Shown piece by piece: positions 1-64,000 of a stretch of 64,000 bases of DNA. The stretch lies in NCBI GenBank assembly GCA_003152075.1, contig PLZG01000024.1, forward strand, positions 1 through 64,000. The letters run 5' to 3'. Below the pieces are notes generated by a model. That model was not told the DNA's origin. It saw only the letters and a program-made list of their open reading frames with translations, and searched no databases. The number at the start of each line of letters is the position of its first letter. Position 1 is the stretch's first letter. This DNA is from a candidate division FCPU426 bacterium. GTDB taxonomy: Bacteria; Oederibacteriota; Muellerivitia; Muellerivitales; Muellerivitaceae. A program made the position numbers and the translations under genes.

Positions 1-158
1 AACTGTTACCCCGGCCTGGACACACGTCGGTAAGCTATGGCCCAACCCTGCGCTTGGATGATCTTTACCGTGAAAAAGCCGATAAAACCACTTATCGGAA
101 AATAGCCGATCGTTTGATGGAAGAAATCTCAAAACTTCGACCTGCCAATATCAAGTAA
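1..158 (+). CDS. plsC: 1-acyl-sn-glycerol-3-phosphate acyltransferase, C-terminal end (partial)
   Basis: This is the last ~51 codons of a gene that begins before the window; the frame starts at base 3 and stops with TAA at 156-158. The visible tail has a VSYGPTLRLDDLY stretch followed by an amphipathic helix ending in EEISKLRPANIK. PlsC enzymes often end this way, with a beta-strand (VxFGxPL) and a helix carrying IxxLR. Family knowledge: PlsC converts lysophosphatidic acid to phosphatidic acid at the inner membrane. The position directly before rpsA matches the widespread cmk-plsC-rpsA order, which supports the call. The HX4D catalytic motif lies outside the window, so identity rests on the tail and the context. 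Confidence 0.6.
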   Translation, partial: LLPRPGHTSVSYGPTLRLDDLYREKADKTTYRKIADRLMEEISKLRPANIK

Positions 159-192
159 AAACGTTTCGACTTTCCAACTGGGCCCGAAAGAG

Positions 193-222
193 TTCCCACA
201 GTCCTTTCCTCTGTTGTAGAAT
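193..222 (+). promoter_or_regulatory. possible sigma70-type promoter for rpsA
   Basis: TTCCCA (193-198) and TAGAAT (217-222) are separated by 18 bases, about 50 bases before the rpsA start. The match is only moderate, and rpsA could also be read through from plsC. Confidence 0.3.
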
Positions 223-275
223 AATCCCTCTGAAATCCACTTTTCTCCCAACGGAGTAAGAACTTGAGGTCAACC

Positions 276-1991
276 ATGGCTGAATCACCCCTACCTGAAA
301 TGACAATGGAGGAACTTTTAAACGAAGAAAAACGCGTCGCGCGCGGCCAAGTGGTAACGGGCGAAATCGTTAAAATCGGTGACGATGAACTGGTCATCGA
401 TGTGGGCTACAAGACCGAAGGGGTCATTCCCCGGTCCGAGTTTTTGGATATTACCGGCGAGCTAACCGTAAAAATCGGCGACAAGGTCGAGGTGTCGGTG
501 GAACGTATGGCCGATTCCAACGGCCGGTTGAGACTATCCAAACGCAATGTTGACCGCAGCCGGGTCTGGCAGACTTTAGAGGAGCAAAATAAAGCCGGAG
601 TCTTGATTAAGGGACGGGTTACAAAAAAAGTGAATGGTGGATACCGGGTGGATTTAGGGGTGGTGGAGGCCTTTTTACCCGCAAGCCAGATTTCGCTTCA
701 TAAAAACCCCGATGCGGAAGATCACATTGAGAAAATCTATGAGTTCAAAATCATTAAAATTGATCGGGGCCGTTCCAACGTAGTCGTCTCCCGTCGCCCC
801 GTATTGGAATTGGAGCGAGACGAAAACCGAACCAAGCGCCTGGGGGAACTGACGCCCGGGGACATTTTAGAAGCCAAGGTGAAAAGCACCGTGAGCTACG
901 GCGCCTTCGTTGATTTGGGGGGAGTCGACGGTCTCTTGCATATCGCCGATATTGATTGGGGCAGAGTCAATAAAGTCGAGGACTTTGTGAAGCCGGGGGA
1001 CTCGGTCAAGGTTATGGTCCTTCAGGTCGACAAGGAAAAAGGAAAAATTTCACTAGGCATGAAGCAAATGACGGCTGATCCCTGGACCGAGGCGGAGAAG
1101 CGTTACAGGGTAGGGCAAATTGTTGAAGTAGAGGTAACCCATTTCGCCGATTACGGGGTCTTCTTAAAGACCAGCGATAACCTTGAGGGGTTCTGCCACA
1201 TCACCGAAATTTCTTGGTCAAAAAAACTCAAAAAACCTTCCGACCTTTTCAAGGTGGGGGACAAGAAACAAGCCCAGATCATCGAAATCGACTTTGAGAA
1301 ACGAAAAATCAACTTTAGTTTCAAAAGATTGGAAAAAAGCCCCTGGGACGACGTAACCCAGCGCCACCCCATCGGCTCCAATTTCCAGGCCACGGTAACC
1401 AACATCACCGATTTCGGCTTGTTCATGGAAATCGAGGAAGGGCTGGAAGGCCTGCTCCACCAATCGGATATCACTTGGGACAAGCGAACCAAGGCACCCC
1501 AGAAGGATTACAAAATCGGTCAAACCCTCAACGTCAAAATGCTCGCCATCGACATGGAAAAAAAGCGGATATCCTTGGGTCTGAAACAGGTTGAAGGGGA
1601 TCCTTGGGACAAGGTTGAGGAAAAGTACAAACCCGGCCAAGTCATCACCGGCAAGGTCTACCGCCTTGTGGAATTTGGCGCCTTCATGGAGTTGGAGAAA
1701 AATATCGAGGGTCTTATCCACAAAACCGAAATTTCCAATCCTCCTCCAAAAAAACTTGAGGACGCGATTAAGGTCGGCGACGAGGTTACCGTAAAGGTGT
1801 TATCCGTTGACTCGGGAAAACGCAGGATTGCCCTGAGCGTTAAGGCTTTATCGAAGAAAACCGAAGACAAAGAAGGCGATGCTGAAAATGACGAGCACGC
1901 AGTCCACCGGAAAACCGGCGCTTTCCAAAAAATGCTGAAAAAATTCCTGAAAAAAACGAAAACCGATGACGATGATAACGACGCGGACTAA
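276..1991 (+). CDS. rpsA: 30S ribosomal protein S1
   Basis: S1 binds mRNA on the small ribosomal subunit and helps start translation of structured or weakly SD-led messages. The ~571-residue protein contains six consecutive S1 (OB-fold) repeats at roughly residues 25-93, 106-180, 196-266, 283-353, 369-440 and 455-527. The last four show the typical YGAFVDL, HxxDI/HITEIS and SLGMKQ elements. The length matches full six-domain S1 proteins (E. coli 557 aa). A Lys/Asp-rich tail ends in DDDDNDAD. The start is ATG 276, with GAGG at 266-269. A TTG at 264 behind GGAG (253-256) is an equally well-spaced alternative that adds four residues. Confidence 0.96.
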   Translation: MAESPLPEMTMEELLNEEKRVARGQVVTGEIVKIGDDELVIDVGYKTEGVIPRSEFLDITGELTVKIGDKVEVSVERMADSNGRLRLSKRNVDRSRVWQTLEEQNKAGVLIKGRVTKKVNGGYRVDLGVVEAFLPASQISLHKNPDAEDHIEKIYEFKIIKIDRGRSNVVVSRRPVLELERDENRTKRLGELTPGDILEAKVKSTVSYGAFVDLGGVDGLLHIADIDWGRVNKVEDFVKPGDSVKVMVLQVDKEKGKISLGMKQMTADPWTEAEKRYRVGQIVEVEVTHFADYGVFLKTSDNLEGFCHITEISWSKKLKKPSDLFKVGDKKQAQIIEIDFEKRKINFSFKRLEKSPWDDVTQRHPIGSNFQATVTNITDFGLFMEIEEGLEGLLHQSDITWDKRTKAPQKDYKIGQTLNVKMLAIDMEKKRISLGLKQVEGDPWDKVEEKYKPGQVITGKVYRLVEFGAFMELEKNIEGLIHKTEISNPPPKKLEDAIKVGDEVTVKVLSVDSGKRRIALSVKALSKKTEDKEGDAENDEHAVHRKTGAFQKMLKKFLKKTKTDDDDNDAD

Positions 1992-2191
1992 TTCTCTAAC
2001 GCCAAATTTGAGTGTTTAATTCTAAATTTTGAATTAATAGGCATGGGTGCCACCGATCCCGCGAGGCTTACGATCCAAACGCCGCACCGTCAATTCAGGG
2101 GAGGCTTTCGTCACTTCAGTTCCCAAACCGGTCATCCCGCTTTTTCCTGGTACCAATGGCGCCTTTCATTCGTCAATATAACGTGCGCGCC

Positions 2192-5173
2192 ATGAACCAA
2201 ACCAAAAAACTCATCTGCCTTTACCTTTTATTGTCCGCTTTGATTTATACGAATCCTAAACCCGGTCTCGCGGCCGGCATCGACCCGCCCTCGCCCACCG
2301 ATGAGGGAAGGGCCCTTCTCAAATCCCGCGCCTACCATTTAGCCATGGACCGCTTTCTCATGGTGGAGGAAAAAAGCGAAAACACGATCGAGCGGGCGCT
2401 GGCCCTGCGGCTTATCGGCGAGACCCAATTCCACGAAAAAGATTACGCCTCGGCCAATCAGGCGTACCAGCAATCCCTCCAATTGAACCCTCTTTCGACC
2501 GGCGCCTTGGGCCTGGAATTCAAATCCGCGGTAGCTTCGGTTTACCTCAAGAACTATAAATCGGCCCTCGCGAAATTCCAAGAACTGGAAAAACGCGCCT
2601 ATGAGCCAGACACCTTTTCCGATCTCTATTTCTGGGAAGCGGAATGTTATTTCCAATTAGAAGAATACGACGAGGCGGGGAAGCAATACGGGAAAATCCT
2701 AGACCAAAATTCAAAATACCAGTACACCAGTTTGGTGCGTTATCTCCAAGGCTGGTGTTTTTACCAGCACCAGGATTATCAAAAGGCCTTGATTTGCTTT
2801 GGCTTGGTTTTGGAAGCCACGAAGGACTCGACCCTTCGCAAGTTGACCCTCTTTCAAACCGCCGAGACGCAATTTCGAATGGAAAAATACACAGAAGCTA
2901 AAAAAGGTTACGAAAACTTTATTGAGAATTACCCGGACGATTTTCTTGAAGCTCCGGCCATCTATGGGCTCGGTTGGACTTTCGAGAAACAAAACGAACA
3001 CGCCGAGGCCGAGAGGACCTTCGGGAAGATTGTAAAATCATTCCCAACCCATTTGCTTGCCCCCTGGGCCGCCGCCCGACAAGGCGCCGAGTCCCAAGTC
3101 TTGGGGAAGACTGAGGAAGCCCAAAAGGCTTATGAGAGGGGCTTGGAACTTGCGGGGCATAAATCACCTGCCGATCTTTTGAACTTTGGCCTGGGATGGC
3201 TGGACTATTCCATCCAAAAATATGACTCGGCGGCCCAGCATTTTGATTTTGTCGCCCGTTTTAACCCGGAAAGCGAACTGCGTTGGGACGCCCAATATCT
3301 TCAAGCGGGCTGCCTTTACCTAAGCGAGAAATACGCGGAGGCAAGAGATCTTTATGGACCCATCGCCGCCAAAGGGCCCGACGAGTTGGCCCAAGCCTCT
3401 ACCTATTGGCAGGCCTGGTGCGACTATGCAATGGAAAAATACGAACCAGCGCTAACCGCTTTCAAAACTCTCGGAAAGAGTTCCGAAGGCGACTTGAAGA
3501 CCCGTTCACTTTGGGGAGCGGCTGAAACGGCTTATCAGTTAAAACTTTTTCCCGAATCGGCCAGCAGTTACGAATCAGCCCTCAAGAATGAACCAAACGA
3601 ATTCCTATCCCTTAACTGCTACTCGGGCCTGGGTTGGAGCCTTTTCCAACAGGAAAAATATGACGAGGCGGCCAAAGCCTTCCAAAAGGCGGTGCATGTC
3701 AGCCCGAAGTCGCCGTTGGGGATAGAGGCCCAGCTCCGAACGGGGGATTGTTTCTACAACCAACACCAGTACGAAAAATCGGAGCCGTTCTACCGTGAAT
3801 TGGTCACGGAAAAAGTCGGCGCACCCTATGAGTTGGATGCTTTGGAGCAGTTGGGATGGTGCGCTTACCGCCAGGAGAAATTCGGGAGGGCGGTTGAGCT
3901 TTGGAAAGCCCTCCTGAAAAAGCCGGAAACCGATGACCGCCAATCACGCATTGATTATTGGACCGCCTGGGCTTTTTTCAGGAACAAGGACTTTGAAGGC
4001 GCCCAAGCCCTTTTTAAAAAGGTGGAAACCGACTATCCCAAGGATCCGTTGGCGCCTGAGGCACATCTTCGCGAGGCGGATTGCCTGTTCAACCTGAAGA
4101 AGTTCAAGGACTCGAAGGAAGTTTACCGGAGCTTTTTGGACCTCTATCCCAGCCATCCGCTTCTGCCGGACGCCCTCTATGGCCTGCAATGGTCCGCGGA
4201 AAAGCTGGGTGAAAAAATGGAATCCTCCAAGGTTGCCAGGGATTTCCTGGAAAAGTTCCCGAACAGCTCCTTCGCGCCGAATATCCAATACCGCTTAGCC
4301 GACGGCCTTTTCCACGACGACAAATACGACGAAGCCGTTGCCGCGTATAAAAACCTATTGCAAAAATATCCCGACAGCGCCGACTCGCCCCGGGCGCTTT
4401 TTTGGATGGGAACTGCCCTGGTCAAAAACGATCAAAGCAAGGATGCCCAGCCGGTTTTCGAAGAGCTCCTTAAAAAATATCCCAACGACCCGTTAGCCTT
4501 GGAAGGTCAATTCAGCCTCGCTTCCCTCAGTTTTGAGGATAAACGGTTTCAAGACGCCCTGGACGGCTATACCAAAATATTTCAAAATTACCCCGATCAC
4601 CGTTTAGCCCCTCACTCGCTATTTAACAGCGCCATTTGTGAGAAACAATTGGGTCACCCGGATAAGGCCCTCGAGTATTTTCAAAAATTATTGAGCGATT
4701 ACACCGCCGATCCTCTGGCTCAGGAAGCCGGATTGCAGGCCGGTGTTCTCCTCGAGAAAAATGGTAGAAAGGATGAAGCCGCCAAGGCTTACGAGATCAC
4801 TATGAAGTCCGATAACCAAAAGTTGGCTGTTGAAGCCGCTTTTTACCATGCCGATCTTTTGAAACAGCAAAAGAAGTACGAAGAGGCTATGGGCGAGTTC
4901 AATCACATCACCGTTCATTACGCGAAGGAAGACCAATGGGTCGTGACGGCCTTCGCGAAAATTGCCGAATGTTACGAAGAAATGAAGCAATTTTCAAAAG
5001 CAGAGGAAGCTTATAAGCGCATTTTGAAATACACGGGGGTTAAGGCCTACCGAAAAGCGACGATGAAGCGGCTTGAGGCGTTAAAACCATTTTTACTCAA
5101 AGAAAAATTGAAAAAAGCTCCGAAGAAGTCCAAGCACACCGCTCAGTCAACGACCGAAGGGGAATCGAAATGA
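2192..5173 (+). CDS. large periplasmic TPR-repeat protein
   Basis: A signal peptide (MNQTKKLICLYLLLSALIY, then a cleavage region near GLAAG) is followed by almost 950 residues of tandem tetratricopeptide repeats. The recurring signature is W-x-G/A..Y....Y..A...F..L...YP.dpla. It resembles the repeats of BamD, YbgF/CpoB and similar periplasmic scaffolds. The C-terminus is Lys-rich (KKAPKKSKH). I start at ATG 2192 because it opens directly on the signal peptide; ATG 2156 would add 12 residues. The stop overlaps the next start (ATGA, 5170-5173), so it is translationally coupled to the outer-membrane barrel. With ExbB/ExbD/TonB downstream, a role as periplasmic scaffold or partner of an energised outer-membrane complex is inferred. 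No enzyme motif is visible. Confidence 0.85.
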   Translation: MNQTKKLICLYLLLSALIYTNPKPGLAAGIDPPSPTDEGRALLKSRAYHLAMDRFLMVEEKSENTIERALALRLIGETQFHEKDYASANQAYQQSLQLNPLSTGALGLEFKSAVASVYLKNYKSALAKFQELEKRAYEPDTFSDLYFWEAECYFQLEEYDEAGKQYGKILDQNSKYQYTSLVRYLQGWCFYQHQDYQKALICFGLVLEATKDSTLRKLTLFQTAETQFRMEKYTEAKKGYENFIENYPDDFLEAPAIYGLGWTFEKQNEHAEAERTFGKIVKSFPTHLLAPWAAARQGAESQVLGKTEEAQKAYERGLELAGHKSPADLLNFGLGWLDYSIQKYDSAAQHFDFVARFNPESELRWDAQYLQAGCLYLSEKYAEARDLYGPIAAKGPDELAQASTYWQAWCDYAMEKYEPALTAFKTLGKSSEGDLKTRSLWGAAETAYQLKLFPESASSYESALKNEPNEFLSLNCYSGLGWSLFQQEKYDEAAKAFQKAVHVSPKSPLGIEAQLRTGDCFYNQHQYEKSEPFYRELVTEKVGAPYELDALEQLGWCAYRQEKFGRAVELWKALLKKPETDDRQSRIDYWTAWAFFRNKDFEGAQALFKKVETDYPKDPLAPEAHLREADCLFNLKKFKDSKEVYRSFLDLYPSHPLLPDALYGLQWSAEKLGEKMESSKVARDFLEKFPNSSFAPNIQYRLADGLFHDDKYDEAVAAYKNLLQKYPDSADSPRALFWMGTALVKNDQSKDAQPVFEELLKKYPNDPLALEGQFSLASLSFEDKRFQDALDGYTKIFQNYPDHRLAPHSLFNSAICEKQLGHPDKALEYFQKLLSDYTADPLAQEAGLQAGVLLEKNGRKDEAAKAYEITMKSDNQKLAVEAAFYHADLLKQQKKYEEAMGEFNHITVHYAKEDQWVVTAFAKIAECYEEMKQFSKAEEAYKRILKYTGVKAYRKATMKRLEALKPFLLKEKLKKAPKKSKHTAQSTTEGESK

Positions 5174-7014
5174 ACCTCTTGAAACTTACATTCGTACTTG
5201 CCGTGGCGCTTGTCTTCGGAAGTCTTTCTTATGCCGATGAACCCGCAACTAATAAGTCCGACGCTGGAGTGACTGAAAGTGATTCATCAGCAACTACTGC
5301 CGTGGCTGCGCCCGAGTCTTCCAAGGCTGAAAAATCAACCATCTCAAAGCCGGATTCCATGCCCGCTGTGGAAGCGCCGGTAGGCCAACCTCCCTCGGCG
5401 AACCAAAAACCCTCCCAAGGGGAAGGGGAAAAGGCCCCCGTGCAAAGCCGTCCCACGGCCGTTCCAGAATTTTCACTTCCGGAGGTTGTTATCACTGGTG
5501 AAAACGAGCTAACCATCGGAGCCAAAAGATTGGACCGCCGGGAGAATGATGTAACCCTAGGCAGCAAAGATCTGACTGGCATGGACCGCGCCGTTAATGA
5601 CCTGCCGGGACTGAACAAAACTTTTACCGCGCTCACGGCCGAGGAAGCGGGCCCTTCCAAAGACACGGCCCTGGTTTTGCATCTGGGCGGGGGAACTCCT
5701 AATACTTATGGGGGTTGGGGTCTCTTTGGGCAGGAATTCAAGGAACTGCAATATTTGTTCTCCGGCTTCTATTCCACATGGGGCGGCCAAGCCACCTCGG
5801 GTGGATTTGATGGAGACCGGAAATACACCGGCGGCTTGGACGTGAAAATATTCCCCTCTTCGCCCTTTACCTTGTCGTTATCCGGAAATATTTCCCAGGT
5901 TGACGCCGAATTGCCCTACCAAAGCTCGATAAGGGAATTGCACCAAACCTTTGAGCAAAACGCCGCGCTTCGTTGGAAAATCTCAGACCAGGTACAAGTC
6001 CAGGGCAAAGTTTCCAATCAACCCACGACCTTAAGCTATTGGGACCAGGGAGCGAAAACTAACGAAACCCAGGAGTTTGAAGGCCAGTTCAAGTTTTCCG
6101 CCGAGGAAATAGACCCCTTTTTCAACCAGCTGTCATTGGAGGCTGGTGGTCGCCGGGCCACTTCAGATTTTTCCACTTCTGTTCCCAGCGGTTATAACTG
6201 GGCCTGGTTTGGGCTTCAAACTTATTTGAAACATGGTGAGAACCTGGCCCTAACCGCCAAGCTTCAAGGGCAAGGCGGGGATGGATTGAATCTGCCGTTC
6301 AATTTCTATCCGGTGCTTGATTTGATGTGGAGATTCTTTGGGAAGAGTCAATTGAACCTTTACTGGCGCACGGACCGTTACGTGGATAGCTTCCACAATA
6401 TTTTTATGAACACCGAACATATCAGCCCCGAAACGGGATTCCCCCTTCCGACGGAAGTCACGGGAGAATGGGGAGGGCGCTTCACCCAAAAGTTGTCCGA
6501 AAAAATAATCCTATCCTTGTCGGGCTCAACCGCCCAGATTTTGAATTATCATCAGTGGACGGACATAAACCCTTCGGCTCCAACCAATATCCAAATCTAC
6601 TCGACTCTCAATCAAGTCCAGCTCAACAAAGCCGGAGCCAATGTCCAATGGAACTTCATGCCCAATTGGCAAGCTGCCGCTACCTATCAATGGACCCAGG
6701 GATTGAACCAAGTTGATGGAAAAAATCTTACCGCTTTGCCGGCTCACCGGGGAGTTCTTTCCGTCTATAGGGGTGATGACCAATTTGAAGCCCGTCTTTC
6801 CCTTGAGGGTTTTTCCGACCGGCAGGCCTATGACACGGCTTCCGTCACGCTTCCCGCCTACCTGACCGTGGGCCTTGACGCGACTTATCATTTAAGCAAG
6901 ACTTTCTCCCTGTGGCTGAACGGGGATAATCTTTTGGGGCAAAGTTACCAGCTTCAGCCGGGCTACCTGGAACCGCAGTATCACGTCAGGGGCGGAGTGG
7001 AAGTAATCTTTTAA
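5170..7014 (+). CDS. plug-less TonB-receptor-like outer-membrane beta-barrel
   Basis: This is a 614-residue secreted protein with a signal peptide (residues 1-22). Residues 23-95 form a disordered Ser/Ala/Pro/Glu-rich segment. The segment PEFSLPEVVITGENEL (about 98-113) resembles the EVVVTG opening of TonB-dependent receptor plugs. From about residue 165 onward there are alternating amphipathic strands with aromatic girdle residues, ending in VEVIF with the C-terminal Phe typical of barrels. Only ~60 residues separate the VITG motif from the barrel, too few for a normal ~130-residue plug. The gene overlaps the TPR gene by 4 bases and precedes exbB-exbD-tonB, which supports a TonB-linked role. 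The substrate is unknown. It could also be a structural barrel rather than a transporter. Confidence 0.75.
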   Translation: MNLLKLTFVLAVALVFGSLSYADEPATNKSDAGVTESDSSATTAVAAPESSKAEKSTISKPDSMPAVEAPVGQPPSANQKPSQGEGEKAPVQSRPTAVPEFSLPEVVITGENELTIGAKRLDRRENDVTLGSKDLTGMDRAVNDLPGLNKTFTALTAEEAGPSKDTALVLHLGGGTPNTYGGWGLFGQEFKELQYLFSGFYSTWGGQATSGGFDGDRKYTGGLDVKIFPSSPFTLSLSGNISQVDAELPYQSSIRELHQTFEQNAALRWKISDQVQVQGKVSNQPTTLSYWDQGAKTNETQEFEGQFKFSAEEIDPFFNQLSLEAGGRRATSDFSTSVPSGYNWAWFGLQTYLKHGENLALTAKLQGQGGDGLNLPFNFYPVLDLMWRFFGKSQLNLYWRTDRYVDSFHNIFMNTEHISPETGFPLPTEVTGEWGGRFTQKLSEKIILSLSGSTAQILNYHQWTDINPSAPTNIQIYSTLNQVQLNKAGANVQWNFMPNWQAAATYQWTQGLNQVDGKNLTALPAHRGVLSVYRGDDQFEARLSLEGFSDRQAYDTASVTLPAYLTVGLDATYHLSKTFSLWLNGDNLLGQSYQLQPGYLEPQYHVRGGVEVIF

Positions 7015-7019
7015 CGGAA

Positions 7020-7118
7020 ATTTTGAATGTTGAATTCTTATTTTTGAATTGTGGTTATTTCCGCGAGACGGAAATTTCATTAATTAAAAATTCAAAACTA
7101 AAAATTAAAAATTGCCAT
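7020..7118. repeat. AT-rich imperfect palindromic intergenic repeat
   Basis: Left arm TTTTGAATGTTGAATTC and right arm AATTAAAAATTCAAAAC flank a GC-richer hairpin (ATTTCCGcgagaCGGAAAT). The same arrangement (left arm, TTCCG-containing hairpin, AATTAAAAATTCA arm) recurs at 58589-58682. Partial copies lie at 12438-12475 and 44672-44712. It sits between the barrel gene and exbB and makes the exbB frame look 36 codons longer than it is. Confidence 0.7.
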
Positions 7119-7130
7119 TTGGAGGGATGT

Positions 7131-7742
7131 ATGACTCATGACTTTACGTTGTTCCAAGCATTGCTGAAGGGAGGATGGACGATCGGACTCTTGATCATCA
7201 TGTCCATTGTGGTATTCGCCGTCCTTTATGAAAGGTGGAATTTTTACAGATCCCATTTTAAAAAGCGGGAAGACGTCATGGCCGGGCTGGAGCCCTTCCT
7301 GAACCGGAAAAGTTTCCAGGAATGCGTCGAGGCCTGCGACCGGAACGGAACCCTTTTAGCCAAGGTCGTCGAGGCTGGACTCAAGGCGAAGGCCGAGAAA
7401 ACCGACCTGACCCAGGCCATGGAAAGGGAAGCCAAGATCCAGCTATTGCGCCTGGAAGCGCGGTTGCCGCTTTTGGCCACCATCGGCAGCATTGCCCCCT
7501 TTGTGGGCCTTTTTGGCACGGTTTTGGGCATAATCCAGGCCTTTCAGGACCTGGCCCTGGCCAATGCGGGGGGTGCGGCGGTCGTTTCCAAGGGTATCGC
7601 CGAGGCCCTTTTTGCCACGGCCACCGGCCTCTTCGTGGCCATCACGGCGGTCTTCATCTACAACTGGTTCCAAGCCAAGCTGAATGAAATTTCGCAGGAA
7701 GCCGAGATCGTCATATCCGAGATGAACGAAAGACTCGGCTAG
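7131..7742 (+). CDS. exbB: MotA/TolQ/ExbB proton channel family protein
   Basis: ExbB forms the pentameric inner-membrane channel that, with ExbD, turns proton-motive force into movement of TonB. The 203-residue protein has one N-terminal membrane helix (GLLIIMSIVVFAVLY, about 16-32). The family core is present: LLATIGSIAPFVGLFGTVLGI at about 120-140, then ISKGIAEALFATATGLFVAI (here VSKGIAEALFATATG). The start is ATG 7131 behind a strong GGAGG (7121-7125). The upstream extension to 7023 is repeat-derived and rejected. The gene is followed by exbD and tonB in the same direction. A TolQ role cannot be fully excluded, but the TonB gene next door favours ExbB. Confidence 0.92.
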   Translation: MTHDFTLFQALLKGGWTIGLLIIMSIVVFAVLYERWNFYRSHFKKREDVMAGLEPFLNRKSFQECVEACDRNGTLLAKVVEAGLKAKAEKTDLTQAMEREAKIQLLRLEARLPLLATIGSIAPFVGLFGTVLGIIQAFQDLALANAGGAAVVSKGIAEALFATATGLFVAITAVFIYNWFQAKLNEISQEAEIVISEMNERLG

Positions 7743-7756
7743 TCGATGAATCAATA

Positions 7757-7791
7757 CCCTCGCCCCTTGAGGGAGAGGGTAGGGTGAGGGG
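7757..7791. repeat. dispersed GAGAGGGTAGGGTGAGGGG repeat
   Basis: This short C/G-rich element contains CCCCTTGAGGGAGAGGG and then TAGGGTGAGGGG. A near-identical copy (one difference in the shared core) lies inside the DUF2723 gene at 9444-9480, and a shortened relative lies at 62437-62461. This copy lies in the exbB-exbD spacer. Confidence 0.75.
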
Positions 7792-7813
7792 TAAAAGTAA
7801 AAAAGGAGTAAGT

Positions 7814-8233
7814 ATGCAAAGTAAACTGAGACCGCACGCGAAATTGATAGCCGAAATCAACATGGTGCCATTCACCGATGTGGTGCTAGTTCTGTTGGTC
7901 ATTTTTATGGTGACCACACCCTTTTTGTTCCAGGGTGCCTTCCAGGTGAAGTTGCCCAAAGTGGCCGCTCCTTCACCCACTTTGCCGGAGACCATCACCC
8001 TAACGGTCACTCAGGGGGACAAGATCTACGTGAATGATGTACAAACCTCGATTGATAACTTGCCTGCTTATCTCCACACGGTCATTGCAAAGAAACCCAA
8101 TGCCTTGGTCATGATCAACGCTGATAAGAACGTGTCCCATGGAACTGTCGCGGGAGTCATGTCCAAAGCCTACCAAGCTGGAGTTTCTAAAATGGGAATA
8201 GCCGTGGAAATAGGGGATAACGCCGCAAAATAA
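7814..8233 (+). CDS. exbD: ExbD/TolR family biopolymer transport protein
   Basis: ExbD couples the ExbB channel to TonB. The 139-residue protein has the family signature IAEINMVPFTDVVLVLLVIFMV at residues 13-34. This is a single membrane helix with the essential proton-carrying Asp in the FTD position (about residue 22). A periplasmic domain of ~100 residues follows, with the ITLTVTQGDKIYVN strand pattern. The start is ATG 7814 behind AGGAG (7804-7808); an earlier in-frame ATG at 7784 has no ribosome site and lies in the repeat-bearing spacer. It sits between exbB and tonB. Confidence 0.92.
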   Translation: MQSKLRPHAKLIAEINMVPFTDVVLVLLVIFMVTTPFLFQGAFQVKLPKVAAPSPTLPETITLTVTQGDKIYVNDVQTSIDNLPAYLHTVIAKKPNALVMINADKNVSHGTVAGVMSKAYQAGVSKMGIAVEIGDNAAK

Positions 8234-8259
8234 TTAACACTGTTTTTCCAAAGGTATTT

Positions 8260-9024
8260 ATGGGCCAAGATTTTCAAAAATCACTTATTTACTCAACCGT
8301 GTTTCATGGTCTGCTACTGCTTTTGCTTTTCATCCTTTACCATTCTTTTCTGGTGGTTCGCACACCCTTGTTAATGGATCTCACGCTTATCGGCGAGATG
8401 TCCCAAGGGCAAGGAATGGGCTCACCCGCCACCAAGACCGGGGAAGTTCCCGTTCAGTTGCCTCAAGTGGAAACAAACGGCGAATTTTCTACCCCACAAA
8501 AAGAAACCGCGAATCCGCCGGTCCCCATTACTAACCAACCAGAGGTCAGTGTTAAGAAGCCTTTGAAACCCCAACTTCACTCCGGCACTGCTTCCTCTGA
8601 GGCATATTTGGAAAGCCTGCACCATTCGGCGCCCATTGGTTTGGAACTGAAAAAAGAAGCTCCCACCAACATTAAAACCACCGCCGGATTGGGACATATC
8701 GGCGTGGCGGGAACCCCCAACGGAAGCGCGAACATCGAAGGTGAATTGGCGGCCCGGACCATCAAACGGCAAGTTAACCCCATCTATCCCGAGTGGGCAA
8801 AGAAACAAGGCATCGAAGCCAGCATTCGTTTCCGGCTGACGGTTTTACCCAACGGCCTTTTGAAAGAGGATGATCTTCAAATTGAGCAAACCTCCGGCTA
8901 TCGGGAACTGGACCGGGTGGTTTATGACGCGCTCATTCAATGGGAATTCCAGCCCCTACCTCCCGAAATTCCCCAAGGGGACCAATCGGGAGTCATCACT
9001 TTTTCCTTCAGCCTAAAGAATTAA
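8260..9024 (+). CDS. tonB: TonB family energy-transducing protein
   Basis: TonB spans the periplasm and transmits force from ExbB-ExbD to outer-membrane receptors. The 254-residue protein has an N-terminal membrane helix (about 9-30, GLLLLLLFILYHSFLVV) after a short cytoplasmic start. A Pro/Thr/Lys-rich linker (about 45-115) follows. The C-terminal TonB domain (about 165-254) shows NPIYPEWAKKQGIEASIRFRL, then the G-lacking YRELDRVVYDALIQWEFQP strand. AAGG (8251-8254) precedes ATG 8260. It is the last gene of the TPR-barrel-ExbB-ExbD-TonB run and presumably serves the plug-less barrel, and possibly other receptors elsewhere. Confidence 0.9.
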   Translation: MGQDFQKSLIYSTVFHGLLLLLLFILYHSFLVVRTPLLMDLTLIGEMSQGQGMGSPATKTGEVPVQLPQVETNGEFSTPQKETANPPVPITNQPEVSVKKPLKPQLHSGTASSEAYLESLHHSAPIGLELKKEAPTNIKTTAGLGHIGVAGTPNGSANIEGELAARTIKRQVNPIYPEWAKKQGIEASIRFRLTVLPNGLLKEDDLQIEQTSGYRELDRVVYDALIQWEFQPLPPEIPQGDQSGVITFSFSLKN

Positions 9025-9027
9025 ATT

Positions 9028-9126
9028 GCTGTCATTGCGAGGAGTGGCCTGCGAATAGCAGGCCGACTACGACAGGCTTGAAGCGGTTGCCCTACACCGG
9101 GGCAACCGTGATTGGCCTTCGGCCAA
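9028..9126. repeat. truncated TGTCATTGCGAGGAG-type element with two hairpins
   Basis: GCTGTCATTGCGAGGAG (9028-9044) is the left end of the element that is complete at 11332-11474, but the matching right end is missing. Two further hairpins follow: CGGTTGCC...GGCAACCG (about 9083-9109) and ATTGGCCttcGGCCAAT (about 9111-9127). The element lies between tonB and the DUF2723 gene, so it may separate the two operons. Confidence 0.6.
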
Positions 9127-9166
9127 TTACAACCCCAGTTTTAAATAATCCTTTAGAATAGTCCCC

Positions 9167-11287
9167 ATGCTTCACCCCATTCTTTTCATCACAGCTTTTA
9201 TTTGGATTGCCCTTGGTCTGATGGCGGCCGCGCCTGGCATTGTGGGCGGGGATTCACCCGAACTCACTGCCGCGGCCTTTCATTGGGGCTCGGCCCACGC
9301 GCCGGGCTATCCGCTTTTCATCATCCTTGGCCATTTGTTCCAACTCCTGCCTGTTGGAACCATCGCCTTTCGTATGACTTTCCTTTCGATTATCGCCCAA
9401 ACAGCCGCCTTCCTCGTTCTGTGTAGGACTCTTAATGATCTATCTCCCTCTCCCCTTGTGGGAGAGGGTAGGGTGAGGGGTGCGGTTTCTTTTCCTGCTT
9501 TTATCACCGCCGGCCTTGTATTCGCCGGCCCCTTGGTTTTTCGCCAGTTAGTCAGCCCAGAGGTGTTCGCACTTCACCTTTTGTTCATCTCAATTCTCTT
9601 AAGGTTCGTTCTTTTTCCATCGCCCTCAAACTTTTTACTGGCCTCTTTTTTAACCGGAGTCGCGTTATCCCACCAGCATTTGACCCTTTTGATAATTCCA
9701 GCCTTAGGGTGGTCCTATCGAAGTTATCTCAAAAACGGCAATCGCCTCATCTGGGCGTTTGCGCTGTTCATACTTGGCCTGTCGCTTTATCTGGGGCTAA
9801 CTTTAAGAGCTGTTCAGGACCCGGTAGTCAATTGGGGAAATCCCGCCAACTTTCACCAACTCCTTTACCACGTCTCCCGTGCCCAATATGGGGGAGACTT
9901 AACCAAGGGGTCACCATTAAATGGTCTTCGGGATTTTTATCTCTACTCAAAGGATCTAATTTCGGAATCCTTCGGGTTGGGTGTTTTATTGCTGGGATTG
10001 GGCCTTTGGAAGGGCCATAAAAATTTTAACACCGAATATTTCATCGGCGGGTTTTGTCTGCTCGTCCTATTGCCCTTTTTGATCAGGGCGCCCTACGACC
10101 CAGAGAGTAACCACGTGAACGAGGCCTTTTTACCGCCCGCCATTCTTTGGTTTTCGCCCCTGATGCTGAAAGGAATGGAATGGATTATGGAGCTGGTAGG
10201 GGGAATGAAGAAAATAGTCCTTGCCCTTTTTTTCCTTCTCGTTACCTGCGTTGGGGGATTTTCCTATGTCCGTCATGACGTATCGAGAAACTTTGCCGTG
10301 GAGGATGTGGGCAGGGGAATACTTTTGCAAATGCCAGCCCACTCGGCCCTCTATAGTGAAGGGGACGCGATCACCTTCCCTTTGGCTTACCTGAACTTGG
10401 TGCTGAAATTGCGGCCTGACGTAGCTATTTTTGATCGAACCGGCGGTCTATTTAAAGACCTTTATCATATTTTGGATTATCAAAACAAACCCGGCATTCA
10501 ACCCGCCCTACAAGTCATGATTGAAAAGGAATATGAACAAAGCCAGCACCCGTCGGCGGCATATTACACCGAAAACACAGACGCGCCAGGCCGTCCCTTA
10601 AGCATGACCGGCCTTCTTTTCCAAGCAACAGAGAGGAGTGGGCCCGTTCAATCCGGGTCTCAACTTTGGAATCTTTTTCGGGTACCCCGAATCAGCCTGA
10701 ACCACGATTACTTTTCAAGGGAAACCGCGTGCCGTTATTACCTATTCAAGGCTTCTTTTGATTTGGATGTTCAAAAAAATCCTTCCCTGGGAATGGAAGA
10801 CCTGAGAACCAGTAAGGAGTTGGGTTTCGATAACATTCGTCTCTTGCTAAACGCGGGGCTGGCGGAAAACAACCATGACCGGACCGACCAAGCCGCTTTA
10901 ACTTTCGAACAAGCGAATCAGCTTAATCCCGAATATTTTCTTCCCTGGTACGACAGGGGAGTGGTGGCGGAGAAACAAAACCACTACACCCAAGCCGTGG
11001 TTTTATTTCAAAAGGCTATCAAGCTGGCGCCAGACTACACGGAAGCCCACCAGCATTTGGGTTATTTGTACTATCAGTCCCGACGTATTGACGAGGGGAT
11101 TCAAGAATGGGAACTGGTCCGCAAGTTAGACCCCCTTTACGCGGGCGCCTACCGGAACTTGGGCTACGCTTTTAGGGACAGCCAACCCGATTACGCAGTC
11201 CAGATGTTTAGTGAATATCTCGCCTTGACGCCAAACGCTCCCGACGGGGTGACACTAGAAAAATGGATGAATACCCAAAAACATTAA
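9167..11287 (+). CDS. DUF2723 (TMEM260-like) polytopic membrane protein with C-terminal TPRs
   Basis: The first ~90 residues carry the family hallmark: PGIVGGDSPELTAAAF, then HAPGYPLFIILGHLF, with the acidic GGDSPEL loop after the first membrane helix. About ten hydrophobic segments run to about residue 360, a GT-C-like architecture. A soluble part follows and ends in TPR units (about 560-690). Family knowledge: the eukaryotic relative TMEM260 is a protein O-mannosyltransferase; bacterial members are presumed lipid-linked-sugar transferases, substrate unknown. Residues LSPSPLVGEGRVRG (about 93-106) are encoded by an inserted dispersed repeat and sit in a loop between helices. No clear SD precedes ATG 9167. 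Confidence 0.82.
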   Translation: MLHPILFITAFIWIALGLMAAAPGIVGGDSPELTAAAFHWGSAHAPGYPLFIILGHLFQLLPVGTIAFRMTFLSIIAQTAAFLVLCRTLNDLSPSPLVGEGRVRGAVSFPAFITAGLVFAGPLVFRQLVSPEVFALHLLFISILLRFVLFPSPSNFLLASFLTGVALSHQHLTLLIIPALGWSYRSYLKNGNRLIWAFALFILGLSLYLGLTLRAVQDPVVNWGNPANFHQLLYHVSRAQYGGDLTKGSPLNGLRDFYLYSKDLISESFGLGVLLLGLGLWKGHKNFNTEYFIGGFCLLVLLPFLIRAPYDPESNHVNEAFLPPAILWFSPLMLKGMEWIMELVGGMKKIVLALFFLLVTCVGGFSYVRHDVSRNFAVEDVGRGILLQMPAHSALYSEGDAITFPLAYLNLVLKLRPDVAIFDRTGGLFKDLYHILDYQNKPGIQPALQVMIEKEYEQSQHPSAAYYTENTDAPGRPLSMTGLLFQATERSGPVQSGSQLWNLFRVPRISLNHDYFSRETACRYYLFKASFDLDVQKNPSLGMEDLRTSKELGFDNIRLLLNAGLAENNHDRTDQAALTFEQANQLNPEYFLPWYDRGVVAEKQNHYTQAVVLFQKAIKLAPDYTEAHQHLGYLYYQSRRIDEGIQEWELVRKLDPLYAGAYRNLGYAFRDSQPDYAVQMFSEYLALTPNAPDGVTLEKWMNTQKH
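9444..9480 (+). repeat. in-frame copy of the GAGAGGGTAGGGTGAGGGG repeat
   Basis: This is a second copy of the element at 7757-7791, with a CTCTCCC...GGGAGAG hairpin (9448-9454 with 9460-9466). It lies inside the DUF2723 gene in frame and encodes the peptide PSPLVGEGRVRG. Confidence 0.75.
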
Positions 11288-11331
11288 CTGGTCCTTTCTG
11301 TGTTAAAATGCGCCTCGCAAAACATTCAATT

Positions 11332-11474
11332 GCTGTCATTGCGAGGAGCGAATTTTGCGACGAAGCAACCCCAGTTCATGGGTGGTTCATCCTTGAGTCG
11401 AAGGCTTATTTAAAACTTGGGTTGCTTCGTCATAAACGCCCGCCTACTCGGCGCGCATTCCTCGCAATGACAGC
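11332..11474. repeat. complete TGTCATTGCGAGGAGCG palindromic element
   Basis: Perfect 15-base terminal inverted arms, GCTGTCATTGCGAGG (11332-11346) and its complement (11460-11474), enclose an inner pair GACGAAGCAAC (11359-11369) / GTTGCTTCGTC (11421-11431). This is the well-known architecture of a small dispersed element found in many environmental genomes. It separates the DUF2723 gene from the FabD-like gene and ends 22 bases before the latter's start codon. Confidence 0.85.
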
Positions 11475-11496
11475 TATTAAATTTTAAAGGTTTTCA

Positions 11497-12435
11497 ATGA
11501 GTAGAATCTGCGCCGTATTCCCAAACGAAGGCTCCCACTACGTGGGAATGGGAAAGGACTTCTACGCCAAGTCCATGACCGTGCGGGACTATTTCGACAA
11601 AGCCGAAAAACTTCTTGGCCTCAAGCTTGCCAAAGTTTGTTTTTTAGGCCCCAAGGAAGAACAGGACAAACCACTTAACGCCCCGGTCATCACTTTCGTA
11701 AATGATGTGGCCTTTTTCGACCCCTTGGTCAAAAGCCGCCGGAAACCCGAATGTATTACCGGGGTAGGTATTGGGGAAGTGGCTGCCCTGGTTTGCGCAG
11801 AATCTATCCCATACCCCAATGCCCTGAACTACGTTACCAAACGGGCCGCTTTGATCGAGGCTTTCGCCGCAAAACACGGTGGGGCCGCCTTGTCCCTCAT
11901 CGGGATTACCTTGGACAAGCTTCAACCACTTCTGACCCGTGAGGAAGGGGAACTCATCATCACCCAAACCTTGGCGCCGGACACCTTCATCGTCTATGGA
12001 CCGATGGAAGCAATTAAATCGCTCCAATCTGAAACACAAGGGGTCAAGGACCTTCGGACAAATCCGCAACTTCCGCGGGGTCCCTTGTTCAGCCCCAAAG
12101 CCGCCGAATTGGAGCCTGCTTTCAACAAACTCTTGAATGAATGTATGGGTGAGCTTCCTCTAAAGCACCCCAAAATCGCCTTTCACCGTTGTTCCGATGG
12201 GGAATATGTTGCAACCGTGGAGATGGTCCGGGACGTCTTAATTAAGCAATACTCCAGCCCCGTGGATTGGATCAAAACAGTGGCGGCCATCAATCACCGG
12301 GGGTTCAGGGTTTGGACAGAAGTGGGTCCGGGGAAGGTTTACACTTCAATGGTCAAAAAATGCGATAAGAACAATACGGTGACGAATGTGGAGAATATGA
12401 CCACCCTCGCCGCAGCGGTAAAAGCAACAGGATGA
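11497..12435 (+). CDS. FabD-like malonyl-CoA:ACP transacylase pseudoenzyme
   Basis: The 312-residue protein has the length and order of landmarks of FabD, the enzyme that moves malonyl from CoA to acyl carrier protein. The catalytic residues are gone. The opening FPGQGSQ is FPNEGSH (8-14). The nucleophile motif GHSLGE reads GVGIGE (89-94), so both His and Ser are missing. The usual FHS of the second catalytic His reads LFS (197-199). The substrate-binding Arg (R116) and the C-terminal EVGPGKVYTSMVKK motif remain. The start is ATG 11497 with AAAGG upstream. It is intact and full length, so it is more likely a non-catalytic binding or regulatory homologue than decay. The partner is unknown. Confidence 0.8.
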   Translation: MSRICAVFPNEGSHYVGMGKDFYAKSMTVRDYFDKAEKLLGLKLAKVCFLGPKEEQDKPLNAPVITFVNDVAFFDPLVKSRRKPECITGVGIGEVAALVCAESIPYPNALNYVTKRAALIEAFAAKHGGAALSLIGITLDKLQPLLTREEGELIITQTLAPDTFIVYGPMEAIKSLQSETQGVKDLRTNPQLPRGPLFSPKAAELEPAFNKLLNECMGELPLKHPKIAFHRCSDGEYVATVEMVRDVLIKQYSSPVDWIKTVAAINHRGFRVWTEVGPGKVYTSMVKKCDKNNTVTNVENMTTLAAAVKATG

Positions 12436-12437
12436 AG

Positions 12438-12538
12438 CAATTATGAATTTTGAATTTTTAATTATGAATTTAAACCCTCAACGCGACTCTAGGAAACAAA
12501 TGGTTACAGCCGTTGTAGGGGCAAGGCATGCCTTACCC
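12438..12538. repeat. AT-rich repeat fragment plus GTAGGGGCAAGGCATGCC palindrome
   Basis: 12438-12475 is a half copy of the AT-rich element (TTTTGAATTTTTAATTATGAATT). 12515-12538 is the palindrome GTAGGGGCAAGGCATGCCTT centred on GCATGC, a common dispersed element. Both overlap the apparent 5' end of the next reading frame and obscure its true start. Confidence 0.6.
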
Positions 12539-12997
12539 TTACGAAACCGTTGGATACTTACCAGGCAACTTAAATTAATTCTCGTATTTTTCACTTTCAC
12601 ACTTTTATACCTTTACACTTTTCCTCCTCCAACTTTCGCCGATACTCCAACCTCAACCCCGGCAGTGTCCATTACTCCCACCCAAAGCATGACCGTCACT
12701 CCAGTACCCATGCGCAAATACCCTCTCAAAGTCACCGTCATTCCCAATCCCGCCAGTGGTACAAAACTCAATTTCCGGGTTATGGCACCCGCCCCCTGCA
12801 AAGTTCGCATTCGCGTCAACAACCGTTTCTTCGACGTGATTGCCAAACTGGAAAAAGAGGGAGGTACTTTTTTCGACATTTTTTGGAGCCTTAAAGAAGT
12901 TCCCGAGGGAATTTATTATTTCCAAGCCCAAATCGAGGACAAGGCCACCGGCCAAATCACCCAATTGCCCCTCCAAAAGTTCGTGGTTTTGAAATAG
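12500..12997 (+). CDS. small secreted protein with Thr/Pro stretch and FlgD-like Ig fold
   Basis: From ATG 12500 this is a 165-residue protein. A long hydrophobic segment (LKLILVFFTFTLLYLYTF) ends near FADTP, consistent with a signal peptide. A short Thr/Pro/Ser stretch (TSTPAVSITPTQSMTVTPVP) is followed by a beta-rich domain of ~90 residues, with VIPNPASGTKLNF, WSLKEVPEGIYYFQ and the end KFVVLK. The plan resembles the C-terminal modules of the propeller proteins at 16392 and 20439. The first residues (TAVVGARHALPLRNR) are translated from the GTAGGGGCAAGGCATGCC repeat. No better start codon exists between them and the signal peptide, so the repeat probably contributes the N-terminus. Function unknown. 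Confidence 0.6.
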   Translation: MVTAVVGARHALPLRNRWILTRQLKLILVFFTFTLLYLYTFPPPTFADTPTSTPAVSITPTQSMTVTPVPMRKYPLKVTVIPNPASGTKLNFRVMAPAPCKVRIRVNNRFFDVIAKLEKEGGTFFDIFWSLKEVPEGIYYFQAQIEDKATGQITQLPLQKFVVLK

Positions 12998-13150
12998 GTA
13001 GCCCTTTGGATAGGTTGAAACCTGTCCATGAAGGGACTCGTCGTGAATAACCTAGAGCCGAGTACAACCTACTCCCGTCCCCAAATGATTTTTTCTCAAC
13101 TAACTTATCCCTAACCTATAATTTAATGACCCAGTACCAAAGGAGCCCTC

Positions 13151-15265
13151 ATGCGCTTTAAATTTTTGGGTCCAATCATGGCTGTTTCCCTCTGCTTCAC
13201 GGGGATGGCGAATAAGACGGAAGCCAAGACCATGGCGAAAACCTTCAAGAATCCCATCCTGACGGGTTTCCATCCCGACCCCAGCATCTGCCGGGTAGGG
13301 AATGACTTTTACCTCACCAATTCCACCTTCGAGTTCTTTCCGGGGCTTCCCATCTACCACAGCCGCGACCTGGTCCATTGGAAACAGATCGGCAACGCCT
13401 TGGACCGGCCCAGCCAGCTTCCCCTTAAGGGAGCGACGGATTCCGGCGGTCTTTACGCGCCGACGCTCCGCTATTGGAAGGGGACCTTTTACCTGATCTG
13501 CGACAACGTCAGCGGGGGCGGGAATTTCATCGTCACCGCCAAGGACCCGGCGGGCCCTTGGTCCGAACCGGTTTGGCTGGGCGATTACGGGATCGACGGG
13601 TCCCTATTCTTTGACGATGACGGGAAGATCTATTACCACCGGGCTGGGGCCGACAATGGGAACGGCATTTCCCAAGGGGAATTGGACCCTTCCACGCTGA
13701 AGCTTAAAAGCCCTTTGAAGAAAATCTGGGAATACCAGGGCGAATGGAACGAGGGCCCGCACCTCTACAAGATCAAAGGAACTTACTATCTCATCAGCGC
13801 CACGGGCGGAACGGAAAGCCACCACCAGGAAGTCGTGGCCCGGGCCAAGAGCCCTTGGGGCCCTTTCGAGGCCTGTCCTCACTATCCCATGCTGACCGAA
13901 CGGGACGATCCTCAAAGCCCCATCCAATGCGCCGGCCACGCGGACCTAGTGGATGCCTCGGATGGAACCTGGTGGGCTGTTTTCCTGGGCACAAGACCCC
14001 AAGATGGAATGTCCGTGCTGGGCCGGGAGACCTTTTTGGCGCCGGTCCAATGGACCGAGGATGGCTGGCCCATCGTAGGGAAGGACCATCACGTGGCTTT
14101 GGAAATGGGGGCACCCCAGATGAAGCCCTTTCCTGTGGTTGTTCCCATGCCCAAGACAGTCTTTAGCGATTCCCAATTGGGGCCCCAGTGGCTTCAACTC
14201 CGCAATTTCGACACGAAGAACTTCTCGTTCGAGGAGCGCAATGGTTATCTTCGCCTTCGGGCGGCGAAGGACAGCATCAACAATAAATGGGAAGAGCCTG
14301 CTTTCGTGGGCCAACGCCAACCCGCTTTCCGGTTCACCGCCCGGACGGAAATGGAATTCAAGCCGACCCAAGATGGGGAGGAAGCGGGTCTTTGCGTGCG
14401 GGCCAACGAGGGCAACCATTATGAGATCGGGATTCGGAAGGTCGACGGAAAGACAAAGTTGTTCGTCCGGAACCGGATCGTGAACCGGGAATACCTGATG
14501 GCTGAAGAGCCAGTGGCACCGGACAAGGTCCATTCGGACCGGGTCCAATTGGAAATCTCCGGTTCGGAGGATAAGTACCAATTCGCCTGGTGCGCCGACG
14601 GCAAGGCCTGGTCCACCCTCGCGGTTTCCCCTTCCGCCGACCTTTCCCGTGAAAAGGCCGGGGGCTTTACCGGTACGGTCATTGGCCTCTATGCCACCGC
14701 CAACGGTAAGGATTCCCAGGCCTTCGCGGATTTCGGGTGGTTTGAACTAAGCCCCGACGTCGTTCCTGAACAAGGCCCCCTGACTCGCCGTCCCCTGCCG
14801 ACCCCCTTGGCCCCCTCGGACCATTGGCGCATCCTCGCCAACCGGGAGGACTTCCGGGATAAGGCCGGTCAGGATTGGTCCTGGGATGTGGGTTATTCCG
14901 GCGGGGAGGTTTCCCGGTCCTGGAACGGTATTTCGGGAACCACCGATCCGGAGCTTTTCCAGCACGAGCGCACCGGCAAGGATTTCAGCTATTCGCTTCC
15001 CCTATTGCGGGGCAAGTACCAGATCCGCCTCAAATTCACGGAGACGGCCGTAAAAAACAAGGGGGAAAGGGTCTTCGACGTCCTGATCAACGGCAAAAAG
15101 GCCCTGGCCGGTTTTGATATCCTTCAAGAGGCGGGTGGCCCCGATAAGGCCGTCGAAAAGACCTTCCGGGATGTCACCCCCGACGTCCAGGGACAGATCA
15201 CCCTTCGATTCGTCTCGTCCGTCCAGGACGCCAAGATTTGTGCTATTGAGATCACGCGCCAATAG
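13151..15265 (+). CDS. secreted GH43 family beta-xylosidase/arabinosidase with malectin domain
   Basis: GH43 enzymes are inverting glycosidases acting on xylan- or arabinan-type side chains. After a signal peptide (1-25) the five-bladed catalytic propeller runs to about 320. All three expected acids are visible: D43 in HPDPS (base), D149 in IDGSLF (pKa modulator) and E201 in NEGPHLYK (acid). A concanavalin-like beta-sandwich typical of GH43 beta-xylosidases follows (about 325-530), then a malectin-like sugar-binding domain (about 560-704). ATG 13151 has AGGAG at 13141-13145. The coding sequence looks GC-richer than its neighbours. The substrate is inferred from family only. Confidence 0.88.
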   Translation: MRFKFLGPIMAVSLCFTGMANKTEAKTMAKTFKNPILTGFHPDPSICRVGNDFYLTNSTFEFFPGLPIYHSRDLVHWKQIGNALDRPSQLPLKGATDSGGLYAPTLRYWKGTFYLICDNVSGGGNFIVTAKDPAGPWSEPVWLGDYGIDGSLFFDDDGKIYYHRAGADNGNGISQGELDPSTLKLKSPLKKIWEYQGEWNEGPHLYKIKGTYYLISATGGTESHHQEVVARAKSPWGPFEACPHYPMLTERDDPQSPIQCAGHADLVDASDGTWWAVFLGTRPQDGMSVLGRETFLAPVQWTEDGWPIVGKDHHVALEMGAPQMKPFPVVVPMPKTVFSDSQLGPQWLQLRNFDTKNFSFEERNGYLRLRAAKDSINNKWEEPAFVGQRQPAFRFTARTEMEFKPTQDGEEAGLCVRANEGNHYEIGIRKVDGKTKLFVRNRIVNREYLMAEEPVAPDKVHSDRVQLEISGSEDKYQFAWCADGKAWSTLAVSPSADLSREKAGGFTGTVIGLYATANGKDSQAFADFGWFELSPDVVPEQGPLTRRPLPTPLAPSDHWRILANREDFRDKAGQDWSWDVGYSGGEVSRSWNGISGTTDPELFQHERTGKDFSYSLPLLRGKYQIRLKFTETAVKNKGERVFDVLINGKKALAGFDILQEAGGPDKAVEKTFRDVTPDVQGQITLRFVSSVQDAKICAIEITRQ

Positions 15266-15406
15266 GAGGGGTGGGCGCTGGGTGGCCTGCCGAATTTCAA
15301 GCGGCCTGACCCTGCTTTTCGTGTAGTGCGCCTTTTGCCGGTTCCACCAGGGGCGAAGCCCCTAGCGCTCGTCTCCTCCGAATATGAGCGCCCCCTATAG
15401 GCCGAA
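15266..15406. other. non-coding sequence downstream of the GH43 gene
   Basis: This is the first part of a 1.1-kb stretch without an intact gene (15266-16391). I see no supported gene, tRNA or clear terminator here. It leads directly into the tandem array. Confidence 0.6.
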
Positions 15407-15592
15407 TTTCCCGGTAGACGAGGGGAATTCCTCGGTAGACGGGGCCGGGTTTCCCGGTAGACGATGGGAATTCTTCGGTAGACGGGGCTGAGTTTCTCGG
15501 TAGACGACGAGGATTCTTCGGTAGACGGGGCTGAGTTTCCCGGTAGACGAGGAGGATTCCTCGGTAGACGGGGGCGGGTTTCCCGGTAGACG
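15407..15592. repeat. tandem array: nine CGGTAGACG cores at alternating 21/22-base spacing
   Basis: The 9-mer CGGTAGACG starts at 15412, 15433, 15455, 15476, 15498, 15519, 15541, 15562 and 15584, so the steps are 21, 22, 21, 22, 21, 22, 21, 22. The flanks alternate as well: cores preceded by TTCC or TTCT are followed by (A/G)-rich GGAATTC, and cores preceded by CCT or CTT are followed by GGGGC and GGTTT. This gives a 43-base unit made of two half-units, each about two DNA helical turns long. No unique spacers of CRISPR type are present. Confidence 0.9.
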
Positions 15593-15956
15593 GAGACTCC
15601 TTACCTGCCCGTTGACCCCGGATCCCCCCTGAATGGTCTTAGAATCCTATTGGCATATACCAGGTGGCCTTGCGGCTAGGGTAGGCCTTTGGTTTTTGGT
15701 ACTTACCACTTTCAAATCTTCTCTGGGTTAACCTTACCGGTTTGGGGGCTGTCTGGCTGATGGAAGATCTTGGGCCGGGGATTTTGGGAAGGTTAGCCTG
15801 CCTGCCGAAGCCTTGGCGTAGGCACTCTAACGTATATTCTATAGGGCGGATGGTGAGTAAGACCGTGGTGAGCCCAGTCGAACCACGAAGCGGATCGAAT
15901 CACATTCCCCTGAGCGACCAGCGGGAGTCGAATGGGCTGGTCCTGTTGTTCCCGCG
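15593..15956. other. non-coding stretch with fragments of dispersed repeats
   Basis: There is no credible gene. I can see CTGCCGAAGCCTTGGCGTAGGC (a palindrome, about 15803-15824) and a GTGGTGAGCCCAGTCGAACCAC palindrome (about 15866-15887). Both resemble commonplace dispersed inverted repeats. The stretch ends abruptly where homology to the GH43 gene resumes at 15957. Confidence 0.55.
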
Positions 15957-16184
15957 GAGACGGCCGTGAAGAACAAGGGGGAAAAGGTCTTCGATGTCCT
16001 GATCAACGGTAAAAAGGCCCTCGCTGGTTTTGATATCCTTCAAGAGGCTGGTGGCCCCGATAAGGCCATCGAAAAGACTTTCCAGGATGTCGCCCCCGAC
16101 GCCCAGGGGCAGATCACCCTTCGGTTCATCTCGTCCGTCTAGAACGCCAAAGTCTGCGCCATTGAAATCACCCGCCAACGTTAA
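15957..16184 (+). pseudogene. relic of a second malectin-domain enzyme (3' end only)
   Basis: This segment is colinear with the last ~75 codons of the GH43 gene (ETAVKNKGE... to AIEITRQ). It lacks everything upstream and carries an in-frame TAG where the parent has CAG in SSVQDAK. Of about 24 changed codons roughly 15 are synonymous. That pattern fits divergence as a functional paralogue before its front was lost. It ends CGT TAA, one codon longer than the intact gene. It is not expected to be expressed. Confidence 0.85.
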
Positions 16185-16391
16185 CTTGAATCGTATTTGG
16201 CAAGACGGATGCATAATCGATTTTACTGCTGGTTAACGCTTATCCCCTGGTTCTTTGCTGAGCCGCAAACTTTTTGGCGCAGGACTTACCAGGAAAATTA
16301 ATACGGTAGAATAACATTAGTAATGTTTGAACTATATTCGCTTTATTCCGTCTATAAGACGGTGAAAACATAATATGACTAATGGGTTTTT

Positions 16392-19094
16392 ATGCCTCGA
16401 AAAAATATTCACGCTTGTTTTTGCGTTGGCATTTCTGTTCCTTCCACTGTTTTTCTTTTGTCTGTCATTTGGCCCTTTTCCGCCTTCCCACCAGTAGCGC
16501 TTCCCCCGACCCCCGGTTCGATCGAAATTTCTAGGGGCGCGAAACCAGGGGAATGTTATGGCCGGCTACCCCTGTCTTTCGAACCTAACCAAGGTCAAAC
16601 CAATTCTCGGGTGAGATTCCTATCACGCGGGAAAGGTTACACTCTTTTCCTTGCCCCTCAGGAAGCCGTTTTGGTATTAAAAAAACCAGGTTTTCAAAAT
16701 TCACATCCATCCGGCTCTTTCCTGCCCCGTCACCCCCTTCCACAAAAATTGGAGGTCTTCCGGTTAAAAATTTCCGGAAGCGACCGGCACGCAACCTGGG
16801 AAGGTTTGGATAAAAAGGAAGGCATCAGTAATTATTTTATTGGAAAGGATCCCTCCAAATGGCGAACCCATATTCCGCGATTCGCCCGGGTAAAAATTCG
16901 CGGTGTTTATCCTGGTATTGACATGGTTTATTACGGCAACCAAGGGAGACTGGAGTATGACTTTGTGGTAGCGCCGGGGGTGAATCCGAAATTGGTCCGT
17001 TTGTCCTACGAGGGCGTGAAAAAAGCCGCGGTGGACGGCCAAGGCGACCTGGTTTTGAATTCCGTGAACGGCCAAATCCTATTAAAGGCGCCGCTGGTGT
17101 ACCAGGAAAAGGGAGGAAGGAAAGTACCCATTTTGGGCCGCTACGCGATGGCGGGGCGCCATCAAGTGGGTTTTGAGGTGAGAAAATACGATTCAACGAT
17201 CCCATTGGTGATTGATCCAGCCTTGGTTTATTCGACTTATCTGGGCGGCAGCGGGGCGGACAATGGCGAAGATCAATGTGGCGTCACGGTGGATGGTTCC
17301 GGCAACGCTTATATCACGGGCGATACGACCTCAACCAATTTCCCCACAACGGCCGGGGCCTACCGGACAACGGCCTACACCGGCAATGATGCCTTTGTGA
17401 CGAAGTTGAATCCCAATGGAACCGCCTTGGTTTATTCCACTTATTTGGGGGGAAGCAGCGTTGAGGGTGGAACGGCTATCGCCCTAGACGTCGCGGGGGA
17501 CGCCTATGTGACTGGATATACAGAGTCCAGTGATTTTCCCACCACCGCCGGGGCGTTTCTAACTTCCCACCCCTTTGGTTCGCCCTATGCTTTTGTGACC
17601 AAGCTGGATCCGAATGGAGCGGCGCTTCTGTACTCCACTTTCCTGGGGGGTAACCTGGGGGACGGGGGGTATGGAATCGCCGTGGATGGCGCCGGAAACG
17701 CCTATGTGGGGGGAATCACCGGCGGGAATTTTCCGACGACCGCCGGGGCTTTTCAAACGGTTTTCGCCGGCGTCAATTCAGCTTTCGTGACCAAGTTGAA
17801 CCCTTCGGGGAGCGCTTTGGTTTATTCCACTTATTTAAGTGGTGTCGGAAACCTCGGAATTGGAAACGTTGTTTATGGAATTGCCCTGGACGCGGCCGGA
17901 GATACCTATGTAGCGGGTTATACCGCTTCTGCCTCATTCCCGACGACGGGGGGTGCCTATCAAACGGTCTTCGGAGGCGGCATTGACGGCTTCGTCAGCA
18001 AATTAAATCCGTCAGGGTCGGCTTTGATCTATTCCACTTATTTGGGTGGCGGTAATGTGGACTATTGTTCCGGCATCGCCCTGGACGGTTCCGGAAACGC
18101 CTATGTGACGGGAACTAGTTATTCCAGCAATTTTCCCGCGACCGGCGGTGTTTACCAGGCAAGCTTGGCGGGATATCAGAACGCTTTTGTCACGAAGTTA
18201 AACGCGACGGGGACCGCCCTGATCTATTCCACCTATTTGGGTGGGAACGCTGCGGATTATGGAAGGGGAATCGCTTTGGATGGATCGGGAAACGCTTATG
18301 TGATTGGAGCGGCCAGTTCCTCGAATTTTCCCACGACGGCTGGCGCCTATCAAACGGCTTTTGGGGGTAACTACGACGCTTTTATGAGCGAACTCAACCC
18401 CAACGGAACCGCCTTGGTTTATTCCACTTTCCTTGGCGGCGGCTATAGTGAAGATGGGCTTGGAATCGCCACGGACTCCCTGGGAAGCGTTTACGTTGTC
18501 GGAAGGACCTACTCCAGCGATTTTCCCACCACGGCGGGAACTTATCAAACCGCGTACGCCGGCACGGGGTCCATGGGATCGGACGCGTTCGTGGTGAAGT
18601 TTGGATACATCTCTCCCACTCCCACGCCTACGAACACCGCGACCAACACTCCTTCCAATACACCCACCTCTACCGTTACCTCCACACCCACCAATAGCCC
18701 TTGCGGGTATCCGGGTAATACCTGCACATTCACTTCCACACCCAAGGTTACACCGACCCAGACCCGGACTTTCACTCTAACCCCGACGCCCACTTTCCCG
18801 GCGGGATGCGACGAATTTTATTTATCGAAGAATGTTTGGAACCCGGGCCAGGGTCCGGTTTCGCTTTATGTTAACTACTGCGCCTTTCCGGGGCCGTTCC
18901 GCTTGCAAGTCTTCAATTCGGCTGGTGAACATATCAAGACCCTGGATAGCAGGCAGTTAAACGCGCCCTTGCAGGCTTCTTACTTATGGGACGGGACCAA
19001 TAAGTACGATGATCCCTGCGCCAGCGGGGTTTACTTTTTTTACCTCCTCGAACCCGAGAGCCGGAAGATCAAGAGAATCCTATTGATTCGCTGA
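16392..19094 (+). CDS. secreted SBBP-repeat beta-propeller protein with Thr/Pro linker and FlgD-like tail
   Basis: This is a 900-residue exported protein. An N-terminal hydrophobic signal (about 15-35) is followed by a beta-rich domain (about 50-275) with the LPLSFEPNQGQTNSRVRFLSRG opening that usually precedes SBBP repeats. About eight SBBP repeats follow (275-735), each built as LVYSTYLGG...GIALDGSGNAYVTG.T.SSNFPTTAGAYQT...DAFVTKLNPNG. A TPTPTNTATNTPSNTP-type linker (about 738-800) leads to a C-terminal domain with AGEHIKTLD, WDGTNKYDDPCASGVYFFYL and the end KRILLIR. The same C-terminal domain is on the NHL protein at 20439. An extracellular or cell-surface location is likely; the ligand is unknown. 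The region 16185-16391 upstream shows only a small CCGTCtataaGACGG hairpin (16348-16362). Confidence 0.85.
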   Translation: MPRKNIHACFCVGISVPSTVFLLSVIWPFSAFPPVALPPTPGSIEISRGAKPGECYGRLPLSFEPNQGQTNSRVRFLSRGKGYTLFLAPQEAVLVLKKPGFQNSHPSGSFLPRHPLPQKLEVFRLKISGSDRHATWEGLDKKEGISNYFIGKDPSKWRTHIPRFARVKIRGVYPGIDMVYYGNQGRLEYDFVVAPGVNPKLVRLSYEGVKKAAVDGQGDLVLNSVNGQILLKAPLVYQEKGGRKVPILGRYAMAGRHQVGFEVRKYDSTIPLVIDPALVYSTYLGGSGADNGEDQCGVTVDGSGNAYITGDTTSTNFPTTAGAYRTTAYTGNDAFVTKLNPNGTALVYSTYLGGSSVEGGTAIALDVAGDAYVTGYTESSDFPTTAGAFLTSHPFGSPYAFVTKLDPNGAALLYSTFLGGNLGDGGYGIAVDGAGNAYVGGITGGNFPTTAGAFQTVFAGVNSAFVTKLNPSGSALVYSTYLSGVGNLGIGNVVYGIALDAAGDTYVAGYTASASFPTTGGAYQTVFGGGIDGFVSKLNPSGSALIYSTYLGGGNVDYCSGIALDGSGNAYVTGTSYSSNFPATGGVYQASLAGYQNAFVTKLNATGTALIYSTYLGGNAADYGRGIALDGSGNAYVIGAASSSNFPTTAGAYQTAFGGNYDAFMSELNPNGTALVYSTFLGGGYSEDGLGIATDSLGSVYVVGRTYSSDFPTTAGTYQTAYAGTGSMGSDAFVVKFGYISPTPTPTNTATNTPSNTPTSTVTSTPTNSPCGYPGNTCTFTSTPKVTPTQTRTFTLTPTPTFPAGCDEFYLSKNVWNPGQGPVSLYVNYCAFPGPFRLQVFNSAGEHIKTLDSRQLNAPLQASYLWDGTNKYDDPCASGVYFFYLLEPESRKIKRILLIR

Positions 19095-19348
19095 GACAGC
19101 GTTTACCATTTAGATACTTTCGGTAGGATTTTTTAGAGGGCTCGCTAAATATGATTTGAAAACTGTCCACGACGAAGAGGTGTATTGGACAACGCGAAAA
19201 TGGATAATGATCCCTGTTCCACGTTATGCCGATTCACCATTAAGAAATATTAAAATCGGTACTATGCCAGCCTCATTAACAGCCTTATGGAAGGCTGGCG
19301 CGCGGAGCGTGGAGCCTGACCCCCATTTTTACCAGAGGGTAGGGATAA

Positions 19349-20224
<876 letters not shown>

Positions 20225-20438
20225 CCGGTGAAAAAAATTTCAACATTGATAAACAGCCGAAATTGGTTTTTGCGATTGACGCGATTCTTGCGAATCAGTG
20301 GATGTGGTAGGAATTATTGGGAAATTGAGCAATGCCGGTTTTTAATAGCCGAAAGGGATTTGCGATGTACGATAATGAATGGACGGGACACTAAAACCTG
20401 AAGAAATTTTTTGTTTATCCCTCTTTCTATTGAGAGCC

Positions 20439-22832
20439 ATGAATATGGAAAAAAAGTATCTCAAAATCATAACGGTTTCAGTCCTGATTGACGCCAGATT
20501 GAGCACTATTTTGTTTTCTGGCGTGATCCTGTGGATGACCGCATTTATCTCGACTCCCGCGTCCGTGGCCGCCGCTTGTTGCGCCTCGGGGGCTTCCACC
20601 ATCACCACTTACGCTGGGATCGCTTCGGCGGGTTACACGGGTGACGGCGGGCCTGCTACCTCGGCCAGCCTAAGCGAGGCCGAAGCGTGCATCATGGACG
20701 CGGCCGGGAACCTTTATTTCTGTGATTCCCAAAACCACGTGGTTCGCAAGGTCTCGGCGGGGGGGACCATCTCCACCTTCGCGGGGAACGGCACCGTCGG
20801 GAACACCGGGGACGGCGGGCCCGCCGCCTCGGCCCAAATGAGCCTCCCTTGGGGACTGGCCATGGATGCAGCGGGGAACCTGTACATCAGCGACAATGTC
20901 TATTGCGTCATCCGCAAGGTCACCCCTGGGGGCATCATCAGTACCTTTGCAGGCACAACGTGCGGCTATTCCGGGGACGGGGGCCCCGCCACCTCGGCCA
21001 AACTTTTCGATCCCTACGGCATCGCGTTTGACGCGTCGGGCGACCTTTTCATCGCCGATGGCGGAAACCATGTCATCCGCGAGGTCTCGCCCGGGGGCAT
21101 CATCACCACCGTGGCGGGGAACGGCACTGTGGGATTTTCGGGGGACGGGGGCCCCGCCCTGTCCGCCCAATTGAACACACCTGACGCCCTGGCGATCGAT
21201 CCCTCCTCCGGCGACGTTTATTTCGACGATAACGTCAACTACCGGATCCGCAAATTCACGCCCGGCGGGACGATCACGACCATAGCCGGCAACGGCTCGA
21301 GCGCCTTCGGGGGAGACGGTGGGCCAGCGACTCTCGCCGGGGTCTATGACGCTCAGGGACTGGCTTTCTGCGGGGGCTCGCTTTACCTTTCCGACACCTA
21401 TGATAACCGTATCCGCGCGGTGGATCCCACGGGCGTCATCACCACCCTTGCCGGAAACGGGTTGTCCCCCGATAGTGGGAATGGGGGACCAGCCACCCTC
21501 TCCCTGACATTCCTACCCGCGGGACTTTACTTCAACGCTGCTGGCGACCTTTTCGCGAGTGGGGTCATGCAGGTGCGGAAAATCTCCTCAAATTGCCTGC
21601 CGACCCCCACACCGACGAATACCCCGAGCTTGACCCCCACTTGGACCTTGACCCCGACGTTAACTTTAACTCCTACCCAGACGCCTACCTCTTCTTTCAC
21701 CACCACCCCGACGAACAGCCCCACCCCTATGGCTGCCGCGGTGACCGATTACGGTTGCTTTGCCCAAAGCGGGGATGGGGGTGACGCGATCATCTCGGAT
21801 ATCAACGGCTATGCCAGCCCTCCCCCCCCCATCGCGGTCGTTGTGACACCCGTCAGTTCCCCAGGAGCCTCGTGGCCGTCTTTCTGTGGCAGCGGGAGTC
21901 CCATTTCCGACAACAAATTCGCTTGGACCACGGCCACCCTCCCCACCACCATGGTATTCCAAAGGTCCTTCACCATAACCCCCGCGCTCATCAGCGGCGG
22001 TTCCTTCGGGATCACTTTCGGGGCGGATGATGAGGCCGCTTTTGTGCTGACCAACAGCCTTTACCCTGCCGGCGTCACCCTCGCCTCCTGTTTCAGTGGG
22101 GGGGGTGTTTGCCTGGCATGTCATAGCCAAACTTTCTTGGGAAGTCTGCTGGCTGGATCGGGCGTCAACACCTTGACGATGACCGTTATCAATACCGGCA
22201 ATATCGCGTTGGGTCCCTATTTGGGGTTTGCGTGGTTCCATTACTCGATTTGTGTTTGGTCAGGCACGCCAACCCCAACCCCCACCAATTCCTTGACCCC
22301 CACCTCCACTAACACTCCAACCAAAAGTCCTACCCAAACCCCCACCAGTACCTTCTCGAACACCGCGACCCCTAGCCCCACCAACAGCCCCACCAAAAGT
22401 CCCACGGTCACCCCCACCAGCAGCCCGACCTTAACCGCCACCCAGACCCCCACCCTCACTATCACCAATACCACCACGATTACTTCCACACCCACCAATA
22501 GTCCCACCATCACCCCGACCCTCACTTTTACGCCAGTGCCGATTGACATTTTTTATGTTGATAAGAATCTTTTTAGTCCGTCTACCGACAAAGCGGTTTC
22601 CATCCTCGTGTCATACAACCAATACCCGGGGGAATACAATTTGAGGGTCTATAACACGGCGGGGGAGCACATTAAGAACCTGGATTCCCAATACCTTAAA
22701 TCGCCCGTGAACAAATTTTATACCTGGGACGGGACCAACAAAAACGGGGATGCCTGCGCCAGTGGGGTTTACATTTTTTATCTTATTGAACCCTACAGCC
22801 GGAAGGTGAAACGGGTACTTTTGGTAAGGTGA
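20439..22832 (+). CDS. secreted NHL beta-propeller protein with two Thr/Pro linkers and FlgD-like tail
   Basis: This exported protein of about 797 residues begins with a signal region ([12 protein letters not shown]...ASVAAA). Six or so NHL-type repeats follow, each with [25 protein letters not shown] and [11 protein letters not shown] first T/P linker ([21 protein letters not shown]) leads to a globular domain of ~175 residues ([17 protein letters not shown]... to [13 protein letters not shown]) with several Cys. After a second T/P/S/N-rich linker comes the same C-terminal domain as in the SBBP protein ([37 protein letters not shown]). ATG 20439 and ATG 20445 are both possible; ATG 20379 would put 20 residues before the signal. 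Function unknown; probably surface-exposed. Confidence 0.83.
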
Positions 22833-22988
22833 AAAAGAACCAGTATAAAAAGTTTGTGAGCGAACCTTGAAAACAGGTCTTGTCCGAGACAAGGACTCGC
22901 CAGGACCATTTGGATCTTCACCTTCCCGCTTTTTTAGTAAAGTTTAATGGTAACGGGCTTGAGCCCCTTCTCCTGGACGTGGGAGGCT

Positions 22989-23936
22989 ATGGTTAAAATC
23001 CACAAATTTTATCTCAAGGTTTTTTTATGGCTGCTGGCTATGGCGCTATGGGATCGTGTCATTCCGGCTTGTGCGCAGAGCTATAAGTGGGTCGCCGAAT
23101 GGGGCGGCAAAGGGGGCGGGGATGGACAGTTCGATTCCCCGGTCGGGATAGCTTTGGACCGGTCCGGAAATGTATATGTTTCGGATTTGGGAAACAACCG
23201 AATTGAGAAATTCACTTCCAAAGGAAAATTCCTGTTGAAGTGGGGAACCAAGGGTGAGGGAAAGGGCCAATTCCAGAGGCCCTCGGGATTGGTGGTCGAC
23301 AAGGCGGGAATTGTTTATGTGGTGGACGCTGGAAATTGCCGCATCCAGAAGTTTGATGACAAGGGAAATTTCCTGGCCGCGTGGGGGAAGCGCGGAAACA
23401 CCATGGGTGATTTCGGTTATTACGACGTGGAACCGAAAAGCGTCGCGCTGGACGGGACGGGGAACGTTTATGTAGTGGACGGTCGTATCCAAAAATTCAC
23501 TTCCAACGGAAAATTCCTCGCGTTATGGGGAACTTTCAGGAACTTCAACGGCAATTCAAGTTACAACTTTACCGACACGAAAGGCCTTGTCGTGGACGGT
23601 TCCGGCAATATTTACGCGGATGACGTCATGATTTCTAAATTCGGCCCCGATACCCATTACCTTGGGGATTTCGGCGGAGTGGGAAAAGGCGAAGGGCAGT
23701 TTCGCCTCCCTTGGGGTTTGGCACTGGATAAAAAAGGGAATATTTACGTGGCGGATACGGGGAACAATCGGATCCAAAAATTGGATTACCGGGGCAAGTT
23801 TTTGGCGGCTTGGGGAAGCTATGGCCCATGCAAAGGCAAATTGAAGGGCCCCTATGGTGTGGCGGTGGATGATTCGGGAAATGTTTATGTCACGGATTTG
23901 GGCAATCACCTTGTTCAAAAGTTCGCTCCCCATTGA
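22989..23936 (+). CDS. secreted NHL-repeat six-bladed beta-propeller protein
   Basis: This 315-residue protein consists of a signal peptide (MVKIHKFYLKVFLWLLAMAL, cleavage near ACAQS) and about six NHL repeats. Each repeat reads G.GDGQFDSPVGIALDRSGNVYVSDLGNNRIEKF..KGKFLLKWG. Proteins of this type bind ligands or act as structural scaffolds; none of the repeats shows a catalytic motif. Unlike its neighbour at 20439 it has no Thr/Pro linker or C-terminal sorting-like domain. ATG 22989 is preferred because it opens on the signal peptide; its GGGAGG (22981-22986) is only two bases away. The GTAATGG start at 22947 would add 14 residues. The closest look-alike in this window is the NHL half of the kinase at 48266. 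Confidence 0.82.
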   Translation: MVKIHKFYLKVFLWLLAMALWDRVIPACAQSYKWVAEWGGKGGGDGQFDSPVGIALDRSGNVYVSDLGNNRIEKFTSKGKFLLKWGTKGEGKGQFQRPSGLVVDKAGIVYVVDAGNCRIQKFDDKGNFLAAWGKRGNTMGDFGYYDVEPKSVALDGTGNVYVVDGRIQKFTSNGKFLALWGTFRNFNGNSSYNFTDTKGLVVDGSGNIYADDVMISKFGPDTHYLGDFGGVGKGEGQFRLPWGLALDKKGNIYVADTGNNRIQKLDYRGKFLAAWGSYGPCKGKLKGPYGVAVDDSGNVYVTDLGNHLVQKFAPH

Positions 23937-24008
23937 GGGTAAAATTAAGGAGCCAGGTCTTGAATAAGACAGACTTAAATTTCCAATGATTTGGTTCCGT
24001 TGGGAGTG

Positions 24009-24037
24009 CTGACAACCTCCACCTGGTCGAGTACAAT
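24009..24037 (+). promoter_or_regulatory. sigma70-type promoter for der
   Basis: CTGACA (24009-24014) and TACAAT (24032-24037) are separated by exactly 17 bases, about 37 bases before the GTG start of der. Confidence 0.55.
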
Positions 24038-24073
24038 CCACCCACACAACAGTTCATTTCATTGGAGTCATTC

Positions 24074-25516
24074 GTGCCAGCGTTACCCGAAGTTCTTATC
24101 GTAGGCCGCCCAAATGTCGGCAAATCCACCCTTTTTAACCGTTTAGCAGGTAAATCCCTGGCCCTGGTGGACAACCAGGCTGGGTCTACCCGCGACCTTA
24201 AAAGCTTCGAACTGCTCTGGAATGGGGTTACTTTCACCGTTACCGACTCCGGGGGCTGGGTTCCGGGCGAAAAGGAATCGATCGCCTTTAAAGTGGGTGA
24301 AAAGCTGGACGCTCGGATCAAGAAGGTTTCCGCCCTGTTATTCGTAGTGGACGGCCAAGAGGGGGCTACCCCGGCCGATAACCTGCTGGCCCGGTCCATC
24401 CGACGGTACGGAATCCCCACCTGGCTGGTGGTGAACAAGGCTGACCAAGTTGAAAAACAAGAAGAGGCGCTTTCGGACTTTATGAGCCTCGGCTTTGATA
24501 AGTGCTACACCATTTCATCCCTGCACGGAATTGGGATTGGGGAACTGCTGGATTCGGTGGTGGGGGGCATTGGCAAGGCCTCTTCCAAGCCTATGGCTGA
24601 TAAAGAAGAAGTTAAGCGACCACTTCGATTGGCCATTTTAGGTAAGCCAAACGTAGGTAAGTCCTCGTTGGTCAATAGTTTATTGGGTGAGAAACGCCAA
24701 ATTGTGGACGATATGCCCGGCACCACCCATGACGCTATCCCCGTGATCATCGAAACCGAAGACGAACCCCTGATCGTGGTGGATACCGCCGGTATACGTG
24801 CTATCCAGAAACAAGACACCGTCATTGAGAAGCTCAGCGTGGCGCAAGCCCTTTACGAACTTCAAACCTGCCAAGTAGCGCTGATGATGGTGGACGGTGA
24901 AAAGGGAGTAACGCACCAGGACGTCAATATCAGCCGGATCATTTTTGATGCTTTCCGGCCGGTAGTGATTGTTATTAATAAATGGGACATCTCTCACAAG
25001 GGGGCCGAACAAGCCCAGGCCGAAAAGGTCATCAAGAGTGAGCTGAGGCACCTGAATTTCGCCCCTGTCCTGTTCACTTCGGCCAAAACCGGGCTAAACA
25101 TGAACCGGATCCTCCCGATGGTTCATAAGGTTTACGAGGAAAGCCTCAAAATAATGCCCACCAACCAGGTTAATGCGGCTATTCAAGCGGCTCTCAGCGA
25201 ACATTCCCCCCCCTTCCGCAATGGGGGACAGCTTAAAATACTATTCGGGCACCAGAGAACAGGCCACCCTCCGGCTTTCGAGTTTTTTGCCAACCGGCCC
25301 GAATGCGCGGCGCCTGCCTATATGCGCCACCTGGAAAGCGAACTACGGAAAGCTTTTGGAATGGAAACCATCCCCATGCAAATTGTTTTGAAGGCAAAAG
25401 CGGATAAAAATAAAGGTGAGATTAAAAGAAAAACCTTCAAGAGAAACTTTAACTTGCGAGCACACGCGGAAAAGGTGGCTAAGAAAAAGTTGGCAAGAAA
25501 ACACGGAAAAAAATAG
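24074..25516 (+). CDS. der: ribosome biogenesis GTPase Der (EngA)
   Basis: Der is an essential double-GTPase that helps assemble the 50S subunit. Both G domains are complete. The first has GRPNVGKS, DSGGW and NKAD; the second has GKPNVGKSS, DTAGI and NKWD. A KH-like C-terminal domain (about 350-480) ends in a Lys/Arg tail (KKKLARKHGKK). I choose GTG 24074 because GGAG at 24064-24067 is correctly spaced and the protein then begins VPALPEVLIVGRPN as usual. A TTG at 24062 would put the SD inside the gene. Length 480 aa, slightly above the family norm because of the basic tail. Confidence 0.96.
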   Translation: MPALPEVLIVGRPNVGKSTLFNRLAGKSLALVDNQAGSTRDLKSFELLWNGVTFTVTDSGGWVPGEKESIAFKVGEKLDARIKKVSALLFVVDGQEGATPADNLLARSIRRYGIPTWLVVNKADQVEKQEEALSDFMSLGFDKCYTISSLHGIGIGELLDSVVGGIGKASSKPMADKEEVKRPLRLAILGKPNVGKSSLVNSLLGEKRQIVDDMPGTTHDAIPVIIETEDEPLIVVDTAGIRAIQKQDTVIEKLSVAQALYELQTCQVALMMVDGEKGVTHQDVNISRIIFDAFRPVVIVINKWDISHKGAEQAQAEKVIKSELRHLNFAPVLFTSAKTGLNMNRILPMVHKVYEESLKIMPTNQVNAAIQAALSEHSPPFRNGGQLKILFGHQRTGHPPAFEFFANRPECAAPAYMRHLESELRKAFGMETIPMQIVLKAKADKNKGEIKRKTFKRNFNLRAHAEKVAKKKLARKHGKK

Positions 25517-25607
25517 ATTTAACCAACATCCTCTTACGAAGATGACTGACACAAATGGAACCAAGGAAAACAAAACAAGGATTGATTAATAATTGCGTTT
25601 CGTAGTT

Positions 25608-25633
25608 CTTGGTGCCCTTGGTGCCTTGGTGGT
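25608..25633. repeat. CTTGGTG direct-repeat element
   Basis: Three consecutive CCTTGGTG-type units (TTCTTGGTGCCCTTGGTG and on). The complementary form (CCAAGGGCACCAAG...) is at 27572-27595. It lies in the der-plsY spacer, with CCAAGG on the other side at 25561. Confidence 0.55.
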
Positions 25634-25677
25634 AAAAAGGTTTTGTGTAGTCTCTTAAACCGTAAATAAGGGAATAT

Positions 25678-26274
25678 ATGGCCGATGTTTTAACCGTAAT
25701 TGCCGCCTACATCATTGGGTCGATCCCAATGGGCTACCTGTTGGTCAAATGGGTTAAGGGTATCGACATTCGAACCCAGGGTAGTGGCAATATTGGCATG
25801 ACCAACGTCTGGAGGGTGGCCGGAGCCGGGTGGGGAATAGCGACGCTGGCCCTGGACATCGCCAAAGGCGTCCTGGCCGTATGGATTGCGCGGCATTTTG
25901 ACCCAGGGGATGATCTCCTCCAGGTTCTCTGCGGTTTGTCCGCCTTGCTTGGAAACGTCTTTTCGATATTCCTGAAGTTCAAGGGCGGGAAGGGCATCGG
26001 GATAAGCGTTGGGATATTCTTTAGCCTATTACCATTGGAAAGCACCGCCGGATTGGTTGTTTTCTTGGTCGCCTTGGGATTGGGCCGTATGGTTTCTTTG
26101 GGAAGCCTGCTTGGCGCCACAACTATGATGACCTTAACCCTTTATCATCAGGGCATAACTTGGTTTTCTGGCTTGGCAGTGTTCGCGGCACTCATGATAT
26201 GGTGGACCCATCGGCAGAACATTAAACGGATCTTGAACGGAACCGAAAGTAAAATCGGGAAGAAAAAACCATGA
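25678..26274 (+). CDS. plsY: acyl-phosphate:glycerol-3-phosphate acyltransferase
   Basis: PlsY is an integral membrane enzyme making lysophosphatidate, the first step of phospholipid synthesis. The 198-residue protein has five membrane helices. All three signature blocks are present: GSIPMGYL (about 15-22), the GSGNIGMTNVWR loop (36-47) and FKGGKGI (about 101-107), plus the late NIKRI.NGTESKIG tail. It overlaps gpsA by four bases (ATGA), giving a neat glycerophospholipid pair: GpsA makes glycerol-3-phosphate and PlsY acylates it. Confidence 0.96.
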   Translation: MADVLTVIAAYIIGSIPMGYLLVKWVKGIDIRTQGSGNIGMTNVWRVAGAGWGIATLALDIAKGVLAVWIARHFDPGDDLLQVLCGLSALLGNVFSIFLKFKGGKGIGISVGIFFSLLPLESTAGLVVFLVALGLGRMVSLGSLLGATTMMTLTLYHQGITWFSGLAVFAALMIWWTHRQNIKRILNGTESKIGKKKP

Positions 26275-27287
26275 AACTATGTGTTTTAGGGGCTGGAAGT
26301 TGGGGCATCGCATTAACTCTTCACCTCAAAAGAAACGGACATAACCTGACCCTTTGGGAGCACGACAAGGCCAAAGCTTTGGAGTTGGAGCAAAAGAGGG
26401 AGAATAAAGTCCTTCTGCCCGGGATAATCCTTCCAAAAGATATCTTGATCACCCACGAAATTTACAAGGTATTAACCGGTTGCGATGGGGTGGTTATCGC
26501 TGTTCCGTCTCACGTGGTTCGCTCTATCGCTAAAAGCGCCACTCTCCACTTGCCCAAAGGTGCTTGGGTTGCCTGCGCGGCCAAGGGGCTGGAAGAAGAA
26601 ACCCATTTGCGCCTGAGCGAAGTGTTAAAGCAAAATCTTCAATCGGATACCCCAATTGCTGTTTTATCCGGGCCTAGCCATGCGGAAGAAGTTTCCCGGA
26701 CAATGCCTACCACCGTGGTATCTGCCTCGTCAGACCCCGCCATCGCCAAGGCCGTTCAAAACGCATTCCACTCGAACTATTTCCGCGTCTATACCTCCAC
26801 CGATGTGATCGGAGTGGAGTTGGGTGGCTCCCTGAAGAACGTGATCGCTATCGCGGCCGGCATTACCGACGGCATGAGCCTGGGGGATAACGCCAAAGCC
26901 GCATTAATGACCCGGGGTTTACACGAAATATCCCGCCTGGGGATTGCCCTAGGGGCCCAACCCCAAACTTTCGCCGGCCTGGCCGGCATGGGCGACCTGA
27001 TTGTGACCTGCACCAGCCACCATAGCCGCAACCGCTTGTTGGGTGAGAAAATAGGGAAGGGCGCCACCCTTGAGCAAGCCCTGAAGGAAATGGTCATGGT
27101 GGCCGAGGGAGTTAAGACATCCAAGGCGGCCGTTGCGTTGGCCGAAAAAGCGAAAGTGGAAGTGCCTATCACCCAGGAAGTTTACAAAGTCCTCTTTGAA
27201 GGCCGAAACGCGAAGGAGGCGGTTAAATCCCTACTATCTCGCACGGCCAAACCCGAGACTGACACAACGGAAAGGATTTCGTTTTGA
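26271..27287 (+). CDS. gpsA: NAD(P)H-dependent glycerol-3-phosphate dehydrogenase
   Basis: GpsA reduces dihydroxyacetone phosphate to glycerol-3-phosphate for phospholipid synthesis. The 338-residue protein has the N-terminal dinucleotide fold GAGSWGIAL (7-15), the AVPSH and AAKGLE segments (about 83-113) and GPSHAEEV (about 139-146). It also has the catalytic-Lys region ELGGSLKNVIAIAAGI (about 184-199) and the GLAGMGDLIVTCTS block (about 239-252). It is coupled to plsY by a 4-base overlap and to the HU gene by a stop/start overlap, so the three are likely co-transcribed. Confidence 0.96.
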   Translation: MKLCVLGAGSWGIALTLHLKRNGHNLTLWEHDKAKALELEQKRENKVLLPGIILPKDILITHEIYKVLTGCDGVVIAVPSHVVRSIAKSATLHLPKGAWVACAAKGLEEETHLRLSEVLKQNLQSDTPIAVLSGPSHAEEVSRTMPTTVVSASSDPAIAKAVQNAFHSNYFRVYTSTDVIGVELGGSLKNVIAIAAGITDGMSLGDNAKAALMTRGLHEISRLGIALGAQPQTFAGLAGMGDLIVTCTSHHSRNRLLGEKIGKGATLEQALKEMVMVAEGVKTSKAAVALAEKAKVEVPITQEVYKVLFEGRNAKEAVKSLLSRTAKPETDTTERISF

Positions 27288-27556
27288 CCCGTCAGGACCT
27301 CTTGAAAAGCTTAACCCAATTGGGCCTTACAAAAAAACAGGCCGCCTTATCAGTGGATGTTTTTTTCAACACCATCACCAACGCCTTGCGGGAGGAAAAG
27401 AAAGTTTCTATAGTGGGCCTTGGAACTTGGGAATGGAAAAAACGAATTGCCCGGCTGGCCCGCAACCCCAAGACGGGAAAAGTAGTGGCCTTGGGCAGTC
27501 GTAAAGTGCTGGTTTTTAAGCCCAGCCGCCTCATCAAGACAAAGTTAAAAGGCTAA
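27284..27556 (+). CDS. HU/IHF family DNA-binding protein
   Basis: This small nucleoid protein bends DNA as a dimer. At 90 residues it has the standard length. Visible elements are the N-terminal helical dimer part (DLLKSLTQLGLTKKQAALSVDVFFNTI), VSIVGLGTWEWKKR at about 42-55 and the DNA-intercalating arm ARNPKTGKVVALGSRKVLVFKPS (about 58-80). The Pro at the arm tip is replaced: the usual RNPQTG reads RNPKTG, so Pro is kept and Gln changed. The start is TTG 27284 with AAAGGA (27271-27276); its first codon overlaps the gpsA stop. The MerR gene follows, an arrangement common for ihfA-type genes. HU versus IHF cannot be decided here. Confidence 0.9.
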   Translation: MTRQDLLKSLTQLGLTKKQAALSVDVFFNTITNALREEKKVSIVGLGTWEWKKRIARLARNPKTGKVVALGSRKVLVFKPSRLIKTKLKG

Positions 27557-27571
27557 AGGAAATTTGAACAA

Positions 27572-27662
27572 CCAAGGGCACCAAGATCACCAAGGAAATT
27601 AAAAGAAATCATTCGTTAGTCAAAATCCTAAGTCTTGACTGGTCTTGATGATCTTGGTGGTG
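27572..27662. repeat. CACCAAGG-type inverted repeat element
   Basis: CCAAGGGCACCAAGATCACC (27572-27591) on the left is complementary in character to GGTCTTGATGATCTTGGTGG (27641-27660) on the right. The element fills the HU-merR spacer and is related to the one at 25608. Confidence 0.55.
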
Positions 27663-27685
27663 AAATAGCTTTTTTAGGAGCTTTT

Positions 27686-28150
27686 ATGCCAGAGGAAGAA
27701 AAGCTTTTTTACACGATCGGCGAAACCGCCCAAATGCTAAACGTAAAGCCTTACGTATTGCGATATTGGGAAAGCGAATTTAAAAAGTTGAACCCTCAAA
27801 AGTCCGAAACGGGCCAAAGGACCTATCGGAAAAAAGACCTCCAAGTCGCGCTTACTATTAAGCGCCTGCTGTATGAGGAGAAATACACCATCGCGGGGGC
27901 CATTCAAAAATTGGAAGAACTTGAAAAGGAGGGACTCGACCAACTGGATATGTTTGGGGCCAAAACCGCGCCTCAGACAAAGGTTGAAAGCGCCCCGCCT
28001 GTGGCAACAAGAGCGCCGGAACCCGAGATTCCGAAGCCCGAACCCGTGGCTGTTCCGGTTAAACCGGCTTTTCCCCGGGAAAAAGTTTTGGAACTTAAAA
28101 ACCTAATCGAATCCACTTACTCGATCTTAAAAAAATATCAGCCAAATTAA
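27686..28150 (+). CDS. MerR family transcriptional regulator
   Basis: This is a 154-residue regulator with an N-terminal winged helix: LFYTIGETAQMLNVKPYVLRYWESEF (about 7-32), then QRTYRKKDLQVALTIKRLLYEEKYTIAGAIQKL. This is the short MerR type usually found beside HU/IHF genes (MlrA/YcgE-like helix without a metal-binding tail). The rest is a Pro/Glu-rich linker (PEPEIPKPEPVAVPVKP) and a short C-terminal helix, with no ligand-binding Cys. ATG 27686 is behind TAGGAG (27675-27680). The upstream frame to 27635 is repeat-derived. Target genes are unknown. Confidence 0.87.
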   Translation: MPEEEKLFYTIGETAQMLNVKPYVLRYWESEFKKLNPQKSETGQRTYRKKDLQVALTIKRLLYEEKYTIAGAIQKLEELEKEGLDQLDMFGAKTAPQTKVESAPPVATRAPEPEIPKPEPVAVPVKPAFPREKVLELKNLIESTYSILKKYQPN

Positions 28151-28167
28151 GCCGTTTTTTTAAAGGT

Positions 28168-28247
28168 TGTCATTCTGAAGCGCTTTATGCCGAAGAATCT
28201 ATGTTTTACTAGCAAAACAGTGATCCTTCGCTTCGCTCAGGATGACA
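28168..28247. repeat. TGTCATTCTGAAGCG palindromic element
   Basis: The left end TGTCATTCTGAAGCG (28168-28182) is matched by CGCTTCGCTCAGGATGACA at the right (28229-28247), with GAAGAATCTATG between. It is a dispersed element of a widespread type, lying between merR and the tRNA-Pro promoter. It may serve as a terminator-like hairpin. Confidence 0.75.
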
Positions 28248-28267
28248 TCTAAACCGAGGCTTATTTC

Positions 28268-28296
28268 TTGATCGTGATTATTTTTTGGCCTATAGT
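28268..28296 (+). promoter_or_regulatory. sigma70-type promoter of the tRNA-Pro genes
   Basis: TTGATC (28268-28273) and TATAGT (28291-28296) are 17 bases apart. The first tRNA base lies 41 bases downstream, a normal leader length for tRNA operons. Confidence 0.65.
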
Positions 28297-28336
28297 ATGC
28301 ATCCCTTCGGGGATTTCATTGCGGTAGTTTTCTGGG

Positions 28337-28412
<76 letters not shown>

Positions 28413-28497
28413 GAAAACTATTCTGGGTTGGTCTTAGGATCGGCCTAGCCCTGGATGGTTTATCGGTAGGTTTAGTAGGCACATTTTGAGGTTAAGT

Positions 28498-28574
28498 CGG
28501 GGCGTGGCGCAACCCGGTAGCGCAGTTGCATGGGGTGCAAAAGGTTGCAGGTTCAAATCCTGCCGCCCCGACCA
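28498..28574 (+). tRNA. tRNA-Pro (anticodon GGG)
   Basis: Acceptor CGGGGCG (28498-28504) pairs with CGCCCCG (28564-28570), then A and an encoded CCA. The anticodon loop ATGGGGT sits between TTGC and GCAA, giving anticodon GGG; the T-loop is GTTCAAATC. 77 bases. It shares the transcript of the CGG tRNA, 85 bases upstream. Confidence 0.95.
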
Positions 28575-28730
28575 TTTTTTAATGTGTCCCTTTTCGCTTT
28601 GTGAGTTATGGATTTTACCGTTTTTTCCCTCCAAATTTTCCGCTACCACAACTTTTTGAAAAGTCAAAAATAAGCTAATTTTTTTCAAAAAACTGACAAT
28701 TATCATCAACCTGATGTGGGGTGGTTTCAA

Positions 28731-29006
28731 ATGTTTAACGCTTTCACGGCTTCCATTAGAGGCAGAGTACAAGGGGTAGGGTTTCGTTATTTCGTGGAAA
28801 GGCTTGCTGGGGAGCTAAATTTAACGGGTTGGGTACGTAATCAACCTGATGGAAGCGTGGAATTGTTGGCTAAAGGTGAGGTTTCGGCTTTGGAACGGTT
28901 ATTGCAAAGATTAGAAGAGGGACCGATAGGAAGCCGGGTCGATAAAATCGATTCGCAATGGCTCCAGGAACCCCAGAATTTTAAAGGCTTCGAAATCAGA
29001 GGGTAA
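28731..29006 (+). CDS. acyP: acylphosphatase
   Basis: Acylphosphatase hydrolyses carboxyl-phosphate bonds in the cytosol. The 91-residue protein matches the family length and shows both catalytic residues: R19 in GRVQGVGFRYFV and N37 in GWVRNQPDGSVE. The C-terminal FKGFEIRG strand is also typical. ATG 28731 follows a G-rich site (GGGGTGG); ATG 28716 would add five non-conserved residues. The sigma factor gene starts ten bases after its stop, so the two are probably co-transcribed. Confidence 0.94.
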   Translation: MFNAFTASIRGRVQGVGFRYFVERLAGELNLTGWVRNQPDGSVELLAKGEVSALERLLQRLEEGPIGSRVDKIDSQWLQEPQNFKGFEIRG

Positions 29007-29016
29007 CAGGTACTCT

Positions 29017-30000
29017 ATGGCCAAGAAAACAAATCTGAAAGAAAAGCTTAAAACCACCCTCAAAGCCAGACCTAAAAGAATGGCGATAGCGCCCCTTATA
29101 CCCATCCTCGATAAGCAAGTCACCCCCAAAAACGATTATAAAGTCTTAGGCAGTGTCACAACGGATAGTTTAAAGCTCTACTTCCGCGAGATTTCCCGAG
29201 TGAAATTGTTAACCGGACCGGAAGAAGTAAGCCTCGCGAAAAGGATTGAAAAGGGTGACGAAACTGCGAAAAAATGGCTCATCTCCGCCAATCTACGGCT
29301 TGTCATTAAGGTAGCCAAGAAATACATGAACCAGGGTTTACACTTCCAAGACTTAATTGAGGAAGGGAACTTGGGACTCATCAAGGCCAGCGAGAAATTC
29401 TCATGGCGTCGGGGTTTCAAATTCAGCACCTACGCGACTTGGTGGATCCGGCAATCCATCACCCGAGCCCTTTCCAATCAATCCCGCACTGTTCGCGTGC
29501 CTGTCCATGTTTCCGAGGATATCAACCGTGTCCAAAGAATTACCAGGGACCTTACCCGCAAGCTGGGCCGCGACCCAAGCCTGATGGAAATATCTAAAGC
29601 TTCCAAACTTAAATTCGAGAAAATCCATAGACTCCAAAGGCTTGCCCAACGGGATATTTCACTCGAGCTTTCGGTTGGGGACGAACCCGGCTCGAAATCA
29701 ATTGGGGATTTTATCGAGGATAAAACCGTCAACAGCCCAGCCCAAAATGTATTCGACCAACTCCGCACCGAAAAACTAAAAAAACTCATTGGTTCCTTGA
29801 ACGAAAAAGAACAAAAAGTCATCCTGATGCGTTTCGGTTTCGACCAGGATCAACCCAAAACTCTCGAGCAAACCGGAAGCCTGTTGGGGGTAACCCGCGA
29901 AAGAATCAGACAAATCGAAGAAAAAGCCCTCCAGAAGATCAGGTCCGTCATGAAGATCAACGGCGAAGAATATCGTGAACTTTTGAACGAATTTGTGTAA
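29017..30000 (+). CDS. sigma70 family RNA polymerase sigma factor (group 1/2, no region 1.1)
   Basis: The 327-residue factor begins with ~45 basic residues instead of region 1.1. Region 1.2 (DSLKLYFREISRVKLLTGPEEVSLAKRI) and region 2 follow; region 2 contains NLRLVIKVAKKYMNQGLHFQDLIEEGNLGLIKA and the -10 recognition stretch FSTYATWWIRQSITRAL. Region 3 (VPVHVSEDINRVQRITRDL) and region 4 (LEQTGSLLGVTRERIRQIEEKALQKIR) complete it. At this size it resembles RpoS-like group 2 factors or compact SigA. Since only this one is seen, I do not call it rpoD. Promoters here fit TTGACA-N17-TATAAT, which such factors recognise. Confidence 0.88.
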   Translation: MAKKTNLKEKLKTTLKARPKRMAIAPLIPILDKQVTPKNDYKVLGSVTTDSLKLYFREISRVKLLTGPEEVSLAKRIEKGDETAKKWLISANLRLVIKVAKKYMNQGLHFQDLIEEGNLGLIKASEKFSWRRGFKFSTYATWWIRQSITRALSNQSRTVRVPVHVSEDINRVQRITRDLTRKLGRDPSLMEISKASKLKFEKIHRLQRLAQRDISLELSVGDEPGSKSIGDFIEDKTVNSPAQNVFDQLRTEKLKKLIGSLNEKEQKVILMRFGFDQDQPKTLEQTGSLLGVTRERIRQIEEKALQKIRSVMKINGEEYRELLNEFV

Positions 30001-30127
30001 TATCGTTCCCCGTTAAGGCTCCTTTCGCATTTCCTCTCTAAAAATTCGCTTTAACTAATAGCCAATAGTTATTGCCTATTGCCCCGAAGATTCCAATCGT
30101 GGGGTTACATTTTCTAAAGGATATTCC

Positions 30128-30640
30128 ATGGATTTCAAGCGTTTGATCCGTGACGTACCCGACTTTCCCAAAAAGGGAATCGTCTTCAAGGACATCACCC
30201 CTCTTTTAAAAGATCCAAAAGCGTTTCAAGAAGTCATTGAACATTTGGCCGCCAGGTATAAAGACAAAAAGATCACTTCCATCGTGGCCATGGAATCCCG
30301 AGGGTTTATATTTGGCGGAGCGCTCGCCACCCGGATGGGGGTAGGTTTTATCCCGGTCCGTAAGCCAGGGAAACTCCCCTGGAAGACCTTTCAAGAAACC
30401 TATGAGCTGGAATACGGGAAAGATACCTTGGAAATTCACCAGGATTCCATAGCGAAAGGCGACAGGGTTTTGGTTTTGGACGACGTGCTGGCTACCGGGG
30501 GAACAGCAGCGGCCACGATCCGGCTGGTGGAAAGAGCCGGCGGGGAAGTGGCGGAAGCTTGTTTTATCATCCAACTGAGCTTTTTGAACGGACAGCAAAA
30601 ATTGAAAAGCACCCCCCTCTACTCTATAATCCAGTACTAG
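30128..30640 (+). CDS. apt: adenine phosphoribosyltransferase
   Basis: Apt salvages adenine to AMP using PRPP. The 170-residue protein has the opening [19 protein letters not shown], the [13 protein letters not shown] segment and [10 protein letters not shown]. The PRPP-binding motif [18 protein letters not shown] is at about 116-133. AAAGGA precedes ATG 30128 by six bases. Its last ~13 codons carry a near-perfect promoter (30602-30630) for the downstream tRNA-Arg. Confidence 0.96.
30602..30630 (+). promoter_or_regulatory. tRNA-Arg promoter embedded in the 3' end of apt
   Basis: TTGAAA (30602-30607), a 17-base spacer and a perfect TATAAT (30625-30630). All lie inside apt coding sequence, about 50 bases before the tRNA. 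Confidence 0.7.
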
Positions 30641-30680
30641 TTTCAGCTGATTTCCTTTTCCTGAGGGTTCAAAGGGAGCG

Positions 30681-30757
30681 GCCCTCGTAGCTCAGTTGGA
30701 TAGAGCGACTCTTTCCTAAAGAGTAGGCCACGCGTTCGAATCGCGTCGAGGGTACCA
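30681..30757 (+). tRNA. tRNA-Arg (anticodon CCT)
   Basis: Acceptor GCCCTCG (30681-30687) pairs with CGAGGGT (30747-30753, one G-T), then A and an encoded CCA. The anticodon stem is ACTCT/AGAGT with loop TTCCTAA, so the anticodon is CCT, reading AGG. The T-loop is GTTCGAATC. 77 bases. Confidence 0.97.
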
Positions 30758-30766
30758 TCGGATGAG

Positions 30767-30794
30767 GCCTTCCCTCGGGAAGGCTTCGCTTTTT
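30767..30794 (+). terminator. Rho-independent terminator after tRNA-Arg
   Basis: A GCCTTCC/GGAAGGC stem (30767-30773 with 30778-30784) with a four-base loop is followed by TTCGCTTTTT. It starts ten bases after the tRNA CCA. Confidence 0.65.
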
Positions 30795-30842
30795 AGAGAA
30801 TAATTTAGAAAATTTATTAAATTGAACTTTTAAGGGGATTTC

Positions 30843-31538
30843 ATGACCGTCAATTGGGGCAAAAAACTGGGTATTGTCGAAAAAACCACGGCTGAAAAGT
30901 GGATGGATTGGGCCAAAGCGCATCAGGAATTGGTGGCAGTTTCCGTTATTGTCCTTCTTCTTCTGGGCGTTGGAGTCCCCTATTACATCAACAGCCAGGC
31001 CAAAAGTGAAAACGATGCCAAGGGCGTCCTTAACCTGGGCCAATATTACCTTCACTCGCAAGTCGATCCAAAGAACGGGCCCTTCAAAACCGAAGGTGAA
31101 AAATACCAGCAAGCCATCCAGACTTTCCAACGCATCACCACCGACTACGCCGGAACCAAAACCTCCAAATTAGCCCGCTATTACGTCGCGAAAAGCCAGT
31201 TTGAGTTGGGGCAATATTCCCAAGCCTATACCAGTTTTGACGCGGCTTCCCAGGAACTAAAAGACAGTCCACTGGGAGAAGAAGCTTATTTGGGGAAAAT
31301 ATTCTGTTTGGTGGCGCAAAGCCAATTTTCTCCCGCGACCACCTTGGCTGAGACATTCCTTAAGGATAATCCGGACAGCTTTATCGCCCCAGAGGTCCAT
31401 TTGTCGCTATCGGATATCTACCTCAGGACCCAAAACAAGGAAAAGGCCATTGAACAGTTAAAACTCACTGAAAAAAGCTACCCGGATTCATCATGGAGTA
31501 AGGAAGCCTCCCTCCGGTTGGAAAAACTCAGTTCTTAA
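30843..31538 (+). CDS. YfgM-like membrane-anchored TPR protein
   Basis: This 231-residue protein has one N-terminal membrane helix (about 31-49, VAVSVIVLLLLGVGVPYYI) after a cytoplasmic segment, then four or five TPR units facing the periplasm. This is the architecture of YfgM and related ancillary factors of the Sec translocon and outer-membrane assembly. GGGG (30834-30837) precedes ATG 30843. Its stop overlaps the stop of the aminotransferase on the other strand by 11 bases (31528-31538), and this convergence is where gene polarity changes across the window. Family assignment is by architecture rather than strong motif. Confidence 0.75.
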   Translation: MTVNWGKKLGIVEKTTAEKWMDWAKAHQELVAVSVIVLLLLGVGVPYYINSQAKSENDAKGVLNLGQYYLHSQVDPKNGPFKTEGEKYQQAIQTFQRITTDYAGTKTSKLARYYVAKSQFELGQYSQAYTSFDAASQELKDSPLGEEAYLGKIFCLVAQSQFSPATTLAETFLKDNPDSFIAPEVHLSLSDIYLRTQNKEKAIEQLKLTEKSYPDSSWSKEASLRLEKLSS

Positions 31539-32694
31539 GTTCATTTAAAAAATCATGTATCCGCCGAACCCCTTCAATAAAGTCCGCTGATTTCGCCAAT
31601 AAGCTCAAGACTAAAAAACAGCTGCTTTGAAAATCGTAAAAGCCCCCCGGCTGAACAAAAACCCCTTGTTTTTCCAAGAGTTGAATGACCAACTCATCAT
31701 CCCGGACGCCTTTCTTTTGGACCTCGACCAAAGCGTACCAGCCCCCCTGGGCTGGCCATACCTTAACTTCCGCCAAGGCTTTGAAAGACTCTTCCAATAC
31801 CGACCGATTCCTTAAAACCCTCTCCAAAACTTGCTTTTGGAAGTTTGGGGCGAATCGCAACAATTCCTCCAGCGCCAGTTGGACGGGTGTATTGACCGAT
31901 AAATAAGTATCGGCGATCAGTTCCAGCCTTTCCAGGCAGTCCGACAGGAGGTTCTTGGGTCCATCAATAGCGATCCAGGAGAGTTTTAACTGGGGAAGTC
32001 CTAGGCTTTTCGAAAGACCCCCCAGTCGAAAGGACAGGACTTCCGAAGTCGGGTTCATGGCCAAACCATGACCCGGATAGGGAAAATCCGAGAAGACTTC
32101 ATCGGAGATATAGGCCAACTGTCGGTTCAAACAAAGGTTTAAAAGGGCGGTTTGCTCATTTGGGCTTAAAAAACAACCGGTAGGATTTTGGGGATTCACG
32201 ACAATGAGGCCTTTCGTGTTTGCCCGTGGAAGCTTTTTTGCTTCATTTAAATCGACAGGCCAGTTTGGCTCAGCACGAAGGGAGTAGGGAAGTGGCTCCA
32301 GGCTATCCAACTGTAAAAGATGATCCAAAAGGGGATAACCGGGCGCCGGAACAAGGAATGAGTCCTCGGGATTTCCTAATAGCTTGAAAATGTAGGAGTA
32401 AGCCTCACTCGTACTTGCCGTTAAAAGAAGGTTTGAAGGACCTACCCGATGGCCTTTATCCCGTAAATAACCCGAAACAGCTTCCCGAGCCATCATGTTC
32501 CCAAAAGGGTCGGGCTCATAACTCATAACTTGGGGACTATTGAGCCCTTGAAAAAGGTCTTTTGGATATTCAAAGCCGCATTGGGTTGGGTTGGAAACCG
32601 TCAGATCGAGAAAGGAACCGGATTTTAGCCGACCCAGGACTTCAGTTATTGGGTTAGGGGACAAATCATCCGGTGTACGACTAGAAAAGCCCAT
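31528..32694 (-). CDS. class I/II PLP-dependent aminotransferase
   Basis: This is a 388-residue fold-type I aminotransferase. The PLP contacts are in place: NPQNPTG (167-173), D198 in ISDEVFSDF, and the Schiff-base K229 in GGLSKSLGLPQLKLSW. An Arg for substrate carboxylate binding is expected near the C-terminus, but I cannot assign it confidently. The opening VSNPTQCGF is like that of LL-diaminopimelate or aspartate/alanine-type enzymes. The substrate is undetermined. GGGGGTG lies just before ATG. It runs tail-to-tail with the YfgM-like gene. Confidence 0.88.
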   Translation of the reverse strand: MGFSSRTPDDLSPNPITEVLGRLKSGSFLDLTVSNPTQCGFEYPKDLFQGLNSPQVMSYEPDPFGNMMAREAVSGYLRDKGHRVGPSNLLLTASTSEAYSYIFKLLGNPEDSFLVPAPGYPLLDHLLQLDSLEPLPYSLRAEPNWPVDLNEAKKLPRANTKGLIVVNPQNPTGCFLSPNEQTALLNLCLNRQLAYISDEVFSDFPYPGHGLAMNPTSEVLSFRLGGLSKSLGLPQLKLSWIAIDGPKNLLSDCLERLELIADTYLSVNTPVQLALEELLRFAPNFQKQVLERVLRNRSVLEESFKALAEVKVWPAQGGWYALVEVQKKGVRDDELVIQLLEKQGVFVQPGGFYDFQSSCFLVLSLLAKSADFIEGVRRIHDFLNELKN

Positions 32695-33153
32695 ACATCA
32701 CCCCCTAAAGTAAAACTTTAAGCTCTTTCGAAACCTTTTAAAAGCCTCATGCTTTCAAGCAAAAAAATTGGGCTTCAATCGTCGACACAACCCCCACCCT
32801 ATCCGCCATTGGAAAATCCTTGAAATCAAAGGCTTTATCCCTTGAGCCAAAAAGGGAACTCAATTCCAAGACGTATGGTTCGGAAATCGTTGGTATTATT
32901 GGTGTCCCCGAAGGGTTGTTTTGACCCCCAACCGAACTTGTTTTAAGCGTTCAAGGCCCTAGTACAAAGATTACTTGTACTTAATAATCGTTCAAATAAA
33001 CATCATTCAAATGCAAATTCAAGCCATTTTGGCATCTTGGAAATTAACATGGCCATAATTGTCTTCTAAAAGGCATTCGAAGCGACAAAAAAATATTGAT
33101 AAAAAGAGACTTAGGCATCATTCGGAAAGAGTTTTTGGGCACGATTTACGCTT
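32695..33153. other. 459-base intergenic stretch without a gene
   Basis: No supported coding frame or RNA. It is AT-rich and holds one clear palindrome (32961-32981, listed separately) and several GTTCAA/ATTCAA words. It separates the aminotransferase from the tyrosine recombinase. Confidence 0.6.
32961..32981. promoter_or_regulatory. 21-base palindrome, possible operator
   Basis: AGTACAA (32961-32967) and TTGTACT (32975-32981) are perfect inverted arms around seven bases. It lies in the long gap downstream of the recombinase gene. No regulator can be named. Confidence 0.4.
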
Positions 33154-34230
33154 TTATTTGTCGTTCGCCTCACCGTCCATGGCTTTGCGGATGCGGGCCC
33201 GGTAACGCTTCAAAACCTCCCGAGGTCCCAATGAACCCGCCAGGCTCAAGGCCAAGACCTTATAACCATCGCCAAAAGCCTTTCCGTGAGCCTGACGGCT
33301 TTTCGTGGAAGCCAACTTGACGTAATTTTCACTGACCATGATGCTGGAATGGCCCATGAGATCCCTGATTTCGTACACGCTGGCTCCAGATTCGGCCAAT
33401 TTGGTGCCAAAGGTGTGCCTTAAAACGTGAACCGTGAGTTCATCTGGGCTTTCCAAGCCGGCCCACAGGGCGGCCTTCTTCACCCAAAGTTCCAGAAAGT
33501 GGGGATGGCTGGGTTTGTGGGGGCTCCTGGGGCTCGGAAATAGATAGGGTGATTCCGCTAAATCCTTATTCTTAAGCCCTTCGGCGTTGAAGCGCATCAG
33601 AAGATCACGAAGCATATCGGTCATAGGAACCGTCCGTTCCTTGTCGCCTTTTCCGATGACGGTTAGAAGCTTTTGGTCCAGGTCGATCTCCTTAAGCCTT
33701 AATTGGGCTATCTCGGAAACTCTTAAGCCGCAGTGGTAACCCAGCAAGACCACCAGGCTGGCTTTTAAGTCCTCCAAATCGGCCGTGCGCAGCCCCTTCA
33801 GGATAGCCTCCCGGGATTTGGGTGGCAAAGGCCGGGGATTGCGTTGGGGACTACGGATGGCCAGGTTGTGAAAGACTGCTGTGGGATCATTGGTGATATG
33901 TTGGATGGAGGCCAGGTAGCGGTAAAAGGAACGGGTCGAGGCTAAGATACGCTTCATGGACCGGGTGGAATAGGCTAGACGCGCCTTGCCGGCAGGCGTT
34001 TGTCCGGGCTTGGTCAACTGGCCAACAAAGCGGGCCAAGTCTTGGGGCTGAACCAAGCTTGGCTTTGAAATACCAGAAACGTCCAGGAACTGTTTAAAGA
34101 CCCTCAGGTCATGGTGGTAGTTAGAACGGGTATGGATTGACTTGCATAAGCCCAAAAAACCGGCATAGGGCTCGATGAGCTGCAGATCGTCTGAGCGATT
34201 GAAGGAATGGTTCAGGTTTGGGTCGGTCAT
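33154..34230 (-). CDS. Xer-type tyrosine recombinase
   Basis: This 358-residue site-specific recombinase has all catalytic residues: R170 (CGLRVSE), K194 (IGKGDKER), H268 and R271 (HVLRHTFG), H294 (MGHSS) and nucleophile Y303 (SENYVK). An N-terminal SAM-like core-binding domain (about 15-110) is followed by the catalytic domain, then an unusual ~55-residue basic tail (KSRQAHGKAFG...). XerC/XerD proteins are ~300 aa, so the tail is extra. A dif-like 28-base inverted repeat lies 14 bases upstream, overlapping its promoter. No excisionase, phage or transposon genes are near. I infer a chromosome-dimer recombinase working alone (like XerH/XerS); a solitary integrase is the alternative. Confidence 0.88.
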   Translation of the reverse strand: MTDPNLNHSFNRSDDLQLIEPYAGFLGLCKSIHTRSNYHHDLRVFKQFLDVSGISKPSLVQPQDLARFVGQLTKPGQTPAGKARLAYSTRSMKRILASTRSFYRYLASIQHITNDPTAVFHNLAIRSPQRNPRPLPPKSREAILKGLRTADLEDLKASLVVLLGYHCGLRVSEIAQLRLKEIDLDQKLLTVIGKGDKERTVPMTDMLRDLLMRFNAEGLKNKDLAESPYLFPSPRSPHKPSHPHFLELWVKKAALWAGLESPDELTVHVLRHTFGTKLAESGASVYEIRDLMGHSSIMVSENYVKLASTKSRQAHGKAFGDGYKVLALSLAGSLGPREVLKRYRARIRKAMDGEANDK

Positions 34231-34244
34231 AACCCCTCAATATA

Positions 34245-34272
34245 ATCTTCTATAATTGTAGTTATAGAAGTT
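34245..34272. other. dif-like recombination site (11-6-11)
   Basis: The left arm ATCTTCTATAA (34245-34255), six-base centre TTGTAG (34256-34261) and right arm TTATAGAAGTT (34262-34272) show 10 of 11 arm positions symmetric. The 11-6-11 geometry and the inner ATAA/TTAT ends are those of known dif sites. It sits 14 bases from the recombinase start codon. It could instead be only an operator for that gene. Confidence 0.6.
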
Positions 34273-34289
34273 ATGTTTGGTTTTGTCAA
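34261..34289 (-). promoter_or_regulatory. strong promoter of the recombinase gene, overlapping the dif-like site
   Basis: On the minus strand TTGACA (34289-34284), exactly 17 bases, then TATAAC (34266-34261). The -10 box lies in the dif-like repeat, so recombinase binding would block transcription; autoregulation is inferred. GAGGGG (34238-34233) is the ribosome site. Confidence 0.75.
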
Positions 34290-34421
34290 CTAAAGTGACC
34301 AATTTAAACCGATGACAAACTATTTCTGGGGACTCAATTTTGCACAAAAAGAATGTTTTTCTAGATGATTTTAAACCAAACGAGCCTTTTTTCCTTCTGC
34401 CAAAAGCGGCTTTTTCGGATC

Positions 34422-35192
34422 CTAACGGGATAAGAATTCCACCATGTGTTTTTGAAATTCACCCGGAATTTCCAGTGGAATCAAATGACCGGCGGTTTGA
34501 AATAATTTTAATCGCGCGTTTGGGAGGACTTTTGCCATGGCTTCAGCTTCCGAGGCTGGTATCAAAGTATCCTCGAGGCCTGCCATGACCAAAGCTCGGT
34601 TTTTGACTTGAGCCAAAAGATCCGTTTGATCACGGCGGTTGGCCATTGCCCTTTGGGCCAATGCCACAGCTACAGGCGGCGTCTCACGGATCCATTGGCT
34701 GACAGCCTCAACTACTTCGGGTTTCGTTTCTCGGGTTGTTTCGCCCAGTAAACCCGGCACCATTGAATCAATCAGAAAGCCTGTCCCTTCTTTTTCAACT
34801 TTGTCCGCTATCTCCAGCCTTTTCTGACGGTTTTCCGGCTTGTCCACTCCAGGTCGGGTTGAAATCAAAATCAAGTCCTGAACACTTCCTGGAAATTGCC
34901 GGACAAACTCCATGGCCCAATAGCCACCCATGGAAATACCACCCAAGAGGACTGGCTCTTTAAGCCGTGATTCTTCAAGGTGATTGCGAAGCCCCGTAGC
35001 GGCTTCCTCAAGCGTCAAGCCATGTGGGGTAAGAGGTGAGAGGCCAAACCCTGGAAAATCAGGCAGAACTAATCGGAAACCCTCTGGGGCTTGAATGTAA
35101 TCCCAAATCCGATGGGAAAGTGGAAAGGCGTGAAGTAGAACAAGAGGTCGACCACTTCCTTTTGATTGAGATCTAATAACAGGAATCGACAT
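34422..35192 (-). CDS. alpha/beta hydrolase
   Basis: This is a 256-residue alpha/beta-fold hydrolase. Visible catalytic elements are the nucleophile elbow GISMGG (Ser at about 97), an acid in GLEDTLIP (about 212-219) and the His in AGHLIPLE (about 239-246). The oxyanion HAFPLSHRIWD (about 20-30) and DFPGFGLS motifs are typical of esterases, BioH-like carboxylesterases and dehalogenase-like enzymes. The substrate cannot be told. It stands alone, between the recombinase promoter and a hydroxyacid dehydrogenase on the same strand. Confidence 0.9.
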   Translation of the reverse strand: MSIPVIRSQSKGSGRPLVLLHAFPLSHRIWDYIQAPEGFRLVLPDFPGFGLSPLTPHGLTLEEAATGLRNHLEESRLKEPVLLGGISMGGYWAMEFVRQFPGSVQDLILISTRPGVDKPENRQKRLEIADKVEKEGTGFLIDSMVPGLLGETTRETKPEVVEAVSQWIRETPPVAVALAQRAMANRRDQTDLLAQVKNRALVMAGLEDTLIPASEAEAMAKVLPNARLKLFQTAGHLIPLEIPGEFQKHMVEFLSR

Positions 35193-35266
35193 TAAAAGCC
35201 TTTGAAATAGTGGTTTATATAAATAATTTTAAAGGTTTGCTTTAACTATTAAAGTTAATTCTTTGT

Positions 35267-36226
35267 TTAAAAAGTGAAAACAGGGGTTTTTGGTTTATTG
35301 TTCCGGAGTACCAATTCAATATTCTTAGAAGCCAGAAGAGCCATTTTATTCCTGGTTTCCACCGTGGCGCTTCCGAGGTGAGGAAGCAAAGTACAGTTTT
35401 GTAACTTTAGTAGTTCCCTCTCGATTCGGGGCTCAAATTCATATACATCCAACCCGGCAGAGTAGATCCACTTTCGTTTGAGGGCCTTAATCAAATCCTT
35501 TTCGAGATGAATAGATCCCCGACCGGCGTTAATGAAAACAGCCGTTCTTTTCATTTGCTTAAATTCCTTTTCCTTGAATCGATGTCGTGTTTCGAGGGTT
35601 AGAGGACTGTTAACACTCAGGAAGTCAGAGAATTTGAGAAGTTTTTCAAAAGAAACATATCTGGCGTTATACGCTCTTTCAACTTGACGGGATTCTCTTT
35701 TGCGTTGATGGTAAAGAACCTTCATGTTCCATCCCCTTCCCCGTCGCGCCACTGCCTTTCCAATCCTTCCAAAGCCAAAAACACCCAGGGTTTTACAGAA
35801 CAAATCGACTCCTAACAGCATCAATGGATGGGCGCCCTTGAATTTTCCTTTCCTGACCATCCGCTCGCCTTCCGGAACTCGTCTAGCGCAGGACAAGATA
35901 AGGGCCCAAACGATATCCGCTGTCGCTTCGGTCAACACCTCAGGAGTGTTGGTGACCCAAATACCCCTTTCCTTCGCCGTTTTCAAATCAATATTGTTAT
36001 AGCCTACGGCACAATTGGCTACACAACGCAATTGGGAGGCGGCCTTTAACACTTCAGAAGTGATTGGATCGGCTAGGGTTGTTAAAAGAGCGTGGTAAGG
36101 CCTGACTTTGGTTAGAAGTTGTTTTTGATTAAGTTGGGTTTTATTCCAAGTAACCTGAAACTTTTTGGACAGCCGTTGGTAGGCCACCGACGGAAGGTTG
36201 TTGGTGATGAATACTCGTTTTTTCAA
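35267..36226 (-). CDS. D-isomer-specific 2-hydroxyacid dehydrogenase
   Basis: This 319-residue NAD(P)H-dependent enzyme is of glyoxylate/hydroxypyruvate-reductase type. The Rossmann motif GVFGFGRIGKAVARRG (148-163) and the catalytic triad R236 (NAGRGS), E265 (VYEFEP) and H283 (LLPHLGSAT) are present. The substrate loop CAVGYNNID (about 72-80) is also typical. After the nucleotide-binding GxGxxG the fold continues with HQRKRE rather than an acidic residue, which suggests preference for NADPH. The exact substrate is unknown. Confidence 0.92.
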   Translation of the reverse strand: MKKRVFITNNLPSVAYQRLSKKFQVTWNKTQLNQKQLLTKVRPYHALLTTLADPITSEVLKAASQLRCVANCAVGYNNIDLKTAKERGIWVTNTPEVLTEATADIVWALILSCARRVPEGERMVRKGKFKGAHPLMLLGVDLFCKTLGVFGFGRIGKAVARRGRGWNMKVLYHQRKRESRQVERAYNARYVSFEKLLKFSDFLSVNSPLTLETRHRFKEKEFKQMKRTAVFINAGRGSIHLEKDLIKALKRKWIYSAGLDVYEFEPRIERELLKLQNCTLLPHLGSATVETRNKMALLASKNIELVLRNNKPKTPVFTF

Positions 36227-36244
36227 GAAAAAGGCCTGGGAGAA

Positions 36245-36868
36245 TTATTTATTAGGTCCCGGCGTCGTGGTTCCGGTGGGAGTAGGCGTCTCTTTGGGAT
36301 TGACCCAGTTATTAAGCTTTTGAAACAAATTCGGCCCAGGGGTATTGGTTACGGTCACGGTTGGGGTGAAGGTTGGCGCCACCATCGCGTTTAAGAGAAT
36401 ATTACGGTCATGCCCGCCTTTTTTAATTGTTTCAATCGCGTCTACTTCAACGGCGTTTTCGGATTTTTTCAAGTTGAAAAACCTTCCATAAACCATTATC
36501 CGGTCACCTTTAACTAATTGATCCAATTCATTCAAATCACCAGCGTTTGTTTTAAACAAGCAAATGGGGAAAACATAATGAAAATCGTCTTTTTCTTTTA
36601 TGGTGAATTGAACGACATGATACTGGTTGACGTTAAAACCAATTTCACTCAGTCTTTCCTTGTATTGGTAGGGAGGAATCCATTTGTAAGAGGAAAATGT
36701 CCCCTCAAATTGAATGGGCCGCCAGTTTTTAATCTCAAAATATCGGGTTCTTAAAAAGTCCAAATCGATAACGTCATAGTTCAACACAAAATTCGTAGGA
36801 ATAGGGTTGGCGATAATGGAGCCTGTTAGAAGAATGCCAAAAAGCGTTATAAAATATAGTTTTTTCAC
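36245..36868 (-). CDS. secreted protein with OB-like core and Thr/Pro-rich tail
   Basis: This is a 207-residue exported protein. The signal peptide MKKLYFITLFGILLTGSIIANP is followed by a ~130-residue beta-rich core (FEGTFSSYKWIPPYQYKERL and on). Its end, LVKGDRIMVYGRFFNLKKSENAVEVDAIETI, looks like an OB-fold strand pattern. A disordered tail (TFTPTVTVTNTPGP...ETPTPTGTTTPGPNK) is reminiscent of the Thr/Pro linkers of the propeller proteins but has no C-terminal domain. I do not recognise the family; the OB-fold suggestion is inference. Confidence 0.6.
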   Translation of the reverse strand: MKKLYFITLFGILLTGSIIANPIPTNFVLNYDVIDLDFLRTRYFEIKNWRPIQFEGTFSSYKWIPPYQYKERLSEIGFNVNQYHVVQFTIKEKDDFHYVFPICLFKTNAGDLNELDQLVKGDRIMVYGRFFNLKKSENAVEVDAIETIKKGGHDRNILLNAMVAPTFTPTVTVTNTPGPNLFQKLNNWVNPKETPTPTGTTTPGPNK

Positions 36869-36994
36869 AAAACTACTCCTGGGTGAAATGCCGTCTTTTA
36901 AAAGAGCGGCTCATTATAGCGGTTCTCCCTACTCCCACCAACTGGTTTTTACCCATTAACTTATCGGTTTCATGCAATGGTTAAAGCCTAAAAC

Positions 36995-39900
36995 TTAAAA
37001 GATTGGGGCCAAATTGAAATTAAATGTGGGCGGACCGTATTGATCCAATCTCCAAGCAACGTCAAAACGAAACATGACCAATGCCCGTTGATAAAGAAAT
37101 GTATAGAACCTAAGTCCGGTTCCAATGCTGCTTAATATCGGAACATTCGATAATTCTTGTAATTGATTGGAGACAATGCCCGCGTCCAAAAAGCCGGCAA
37201 GTTCAATGTCCTTCACCAAAATAAAGGATAGAGGTTGAAGCGGGAAATTTAAATTTGTCGCCAGTGGATAACGAAATTCGGAATTCCAAAGTCCCAGGTT
37301 CGTCCCAAAAAAACTACTCCCCCCGTATCCCCTTAGAGTAGTGAAAAAAGCTTGAAATGGGGCGTCGTTCCCAATGAAAAATGATTGTGGATTAGGCCCC
37401 TGGGATGTCATCGCGATGAAACGGTTGGCCCAAACAAGATGGTTCAAAAATGAAATGTCAGCAAAAACCTGGGTTTCCAATAACACATTTGCGAAAGAGA
37501 CATTGGCATCGAATAAAGGCAACGCGTGCAATAATGTTAAATTAACCGCGTATCCACTACTTGGCCAAAACTGAGTTCCCTTTCTCATGTCTCGAACAAA
37601 CGAAAGCCGATAATAGTTGGCGAGGCTCCATTGGTCAGAGTTTAAGGAGTAATTGGAAATTCCCTCGGAAAATTGTAAATAAACCGGACTTCCGAGAAAA
37701 CGTTGTGTTCCCAGGCCGTATTCGAACCGTGTATTTGTATTGAGTGGGTAGGAAAAATTTAAGGAAAAGCCGTTTTCATTGTTCCGATATTCATTAACGA
37801 TGCTTCCGGTTTGAAGATCATAAATGTTGAAATAATTCTGGTAATAATAAAAGTCAAAATCAACCGTGGTGCGCCAAGCGGAGAATTCATAGTTCGCTTC
37901 CACGCCCGTTCTAACGCTGGGAATCGTGTCGCCAATTATCCCCAACCGATGATCGCCCAGGTAATCACTCACCTGGGCGATTCCCCCGCCGACAAAGCCA
38001 AAAGAACTGTCATACCCCGCGATAAAAAGAAGGATGTCGGGTGAAATTTTGAGTTGATACTCCTTAGACGTGATTTTAAACACTGGATGGGCCTCGGCAA
38101 CCGGCGAAGGCAGGCTCTCCCCCACTTTATTTACCGCGGTGACGTAATAAAAATAAGAATGATCGGGTTGCACATCATAGTCCACATATTTGCTTTGCCG
38201 TGAGTTGGGGGTCAATCCAATCATTTGGAAAGTTGCTCCAGCGGCGTCCGACCTATAAACCTGAAAATTGTCGACCATATCCGTATCCAAAGCGGTAATG
38301 GACCATTGTAATTGGACAATATTAGATGCCTCTATTACATCCAATCTGTCTACAAGACCTGGCGCCTTTGTTGGGATCTTTTTTTCTTTGAGGGATTCGG
38401 GTTCCAATTTATCAAAATTACTTGGCGCTTCGGATTCCTTTACCTTGTCTTTGGCTGGATTGACGGGAATCACTTTCGACGCGTTTCCAAATGAATTTGA
38501 GAGATAATCTAAAGCTTGAGGCGCTTTTTCCAAATTTCCTAACTTTTCAGAATCAAAAGCAAAGAGCTTTTCTTCCGCCTTTTGATACAGGCAAGCGTAA
38601 AATTGAGATCCATCGGGGGCAGGGGCCACACTCAGGACATCGGTGTAACTATTGGTCAATTGAGTCGCGCTCCCTCCTTCTATTTCCATTCGGAATAAAT
38701 TAAATATCTTTTTATCCCTATTTGAAGTGAAATAAATTTTCCCATTCGATAAGTGGAAAGAAGTGACGAGGCCTAAATCGGAACCCTCAATGACGGAAGT
38801 TTGACCTGGCAGGCCTTCCCCATTCAAATACATTTGTTTGATGGAAGTTTGGCCTGAAGTTTCTTCAATGTAATAGATTGATTTGCCATCTTGGGAATAA
38901 CTGGCCCAGGACTCGGAATCCAAATTATTCGTCAGGCGGTCCAAGTGTCCTGTTGAAAGCTCGTAACGGTACAGATCAACTGAAACATAGTCAAATCCTG
39001 AAAAAATTATAAATTTCTGGTCCGGCGACCAACTTGGGGAAAATACGCCAGGCATTTTAGGAAACCGATAATCGAATGTTTTTTTTGAGCTTATCTCAAT
39101 GGTGGATAAAACATACTCACCGTCTTTCTCCGAGCAATAGGCCAGGAATTTCCCGTCCGGCGACCAGGCCAATCCCGAACCCTGTGTTTGAAAGCTTTTT
39201 GATAATAATTCACTTTTTTTCTTCGCCGCGATATCCCACAAAACAAGATGGTTACCTTTGATGTAAGCAAGCGTTTTCCCGTCTGGCGAAACCGCGGCTT
39301 TTGAAACCCCTTCATCGAGAGAGTCTCCATATTTTTCGGGCGAGGGCAGTCCATTAATCCGCGACCAGACCGCCGACTTCATAAAAAAATGCCAATTTTC
39401 GTACAATTCGTTAAGGGTAATGCCCAAAACCATTTTCACCGCGGTGTCGGGTTGTTGGTTCGCGGCCATTTTTTTAAACAATTGAACAACTTTTTCAGGT
39501 CCGTAAACTTGTGAAACATAATCCAGAATACTTTCCGACTCTTTATAAGCCATGTACACCTGTTCAAAATGTCCGAAAGATTCCAACAAGTGAAGGGGAA
39601 TAACCTGGTCGTTTAGAATCGCATCCCTCAAAACCATTTCTCCCTGCCAGTCCACATGCTGGGCGTTCCACTCCGCCATTCCCTCCATCATCCAATTAGG
39701 AACAAAAACAGACTTAAACAGGTTAACCGACCTCCAGCCCTCCCCATAAATCAAGTCGTATTGGAACGCGTGGGTCAATTCATGTTGAATAACCTTGTCG
39801 AATTCGTAGTAGGAGCCACCCATTGGAACGGCAATTCGGTTTTTGAAAACCTCAGTGAATCCGCCCACACCCTCAGGAAGAACCTCAGCGGTAATATTAG

Positions 39901-40216
39901 TTTCCTGAAATTCGGGGCTGGTTCCGTAGATAAACAAAGGAATTTTATTTTTGGGAACAAAATCAAATTTTTTGCTGGTTTGGACGAAAGCTTGTTCGGC
40001 ATATTTTGTGGCCTTTTGGGCCAAGGATTCACATTCTTGGTAATAATAAATCTCAAAATGCTCAGTCTCGAGGATTTTCCAATGGTGATCAGTATGAAAA
40101 CGGACTTTATTTATTCCTAAGGGTAATGCCCATGAATTTTGTCCAAAAAGATTAGGGAGCAATAAAAGCAGGACAATAACAATATTCTTGAGTTGATTTG
40201 CCGCGATGACCTTCAT
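36995..40216 (-). CDS. outer-membrane fusion: zinc peptidase, PD40 propeller, FN3 and beta-barrel
   Basis: This 1,073-residue protein joins four modules. After a signal peptide, a gluzincin domain (about 40-290) has H145-E146-x-x-H149 (QHELTHAF) and a third ligand E178 in NWMMEGMAEW, as in peptidase-MA-like enzymes. Next is a TolB/WD40-like propeller (about 300-590) of PD40 repeats (SPDGKFLAYCS, PSWSPDQKFIIFSG). A fibronectin type III domain follows (about 650-745, VQLQWS...YYVTAVNKVGES). Last is a BamA/TamA-like barrel (about 760-1073) with ALRGYGGSSFFG-type strands and a final Phe (NLAPIF). It is likely a protease anchored at the outer membrane by its own barrel. The next gene upstream (40240) carries a related propeller. 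Confidence 0.85.
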   Translation of the reverse strand: MKVIAANQLKNIVIVLLLLLPNLFGQNSWALPLGINKVRFHTDHHWKILETEHFEIYYYQECESLAQKATKYAEQAFVQTSKKFDFVPKNKIPLFIYGTSPEFQETNITAEVLPEGVGGFTEVFKNRIAVPMGGSYYEFDKVIQHELTHAFQYDLIYGEGWRSVNLFKSVFVPNWMMEGMAEWNAQHVDWQGEMVLRDAILNDQVIPLHLLESFGHFEQVYMAYKESESILDYVSQVYGPEKVVQLFKKMAANQQPDTAVKMVLGITLNELYENWHFFMKSAVWSRINGLPSPEKYGDSLDEGVSKAAVSPDGKTLAYIKGNHLVLWDIAAKKKSELLSKSFQTQGSGLAWSPDGKFLAYCSEKDGEYVLSTIEISSKKTFDYRFPKMPGVFSPSWSPDQKFIIFSGFDYVSVDLYRYELSTGHLDRLTNNLDSESWASYSQDGKSIYYIEETSGQTSIKQMYLNGEGLPGQTSVIEGSDLGLVTSFHLSNGKIYFTSNRDKKIFNLFRMEIEGGSATQLTNSYTDVLSVAPAPDGSQFYACLYQKAEEKLFAFDSEKLGNLEKAPQALDYLSNSFGNASKVIPVNPAKDKVKESEAPSNFDKLEPESLKEKKIPTKAPGLVDRLDVIEASNIVQLQWSITALDTDMVDNFQVYRSDAAGATFQMIGLTPNSRQSKYVDYDVQPDHSYFYYVTAVNKVGESLPSPVAEAHPVFKITSKEYQLKISPDILLFIAGYDSSFGFVGGGIAQVSDYLGDHRLGIIGDTIPSVRTGVEANYEFSAWRTTVDFDFYYYQNYFNIYDLQTGSIVNEYRNNENGFSLNFSYPLNTNTRFEYGLGTQRFLGSPVYLQFSEGISNYSLNSDQWSLANYYRLSFVRDMRKGTQFWPSSGYAVNLTLLHALPLFDANVSFANVLLETQVFADISFLNHLVWANRFIAMTSQGPNPQSFFIGNDAPFQAFFTTLRGYGGSSFFGTNLGLWNSEFRYPLATNLNFPLQPLSFILVKDIELAGFLDAGIVSNQLQELSNVPILSSIGTGLRFYTFLYQRALVMFRFDVAWRLDQYGPPTFNFNLAPIF

Positions 40217-40239
40217 GGGGCCCCTTTAGGGGTGAAAAT

Positions 40240-42051
40240 TCAACGTAGAACGGCCACCCAAACCCCGGTATTGAAGGTTCGATACCATAAGCCTTGGTCC
40301 CCGGCAAAGGCAACCTTTACCCCGTTTGGGGAAATGGCCGGTGACCAATGCTCAATTTGAGGGGGGATGAGATTGTCAACCGTATCCAAATTTGCGTCCA
40401 AAACCCTGATCGTCCTTGTTTTCATCAAGAATCCGAATTGTCTTTTTTCTTCCTCGAATATTACTTTTTGTCCATCTGGAAACCAAGCCAGATGCTGAAG
40501 TTTACTTTTGGTTACGTAAATGCTTTTTCGTTTAGTCCCATCGGATAAAACGGACCACAGGGATGTGCTTTTATCTTTATCCACTAAATATAAAAACCGG
40601 AATCCATCCGGGGCCGGAATAACTTCTTTCACCGGCAAGTTCTCAAATTTTTGTCCTTCCGCCTTTTCCTGGTCTGAAAGCACGGGATTTAATTTGCCGG
40701 TTTTCAGATCCAGGACAAAGAAATAGCCGTGCGTTCCATCCACATAAGAAACTTCCTCAGGGTTGAATGTCCAAGAGGGATAAAGGATAGGCTCATTGGA
40801 GGAGAAAATCGGCTTTTGCTTACCTTTAGGTTCGGGATAAGCGTTTAATAAATATTTAGACTCGGTTCTTAAAACATAAAGAAATTGGTTGGTTTTATCC
40901 GACCAATGAATGCTGTTTCCAAAGGCTTGTACACCCTGGCGTTTGATGATCAAAATAGCCCCGGTTTCCGCGTTAACTTTCCACAGTCCCCTTTCCCCGC
41001 CTTTGACCACGTCTAACATCAAAGATTTACCATCCTCGATGAATATGGGACGGAAATAATCCTCACCAGCTGAAATTTTAAAGGTTGATTTTTGTGAAGT
41101 GGAATCAATGATTTGAAGATACCATCCCTCTTTCGTCTTTAGGGAAAAGGCAACTTTTTTATTGTCTGGAGAATAAGCCATCGCAACAATTTCTCCACTT
41201 GGATCTTTTGAGGCTAAACCCAAGCCCACAAGATTCATGTGCGTTTTTCCAATTTGGCTGCCGTTGTAGCCGACATAAGCCAAAATTCCGACTGTTGCGG
41301 CGATACCAATGTACCTCGCCCAGCTATCCCTCTGTTCCACTTGCTTTGAGGATGCAATGCTAATGCTTGAAATAGCGGAGATCACCGCGAAAAGTCCAAA
41401 AACGAGACTTACAAAGATAAGTTGGCCAGTCCATGTCAAAAGGGATATTCCCGCGAGACTAAACCCGATTAGCGCGACCACATAGCTTGCCGAAGAAGGA
41501 AAATGTGACATCAAATCGGAAACCACGTACCACAAAACGTATGCCATGAAAATAAGCAAAATAAAAATTAATCCAACTAAATTTTGAAGTATGGGTAGCC
41601 AGGCAAACCCGATGGAAATGGCATAAAATCCAATTCCCTGCAAAATAAAAACTTGAGCCGCAATAAGTGAAATTTTCCAAGCGTGAGGAAATTTCCGATC
41701 CTTTTTAAAGGCGGCGGAATAGTCTTGGCGAAGCAGGCTTCGCACATGACCAATAAAAATCAATCCGATACCTGCAAAAAAATAAGGCAGATGTGGAATG
41801 AAATGCGCCAAGGGAATCTGGAAATATTGAGGAAGTTTTTGGCTGAATCTGATCTTGTGTTCAAGAACGCCTAAGGACAAGAAGAAAAGCCCAAACACGA
41901 GCCAAGTGGTTGAGGTCAAAAATCTTGAGATATATTTAAATAATTTACTTTCACTTTTAGGCTTTTGGACCTCGGGTACAGCCGTTTCCGCAGGGACCGG
42001 CGCAGGTACTGGTGCCACGGGAGCTTTGGATGGATTTGCAGATTCAGCCAC
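40240..42051 (-). CDS. polytopic membrane protein with periplasmic TolB-like beta-propeller
   Basis: This is a 603-residue protein. A Pro/Ala-rich N-terminus (1-30) is followed by about seven membrane helices (45-275). A soluble half (290-603) is built of propeller-like repeats (IVAMAYSPDNKKVAFSL, HLAWFPDGQKVIFEE, HWSPAISPNGVKVAFAG). It lies 23 bases upstream of the peptidase-propeller-barrel gene on the same strand, and the two are probably co-transcribed. Sharing PD40-type repeats suggests a common process across the envelope. No transport or enzyme motif is visible in the membrane part. Function unknown. Confidence 0.7.
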   Translation of the reverse strand: MAESANPSKAPVAPVPAPVPAETAVPEVQKPKSESKLFKYISRFLTSTTWLVFGLFFLSLGVLEHKIRFSQKLPQYFQIPLAHFIPHLPYFFAGIGLIFIGHVRSLLRQDYSAAFKKDRKFPHAWKISLIAAQVFILQGIGFYAISIGFAWLPILQNLVGLIFILLIFMAYVLWYVVSDLMSHFPSSASYVVALIGFSLAGISLLTWTGQLIFVSLVFGLFAVISAISSISIASSKQVEQRDSWARYIGIAATVGILAYVGYNGSQIGKTHMNLVGLGLASKDPSGEIVAMAYSPDNKKVAFSLKTKEGWYLQIIDSTSQKSTFKISAGEDYFRPIFIEDGKSLMLDVVKGGERGLWKVNAETGAILIIKRQGVQAFGNSIHWSDKTNQFLYVLRTESKYLLNAYPEPKGKQKPIFSSNEPILYPSWTFNPEEVSYVDGTHGYFFVLDLKTGKLNPVLSDQEKAEGQKFENLPVKEVIPAPDGFRFLYLVDKDKSTSLWSVLSDGTKRKSIYVTKSKLQHLAWFPDGQKVIFEEEKRQFGFLMKTRTIRVLDANLDTVDNLIPPQIEHWSPAISPNGVKVAFAGDQGLWYRTFNTGVWVAVLR

Positions 42052-42087
42052 GTTATCCCCCTTGAATATCGGTTTTACGCCATCATT

Positions 42088-42126
42088 GAACCACAGAGTT
42101 AAGCGAGTTACACAGAGTAAAAAAAC
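42088..42126. repeat. ACCACAGAG-type dispersed repeat
   Basis: TTGAACCACAGAGTTAAGCG and TTACACAGAGTAAAAAAA (42088 onward) form a degenerate copy of a widespread element with repeating ACACAGAG words. It lies in the spacer between sppA and the membrane-propeller gene, just upstream of the latter's start. Confidence 0.5.
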
Positions 42127-42195
42127 CTTTTAATTCCACTGATTTCGAGGCGTGACACTACGAACTACGTGGTAAATGTTCTTTTTGTGAGCCAT

Positions 42196-43167
42196 TTAAA
42201 AAGCCCTATACTCCAGTTGAAACCCGTTATTGGCCCTTGTCAAAAAGGAAAAAGGCAAAAGGCCATTCAAAAGTTGTTCTAATTTTATCGATTGGTCTAT
42301 CTTCACTATCGGCTCACCTTTGATTCCGGCCAAATCCGCTGTTAACCGAACCGCGTCATAATAGTTCCCAAGCTTATCAACAAAACCCAATTCAAAAGCT
42401 TTTTTACCTGTCAAGACTCTGCCGTCAGCAAAAGGGGTAACAAACTGGATGATTTCCTGGTCCGTCACCTGCTGAGACTTTTTATGGAATATTTTGGAAA
42501 GTCTTTCCTGGAACGTTTCGCGTCGACTCTCGATCACCGAATCCAGAAACTGATGGAACACATCATTGATCGTTTCTTGTAAATAAGCCCGTTCTTGAGG
42601 TTCCATGGGGCGGTTAAAAGCCCCCGTGTCTTTAAATTTCCCACTTTTAACTGTTTGATAATTTAGCCCTACTTTTTTCAAGAGGCCCGATGCGTCAGGG
42701 AATTCTGCGATAACCCCGATTGAACCAGTTAAAGTTCCCGGATTTGCCACAATTTTATCGCAGGCGGCTGCAATGTAATAAGCGCCTGAAGCCGCCAAGC
42801 TGGACATGCTGGCCACGACAATTTTCTTGGATTCCCGGGCGCTTAAAATCTCAGAATAAATTTCCTGGGATGGGGCCACCGCCCCACCCGGGCTGTTTAA
42901 CCTGATGAGAAGCGCCTTCTTTGAGCTTTTTTTGAATTTTTTAATGCGGCGGACAATGTCGTCACTCTGGAAAATGGGCCCTTGGATTTCAATAAGAGTA
43001 ATTTCATCCGAATTGCTGAGAAAAGAAGAGCCGCTCGATTTCCCCACTATGTGTTGGATCAATCCAACCACTAAAAAAAAGCTTAGAATAAGAAGACTCC
43101 CAAAACCTAATAAAACGTAAAGAAATGTTCGATTTTTGCGGGGTTGTGGCTCTGGATTGATTTTCAT
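42196..43167 (-). CDS. sppA: signal peptide peptidase SppA (short form)
   Basis: SppA cuts left-over signal peptides in the inner membrane using a Ser-Lys dyad. The 323-residue protein has one N-terminal membrane helix (about 14-38). The nucleophile is S127 in SSLAASGAYYIAA, and the general base is Lys in SGKFKDTG (K179 by alignment to the Bacillus enzyme). It also has NSPGGAVAPSQEIY (91-104) and GSIGVIAEF. It is the single-domain, half-length form (like B. subtilis SppA, not the 618-aa E. coli form). Confidence 0.93.
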   Translation of the reverse strand: MKINPEPQPRKNRTFLYVLLGFGSLLILSFFLVVGLIQHIVGKSSGSSFLSNSDEITLIEIQGPIFQSDDIVRRIKKFKKSSKKALLIRLNSPGGAVAPSQEIYSEILSARESKKIVVASMSSLAASGAYYIAAACDKIVANPGTLTGSIGVIAEFPDASGLLKKVGLNYQTVKSGKFKDTGAFNRPMEPQERAYLQETINDVFHQFLDSVIESRRETFQERLSKIFHKKSQQVTDQEIIQFVTPFADGRVLTGKKAFELGFVDKLGNYYDAVRLTADLAGIKGEPIVKIDQSIKLEQLLNGLLPFSFLTRANNGFQLEYRAF

Positions 43168-43226
43168 AGGGTGGCTATGTTAACAGACCCCCAAAAACGA
43201 TTCAACCGAAAGGCGGCTGTCATGTG

Positions 43227-43312
43227 TCAGCTATCAGTTGAAAGGCACGGCTTAAATACTTAGTTTTAGGTCACCCTTAGCTGCAAGCTTACATCTAAGG
43301 GCTGATAGCTGA
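43227..43312. repeat. TCAGCTATCAG inverted-repeat element
   Basis: TCAGCTATCAG (43227-43237) and its exact complement CTGATAGCTGA (43302-43312) flank about 64 bases between the Nudix gene and sppA. Confidence 0.65.
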
Positions 43313-43315
43313 TTT

Positions 43316-43759
43316 TCAATCTTTCCACTGGTTCCCCAAATATCGACAACTATCCGCCCAGCGATTGGAAATCCCAGCAATGATTTCAGTTTTGACATCA
43401 GGGTTTACGGGCAGTGTGGGAAACTCAGCAAGGGAATAAAAATTCGCGTCCCTTAAAACGGCGTCGGGAGTCACGTGGATTTCGGTTTTTTCAGCGGTTA
43501 CGAGGAAGTAAAGATTTAAGACTTGCCGGTGCCTATTGGGAGGAATGGAATCATGAACCAGCACCAACTTTCCCACCTTAATCTCCATGCCAACTTCTTC
43601 CCGGTATTCTCGCATTAAAGCCTCTTCCGCAGTTTCGCAAAAATCAACACCTCCACCTGGTATCAACCAGTAGCTCTTCCCATTCTTTTCGTGGCGAACC
43701 AAGAGGATCTGGTTATCCTTGACCAAGATGCCAGCAACCCGGATTCGAATATTTTGCAC
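43316..43759 (-). CDS. Nudix hydrolase
   Basis: This 147-residue Nudix protein has a perfect box GGVDFCETAEEALMREYREEVGM (about 36-58). It binds the divalent metals needed to cleave nucleoside-diphosphate-linked substrates. The opening IRVAGILVKDNQILLVRH and the late ADVKTEIIAG... tail give no hint of substrate. It starts 15 bases after miaA on the same strand and is probably co-transcribed with miaA and mutL. Confidence 0.92.
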   Translation of the reverse strand: MQNIRIRVAGILVKDNQILLVRHEKNGKSYWLIPGGGVDFCETAEEALMREYREEVGMEIKVGKLVLVHDSIPPNRHRQVLNLYFLVTAEKTEIHVTPDAVLRDANFYSLAEFPTLPVNPDVKTEIIAGISNRWADSCRYLGNQWKD

Positions 43760-43773
43760 GGTGGTTCCCTGCC

Positions 43774-44709
43774 TTAATTCGCGATCTTTTTTTCCAGCAA
43801 ATCCACAACCTGAAGGATATCAGAAAAATCATCCAAATTGATCCACTGCACGTCGTGCTGATGTTTGAACCAGGTCCATTGCCTTTTGGCGTACTGTCGG
43901 GTACGGCGGAATATTCTCTCCAAGGCTTCCGGTTGAGTCATTTCCCCGTTGGAATAGGCCGCCGCCTCGGCGTAACCGATTGCCCCCCAAAGAGGGTGGC
44001 CTTTTTGAATGCCCCCCTTCGCTAACTTTTGGGTTTCGTCCAATAGACCATTTTCCCACATAGCCTTGGAGCGATCCATCAGTAGCTTGTCCAAATTTTC
44101 CCGCGACCTTTCCAGGCCAAAAAATTGGACTTTTTTCACGTCAAGCGGTTTAACTTCTCTTTTGTTCTGACGCGTACTGAAACTCTTCTCCAGGGCGCGA
44201 CAAATTCTTTGAGTGTCATTTGGGTGAAGCCGCTTGGCGGCCAGTGGGTCCCTTTCCTTTAACCAAGCATGGGCTTTCTCATTCCCCAACTCTTTAACTT
44301 TTTCAGCGACCATGGAGCGTATTTCAGGCAAGGGCGCGGCTCCAACAGGAGCCCCTTCCACTAAAGCTTTCAGGTAAAAACCCGCTCCGCCAACAATGAT
44401 GATCTTCTTCTTTTTAGTCTGCCGCTCTTCGATTATTTTCTTAGCTTCTTTCGCAAAATCCACGGCGTTCCAGTTATCCGCCGGATCCCTTGACCCGATT
44501 AGATGGTGCTTAATTTTCTTTTGCCACTCTTTCGGTGGTTGGGCGGTCCCGATTTCCGTACCCCTGTAAACCTGAAAAGCGTCAGCCGAAATAATCTCGG
44601 CTTTTAGCCTAAGGGCCAGTTGATAAGCCACCTCCGATTTTCCCACACCCGTGGGCCCGACGATGATAGAAAGTTTTAAGTTTTGAGTTTTATATTTTGA
44701 GTTTTTCAA
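43774..44709 (-). CDS. miaA: tRNA dimethylallyltransferase
   Basis: MiaA adds a dimethylallyl group to A37 of tRNAs reading UNN codons. The 311-residue protein has the P-loop GPTGVGKSE (about 18-26), DAFQVYRGTEIGTAQPP (about 44-60, with Ala where most have Ser), HHLIGSRDP (about 67-75) and IIVGGAGFYLKAL. Late elements TRQYAKRQWTWF and the closing helices complete it. Its first ~14 residues (MKNSKYKTQNLKLS) are translated from the AT-rich dispersed repeat, which therefore appears to supply the start codon. It follows mutL by 30 bases, the common mutL-miaA order. Confidence 0.95.
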   Translation of the reverse strand: MKNSKYKTQNLKLSIIVGPTGVGKSEVAYQLALRLKAEIISADAFQVYRGTEIGTAQPPKEWQKKIKHHLIGSRDPADNWNAVDFAKEAKKIIEERQTKKKKIIIVGGAGFYLKALVEGAPVGAAPLPEIRSMVAEKVKELGNEKAHAWLKERDPLAAKRLHPNDTQRICRALEKSFSTRQNKREVKPLDVKKVQFFGLERSRENLDKLLMDRSKAMWENGLLDETQKLAKGGIQKGHPLWGAIGYAEAAAYSNGEMTQPEALERIFRRTRQYAKRQWTWFKHQHDVQWINLDDFSDILQVVDLLEKKIAN

Positions 44710-44712
44710 AAT
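44672..44712. repeat. AT-rich repeat fragment at the miaA start
   Basis: A half copy of the AT-rich element (TTTTAAGTTTTGAGTTTT, and on) overlaps the first 12-14 codons of miaA on the minus strand and provides its apparent start. Confidence 0.55.
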
Positions 44713-44739
44713 TAGATTTTCTTCGCGTTGGATTTGGTT

Positions 44740-46596
44740 TTAATGCCTATCAAACCTTCGGTAAAGCTCGGTAAGGGGAATCGAAAGGATGGTGGGGCGT
44801 CCATGGGGGCAGGTAAAGGGTAGGTTTGCCGCCCTCATTTGGTTGATCATCCCAACCATTTGTTCCTCGTTCAAGCGGTCCCCCGCCATCACGGCGCTTC
44901 GGCAGGACATGAAAGTTGCTGCCCTTTCCCTCGCTTGTTCCAAGCGGTTGGCGCTTTTGACACCGGATGAGTCCTGTTCGGCCAGGTCATCCACCAAGTC
45001 CTTCACCAAGAAAATAAGGTTCTTCCCGGCTAAGTCAGCTGGAACAGAACGAATCAAAAAAGTATTTCCACCAAAGGGGGCGGTTTCCATTCCCAATTCC
45101 AACAAGGTATCCAGATTATTCTTTAAAACTTGGGCTTCTTTGGCGCTCAATTCCACCGTAACGGGAACCAAGAGGGGTTGAACCTCTAGTTTTTTCTCCC
45201 GAACACCTTGCATCAGCCGTTCGTAATTGAGCCGCTCGTGGACAGTATGCTGGTCAGCGATGAACATTTCCGAGTCCGACTGAAAAACAATGAAGGTATT
45301 GAACAACTGGCTGAAATTATAAAGTGATACTTGAGGGTCAATCCGCTTGGCCTGCAGGGAGGCCTTGCCAAAACCTTGCTCGACAAAGGTGGATAGGACG
45401 GCCGCCGAAGGCGCATCTGTCCCGCCAGTGGAGTATTTCTGGGCTATTCTTTCGTAAAGACTAGGTCCCGCAGAACTTGGAACACCGACGGCTAATCCCG
45501 GCTCATTCAGGAGCATGGGCGCCTCAAAGGTAGTGCTATATGAACCGCTGGCCTGGGAAATCTCCGCCGTTCCATAACCTACAGGCTGGGCGGTGGGCTG
45601 AAGGGCCCCCGGGGCCGCCAGCAAAGCGCTGCGAATGGCTCGGACAATCGTTTCGTAAACTTCCCTGTCCTTGGCGAATTTCACTTCCTTTTTGGTTGGA
45701 TGAACATTCACATCCACTTGTTCTTCAGGCATTTCAATAAACAAAACGGCCACCGGAAACCGGCGGGTTGGTAACAAGGTGTGAAACGCCGTCATCACCG
45801 CGTGCCCAAGGGATGGATTGGAAATCCATCGGCGGTTCACAAAATAAAGCATGTTCTCCCGGGTGGGTTTGGTGACAGTGGGCGCACTGACAACGCCTGT
45901 GATGTGGATTCCAGCGGATTTGTAGTCCACGGGCAAAAAAACGGAGGAAAGGTCTTTCCCGAATACACTTGAAAGCCTCACTGAAAACTCCGACGGCGTC
46001 ACGTGGAGAGTTTCTTTCCCGTCGATCGTCAGTTTGAAGCCCACTTGTGGAAAAGCCAGGGCATAGGTCGTCATCACCATCACGATGTGGTTTTCCTCGG
46101 TGCTTTGCTTCTTCATGAATTTCAAACGGGCGGGCGTGTTAAAAAAAAGATTGGAGATGGTAATGGTCGTTCCCGTTGGTCTTCCAGCTTCCAGGGTCTT
46201 TGCCGTGCCGCCGCCCTTAATCTTGATGAAAACACCCGAAAGGGCGTCGAGGACACGCGTGGAAAGTTCAAAGTTGGATACTGAGGCAATGCTGGCTAGG
46301 GCCTCCCCGCGGAACCCAAAGGTTTGAAGGTGGGATAAGTCATCCACCGTGAATATCTTGCTGGTGGCGTGCTTTTGGACGGCTAATTGGGCGTCCTCAG
46401 GCGCCATCCCTTCCCCATTGTCGGTCACCTTGATGAGCCGGCTTCCACCTTCTTGAATTTCAACCTCCACCCAGGTGGCCTTGGCGTCTAATGAATTCTC
46501 AACCAGTTCTTTGACGACCGATGAAGGACGTTCAACCACCTCTCCAGCGGCGATCTGATTAATAACTTTTTCGGGGAGAGTTTTTATTTTGTTCAT
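44740..46596 (-). CDS. mutL: DNA mismatch repair protein MutL
   Basis: MutL links MutS mismatch recognition to strand removal. The 618-residue protein has the GHKL ATPase half: ENSLDAKAT (about 31-39), DNGEGM (about 59-64) and GFRGEALASI (about 92-101). A linker of ~90 residues follows, then the C-terminal dimer domain. That domain contains an endonuclease-type metal motif, DQHTVHERLNYE (about 429-440, with Thr where most have Ala), plus SCRSAVMAG and CPHGRPT. These motifs imply it nicks DNA itself, as in bacteria lacking MutH; no mutH is in the window. Confidence 0.95.
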   Translation of the reverse strand: MNKIKTLPEKVINQIAAGEVVERPSSVVKELVENSLDAKATWVEVEIQEGGSRLIKVTDNGEGMAPEDAQLAVQKHATSKIFTVDDLSHLQTFGFRGEALASIASVSNFELSTRVLDALSGVFIKIKGGGTAKTLEAGRPTGTTITISNLFFNTPARLKFMKKQSTEENHIVMVMTTYALAFPQVGFKLTIDGKETLHVTPSEFSVRLSSVFGKDLSSVFLPVDYKSAGIHITGVVSAPTVTKPTRENMLYFVNRRWISNPSLGHAVMTAFHTLLPTRRFPVAVLFIEMPEEQVDVNVHPTKKEVKFAKDREVYETIVRAIRSALLAAPGALQPTAQPVGYGTAEISQASGSYSTTFEAPMLLNEPGLAVGVPSSAGPSLYERIAQKYSTGGTDAPSAAVLSTFVEQGFGKASLQAKRIDPQVSLYNFSQLFNTFIVFQSDSEMFIADQHTVHERLNYERLMQGVREKKLEVQPLLVPVTVELSAKEAQVLKNNLDTLLELGMETAPFGGNTFLIRSVPADLAGKNLIFLVKDLVDDLAEQDSSGVKSANRLEQARERAATFMSCRSAVMAGDRLNEEQMVGMINQMRAANLPFTCPHGRPTILSIPLTELYRRFDRH

Positions 46597-46686
46597 GATT
46601 GCCTTAAAAAGATCAAAGTCGTCTTCCGCATGGCTAAATATATAGGACAGGAGCGAGGGAAATAAAAGGATTAAACAGTAATAGAT

Positions 46687-48258
46687 TTAGACCTGGGGAT
46701 TTAAACCCGTCACTTCGTATATCTGCACCTTAGAGGATTTGCCCTTGAGTTGGACGGGTTTCAATTTCTTGACGTTGACGCGGTTCCCCAGTTCTTGGAA
46801 GGTGTCCTCGGTGATGAATATTTGGCTTCCCTCGGTCTCACCCTCGATGCGGGCGGCGACATTGACCATATCACCGATGGCGGTGTATTCCATACGGCGC
46901 TCGCTACCGATATTCCCCACGATGGCTTCCCCGGTATTGATGCCGTAACCCACCTGAATCTGTGGCTTCTTTTCCGATTTCCACTTATCGTTCAACTTAT
47001 CAAGCCTTAGGCGCATTTCCACAGCCGTTTTAACACATTTGTAGGCATTGTCCTTCAACTCGAGGGGAGCACCATATATGGCCATGATGGCGTCACCAAT
47101 GAATTTATCCAAGGTTCCATGGTTATTGAAAATGACATCCGACATGGCGCTGAAATATTCGTTTAATAAGCTGACGATAGTTTCGACAGGTTCTTTTTCG
47201 GTTAGGGTGGTGAATCCCCGGATATCGCAGAATAGGATCGATACCCTCTTTTTCTGGCCTCCCAAGGCGAAACTTTCGGTGTTATTGACCACCATTTCAT
47301 CCACGATATTAGGGGAAAGATAACGTTGGAGAGAAGTCCTCAACCGCTCTTCCCTTCTCACATCATCAAAGAGCTTGGCGTTCGCGATAGCGACGGCCGC
47401 TTGGTTGGCGAAGGCCGAAAGAAAATACATGTCCTCTTCGTTGAATGTGTTGGTTCCTTCCGCCTTATCCACGTAAATAACCCCAACGATATTTTCCCTT
47501 TCCCAAATGGGCACGCAAATGACCGAGGATAGGGGCAAGGCCTTCAAGCTCTCCCGGTTGGCGAAGCGTACGTCGTGGACCGCGTCCAAAACCAGCACGG
47601 GCACCCGTTCCTTGAGTACGGTGTCAACGATGGTTTGGCTGTAGGGGGCCTGGGCTTCGGCCGGGGTCAAGGCGTGAGTCGCCGCGGGCTTTAACTCGCC
47701 CGACTTTTCCTTCAACAAAAGGAAACCCCGGTTCGCCTGCATCACCTTAATCGCCATTGCCATGATGATGTTCAAGAGGGTTTTGAGCTCGAGTACCGAA
47801 TTAACGATGTTTCCCACTTCGTAAAGGGTCAGAAGCTTCTTGTGGGCCAACTCGTCGATCTTTGGGGTCTTGGAGTCGGTGGTCTCTTTCGAAACCTCAA
47901 CGGCAAATCGTAACCGGGTTCCACCTAGGGAAATGACATCCTGATTACGTAGGGGGCTTTCCGTTATACGAGTACCATTTAAAAAGGTGCCATTCGTGCT
48001 ACCCAAGTCACGAAGATTGATACCACCCATTCCCAATATGATTTGGCAATGTTGGCGGGAAACCAACGGGTCAGTGATCATGACCTCACAGGTATTAGAC
48101 CGTCCCATGGTAGTGCTGGGGCGCGCGATTTTGAACACATGGCCTTGCTCAGGGCCAGCCAGTACGGTGATGGTAATCTGGGGTTTACCCGACGATTTGG
48201 GCGGCGTTAAGACAATACGCCCGGGAATCGACGGCTCAGGGGTTGAGGTTGTGGCCAT
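46687..48258 (-). CDS. FHA-GAF-class III adenylate cyclase
   Basis: This 523-residue signalling protein starts with an FHA phosphothreonine-binding domain (about 40-125: MGRSNTCEVMITDPLVSRQHCQI, LRDLGSTNGTFLNG). A GAF sensor domain follows (about 145-295, with VICVPIWERENIVGVIYVDK). The C-terminal class III cyclase (about 325-520) has both metal Asp (ILFCDIRGF, FIGDAIMAIYG), a substrate-specifying Lys in LDKFIGD and Asp in AIGDMVNVAAR (adenylate rather than guanylate type) and the transition-state Arg. It lies seven bases after the kinase gene on the same strand. A kinase-to-FHA relay producing cAMP is the obvious inference. Confidence 0.9.
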   Translation of the reverse strand: MATTSTPEPSIPGRIVLTPPKSSGKPQITITVLAGPEQGHVFKIARPSTTMGRSNTCEVMITDPLVSRQHCQIILGMGGINLRDLGSTNGTFLNGTRITESPLRNQDVISLGGTRLRFAVEVSKETTDSKTPKIDELAHKKLLTLYEVGNIVNSVLELKTLLNIIMAMAIKVMQANRGFLLLKEKSGELKPAATHALTPAEAQAPYSQTIVDTVLKERVPVLVLDAVHDVRFANRESLKALPLSSVICVPIWERENIVGVIYVDKAEGTNTFNEEDMYFLSAFANQAAVAIANAKLFDDVRREERLRTSLQRYLSPNIVDEMVVNNTESFALGGQKKRVSILFCDIRGFTTLTEKEPVETIVSLLNEYFSAMSDVIFNNHGTLDKFIGDAIMAIYGAPLELKDNAYKCVKTAVEMRLRLDKLNDKWKSEKKPQIQVGYGINTGEAIVGNIGSERRMEYTAIGDMVNVAARIEGETEGSQIFITEDTFQELGNRVNVKKLKPVQLKGKSSKVQIYEVTGLNPQV

Positions 48259-48265
48259 TACAAAC

Positions 48266-50071
48266 TCATTTCTTCAATCCGTAAATTAAAACACTGCAAT
48301 TAGCGATATCCGTGACATACAAATTATTCTCGGCATCCATAGCGACCCCGTAATATTTCGGGGCGATTTTATAATTGCCCTGGGGCATGCCAAACTCGGT
48401 TAAATAATACCCTTCCGGATCGAAAACTTGAATCCTTACATCACGATCGGTTACGAAAATATTGCGTTTTGAGTCTGTAGCAACGCCCACGGGGGCCTGA
48501 AACTCTCCCCGGCCCGTCCCCCGCTTGCCGAATTTATTCTTAAAAACACCTCGGTGGGTGAATATCTGGACACGGTAGTTTTTCTCGTCCACCACCAATA
48601 GGTTCGAGGCATTGTCGATGGCCAAACCAGCGGGGCAATTGAATTCCCCAAGCCGCGCGCCTTGGATGCCGAACTTATTCAAAACCTTGCCGGCAGGGTT
48701 AAATACCCGGATCCGATGGTTCCCCGTATCCGAAACATAGATATTATCCTTGTCGTCCAGACACAGAGCTTGGGGATGAAAAAATCCTCCCGTGCCTATT
48801 TCAATTTTTCCAGTGGTTGGGGAGGCCGGCTCGCCGAACTTGGCGATCAATTGCCCACCCTTCCCGATAATTTGAACATTGCATGTTTTGGCGTCCAAGG
48901 CCACCAGATTCCCGCCTTGGTCCACGGTCAAAGAAACTGGCATAAGGAATGAAACTTCCCGAATGTCATTCGTTTCTTTCCCGAATTTTCCCACCGTGTA
49001 CAGATATTTTCCCTCAAAATCAAAAACCTGTACGTTGCACTTCAAGGAATCGCAGACATAAATTCTTTTTTGCGCGTCCACGGCCACCGACACAGGCGAA
49101 ATGAAATTCCCCTCTTCCTTACCTCGTGTTCCGATGGCCTTGATGAGTTTATAATGGTAACCCTGATAGCGAAGGGTGTTGATATCTCCCACTTCCTTAA
49201 CTTGCTTTTTGGCCGCCTCCTGAATGATAGTGTGGGTCAGGATATCCTGGGTTTTGTTCCCGATTCCGATGGGGGCCGTTAAAAGGTTCGGGTTTAATTT
49301 TTCCAAATCATTCTTCATTTCGGTAGCAGACTGATATCGTTTCGATACTTCTTTTTGCAGAGATTTCAGGATAATTGATTCCAGTTCCTTCGGGATGGAG
49401 GGGTTGATCTTGTGGGGTTCAGGAACCTCATCCTTTAGTATTTTATTCAAGACCACCATGGGAACTTCATCAAAGAAGGGCAACTTACCCGTTACCATTT
49501 CATAAAGAATGACCCCAATGGAATATACGTCTGAAGCCGGCGCCGGATGACCCAGCACCTGTTCTTTGGCCATGTAGTAAAGGGTTCCCCCGATACCCGC
49601 CCCGTTTTTTCCGGCTTGGATCATGGCGGTACCAAAATCCGTAATTTTGGCTTTCCGTTCCGCAGTCAGAAGGATGTTTCCGGGTTTCAAGTCCCGGTGA
49701 ATAACGTTTTTATCATGGGCGTATTGAAGCGCCGCGAGAATTTGGACGATGATATCCACGGCTTCTTTGTAGGTAAGGGGAGTTTCTTGGATGAGCTGGG
49801 CCAGGTTCTTGCCGTCGACATATTCCATTACCATGAAAAAAATGTTTTCGGCTTTATCGACGGTTAGAATTTGAACAATTCCGGGATGATCGAGGGAGGC
49901 GAGAAGCTTGGGTTCGGCGATGAGGGTGGTGAACTCTTCTTTTTGGTTGTGGGGAATTTTGATGGCGACTTTTTTGCCAATCCAGGTGTCTTCAGCTAAC
50001 CAGACAGTACCGAATGTACCGCTTCCCTTGATTTCGAGGAGCTTGTATTTGTCGATGTTTCCTTGAAGCAT
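48266..50071 (-). CDS. Ser/Thr protein kinase with NHL-repeat sensor
   Basis: This 601-residue cytosolic-looking kinase has a complete Hanks core (about 8-265). It contains K38 (VAIKI), the catalytic D127 in HRDLKPGN and D145 in TDFG. The APE-type motif reads MAKEQ at 167-171 (K169 replaces Pro). A 45-residue linker is followed by about six NHL repeats (330-601, e.g. DKDNIYVSDTGNHRIRVFNPAGKVLNKFG). No membrane helix separates kinase from propeller, unlike many PknD-type proteins. ATG 50071 is behind GGGGAG; an earlier start at 50101 adds ten residues. The FHA-GAF-cyclase gene follows seven bases on. Confidence 0.9.
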   Translation of the reverse strand: MLQGNIDKYKLLEIKGSGTFGTVWLAEDTWIGKKVAIKIPHNQKEEFTTLIAEPKLLASLDHPGIVQILTVDKAENIFFMVMEYVDGKNLAQLIQETPLTYKEAVDIIVQILAALQYAHDKNVIHRDLKPGNILLTAERKAKITDFGTAMIQAGKNGAGIGGTLYYMAKEQVLGHPAPASDVYSIGVILYEMVTGKLPFFDEVPMVVLNKILKDEVPEPHKINPSIPKELESIILKSLQKEVSKRYQSATEMKNDLEKLNPNLLTAPIGIGNKTQDILTHTIIQEAAKKQVKEVGDINTLRYQGYHYKLIKAIGTRGKEEGNFISPVSVAVDAQKRIYVCDSLKCNVQVFDFEGKYLYTVGKFGKETNDIREVSFLMPVSLTVDQGGNLVALDAKTCNVQIIGKGGQLIAKFGEPASPTTGKIEIGTGGFFHPQALCLDDKDNIYVSDTGNHRIRVFNPAGKVLNKFGIQGARLGEFNCPAGLAIDNASNLLVVDEKNYRVQIFTHRGVFKNKFGKRGTGRGEFQAPVGVATDSKRNIFVTDRDVRIQVFDPEGYYLTEFGMPQGNYKIAPKYYGVAMDAENNLYVTDIANCSVLIYGLKK

Positions 50072-50161
50072 TCGAACTCCCCTGGGAAAACTCCTAAGCA
50101 CCGCCCGTTTTCAGCCAAACGCGGTAAGTCTTTATTTTATCAAAGGTTTTATGGCCTGTAA

Positions 50162-50716
50162 CTAGCTTAAGCGACCTTGATTTACAGTAACTCCCTCCTT
50201 TTCCAACAACCTTATTTTCCAATCGATTCCACCGCCATAACCCCCTAATTTCTTTTCGCCAGCGACGACCCGGTGGCAGGGAATAAATACAGCAACGGGG
50301 TTTCGATTCAGCGCTTGACCCGCGGCCCGAAAGGCCCTGGGTGATTCGGCTTTCCTTGCCACCCAACCATAAGTGCGGGTTTGCCCATAAGGAATTTGGC
50401 AAGTGGCGTTAAGAATCCGCTGTTGGAAGGAAGTTAAGAAGGAAATGTCGAACGACTTGAACCGGTAAGGCTTTCCCTTGAGGGCTCTTTGGGCTTGAAT
50501 CCGGATTCCGCTGGGAACTGGCGACAGGGGTTTATCCCAAAACCCGATTGGGGCAGGCGGAAGATATTCCTGTAATTTTTTGAAGGCTGTGGCTTTAACT
50601 TTTTGAGGAATAACCAAGGCCGAAAGTCCCTTGTCCGTCCAAGCCGCAGCGCACCAACCACCCAGGGCCGGAAACAAACCAAACTTCGCTTTTGAAGCCC
50701 ACAGATTCTTTTTCAT
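50162..50716 (-). CDS. ogt: methylated-DNA--protein-cysteine methyltransferase (Ogt type)
   Basis: This suicide enzyme moves alkyl groups from O6-alkylguanine to its own Cys. The 184-residue protein has the active-site motif IPCHRVV, RAAGQALNRNPV before it (arginine finger helix), and the late GGYGGGIDWKIRLLEKEG. The start chosen is ATG 50716, which overlaps the murJ stop (ATGA). A start at 50749 would lie 36 bases inside murJ. The N-terminal domain (about 1-90) is Trp/Lys-rich and little conserved. Confidence 0.92.
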   Translation of the reverse strand: MKKNLWASKAKFGLFPALGGWCAAAWTDKGLSALVIPQKVKATAFKKLQEYLPPAPIGFWDKPLSPVPSGIRIQAQRALKGKPYRFKSFDISFLTSFQQRILNATCQIPYGQTRTYGWVARKAESPRAFRAAGQALNRNPVAVFIPCHRVVAGEKKLGGYGGGIDWKIRLLEKEGVTVNQGRLS

Positions 50717-52347
50717 TCCGGCCCCTTCTTCCCTTTTCGAAGAACCCAATCCAGTCCCTCCAAACCCATGAATTTGGCTAACCAGAAATAAACCATGCCC
50801 CCCATGATTACGGGGACCAAGAAATCAAATAAACGGGCAAATGGTACATCAAAACTCTCTATCCCCCGAAGAGTTCCCCAGGAAACAAGTCCCATGAAGG
50901 CGGTTGCCAATAATATTTTGATCGCTTGACTCCATAGAAATCCCCAATCCAACCGAACCCCAATGGAACCTAAACCCGTAAGAAGCCAAACCAAATTAAC
51001 CATCGCCCCCAACCCCGAGGCCAGGACCAACCCCCAAAAGCGCAAATGGATATCGGTAATTAAAAGAAACGCCCCACCATTCAGGACCACATTGGTACCC
51101 ATGGCACAAAAAGATGCGGTAAGGGGTTTTTGAGTTTGTCGATGGGCATAATAGGCTGGAAGGAGAATTTTCACGCCGGTATAACCCACCAAGCCCAAAG
51201 CGTAAAAAGCCGTCGCTTCCGCCGCCGCCCTGGTGGCCTCGGGGGTAAATTTTCCATATTGAAAGGCCAAACGGCAGGCCGGTTCGGCCACAATCCAGAT
51301 TCCAACTGTGCAGGGGACCATGAGGAAAAGACCAACCGCCAGCGCTTTTCCCAGCGTTTCGGAAAAGTCCCTTTCCCTTTTCGCGTTGGCGTGGCGGGAG
51401 AGAAGGGGAAAAGTTACGGTGGCGATAGATACACCCAAGATTCCAAAAGGCAATTGCATAAGACGGTTCCCATAGTAAAGATAGGTGATATACCCCGCCG
51501 AAAGGAAGGACGCGAAAAACTGGTTGACCAATAGGTTGACTTGGAGGACAGACTGGCTGATGACAGAAGGCCCCATCATCCGCAGCATCTCCTTGACGCC
51601 GGCGTTCCTTGGAGGCCAGGACCACCTGACCTTGATTCCAGCCCTTAACCCGGCTGGAACCTGAGCCAACCACTGTAAAAGCATTCCTAAAGTCATTGCA
51701 AGGGCCCAAAGGCGCACGTTGCGGATTTCCTCATCAACATTCGTGCTTGTCCAAAATTTCAAAAGGGCCACGCCCGCGATAATCTGTGTCAAATTCATGA
51801 AAGCGGGGGCGAAAGCCGCCGCAGTGAAGCGGTTCAGCGAGTTTAAAGCCCCCATCCAGAGTGCCGCCAGGGATACGAAAAGAAGAATCGGAAAGAGAAA
51901 TCGAGTCAGGTCGACAGTGAGTTGGAATTTGTCCGTGCCCGGGTTGAAACCATGGGCGATCACATTAACAACCTGGGGCGCGAATAGAATGCCCATTGCC
52001 GTTATCGCTCCCGTGACCAGGCACAAGAGGCTGAACACTTGAGACATCAACTCCCATGCGTCCTTCCGGTTGTTTTTGTCAAGCCGGGCGGTCAAGGCGG
52101 GGACAAAGGCGTTGGAGAGGGCCCCTTCGGCGAATAAATCCCTCAGCAGGCTGGGAATGCGAATGGCCATGAAGTAGGCGTCCGAAATCCACCCGGCCCC
52201 AAAGAGGGTGGCGTTCAACGTATCCCGAATATATCCGGTAACCCGGCTGACCGAGGTGGCGGTGGTCACCAGGCGGAAATGCCCCCCCAAATGAGAGACC
52301 CGTTGATAGGGTCGGCCTCCTTGGGAAGATTGGGCGCGTTTAACCAT
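50713..52347 (-). CDS. murJ: lipid II flippase MurJ
   Basis: MurJ flips the peptidoglycan precursor lipid II across the inner membrane. The 544-residue protein has the expected 14 membrane helices. Conserved MurJ features are visible: ISDAYFMAIRIPSLLRDLFAEGALSNAFVP (about 54-83) with the functional Arg and Asp, and RFLFPILLFVSLAALWMGALNS. Later MVPCTVGIWIVAEP, AFYALGLVGYTGVKILLPAYYA and the C-terminal helices complete it. It overlaps ogt by four bases. Its start faces rpsT on the other strand with only ~115 bases between, so their promoters are close. Confidence 0.94.
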   Translation of the reverse strand: MVKRAQSSQGGRPYQRVSHLGGHFRLVTTATSVSRVTGYIRDTLNATLFGAGWISDAYFMAIRIPSLLRDLFAEGALSNAFVPALTARLDKNNRKDAWELMSQVFSLLCLVTGAITAMGILFAPQVVNVIAHGFNPGTDKFQLTVDLTRFLFPILLFVSLAALWMGALNSLNRFTAAAFAPAFMNLTQIIAGVALLKFWTSTNVDEEIRNVRLWALAMTLGMLLQWLAQVPAGLRAGIKVRWSWPPRNAGVKEMLRMMGPSVISQSVLQVNLLVNQFFASFLSAGYITYLYYGNRLMQLPFGILGVSIATVTFPLLSRHANAKRERDFSETLGKALAVGLFLMVPCTVGIWIVAEPACRLAFQYGKFTPEATRAAAEATAFYALGLVGYTGVKILLPAYYAHRQTQKPLTASFCAMGTNVVLNGGAFLLITDIHLRFWGLVLASGLGAMVNLVWLLTGLGSIGVRLDWGFLWSQAIKILLATAFMGLVSWGTLRGIESFDVPFARLFDFLVPVIMGGMVYFWLAKFMGLEGLDWVLRKGKKGPE

Positions 52348-52349
52348 TA

Positions 52350-52378
52350 TTGACAGTACCTTCCCCTTCGTTTACGAT
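52350..52378 (+). promoter_or_regulatory. sigma70-type promoter for rpsT
   Basis: TTGACA (52350-52355), 17 bases, then TACGAT (52373-52378). It is about 83 bases before the rpsT start and directly next to the murJ start codon. Confidence 0.65.
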
Positions 52379-52461
52379 AACGCCTCGTTTTCGGCCCCTA
52401 TTGATTTCGGGGCCTTCCCCACGTTCCAAAGGAACTGGGGATTCACATTCCTGGAGGATTC

Positions 52462-52719
52462 ATGCCGATTATCAAGTCGTCGATCAAGGATGTTCGCCGC
52501 ACCAAGACCCGCACCGCCCGCAATTCTGCTGAAAAAAATAGGATTCGCACCGCGATGAAAGCCGTTCGGGCCTCGAAAACCGCCGAGGAAGCCACTAAGA
52601 CCCTGAAAATCGCCATGCAGGTTTTGGACAAGGCCTATTCCCACGGGATCATCAAACGCAATACCGCTTCCCGCCAAATTTCCCGCCTGTCCTCATTCGT
52701 TCACAAGCTGAAAAAATAG
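52462..52719 (+). CDS. rpsT: 30S ribosomal protein S20
   Basis: This 85-residue, very basic protein binds 16S rRNA at the base of the body. The motifs KSSIKDVRRTKTRTARNSAEKNRIRTAMK (residues 5-33) and the final HKNTASR/IIKRNTASRQISRLSSFVHKL are typical. GGAGG at 52453-52457 precedes ATG 52462. It is the only gene on the plus strand between 31.5 and 61.9 kb; the location between murJ and holA is common in bacteria. Confidence 0.97.
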   Translation: MPIIKSSIKDVRRTKTRTARNSAEKNRIRTAMKAVRASKTAEEATKTLKIAMQVLDKAYSHGIIKRNTASRQISRLSSFVHKLKK

Positions 52720-52726
52720 TCACGTT

Positions 52727-52775
52727 GGTGGTTCACCCTTGGCAGTTTAAAAATAACTGTCAACCGTGAACCGCC
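52727..52775. repeat. nested inverted repeat between rpsT and holA
   Basis: GGTGGTTCAC (52727-52736) pairs with GTGAACCGCC (52766-52775, nine of ten). Inside it, TTGGCAGTT pairs with AACTGTCAA (eight of nine). The hairpin covers the tail end of holA and could stop convergent transcription from both genes, although there is no T-run. Confidence 0.5.
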
Positions 52776-53782
52776 GTCTTCTTTTTTCCCTGCTTTAAAA
52801 CCCACAACTCCAATAACACTTCTGGAACCCCTTTGGACAGCCGGCCTGTAACCACTCCCGCTTGGATATGAATTAAATCTTTCAAACCTTCCTTCAACTC
52901 ACTCACGGTAAATTGGGATGATTGGTCCCACAGGATTTTCAACCGATAGGGATTCAGTCCTAACTGTTCCCCCACCTGGGTTTGGCCCCATCCCTTTGCC
53001 CTCCCTACCGCGATCATCAAAAGCTCCCGGAACCGGCCGTAAAGAAGCATGAGGGTCCCCGTATCCACTCCGTCCTGCAATTGTCCCATCATCTTCAAAG
53101 CCTTATCAATTTGGCGCAAAGCTACAGCGTCCACAAAGGGGAAAACGTCCGATTCCAATCCCGGCACAGGAAGGTTTCTAACATCCTCGGCTGTAACCGC
53201 CTTTTTGGGATAAAGGAAAAGGGAAAGTTGTTCCAAAGCGCCCAAAAGATAGGAAAGTTCCACACCCGCCTTTTGGACCAGTATCTGAACGGCCTCCTCG
53301 GAAAGGCTCAAACCCTTGGCCTGGGCCTCGGTCTTGACCCACCCAGCGATTTTCCAATCCGGCATATCGGAGCATTGAACTGCCCACCCCAACCTCTCCA
53401 CGGCCCCTACCGCTTTGGCGTTTTTCCGCATCCCAGAGGCCAAAAAGACCAGGGTGGATTCGGGGTTGGGATTCGTGAAATATTCCTTTAGCTGTTGAAG
53501 TCCGTCGTCGGAACGGCCGCCCAGGGATTTTTCGGCGTGCTTCAAGACCAACAATTGAGAGGCGGAAAAAAGAGACGTCGTTTGAGCGGCCGAGAGTATG
53601 TCCGAAAGTCGGTTTTCGGCTCCCTCGAAGATTTGGATGGTTCCGCCAGGCTTGGATTTCTTGAAATGGTTCTTCATGGACTGGAAAGCCTCAGAGATCA
53701 CGCTTTCAGAATCTCCAAACAGCAAAACCGCCCGGGGATCATCCCCTTTTTTGAGGCGGGTTAAGAAATCGTCAAAATACAT
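52760..53782 (-). CDS. holA: DNA polymerase III delta subunit
   Basis: HolA is the clamp-loader wrench that opens the sliding clamp. The 340-residue protein begins MYFDDFLTRLKKGDDPRAVLLFGDSESVISEAF. The AAA+ domain lacks a Walker A, as expected. The family landmarks AFPFFDA-like SDVFPFVDAV (about 222-231), KALKMMGQLQ and LLYGRFREL are visible. It is next to rpsT and to the lptE-like gene, matching the leuS-lptE-holA-rpsT neighbourhood seen in many diderms. Confidence 0.9.
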   Translation of the reverse strand: MYFDDFLTRLKKGDDPRAVLLFGDSESVISEAFQSMKNHFKKSKPGGTIQIFEGAENRLSDILSAAQTTSLFSASQLLVLKHAEKSLGGRSDDGLQQLKEYFTNPNPESTLVFLASGMRKNAKAVGAVERLGWAVQCSDMPDWKIAGWVKTEAQAKGLSLSEEAVQILVQKAGVELSYLLGALEQLSLFLYPKKAVTAEDVRNLPVPGLESDVFPFVDAVALRQIDKALKMMGQLQDGVDTGTLMLLYGRFRELLMIAVGRAKGWGQTQVGEQLGLNPYRLKILWDQSSQFTVSELKEGLKDLIHIQAGVVTGRLSKGVPEVLLELWVLKQGKKKTAVHG

Positions 53783-53800
53783 TTCAAGCTCCGCCCATGC

Positions 53801-54526
53801 TCATTGGATGTTTCTTTGAATCGGACCTGTCGAAAGAGGGGTGCTCATCGGTAAGGCGTTTCCGGATTTCATATTCATGGCGGGACCAACGGTCGCGATG
53901 GGCGGAGGTGCCTTGGTCTCCTCCGGTTTGACATAAAAGAAGGTTATCCCCACCAGCTGGCCATCCACGATCAAATGAACGGTATAAAGGCCGATGTCTT
54001 TCGGCAAACCGGTTTGGCCAAACTCCGCGTGAAGGTGGTCCATCCCAACGGTCATGTTGACCAAAAACCACTGATAAGTCTCATTTTGAAGGGTCAAAAG
54101 CCTGTCCACAAATCCCACCCGGAATTCCTGATCATATTTAGCGATTCGAAGGTTGGAGGGCGAATAGAACTCCACGGTAGCGGTATGGATACGGCTGGAA
54201 GGTTTAAGAAGAAAATAGGCGAAATAGCAGATCTGGTTATTCTTGTTCAAATAAAAGTAATTCACGCTATCAACCGGATACTGATTAACGATCTTGGTGC
54301 AGGTGGTGAGATGGCTGACAACGATGTCCTGGTTACCCGATGTGGAAGAATGCGAATCCTCACCCGGGGCATCCTTAACAACGTTCGACCCGGTTTTATC
54401 CGGTGTGCTTTTAGGGATCCCGCCGTTAATCCATTCCAAATCCGCCCATACGGCTTGCGCCGCCGACATCATCAGCAGCCCAAAGACAACGATTAGGATT
54501 TTACCTTCCCACTTTTTCACTTTCAC
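53801..54526 (-). CDS. secreted protein of unknown family
   Basis: This is a 241-residue exported protein. The signal peptide (KILIVVFGLLMMSAAQAVWA, about 9-28) is followed by a polar linker. A beta-rich core of about 150 residues (DIVVSHLTTCTKIVNQYPVDSVNYFYLNKNNQICYFAYFLLKPSSR..., then DIGLYTVHLIVDGQLVGITFFYVKPEE) looks like an Ig-type sandwich. A Pro/Met-rich tail ends it. Two Cys at about 76 and 96 could pair in the periplasm. It sits between lptE-like and holA, a place where classical genomes have no gene. I do not recognise the family. Confidence 0.65.
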   Translation of the reverse strand: MKVKKWEGKILIVVFGLLMMSAAQAVWADLEWINGGIPKSTPDKTGSNVVKDAPGEDSHSSTSGNQDIVVSHLTTCTKIVNQYPVDSVNYFYLNKNNQICYFAYFLLKPSSRIHTATVEFYSPSNLRIAKYDQEFRVGFVDRLLTLQNETYQWFLVNMTVGMDHLHAEFGQTGLPKDIGLYTVHLIVDGQLVGITFFYVKPEETKAPPPIATVGPAMNMKSGNALPMSTPLSTGPIQRNIQ

Positions 54527-54549
54527 ACCTTCTCACGAATTTAATCTTT

Positions 54550-55077
54550 TCAGTACCCTGTAAGAACTCTTCGAACAATCGCCGTTGCCGTATCTTGCGC
54601 GAGACGGGCCAGGGCCTGATCCTTTGTCTCTGTAATGGCGCCAGCGTAATCGGGAGTGTAATAAAAAACGCTATGGGTTGTTTCCTTATCCTCAAGAAAG
54701 GTCTTCTTTTCCCTTTTATCCAAGGAAGCAAGATCATAAACAATGGAAATGCGGTATTGAAGGACATTATTGGTTTTGAGATCGTAAAACATGGGATCCT
54801 CGTTGTATTTCCGGATGATGACCCGCACAGTCATGTCGGATTTTTCAGGATCCCCAATTGGCAAGCGCCCATCAATTTGGAACTGTTGGATGATGTTCTG
54901 GGTCATCAGTGTGTCTAACCCAAAATAACTAGTCATGTTCTGGGCCAGTTCCACCCCAACGGTTTGAATATAGGATGGCACCACCAACGGCGCCGGATGG
55001 CATCCCGCCAACGCCAAAAATAAGCCGACAGTCAAAAGTCGGCGGGCCGCGGAAAAACATTTCATTCGCACTTTCAT
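54550..55077 (-). CDS. lptE: LptE-like outer-membrane lipoprotein
   Basis: LptE is the lipoprotein that plugs the LptD barrel for LPS export. This 175-residue protein has a lipoprotein signal with lipobox LALAGC. It also has the LptE-like pattern: PSYIQTVGVELAQNMTSYFGLDTLMTQNIIQQFQIDGRLP, then SDMTVRVIIRKY and LASLDKR..., as in many deltaproteobacterial-type LptE (DUF4136-like) proteins. The leuS-lptE-holA order supports the call. The start is uncertain: ATG 55077 is chosen, with GTG 55095 and ATG 55065 also in frame. Sequence similarity is weak, as usual for LptE. Confidence 0.65.
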   Translation of the reverse strand: MKVRMKCFSAARRLLTVGLFLALAGCHPAPLVVPSYIQTVGVELAQNMTSYFGLDTLMTQNIIQQFQIDGRLPIGDPEKSDMTVRVIIRKYNEDPMFYDLKTNNVLQYRISIVYDLASLDKREKKTFLEDKETTHSVFYYTPDYAGAITETKDQALARLAQDTATAIVRRVLTGY

Positions 55078-55103
55078 ACTTTCACACTTTCGCACAAAGT
55101 TTC

Positions 55104-57608
55104 TTAAGATGTTTTGACGATGAAATTGGCCAGTTTGTCCTTAACCCAAATCACTTTTAAGATATTTTCAGGCACAATGAACTTCCCTACGTTCTCATGG
55201 GTCTGGGGCAGTTCCCGGATGGTCATTTCATCCAACCCCACCGGCACATCGACACGAGTCTTTACCTTGCCGTTCACCTGGATGGCGATCTCCACCACCT
55301 CAGACTTCATCAAGGTGGGGTCATGCTGGGGCCAACCCGCCTGAAGAAGATACTCCCCTTTGCCCAAGCTTTTCCACATTTCATCAGCCACATGAGGCGT
55401 AAAAGGCCCCATTAGCCGCACCAGTGCTTCGAGGGACTCCCTTAACAGGGGGGTCTGGGCTCCGGGCTTATCTTTGTAATCATAAAGTTCGTTGATCAGT
55501 TCCATCATGGCGCTAACCGCCGTGTTGAATTTGAACCCGCTGGTCAAATCGTGGGTGATCTTGTGGATCGTTTGGTGTGTCTTCCGGCGGACTTCCTTAT
55601 CCGCTTCAGTCACGGCCTGGGGAGCCGATCCCGAATTGAAATCCGACTTATGGGTGACTTCCTGAAACAGTTTCCAAACGCGGTTCAGAAAACGGAAAGC
55701 CCCCTCCACCGCCCGGTCATCCCACTCGGCGTCCCTTTCGGGAGGACCGATAAAAAGAGTGTAAAGCCGATAGGTATCCGATCCGTATTTCGCGATTAGC
55801 TCGTCGGGTTGAACTGAGTTCCCTTTGCTTTTGGACATCTTGACGCCGCCCTTGGTGATCATGCCCTGGGTGAAAAGCCGGGCAAAGGGTTCATCAAAGT
55901 TAATGGTGCCAAGGTCTTTCAGCACCTTGGTGATGAAACGGGAATAAAGCAGATGAAGGATGGCATGTTCCACCCCGCCGATATATTGATCCACCGGGAG
56001 CCATTGGTTGGCGATCTTCGGGTCAAAGGCCTGCTTGTCATCCTTTGGGGAAACATAGCGCAGGAAATACCAACTCGAATCCACGAAGGTATCCATGGTG
56101 TCCGTTTCCCGGCGCGCATCCCCCCCACACTTGGGACAGGGGGCGTTGACGAATAAGGGAATGGATTTTAACGGCGATTCCCCGGTTGGCTTGAACTCAA
56201 CCGCACGGGGCAGGGTCACGGGCAGGTCCTTCTCAGGCACCGGAACCCATCCGCACTTGCCGCAATTGATCATTGGAATCGGTGCCCCCCAATAACGCTG
56301 GCGGGAAATGAGCCAATCCCTCAAACGGTAAGTTACCGCGCTCTTCCCTATTTTTTTTTCGTCAAGCCACTGGGTTATTTTTTTCTTGGCCGCCTCGACA
56401 TTCAATCCATCTAAGAATGCGGAATTGATCAGCTTGCCGTCGTCCGTATAGGCCTCGTTATGGGGATCATAAAGATGGCCCGTGGATTTCCAGGCGTGTT
56501 TTACCTCGTCGGTGGGGTCAATGACCTGAACGATATGAATTTCGTATTTTTTGGCGAACTCAAAGTCGCGGGTATCGTGGGCAGGAACGGCCATGATTGC
56601 GCCGGTTCCATAGCCCATTAAAACGTAGTTGGCGATGTAAACGGGGATGGATTTCCCATTCACCGGATTGAGAGCTTTGATTCCCGTGTCCAGGCCCGTC
56701 TTCTCGGCGTTTTCACCGATGCGGTCCAATGAACTTTGCTTTTTCACCTTATCGACGAAGGCCAAAACCTCCTCTTCCTTAGAGGTTCCCTTGACCAAAG
56801 AGAGGAGGAGTGGGTGTTCGGGGGCCAGGACCATGTAAGTCGCCCCAAAAAGCGTGTCGGGGCGGGTGGTGAAGACGGTGATGGCCGCGTCCTTTCCCTC
56901 GACTTTAAAATCGACTTCCGCGCCCTCGCTTTTCCCGATCCAGTTTTTCTGCATGGTCTTGACCCGCTCGGGCCAATTCTCAAGCCGGTCGATATCCTTT
57001 AACAGCCGGTCGGCGTAAGCGGTAATCTTGAAAAACCATTGTTCCAGGTCCTTCTGTTCCACCACTGAGTCACAGCGCTCACATTGTCCGTCCACCACCT
57101 GCTCATTGGCCAACACCGTCAGGCAAGAGGGGCACCAGTTCACATAGGCTTTCTTGCGGTAGGCCAGGCCCTTCTCATACAACTTCAGGAATATCCACTG
57201 GGTCCACCGATAGTAATTGGGCAGGCAAGAAACCACTTCCTTATCCCAGTCGTAACCCATTCCCCAGTCGTAGAACTGTCCCTTCATCCGCTCGATGTTC
57301 TTGAGGGTCCAGTCTTCCGGATGGATTCCCTTCTTGATGGCGGCGTTCTCGGCGGGCAACCCGAAAGCGTCAAAACCCATGGGGTTCAGGACGTTTTTGC
57401 CCTGTGCTTTGAAATAACGGTAGACAGCGTCTCCGATGATGTAATTGCGCCCGTGGCCGGCGTGAAGAAAATCCCCCGAAGGATAGGGAAACATGACGAG
57501 CGTGTAGTATTTGTCCTTGGTATTAGTGAGGTCGCAGGAATAGACGCCTTTGTCTTTCCATTCCTTTTTCCAAAAACGCTCGATTTCGGTGAAGTTGTAG
57601 GCTTCCAT
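55104..57608 (-). CDS. leuS: leucyl-tRNA synthetase
   Basis: The 834-residue class I synthetase charges tRNA-Leu. Visible elements: the HIGH-type motif in SGDFLHAGHGRNY (HAGH, about 49-52), a zinc knuckle region CPSC...CERC (about 158-178) and the editing (CP1) domain with TTRPDTLFGATY and GAIMAVPAHDTRDFEFA. The catalytic KMSKSKGN (about 584-591) and an anticodon-binding C-terminus follow. MEAYNFTEIERFWKKEW is a standard opening. The lptE-like gene begins ~26 bases downstream on the same strand. Confidence 0.97.
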   Translation of the reverse strand: MEAYNFTEIERFWKKEWKDKGVYSCDLTNTKDKYYTLVMFPYPSGDFLHAGHGRNYIIGDAVYRYFKAQGKNVLNPMGFDAFGLPAENAAIKKGIHPEDWTLKNIERMKGQFYDWGMGYDWDKEVVSCLPNYYRWTQWIFLKLYEKGLAYRKKAYVNWCPSCLTVLANEQVVDGQCERCDSVVEQKDLEQWFFKITAYADRLLKDIDRLENWPERVKTMQKNWIGKSEGAEVDFKVEGKDAAITVFTTRPDTLFGATYMVLAPEHPLLLSLVKGTSKEEEVLAFVDKVKKQSSLDRIGENAEKTGLDTGIKALNPVNGKSIPVYIANYVLMGYGTGAIMAVPAHDTRDFEFAKKYEIHIVQVIDPTDEVKHAWKSTGHLYDPHNEAYTDDGKLINSAFLDGLNVEAAKKKITQWLDEKKIGKSAVTYRLRDWLISRQRYWGAPIPMINCGKCGWVPVPEKDLPVTLPRAVEFKPTGESPLKSIPLFVNAPCPKCGGDARRETDTMDTFVDSSWYFLRYVSPKDDKQAFDPKIANQWLPVDQYIGGVEHAILHLLYSRFITKVLKDLGTINFDEPFARLFTQGMITKGGVKMSKSKGNSVQPDELIAKYGSDTYRLYTLFIGPPERDAEWDDRAVEGAFRFLNRVWKLFQEVTHKSDFNSGSAPQAVTEADKEVRRKTHQTIHKITHDLTSGFKFNTAVSAMMELINELYDYKDKPGAQTPLLRESLEALVRLMGPFTPHVADEMWKSLGKGEYLLQAGWPQHDPTLMKSEVVEIAIQVNGKVKTRVDVPVGLDEMTIRELPQTHENVGKFIVPENILKVIWVKDKLANFIVKTS

Positions 57609-57675
57609 GACGACCTTTCATTGGGTAAGAGAAGGCAAATTATAAAGGTTTTTGAGTAAAAAAAAACCAACATCT

Positions 57676-57758
57676 GACACAAAGCCACAAAGACTCAAAG
57701 GAAGTTTATGTATTTTTCAATGTGAAAAACTTGGAGTCATAGTGTCGGCTTTTGGTGC
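57676..57758. repeat. GACACAAAG-type dispersed inverted repeat
   Basis: GACACAAAGCCACAAAGACTC (left) faces GGAGTCATAGTGTC...TTGGTG (right, about 57731-57758) in the leuS/RDD-like spacer. It is another of the window's intergenic elements. Confidence 0.5.
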
Positions 57759-57759
57759 A

Positions 57760-58512
57760 TTAGTTTACTAGGTGTTTGCGGGAGAGGAAAACTGAGGCGA
57801 TCACGAAGAGGCTCCAAATAGCGTAAAGCTCCAGGATAAAAAAAGACTGGTACCTGGCCAAGTGGATCAAGGCTTCCGTGACCCAGGGCGGATAGAAGGC
57901 TTCGGTCTGTAAGAGATCCCTCCAGGCCGGATAGCTACGAAAAAATTCTACTCCTGTCGCGATATGGACCAGAGGGACCACCCATAGGGCCGGCTTGGAG
58001 CCGCTCAATAGGTTGCCACTGGAAAGAAAAAAAAGAAGACCGATGGCAATCCAATAGAGCAGGGATAGTGGCGGGTCTATTGAAAATCCCCAGACCACCG
58101 CCTTAGCCATGAAGGTCCAGCCACACAAAAAGAGGATGGCTAAGGTCAGGTCCACCACGCCAGCGGCCAACAGGAACCCGTTTAATTTGAGCTTTTGGTT
58201 AATCACTTTGATATCCGCTACCACTTGGCTCGAGGAAGACATAAGGTAGCGGATTCCCAGGCAATACTGACCGGCCGTGGGTATTAGTTGTTCCCGGCAC
58301 CAAAGCCGCTCTCCCGCCAAAATAGAAATAGCGAGTGTGACCCAACTGGATTGCCAGCCGAAGGCGTAGCAGACCACCCAGGAAATAAAACCGCAAATCA
58401 GAAGATCGACATACCAACTGGCGATCAAGCGACCCATCGAGGGACGGTGACTTTTCTTGCTGGGCTGGGCGGAGGTAGTTGCGGTCACTTGAATCCCAAT
58501 TTTGTCCCACAT
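57760..58512 (-). CDS. RDD-like polytopic membrane protein
   Basis: This 250-residue protein has about six membrane helices. The first ~95 residues follow the RDD plan: RLIASWYVDLLICGFISW with the Arg-Asp pair, then IPTAGQYCLGIRYL with the conserved G. The second half has three or four further helices (LLYWIAIGLLFFLSSGNLL, VVPLVHIATGVEFF, QSFFILELYAIWSLFVIA). The function of such proteins is unknown; transport has been suggested for some. It follows leuS at ~150 bases and is on the same strand. Confidence 0.65.
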   Translation of the reverse strand: MWDKIGIQVTATTSAQPSKKSHRPSMGRLIASWYVDLLICGFISWVVCYAFGWQSSWVTLAISILAGERLWCREQLIPTAGQYCLGIRYLMSSSSQVVADIKVINQKLKLNGFLLAAGVVDLTLAILFLCGWTFMAKAVVWGFSIDPPLSLLYWIAIGLLFFLSSGNLLSGSKPALWVVPLVHIATGVEFFRSYPAWRDLLQTEAFYPPWVTEALIHLARYQSFFILELYAIWSLFVIASVFLSRKHLVN

Positions 58513-58588
58513 GACCTTTTTAAACTTTTAAGGAAATGCGGGACTATACCACTTTCATTTGAAATTTTAATAAATGAGAAGTGGCATG

Positions 58589-58682
58589 AATTTTGAATGT
58601 TAAATTTTGAATTCGAGTCACTTCTGATTTTTTCAAAATCGGAAGTTTCCGTAATTAAAAATTCACAATTCATAATTCAGGA
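58589..58682. repeat. AT-rich imperfect palindromic repeat (second full copy)
   Basis: TTTTGAATGTTAAATTTTG, then an ATCGGAAGTTTCC hairpin and AATTAAAAATTCACAATTC reproduce the order of the element at 7020-7118. Its right end encodes the last codons and stop of the acetyltransferase gene at 58670. Confidence 0.7.
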
Positions 58683-59179
58683 TTCCTTTCGATCTTCGAA
58701 AGGTCTTTTATCATCGCGATCTCGTCACAATCGGAAAATTTCGCGCAATGCACGCAATCCCCCCATATTTTTTGTGGCAAGGTCAACTTTTCAACTTGTA
58801 AAAATCCTAATTTTGAGAAAAATTCAGTTTGATAGGTTAGGGCGAAAATCTTTTGAAGTTTCATTTCCACGGCATCTTCAATGCAATGCTGAAGGAGCTT
58901 TTTGCCCACACCCTTCCCTTGCAGGGATTCTTCCACCGCGAGGGAACGCACCTCCGCTAATTCTTCCCCTACCACGTGAAGGGCTACTACTCCCTTAACC
59001 GCAGGCTCACTTTGGGTTTCATCCATTGCCACCACAAAATCCCTTATCTTCTCCACCACATGGGCGAAGGAACGGGGCAACATCAAACCCTTGGTGGAGT
59101 AATGATTGATCAAATTGAGTATGGGACGAGTATCCGAAGGCCGGGCCCGCCGGAATAAAAGTTGGTTCATGGTGTCCAT
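58670..59179 (-). CDS. GNAT acetyltransferase, short N-acetylglutamate synthase type
   Basis: This is a 169-residue GNAT protein. The acetyl-CoA loop is VEESLQGKGVGKKLLQHC (RxxGxG/A type, here QGKGVG). The C-terminal PQKIWGDCVHCAKFSDCDEIAMIKDL matches the PxKIWxxCxxCPxxxxCDExA tail of stand-alone N-acetylglutamate synthases that start arginine biosynthesis. The start is ATG 59179 or 59170; the longer form to 59203 would run into the terminator. The last residues are encoded by the AT-rich repeat. No other arg gene is adjacent. Confidence 0.78.
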   Translation of the reverse strand: MDTMNQLLFRRARPSDTRPILNLINHYSTKGLMLPRSFAHVVEKIRDFVVAMDETQSEPAVKGVVALHVVGEELAEVRSLAVEESLQGKGVGKKLLQHCIEDAVEMKLQKIFALTYQTEFFSKLGFLQVEKLTLPQKIWGDCVHCAKFSDCDEIAMIKDLSKIERNPEL

Positions 59180-59183
59180 ATAA

Positions 59184-59226
59184 TAAAAAAGCTGGTCCCC
59201 CAAACCAAGGAGAACCAGCTTTTTTT
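59184..59226 (-). terminator. bidirectional Rho-independent terminator
   Basis: AAAAAAGCTGGT (59185-59196) and ACCAGCTTTTTT (59214-59225) form a stem flanked by A- and T-runs. It ends the outer-membrane protein transcript on the minus strand. Confidence 0.85.
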
Positions 59227-59236
59227 AAAAGTTAGA

Positions 59237-60142
59237 TTATTTCGAGACGAGAACCACACCACCACCGATGAGCAGTCCTACTGTATAGTTGAGATCCAAC
59301 CCGGCAAAAGCTTGCAACTGGACGTCATGCCCGGTGCGAATACCGACGATCACGGGAGTACCGCCGTTTATCCCGCCAATCACGCCGTTGGTCGCCAACT
59401 CGCCAATCCCGGTCAAATTCTTGTCAAAGGGATAAGCCACGCCCAAGTCCAATTGAAAGAATGTATAAGACTGGGAGACCGTCCCAGTGGTGAAAAAAGG
59501 CGGCGTGGTGGTAGGGATTATGGTTGGATAACTATAGCTCGTGAAATATAACCCTAACTTGCCGTTTAACTGGAGACCGTCCTTGAAAGTGTAGGTGGCG
59601 GCGCCGTAAGGGTCAACCCCGAAAGAGCCAGTTCCGTAACCGTAGTTCGTCAAGGGGCCAATCGCGAAATCGAGACCTGCCGCGATATCCAACCCTTTCG
59701 CCACTTGTCCAAAGCCGTATTTTCCGCCGAAGTTGATGTTATATAATCCGCTGGCGCCGCCCACCGCGTAAAACGAGGTGTTGACGTTGATTTGGATTTT
59801 ATTCGTGATTCCGTAGGTCACCCCAACCGGGACTTGAAAAATACTATTACCACCCAAAACATCCAAGGACAAATGGCCAGATCCCATTAACTGACCTTTT
59901 TCCAGTGTCTTAGCCGTCGGCGCGTAGAAATAACCCGGTTGTCCACTGAGGTTACCCCCCTCGATGGGATGGGCTCCCGAGGAAGCGGCTTCACGCCGAG
60001 CTTCACGTTTTGCTTCTTTTTTCTCTTCTTTTTTAGTTTCTTTCTTCTTCTTTTTCGACGCCGCATCAGCCGGACCGGCACACAAACTCAAAACAAAAGC
60101 TAAAGCTAACCCACCAACCAAGACTCGGGTCAAAAGCTTCAT
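59237..60142 (-). CDS. outer-membrane beta-barrel protein with Lys-rich N-terminus
   Basis: This 301-residue exported protein has a signal peptide (MKLLTRVLVGGLALAFVLSLCAGPADA). An extraordinary basic stretch follows directly (SKKKKKETKKEEKKEAKREARREA, about 28-51). Then come about 12 amphipathic strands with aromatic and Gly-rich turns (GKYGFGQVAKGLDIAAGLDFAI, GAATYTFKDGLQLNGKLGLYF), ending TVGLLIGGGVVLVSK. It resembles transporter-type or OmpA-like 8-12 strand barrels, but the last residue is not aromatic. GGAGGGG precedes ATG 60142; a longer frame to 60190 overlaps recN. Function unknown. Confidence 0.72.
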   Translation of the reverse strand: MKLLTRVLVGGLALAFVLSLCAGPADAASKKKKKETKKEEKKEAKREARREAASSGAHPIEGGNLSGQPGYFYAPTAKTLEKGQLMGSGHLSLDVLGGNSIFQVPVGVTYGITNKIQINVNTSFYAVGGASGLYNINFGGKYGFGQVAKGLDIAAGLDFAIGPLTNYGYGTGSFGVDPYGAATYTFKDGLQLNGKLGLYFTSYSYPTIIPTTTPPFFTTGTVSQSYTFFQLDLGVAYPFDKNLTGIGELATNGVIGGINGGTPVIVGIRTGHDVQLQAFAGLDLNYTVGLLIGGGVVLVSK

Positions 60143-60186
60143 AATTTTCCCCTCCAGGGTTTTCATTTTTTTTCGTGTCAGGCAGA

Positions 60187-61905
60187 TCACCGTGACGGCC
60201 GCATTCTAGCATAGAGTTCCCTAGCGTGGGAGCGGGAAGTTTCGGAAACAGGCTCTCCCCCCAGCATCTTAGCCAACTCGTCAATACGACCGGCTTCCGT
60301 TAAACGGTTGACACTTATCGAGGTTTTCCCTTTCTCGATGGCTTTTGAGACTTGATAATGGTGTTCGCCCAATCCCGCAATGGGGGCCAAATGTGAAATG
60401 CAAAGAAGCTGCTTGGTCTTGGACAAATGGGTTAATAGAGTGGCCACCGCCGACGCAGTCCTCGCTCCCACGCCCGTGTCGATCTCGTCGAATATCAAAG
60501 TTGGCACCTCGTCACTCTCGGCGAGGCATGCCTTCAAAGCCAGCATCACCCGGGACGCTTCCCCGCCCGAGGCCACTTTCGCCAGTGGCCGAAGGGGTTC
60601 GCCGGGATTGGCTGAAAAGGAAAACTCAACCCGATCCCAGCCATGGGGCGAAAGCGCGAGACGCTTCCCCTTTTCCGCCACCGGGCTAGTCTCGTCTTCC
60701 TGTGGAGTGACCTGAACACCCATCTGGGCGTGGGTGAGGCCCAAATCCTTGAGGGCGTCCTGAACCTGCTTGGCTAGCTCTTTTCCAGACTGAAACCGTT
60801 TGGCGCTCAATTGGGACCCGGCCTCCCCGTAGCTTTCCGCAGCCCTCTCGATTTCCTCACCCAAAGCCTTGAGCCGGCCTTCCCTACCCAAGAGGTTTTT
60901 CAATTCTTCCCTTATCCTCTCCAAGTACTTTAGGATTTCGCCGGCGGAATCGCCGTATTTTTTTTTGAGGTTATTTAAGAGGTCAATTTTGTCCGACAGT
61001 TCCTGGTATTCAGCATCGCTGAAGGAATAGCTTTCCAGCTTTCCGGCGATGTCATAGGACAACTGGTTCAGGTTTTCTTGCAAACCCTTGGCTACATCCA
61101 CCAGTTTCTCAAGCTCCACATCCAATTTGGCTGCGTCCTGGAGGCGGGAAACAACCGGGCCAAAGAGACCCGTCACTCCCCCATCCCCTTCCGCGTCCAA
61201 CAAGCGCTGAGCTTCAAGAACTTGTTTGGTAATCTTTTCCCCATGCTTCATGGTTTGAAACTTGTTCAGCAACTCTTCCTCGTTGAGAGTTTCCAAACCC
61301 GAGGCCTCGATTTCCTGGATCTGGAATTGGAGCAGGTCGGTGCGGCGGGCGATCTCCCGGGAGTCGCCTCCCAGGCGGGTTTGCTCGGTAAGCAATTGGG
61401 ATAAAACTTGATAGGCTTCGGAGGTTTTCTCCAGCGGTTTTTCCAGGCGGCCAAAGGCATCAATCAGTTGCCGGTGCCGCCCCACATTGAAAATGGCCTG
61501 ATGCTCATGCTGACCGTGGATATCCACCAGCCAATCGCCTAGCTCGGCGATCATGGAGGCGGTGGCCATTTCGCCATTCACGAAACTGCGGGTTTTCCCC
61601 GTCGAGCGGGTAAATTCCCGCTTTACCAATATCTCTCCCTTGACTGCGTTAATGCCCCATTCGGCTAATTTTTTAACCGCCGAACCCTTGGGAGGAACCT
61701 GGAAAAGGGCCTCCGCAACGGCCCTCTCTTCCCCAGCACGAAGCATATCGGCCGTTATTCGATCCCCCAAAAGAAAGTAAAGAGCATCGACGATAAGGGA
61801 TTTCCCGGCGCCAGTCTCGCCCGTCAGGACATTAAAGCCTGGGCCGAATTCCATAGTGACCGAATCCACGATGGCGAAATTTTTAATGGAAAGCTGCTGG
61901 AGCAA
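60187..61905 (-). CDS. recN: DNA repair protein RecN
   Basis: RecN is an SMC-like ATPase that gathers broken DNA ends. The 572-residue protein has Walker A GETGAGKS (about 30-37), then two long coiled-coil stretches (about 155-235 and 290-370). The ABC signature region LAKVASGGEASRVMLALK and Walker B VPTLIFDEIDTGVGARTA complete it. The start is TTG 61905 (MLQQLSIKNFAIVDSV). A perfect palindrome 23 bases upstream (61928-61945) is a plausible LexA-type operator; recN is SOS-induced in many bacteria. Confidence 0.95.
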   Translation of the reverse strand: MLQQLSIKNFAIVDSVTMEFGPGFNVLTGETGAGKSLIVDALYFLLGDRITADMLRAGEERAVAEALFQVPPKGSAVKKLAEWGINAVKGEILVKREFTRSTGKTRSFVNGEMATASMIAELGDWLVDIHGQHEHQAIFNVGRHRQLIDAFGRLEKPLEKTSEAYQVLSQLLTEQTRLGGDSREIARRTDLLQFQIQEIEASGLETLNEEELLNKFQTMKHGEKITKQVLEAQRLLDAEGDGGVTGLFGPVVSRLQDAAKLDVELEKLVDVAKGLQENLNQLSYDIAGKLESYSFSDAEYQELSDKIDLLNNLKKKYGDSAGEILKYLERIREELKNLLGREGRLKALGEEIERAAESYGEAGSQLSAKRFQSGKELAKQVQDALKDLGLTHAQMGVQVTPQEDETSPVAEKGKRLALSPHGWDRVEFSFSANPGEPLRPLAKVASGGEASRVMLALKACLAESDEVPTLIFDEIDTGVGARTASAVATLLTHLSKTKQLLCISHLAPIAGLGEHHYQVSKAIEKGKTSISVNRLTEAGRIDELAKMLGGEPVSETSRSHARELYARMRPSR

Positions 61906-61927
61906 GGAACACCCGTCAAGATTAATA

Positions 61928-61945
61928 AGTATACGCCCGTATACT
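61928..61945. promoter_or_regulatory. palindromic operator between recN and the flavoprotein gene (possible SOS box)
   Basis: AGTATAC (61928-61934), GCCC, GTATACT (61939-61945): a perfect 18-base inverted repeat 22 bases before the recN start. In some lineages LexA boxes have a TTAG...CTAA or CTGT...ACAG form, so the identity of the repressor is inferred only from the recN link. Confidence 0.5.
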
Positions 61946-62024
61946 AACTTTTTCGAACCCGAGTTTCAACATGTATTTTGGGGTTTGTACTTTCACTTTT
62001 TGCCGGACCTGCTACTATCCCGCC

Positions 62025-63224
62025 ATGAACCATTTCGACGTTATCGTCATTGGCGCGGGCGGGGCGGGGATGATGTGCGCCATCCAAGCCGGAAAGCGGG
62101 GCCGCAAGGCCGCTCTGCTCGATCACGCCTCCAAGATTGGTGCGAAAATCCTCATTTCCGGTGGGGGGCGATGTAACTTCACCAACCTGACCGCCAACCC
62201 GGAAAACTACGTCTCCCAAAATCCCCACTTCTGCAAATCCGCCCTGTCCCGCTACACACCCCAGGATTTCATCCAAATGGTGAAGGAACACCGAATTGCT
62301 TATCACGAAAAGAAAATGGGGCAACTGTTTTGCGATAAGTCAGCACGGGAAATAGTCGATATGTTGGTAGCCGAATGTAACAAAGTAGACGCCCAATTCT
62401 TGCTTGAGTGCAAAGTTCAAGAAGTTGTTAAAACATCCCCCTCTCCCGCAAAGGGTGAGGGTTTTACAATCAAAACCAATCAAGGCGACTTTTCTTGCGA
62501 ATCCCTGGTCATCGCCACTGGGGGACTTTCCATCCCCAAAGTTGGCGCCACCGACTTTGGTTACCAAATCGCCAAGCAATTTGACATTCAAGTCGTCGAA
62601 ACCTCTCCCGCCTTGGACGGTTTCCACTTGAAACAGCAATTTAACGACTTGATGGGTGTCTCAGTAGATGCCTTGGTCACCTGCGGTAAGACCTCCTTTC
62701 GCGAGAACATCCTCTTTACCCACGCAGGATTAAGCGGCCCCGCGGCCCTTCAAGCATCCCTTTACTGGAGGCCCGGTAACTCCCTCACTATCAACTTTAT
62801 TCCCCAAGTCCCTCTCGGAAAATTGACCCATTGGTTCCAGGACTACAAGCGTAAGGGTTCCAAGTCGGAGATGCGGACCCTCCTGAAAGAATGGCTTCCC
62901 AGCCGCTTGGCCGACCGCTTTTGTGAGATGGAGCTGAAGCCGCCCACTATCACACTTGTTCAACTATCCAACGAGAAGATTGAGGAGTTCTGCGCGAAAC
63001 TTCAAAGTTATTCAATAACTCCCTTGTCAACGGTGGGTTACAACAAGGCGGAAGTAACCCGTGGCGGGGTAGATACCAACGAACTATCCTCCAAAACCAT
63101 GGAAAGCAAAAAGGTACCGGGGCTTTATTTCATCGGCGAAGTGGTGGATGTAACCGGCTGGCTGGGTGGATACAACTTCCAATGGGCCTGGTCTTCCGGC
63201 TGGGCGGCAGGCCAGGCGGTTTAA
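62025..63224 (+). CDS. BaiN/HI0933 family flavoprotein
   Basis: This 399-residue FAD protein of the NAD(P)/FAD-dependent oxidoreductase (HI0933/YhiN, BaiN-like) family has VIVIGAGGAGMMCAIQAGKRG (6-26) for FAD and KILISGGGRCNFTN (about 43-56). The C-terminal GLYFIGEVVDVTGWLGGYNFQWAWSSGWAAG is a family signature. An internal SPSPAKGEG (about 138-146) is encoded by a shortened dispersed repeat and sits in a loop. ATG 62025 is chosen because it opens on the FAD strand; 61971 would add 18 non-homologous residues. It is divergent from recN. The physiological substrate is uncertain. Confidence 0.92.
   Translation: MNHFDVIVIGAGGAGMMCAIQAGKRGRKAALLDHASKIGAKILISGGGRCNFTNLTANPENYVSQNPHFCKSALSRYTPQDFIQMVKEHRIAYHEKKMGQLFCDKSAREIVDMLVAECNKVDAQFLLECKVQEVVKTSPSPAKGEGFTIKTNQGDFSCESLVIATGGLSIPKVGATDFGYQIAKQFDIQVVETSPALDGFHLKQQFNDLMGVSVDALVTCGKTSFRENILFTHAGLSGPAALQASLYWRPGNSLTINFIPQVPLGKLTHWFQDYKRKGSKSEMRTLLKEWLPSRLADRFCEMELKPPTITLVQLSNEKIEEFCAKLQSYSITPLSTVGYNKAEVTRGGVDTNELSSKTMESKKVPGLYFIGEVVDVTGWLGGYNFQWAWSSGWAAGQAV
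62437..62461 (+). repeat. shortened in-frame GGGTGAGGG repeat
   Basis: CCCCCTCTCCCGCAAAGGG then TGAGGG, inside the flavoprotein gene, encodes PSPAKGEG. It is related to the copies at 7757 and 9444. Confidence 0.6.
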
Positions 63225-63283
63225 TGGTACCCAAGCCTCTCTTTACCCTTTTCCGAGCTTTTAATTTCGAATATAGTTTGCTC

Positions 63284-63886
63284 ATGCGCTCATCCAACAA
63301 TCTCAAAATCCTTTTGGCGGGACTGCTGGTCCTCTTGAGCTCGGGGGTTACTACAACTTGCGGGGCTGACCAGGTCCTGCGAACCATCGACACTATGGGA
63401 TTCCGTGGGGTAGCCGAAGATGATCCCCTGCTGGGGCAAAAGTTCATCCACAAAGAGGCTTTTTATTCCATCCGTCCACCAGGAGAGTGGAAACTGAACC
63501 CCAAGGCCCACTTGGGTAAGCCACTCCTATACGGAACGAGATTTGAAAACCCAAAAACGGGGGACTTCCTAACCGTCGGCCTTATCCAAGGCGGGCCAAG
63601 TGTCATCTCAATCGAAACCCTCAGCCGCTTCCGGGGCGACTTCCTTTCAACCCTCCGCAAACAGGGCCTTGGCCAGATTGTGGGCAGCGACCTCTTTCAT
63701 TTTAGCCACTATACCTGCCTGCAAATAATGGTCAAGGACAAGGGGCGCCTTGTGCTTCAATTGCTAATCTTCGACCAGCCCGGAACCTTTATCCAACTGG
63801 TCTTTTCAATTGGTAAAAACCGTTACCACAGCTTGTCGCGGGCGGTTGAGACTTCCATCACCTCATTCGAGTGGCCAAATTTATAA
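63284..63886 (+). CDS. secreted protein, PsbP-like or unknown
   Basis: This is a 200-residue exported protein. The signal peptide MRSSNNLKILLAGLLVLLSSG ends near TTTCGADQ. A ~160-residue core opens with EAFYSIRPPGEWKLNPKAHLGKPLLYGTRFENPKTGDFLTVGL and closes with LQLLIFDQPGTFIQLVFSIGKNRYHSLSRAVETSITSFEW. The pattern (F.I..P..W...., later strand, then helix with S..SF) resembles PsbP/DUF1795-type lipocalin-like proteins, a weak family suggestion. ATG 63284 opens on the signal; 63182 overlaps the flavoprotein gene. It is probably co-transcribed with the flavoprotein. Confidence 0.6.
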   Translation: MRSSNNLKILLAGLLVLLSSGVTTTCGADQVLRTIDTMGFRGVAEDDPLLGQKFIHKEAFYSIRPPGEWKLNPKAHLGKPLLYGTRFENPKTGDFLTVGLIQGGPSVISIETLSRFRGDFLSTLRKQGLGQIVGSDLFHFSHYTCLQIMVKDKGRLVLQLLIFDQPGTFIQLVFSIGKNRYHSLSRAVETSITSFEWPNL

Positions 63887-63970
63887 GCCGGTAAAAATTT
63901 CTTCCCTTCAAAATTGTCACAGTTATAATATCCCGGTTTCAAGTTGATGCCGATAATTCAAGGAGGTTAT

Positions 63971-64000
63971 ATGAAAAAAGTTCTTGGTCTTTTACTTTGC
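63971..64000 (+). CDS. start of a secreted protein (partial)
   Basis: ATG 63971 follows a perfect AGGAGG (63961-63966). Only MKKVLGLLLC is visible, a typical signal peptide start. The gene continues beyond the window, so its product cannot be named. Confidence 0.55.
   Translation, partial: MKKVLGLLLC

Follow-up and report, generated by a model that had tools for sequence, protein, structure and literature searches.

Xer systems that work with a single recombinase have been reported in streptococci and lactococci, in a group of epsilonproteobacteria, in Legionellales and in archaea (PMC5357621, PMC9765430). Judged from its sequence, the locus described here, from the candidate phylum FCPU426, is a further variant of this known general kind of single-Xer/dif module, with a conserved Xer recombinase and an adjacent site in genomes that carry no canonical XerC/XerD pair. 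XerS/difSL resembles it in having one recombinase of about 356 aa and a gene-adjacent site at the terminus (PMC5357621, PMC2731167). However, difSL has unequal arms and an 11-bp centre (PMC5357621), whereas the core of the site found here has near-equal arms around about 6 bp, and the XerS model gives the recombinase 76 bits against a cut-off of 267. XerH/difH of Helicobacter and Campylobacter likewise consists of one recombinase (354-362 aa) that is encoded near its site in most species, and the difH core AACTATAATT resembles AACTACAATT of the dif-like site here (PMC2731167), but the outer arms differ, and comparison with the crystallised XerH (5jjv, the last of 12 PDB matches) gives the recombinase 30 bits, against 93 bits with XerD. 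XerL/dif of Legionellales, compared by description, is also an order-wide single-recombinase system that has diverged from other Xer proteins (PMC9765430). Canonical XerC/XerD with dif shares the inner core ATAA-N6-TTAT and the tyrosine recombinase fold; it differs from the module here, which has one recombinase and nearly symmetric, co-varying arms.

The window, i.e. the whole stretch of DNA that was analysed, comprises 64,000 bp (positions 1-64000 of contig C90, 106,325 bp) of an FCPU426 MAG (G000; 4.10 Mb, 114 contigs, 99.97% complete). The sample of the order consists of nine genomes: G000, seven others of the same family, f1 (G001-G007), and one of another family (G008). A further 13 genomes from sister families were used for comparison of Xer proteins, and two relatives with long contigs, G005 (C3, 340 kb) and G008 (C22, 273 kb), were used for terminus signals. 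The features of the locus, in window coordinates, are as follows.

30843..31538, plus strand: YfgM/TPR-like gene, last of the left (plus) block
31528..31538, no strand: polarity switch, tail-to-tail overlap (11 bp) of two stop regions
31528..32694, minus strand: class I/II aminotransferase, conserved 3' neighbour of the recombinase
32986..33024, plus strand: far copy of a 40-bp asymmetric motif, pointing at dif (E 7.8e-11 in the window)
33154..34230, minus strand: single Xer-type tyrosine recombinase, 358 aa, with catalytic R170, K194, H268, R271, H294 and Y303 present
34242..34274, no strand: dif-like site, ATAACTTCTATAACTACAATTATAGAAGATTAT on the gene strand, a palindrome just upstream of the recombinase
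34261..34266, minus strand: predicted -10 box of the recombinase gene, TATAAC, inside the dif core
34284..34289, minus strand: predicted -35 box, TTGACA, 17 bp from the -10 box
34333..34370, minus strand: near, diverged copy of the 40-bp motif, pointing at dif (E 4.3e-8 in the window)
34422..35192, minus strand: alpha/beta hydrolase, conserved 5' neighbour of the xer-dif module

The single recombinase, its site and its predicted promoter

The recombinase carries the PF00589 and PF02899 domains, and orthologues with 59-75% identity are found in all nine genomes of the order, the copy in G003 being split over contigs. The eight intact copies placed in the tree form a monophyletic clade (support 100/99) on a long branch, the attachment of which is unsure. 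Scores are below the cut-offs of all four NCBIfam models: XerS (75.9 bits, cut-off 267), XerC (153 bits, cut-off 335), XerD (146 bits, cut-off 330, or 329.6 unrounded) and the archaeal XerA (124 bits, cut-off 220). By these scores and the comparison with 5jjv, the recombinase is unmatched by the one-enzyme families XerS, XerH and XerA. Canonical XerD above the cut-off was found in none of the nine genomes of the order, whereas all 13 sister-family genomes tested encode it, together with a second Xer.

The dif-like repeat that the sequence-only reading placed beside the switch and the recombinase is confirmed as the palindrome at 34,242-34,274. Its consensus, TATAAYTNNARTTATA, lies directly upstream of the recombinase in 9/9 genomes, with a single, chance-like extra match elsewhere, in G008. 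Essentially single-copy, AT-rich, intergenic and situated at the proposed terminus, the palindrome has the features of a dif site. The outer arms co-vary (45 of 54 own-arm pairs, against 29 with arms shuffled, p=0.0007), as is expected when one protein binds both. The core (34251-34266) is reversed relative to the recombinase gene in G000 compared with the other eight genomes. Near-canonical dif sites occur in some sister genomes, as matches with one mismatch in G009, G014, G019, G023 and G043; a search allowing three mismatches is noisy in these AT-rich genomes, and the one-mismatch matches alone are trusted.

The first half-site of the core can be read as a -10 box, being TATAAT across the nine genomes and TATAAC in G000. 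At 16-18 bp upstream of it is a TTGACA-like hexamer (41/54 matches, against 23 in shuffles, a count that 0 of 20,000 shuffles reached), and G000 has a perfect TTGACA at 17 bp. Since this predicted promoter overlaps dif, autorepression of the recombinase gene by bound Xer is likely. Control of recombination by FtsK is also predicted, from two sequence features: FtsK with a gamma domain is encoded in 8/9 genomes, the exception being G007, which is 84% complete, and KOPS-like motifs are polarised around the site (see below).

Could the recombinase and palindrome instead belong to a mobile element, integrated or domesticated, as its integrase and its attachment site, with the switch in polarity being incidental? 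The inverted 40-bp motifs bracket the module in the manner of terminal repeats, and within it G005 and G006 carry an HNH-like ORF, of which G002 has a remnant. However, the module has the same position and the same neighbours in two families and follows vertical descent, the site is all but single-copy in each genome, the G008 module sits at the same position in the absence of the inverted motifs, and both skew and polarity flip at the locus. We therefore regard a mobile-element origin as very unlikely.

G000 also carries a tandem pair of Xer-like recombinases (C97, 110354-112292), near an RHS-repeat gene; no clear mobile-element genes were found among its neighbours. That this pair, or another like it, resolves dimers while the single Xer is accessory is an even less likely explanation. 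Against the XerD model the two members of the pair do reach 261 and 258 bits, compared with 146 for the single Xer, but none of the three attains the curated cut-off of 329.6. Tandem pairs of this sort were seen in 3/9 genomes only (G000, G002 and G005), whereas the single Xer is present in 9/9, and in G001, G007 and G008 nothing else matches at E<=1e-10.

Gene orientation, skew and KOPS-like motifs around the site

The head-on switch at about 31.53 kb proposed in the sequence-only reading is real, with the stops of the YfgM-like (plus) and aminotransferase (minus) genes overlapping by 11 bp. All convincing genes and all three tRNAs from 1 to 31.5 kb are on the plus strand, as had been described; the only two minus-strand ORFs in this block are short and doubtful, one (28434-28772) overlapping a tRNA and the other (15900-16214) lying amid overlapping short ORFs. 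Between 31.5 and 61.9 kb the called genes are indeed all on the minus strand, but the one exception that had been named, rpsT on the plus strand, looks wrong, as none was found there. Beyond this block genes are on the plus strand at 61.97-65.27 kb and then on the minus strand to the end of the contig at 106 kb.

The best convergent split within +/-31 kb falls at the switch, with 20/20 and 23/24 genes, and comparison splits on four other contigs of G000 reach at most 9/13 plus 24/26. An earlier caution that long same-strand runs also occur by chance holds, given a one-strand run of 67 genes on contig C97 and a run-length shuffle of C90 alone that returns p=0.09, but a chance meeting of such runs, unrelated to replication, is the least likely of the alternatives because the switch coincides with flips in GC skew and KOPS-like motifs on the 273-kb and 340-kb contigs of relatives. 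The window by itself is suggestive of a terminus, and it is the relatives that make the case convincing.

At the orthologous loci, plus-strand genes make up 74/106 to the left of dif and minus-strand genes 150/179 to the right in G005, and 123/143 and 57/57, respectively, in G008. In five genomes the orientation switch as placed by ML falls 2.3-2.7 kb away from dif. Both long-contig relatives show three reversals close to the dif-like site, in gene orientation, in cumulative GC skew and in KOPS-like motifs, each with the sense expected of a terminus, which supports the earlier suggestion that converging genes beside dif mark one. Cumulative GC skew peaks 19-22 kb to the left of dif, at 100,019 in G005 (dif at 121,520) and at 187,047 in G008 (dif at 205,656), so that a maximum lies within 22 kb of the site in these two genomes; in G000 the signal is weak.

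Skew was also corrected by using four-fold sites and intergenic DNA, fitting the gene-strand effect separately and obtaining p by permutation. The corrected shift is at -21.5 kb from dif in G005 and -5.7 kb in G008 (both p<0.001), and at -5.3 kb in G000, where it is weak (p=0.056); a clear shift at the locus was not seen in G002. The sequence-only reading had taken an unchanged sign of GC skew to argue against a terminus, and raw skew in the window is indeed unchanged, but this does not persist once the gene-strand effect is removed, albeit with the weak support just given for G000.

The KOPS word GGGNAGGG, the only polarised word chosen beforehand, is oriented toward dif in a ratio of 100:36 over all occurrences and of 31:10 within lagging genes and intergenic DNA, counts to be read with the caveat that G-rich words partly track GC skew. 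Two other polarised oligomers, GCGGGGAA and GGGGAAG, were dropped as independent evidence, having been selected on the same data.

Since gene polarity switches 2.7 kb away from dif, and the fitted shift in skew falls 5 to 21 kb to the left of the site, the forks would meet in a zone rather than at a point; in published work too, dif sits close to the point of skew shift without coinciding with it exactly (PMC3025954). The earlier reading expected a terminus to lie roughly opposite oriC; in every genome examined dnaA and the locus are on separate contigs, a comparison made at contig level since the assemblies are fragmented (114 contigs for G000). Near dnaA in G008 skew passes from negative to positive, opposite to the change at dif.

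Synteny extends over about 100 kb around dif in both families of the order, so the five orientation switches amount to a single arrangement passed on by descent, not to separate events. Given this order-wide synteny, the relatives are only partly independent as evidence. Terminus regions are often rearranged, and the conservation of gene order seen here (the window, and C90 to 106 kb, in two families) is unusual for a terminus. Taking these signals together, the locus of converging genes is very probably where copying of the chromosome ends.

The inverted motif pair flanking the module

Two inverted copies of an asymmetric 40-bp motif, AATCGTTTAAAAAAACNGCCTTTAAATGCAAAATCGGCCC, bracket the xer-dif module, both facing inward. 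Divergence of the near copy hid the pair from a simple search for inverted repeats. The pair is present in 8/8 genomes of family f1 (in G003 the copies are on two contigs), and its copies are the strongest motif matches in each of these genomes, save for one extra in G001. This extra copy (C92, position 7151) is next to leuS, in right-flank orientation; as leuS is 21-23 kb to the right of dif in the window, the extra copy is probably in the terminus region too. In G008 the module is in place and the motif pair is absent.

The closest likeness is to the two-site Tus/Ter trap of Edwardsiella tarda, in which inverted asymmetric sites also flank dif, although these are 56 kb apart (PMC8707476), compared with approximately 1.3-1.7 kb for the motif pair, which moreover comes without a Tus or RTP homologue (searches for both found none) and without a sharp flip in skew. 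In G005, genes 3-18 kb to the left of dif have lagging-type skew, as if forks often pass there, and the gradual transition in skew on this side argues against a tight fork trap. Two other identities for the motifs were rejected: transposon terminal repeats, since the G008 module holds its position with no such motifs around it, and a transcription terminator, since the two copies are oppositely oriented relative to the genes that precede them. The pair is a tentative candidate for a new protein-bound boundary element of the terminus, unrelated to Tus/Ter and RTP/Ter, an identification we put forward as possible although doubtful. Such an element may act as a polar fork barrier, as a stop for SMC or FtsK, or as an accessory Xer site.

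The HNH-like ORF (122-124 aa) lies between the near motif and dif in G005 (C3, 121561-121926) and G006 (C150, 5949-6320), and the remnant in G002 is 19 residues long; the ORF was named by eye and has no Pfam match. The 460-bp spacer between aminotransferase and recombinase (32695-33153) contains further short blocks that look conserved between relatives, e.g. CTTTGTACTT. An Rfam search of 31.0-35.3 kb returned no match.

Proposed mechanism and its meaning

We consider with high confidence that the locus is the replication terminus region of FCPU426 and that it carries the dif site of a single-recombinase system for chromosome dimer resolution. Two replichores, with genes mostly co-directional with their own fork, would meet here, which would produce the head-on switch at 31.53 kb. 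The palindrome at 34.25 kb would be the dif site of the predicted system, and a single Xer, encoded beside it, would bind both near-identical arms and, when the cell divides, recombine the two copies of dif that a dimeric chromosome carries. These sites would be brought together by FtsK, for which the strand-polarised KOPS-like motifs are the probable guide, and bound Xer would repress its own promoter by virtue of the -10 box within the dif arm.

The locus adds a further single-Xer case, in an uncultured phylum. With an order that lacks the canonical XerC/XerD pair and sister families that have it, the transition from a two-recombinase to a one-recombinase system becomes accessible to study, and the overlap of dif and promoter predicts self-limiting expression of the recombinase. 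The inverted motif pair, not previously reported, is the part that deserves laboratory work; it offers a concrete and nearly unique starting point for finding out which other elements bacteria put at the terminus.

Follow-up and report, generated by a model that had tools for sequence, protein, structure and literature searches.

The window analysed here, bases 1-64000 of contig C90 from a 4.1-Mb draft genome that is 99.97% complete, comes from a bacterium of an uncultured group: in the public genome collection, those of its close relatives that bear names are labelled candidate division FCPU426. On the minus strand lies xer (33154-34230), whose product, 358 amino acids long, is a single Xer-subgroup tyrosine recombinase. 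In line with an earlier note on this DNA, a 28-base inverted repeat was read at 34245-34272 (no strand assigned), in which the arms ATCTTCTATAA and TTATAGAAGTT, symmetric at 10 of 11 positions, enclose the 6-bp centre TTGTAG (34256-34261, likewise without a strand; CTACAA in the direction of xer). A gap of 14 bp separates the repeat from the ATG that opens the recombinase ORF (34230-33154), and its 11-6-11 layout, 6-bp centre and ATAA/TTAT inner ends are those of canonical dif. The promoter described in the note is also present on the minus strand: a -35 element TTGACA (34284-34289) stands 17 bp from a -10 element TATAAC (34261-34266), and the latter falls inside the repeat where one dif arm meets the centre, being composed of the TATAA of that arm and the first centre base. 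The interval 34245-34289, to which the note had drawn attention, comprises the site and the promoter as far as the -35 element. A Shine-Dalgarno-like GAGGGG on the same strand (34233-34239, ends approximate) is seen directly between the site and the ATG.

The recombinase possesses the full catalytic set that had been ascribed to it (R170, K194, H268, R271, H294, and Y303), and these residues are invariant in eight orthologues. It has the two-domain make-up of Xer proteins, without an arm-binding domain. Its basic C-terminal tail was confirmed at 55 residues past Y303 (33154-33321, minus strand, stop codon included), compared with about 19 in E. coli XerD; the tails of the orthologues vary in length and share a conserved KAFG...VLxxxR pattern that is absent from E. 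coli XerC and XerD. The XerC and XerD models give the protein nearly the same score, far below the cut-off in each case. Furthermore, a maximum-likelihood tree revealed that the orthologues cluster as one clade with 98/99 support, separate from the phylum's XerC group and from its XerD group; any finer placement was dropped on account of long branches. Foldseek placed the fold of a structure model with XerA and XerD, XerA (5hxy) being the best structural match. This model, with a mean pLDDT of 69, poor regions around the catalytic tyrosine and the tail, and a low-confidence tail helix at residues 336-353, supports the fold class only. The residues through which E. coli XerD contacts FtsK are not evident in this Xer family, and XerS likewise lacks them (PMC5357621). 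A search for viral relatives of the protein found none.

The repeat by itself proves little, because chance alone would supply about one such palindrome in a sequence this long: bare 11-6-11 palindromes with at least 10/11 symmetry occur twice in the 64 kb, against 0.95 expected, and the chance of one lying within 200 bp beside the gene is about 0.5%. Since palindrome statistics alone were not significant over 64 kb, conservation was used in their place. Each of the nine genomes of the order that were examined carries one clear orthologue of the recombinase, 59-75% identical (entries L013-L018, from another collection, are the same genomes and add none to this set). A TATAA-N6-TTATA site was present in all eight genomes with a readable upstream region, 0-31 bp upstream of the likely start codon. 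Across these eight, mean pairwise identity is 74% for the 28-mer, 91% for the inner 16 bp and 25-35% for the flanks. Both arms are conserved, and outer positions 2, 3, 5, and 6 vary in matched pairs, with two to four pair types each; the G004 site is symmetric at just 7 of 11 positions. The matched changes point to selection for symmetry. Within the centre, the second base is T and the fifth is A in 8/8 sites, and TT..AG occurs in seven of the eight (consensus TTnYAG in the direction of xer in the seven relatives). On sequence grounds, these conserved centre bases are a feature that an operator would not need. Relative to the gene, the centre in the window is reversed in comparison with all seven relatives, while the orientation of the gene relative to strand bias is unchanged; the polarity of a site with symmetric arms may be free to flip.

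A search of the 4.1-Mb genome for the 28-mer found the arms (18 fixed bases) exactly at just two other places, both on plasmid-like contigs, and a single chromosomal copy of the site. It is conservation, not palindromy, that lifts the site above chance: it stands upstream of all eight readable orthologues, and its arms are rare genome-wide. A scan of viral contigs for the arms gave seven matches, mostly on AT-rich contigs (30-34% GC) with flanks unlike this genome, which we regard as chance or unrelated palindromes.

The promoter is conserved together with the site. TATAAT occupies the place of the -10 element in the seven relatives, and a -35 search that was independent of the site itself found TTGACA-like hexamers 16-18 bp upstream of the -10 in the eight genomes, with a summed best match of 37/48 that arose in 0 of 20000 shuffles; the hexamer of G005 agrees poorly (3/6), and those of G002 and G004 agree moderately (4/6). 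Transcription starting about 7 bp past the -10 would place half of the site in the 5' leader. This overlap with a conserved promoter, together with the usual operator look of a palindrome beside a gene, would also suit a different explanation, in which the inverted repeat is a mere operator for the recombinase or another regulator and the chromosomal crossover site lies elsewhere. We consider that very unlikely, given the fixed 6-bp spacing, the TATAA/TTATA inner ends and the conserved asymmetric centre, and given three findings set out below: the terminus position of the site, the failure of a search of the order genomes to find another dif candidate, and the further copies that plasmid-like contigs carry at a distance from any xer gene.

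The suggestion that the site lies at the GC-skew switch was borne out in two relatives from different families, G008 and G005, at about 20 kb from the maximum, and found little footing on C90 itself. On the 274-kb contig of G008, the cumulative skew reaches its maximum at 187.0 kb and the site is at 205.7 kb, 18.6 kb off and no more than 35 of 6051 units below the maximum. In G005 (341-kb contig), the maximum is at 100.0 kb and the site at 121.5 kb, 21.5 kb off. On C90 the skew is weak, about zero to the left of the site and negative to the right. Strand-biased motifs switch around the site: TATGACG at 112.0-133.5 kb in G005, bracketing the site at 121.5 kb, and GGGGAA at 198.1-208.6 kb in G008, bracketing the site at 205.7 kb. 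Both motifs were picked on G005 and G008, so only C90 tests them independently; there, GGGGAA counts are 39:15 to the left of the site and 22:68 to the right, with a switch near 40 kb. The E. coli KOPS pattern GGGNAGGG on C90 is distributed 12:2 to the left and 5:13 to the right, and its switch, at 28.8-35.7 kb, surrounds the site at 34.3 kb. The contig of G002 showed no clear motif switch. An FtsK with a gamma domain is encoded in eight of the nine order genomes, the exception being 84% complete. By the skew of G008 and G005 and the motif switch of C90, the site is at the replication terminus.

The search for a second xer gene, made with the XerD model across the nine order genomes, found no XerC/XerD pair at the canonical level. 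Phylum relatives outside the order carry XerC and XerD at about 270-361 bits, whereas the order orthologues score about 145-158 bits (146 for the window protein, 105 for a truncated copy). Of 13 relatives tested in the rest of the phylum, 11 carry the canonical dif pattern, against 0 of 7 order genomes, so that neither two equivalog-level Xer proteins nor a canonical dif, the marks of an XerC/XerD system, were found here. G008, the most compact of the good genomes (97% complete), has the orthologue alone. The order therefore appears to have one recombinase replacing the usual XerC/XerD pair, which parts joined chromosome copies ahead of division, with the proviso that its genomes are draft assemblies in which a second recombinase may have been missed.

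The other XerD-model matches in the order are mobile-element recombinases and a tandem Xer-like pair (194-265 bits) in three of the nine genomes (L056 1053-7149 on G000:C97, with L166 and L167, in G000, G002, and G005). Were this pair the true XerC/XerD, the window gene would be an accessory; its best members indeed reach 258-265 bits on the XerD model, against 146 for the window protein. We find this scarcely credible: the pair is confined to 3/9 genomes and was not seen in several that are 94-98% complete (G001, G004, G006, and G008 strongly suggest that genomes of the order can lack it), canonical dif is absent, and the pair has a mobile look, always behind an ORF of 705-770 amino acids and among repeat-protein ORFs. 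The large ORF has a CHC2-type primase-like start in G005, as read by eye, and its G000 copy has no Pfam match; the pair is probably a mobile element with two recombinases.

Many tyrosine recombinases adjoin their own attachment site, and for this reason the gene could be read as encoding an integrative element's integrase, with the repeat as the attachment site. Such an origin is highly improbable for a gene that is single-copy in 9/9 order genomes, forms its own clade, lies at the terminus and has the two-domain Xer make-up without an arm-binding domain; its neighbours in the window are ordinary metabolic ORFs, and a second, flanking copy of the site was not found on the contig. The single terminus-linked Xer remains our preferred reading. 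A relative in G004 (C20, L165 4419-5354), 36% identical to Xer, was rejected as a second Xer and regarded as an integrase, since it adjoins a YqaJ-like nuclease and phage-like ORFs; it is closer to the host Xer than XerC or XerD are, and may be a prophage integrase that arose from it. Two further groups of recombinases were observed in G000. Three consecutive tyrosine recombinases of 444, 320, and 398 amino acids on C16 (L057 559-3280) have the look of a recombinase-in-trio element. Two near-alike integrases that start MSRPNVHGLPQFLRKDDKGYFLDYF, on the short contigs C67 (L058 3657-4772) and C78 (L059 4497-5600), are a repeated integrative element.

The two further copies of the arms lie at 34633-34660 of C47 (L009 1499-1526) and 1596-1623 of C73 (L010 1499-1526), each followed by TTCTTGACAA and preceded by related small ORFs. 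C47 (36 kb) encodes a TraG/VirB4-type ATPase, a coupling protein and a ParB-like protein, and C73 (4 kb) is related to it. The arms are identical to those of the chromosomal site, the centres are AAATTG and AACTGT, and the two sites share a 53-bp block that is 89% identical. Terminal overlaps that would prove C47 or C73 circular were looked for and none were found. The same arms with other centres fit plasmid dimer resolution by the host Xer, in which like plasmid sites would recombine and mismatched centres would block fusion with the chromosome.

Collectively, these findings suggest that candidate division FCPU426 very probably resolves its chromosome dimers with a module made up of one Xer and its own dif at the terminus. 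We infer a pathway of binding, FtsK activation, recombination and autorepression from the layout of the locus and its conservation. Two Xer monomers would bind the two near-identical arms. FtsK, loading on polar motifs oriented towards the terminus, would pair the two dif copies of a dimeric chromosome, and its gamma domain would activate Xer. Strand exchange over the 6-bp centre would then yield two monomers. Xer bound at dif would in addition block RNA polymerase, because the -10 box lies at the arm/centre junction, and would limit its own production. For this autoregulation, which the layout and the conserved promoter overlap support, we put the chances at slightly below even. In a fuller form, held just as tentatively, dif may double as the xer operator: Xer occupancy would set Xer supply, removal of Xer (for example by FtsK translocation or recombination) would release transcription, and selection for such coupling would maintain the position of the -10 inside dif in eight genomes. 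If this is true, production of the recombinase is tied to terminus processing. The promoter overlap makes it possible to test whether enzyme supply depends on occupancy of the site.

The module adds one more lineage in which a single recombinase with its own site replaced the XerC/XerD pair, and the change can be dated on a tree through relatives of the same phylum that retain canonical dif together with XerC/XerD. The symmetric, co-varying arms across the order and the plasmid sites with other centres provide a natural set on site recognition by one recombinase, which also bears on what determines strand order in a system that lacks two distinct proteins. We found no description of a dif/Xer system in FCPU426, or of a dif on an xer promoter, in the literature covered, from which subscription titles are mostly absent; a 'Cand' subgroup of Xer-related recombinases has been named from candidate phyla (PMC8138268), and single-recombinase systems are further treated elsewhere (PMC2731167).

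Compared with XerC/XerD-dif, the FCPU426 module shares the 11-6-11 layout, the ATAA/TTAT inner ends, the terminus position and FtsK-gamma; there, however, two proteins act on an asymmetric site, whereas here one protein outside both groups is paired with a symmetric site. Archaeal XerA/dif resembles it in having one recombinase and a 28-bp 11-6-11 site, and XerA is the best structural match, but the FCPU426 Xer reaches 124 bits against an NCBIfam XerA_Arch equivalog cut-off of 220; XerA is FtsK-independent (PMC5357621), and dif is not beside xerA in Thermococcales (PMC2958812). XerS/difSL of streptococci and lactococci, with one recombinase of about 356 amino acids and a site adjoining the gene at the terminus (PMC5357621), has the same overall arrangement. 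In contrast to the near-perfect symmetry of the 11-6-11 site here, difSL measures 31 bp, its central region takes up 11 bp and its arms are unequal and imperfect (PMC5357621), and the FCPU426 Xer scores 75.9 bits against an NCBIfam XerS cut-off of 267. XerH/difH of Helicobacter and Campylobacter likewise combines one recombinase (354-362 amino acids) with a site near the gene and is FtsK-dependent (PMC5357621, PMC3325230). The difH arms AGTTATGAAAA/AAAAGTTTGA are unlike the TATAA/TTATA arms of the FCPU426 site, and the match of the FCPU426 Xer to XerH (E 2.7e-6, 30 bits) is weaker than those to E. coli XerD (93 bits) and XerA. XerL/dif of the Legionellales, a single recombinase with long uninterrupted inverted-repeat arms, order-wide replacement and plasmid-borne sites in Coxiella (PMC9765430), is similar to the FCPU426 module in all of these respects. 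XerL and dif lie more than 400 kb apart in L. pneumophila (PMC9765430), and going by the published description the FCPU426 module is set apart by its host order and by its layout, in which dif overlaps the xer promoter. The FCPU426 module represents a new lineage within a known kind, the single-recombinase dif/Xer systems, on a par with XerS/difSL, XerH/difH, and XerL; what it brings together is a gene-linked dif, symmetric arms and a conserved promoter overlap.
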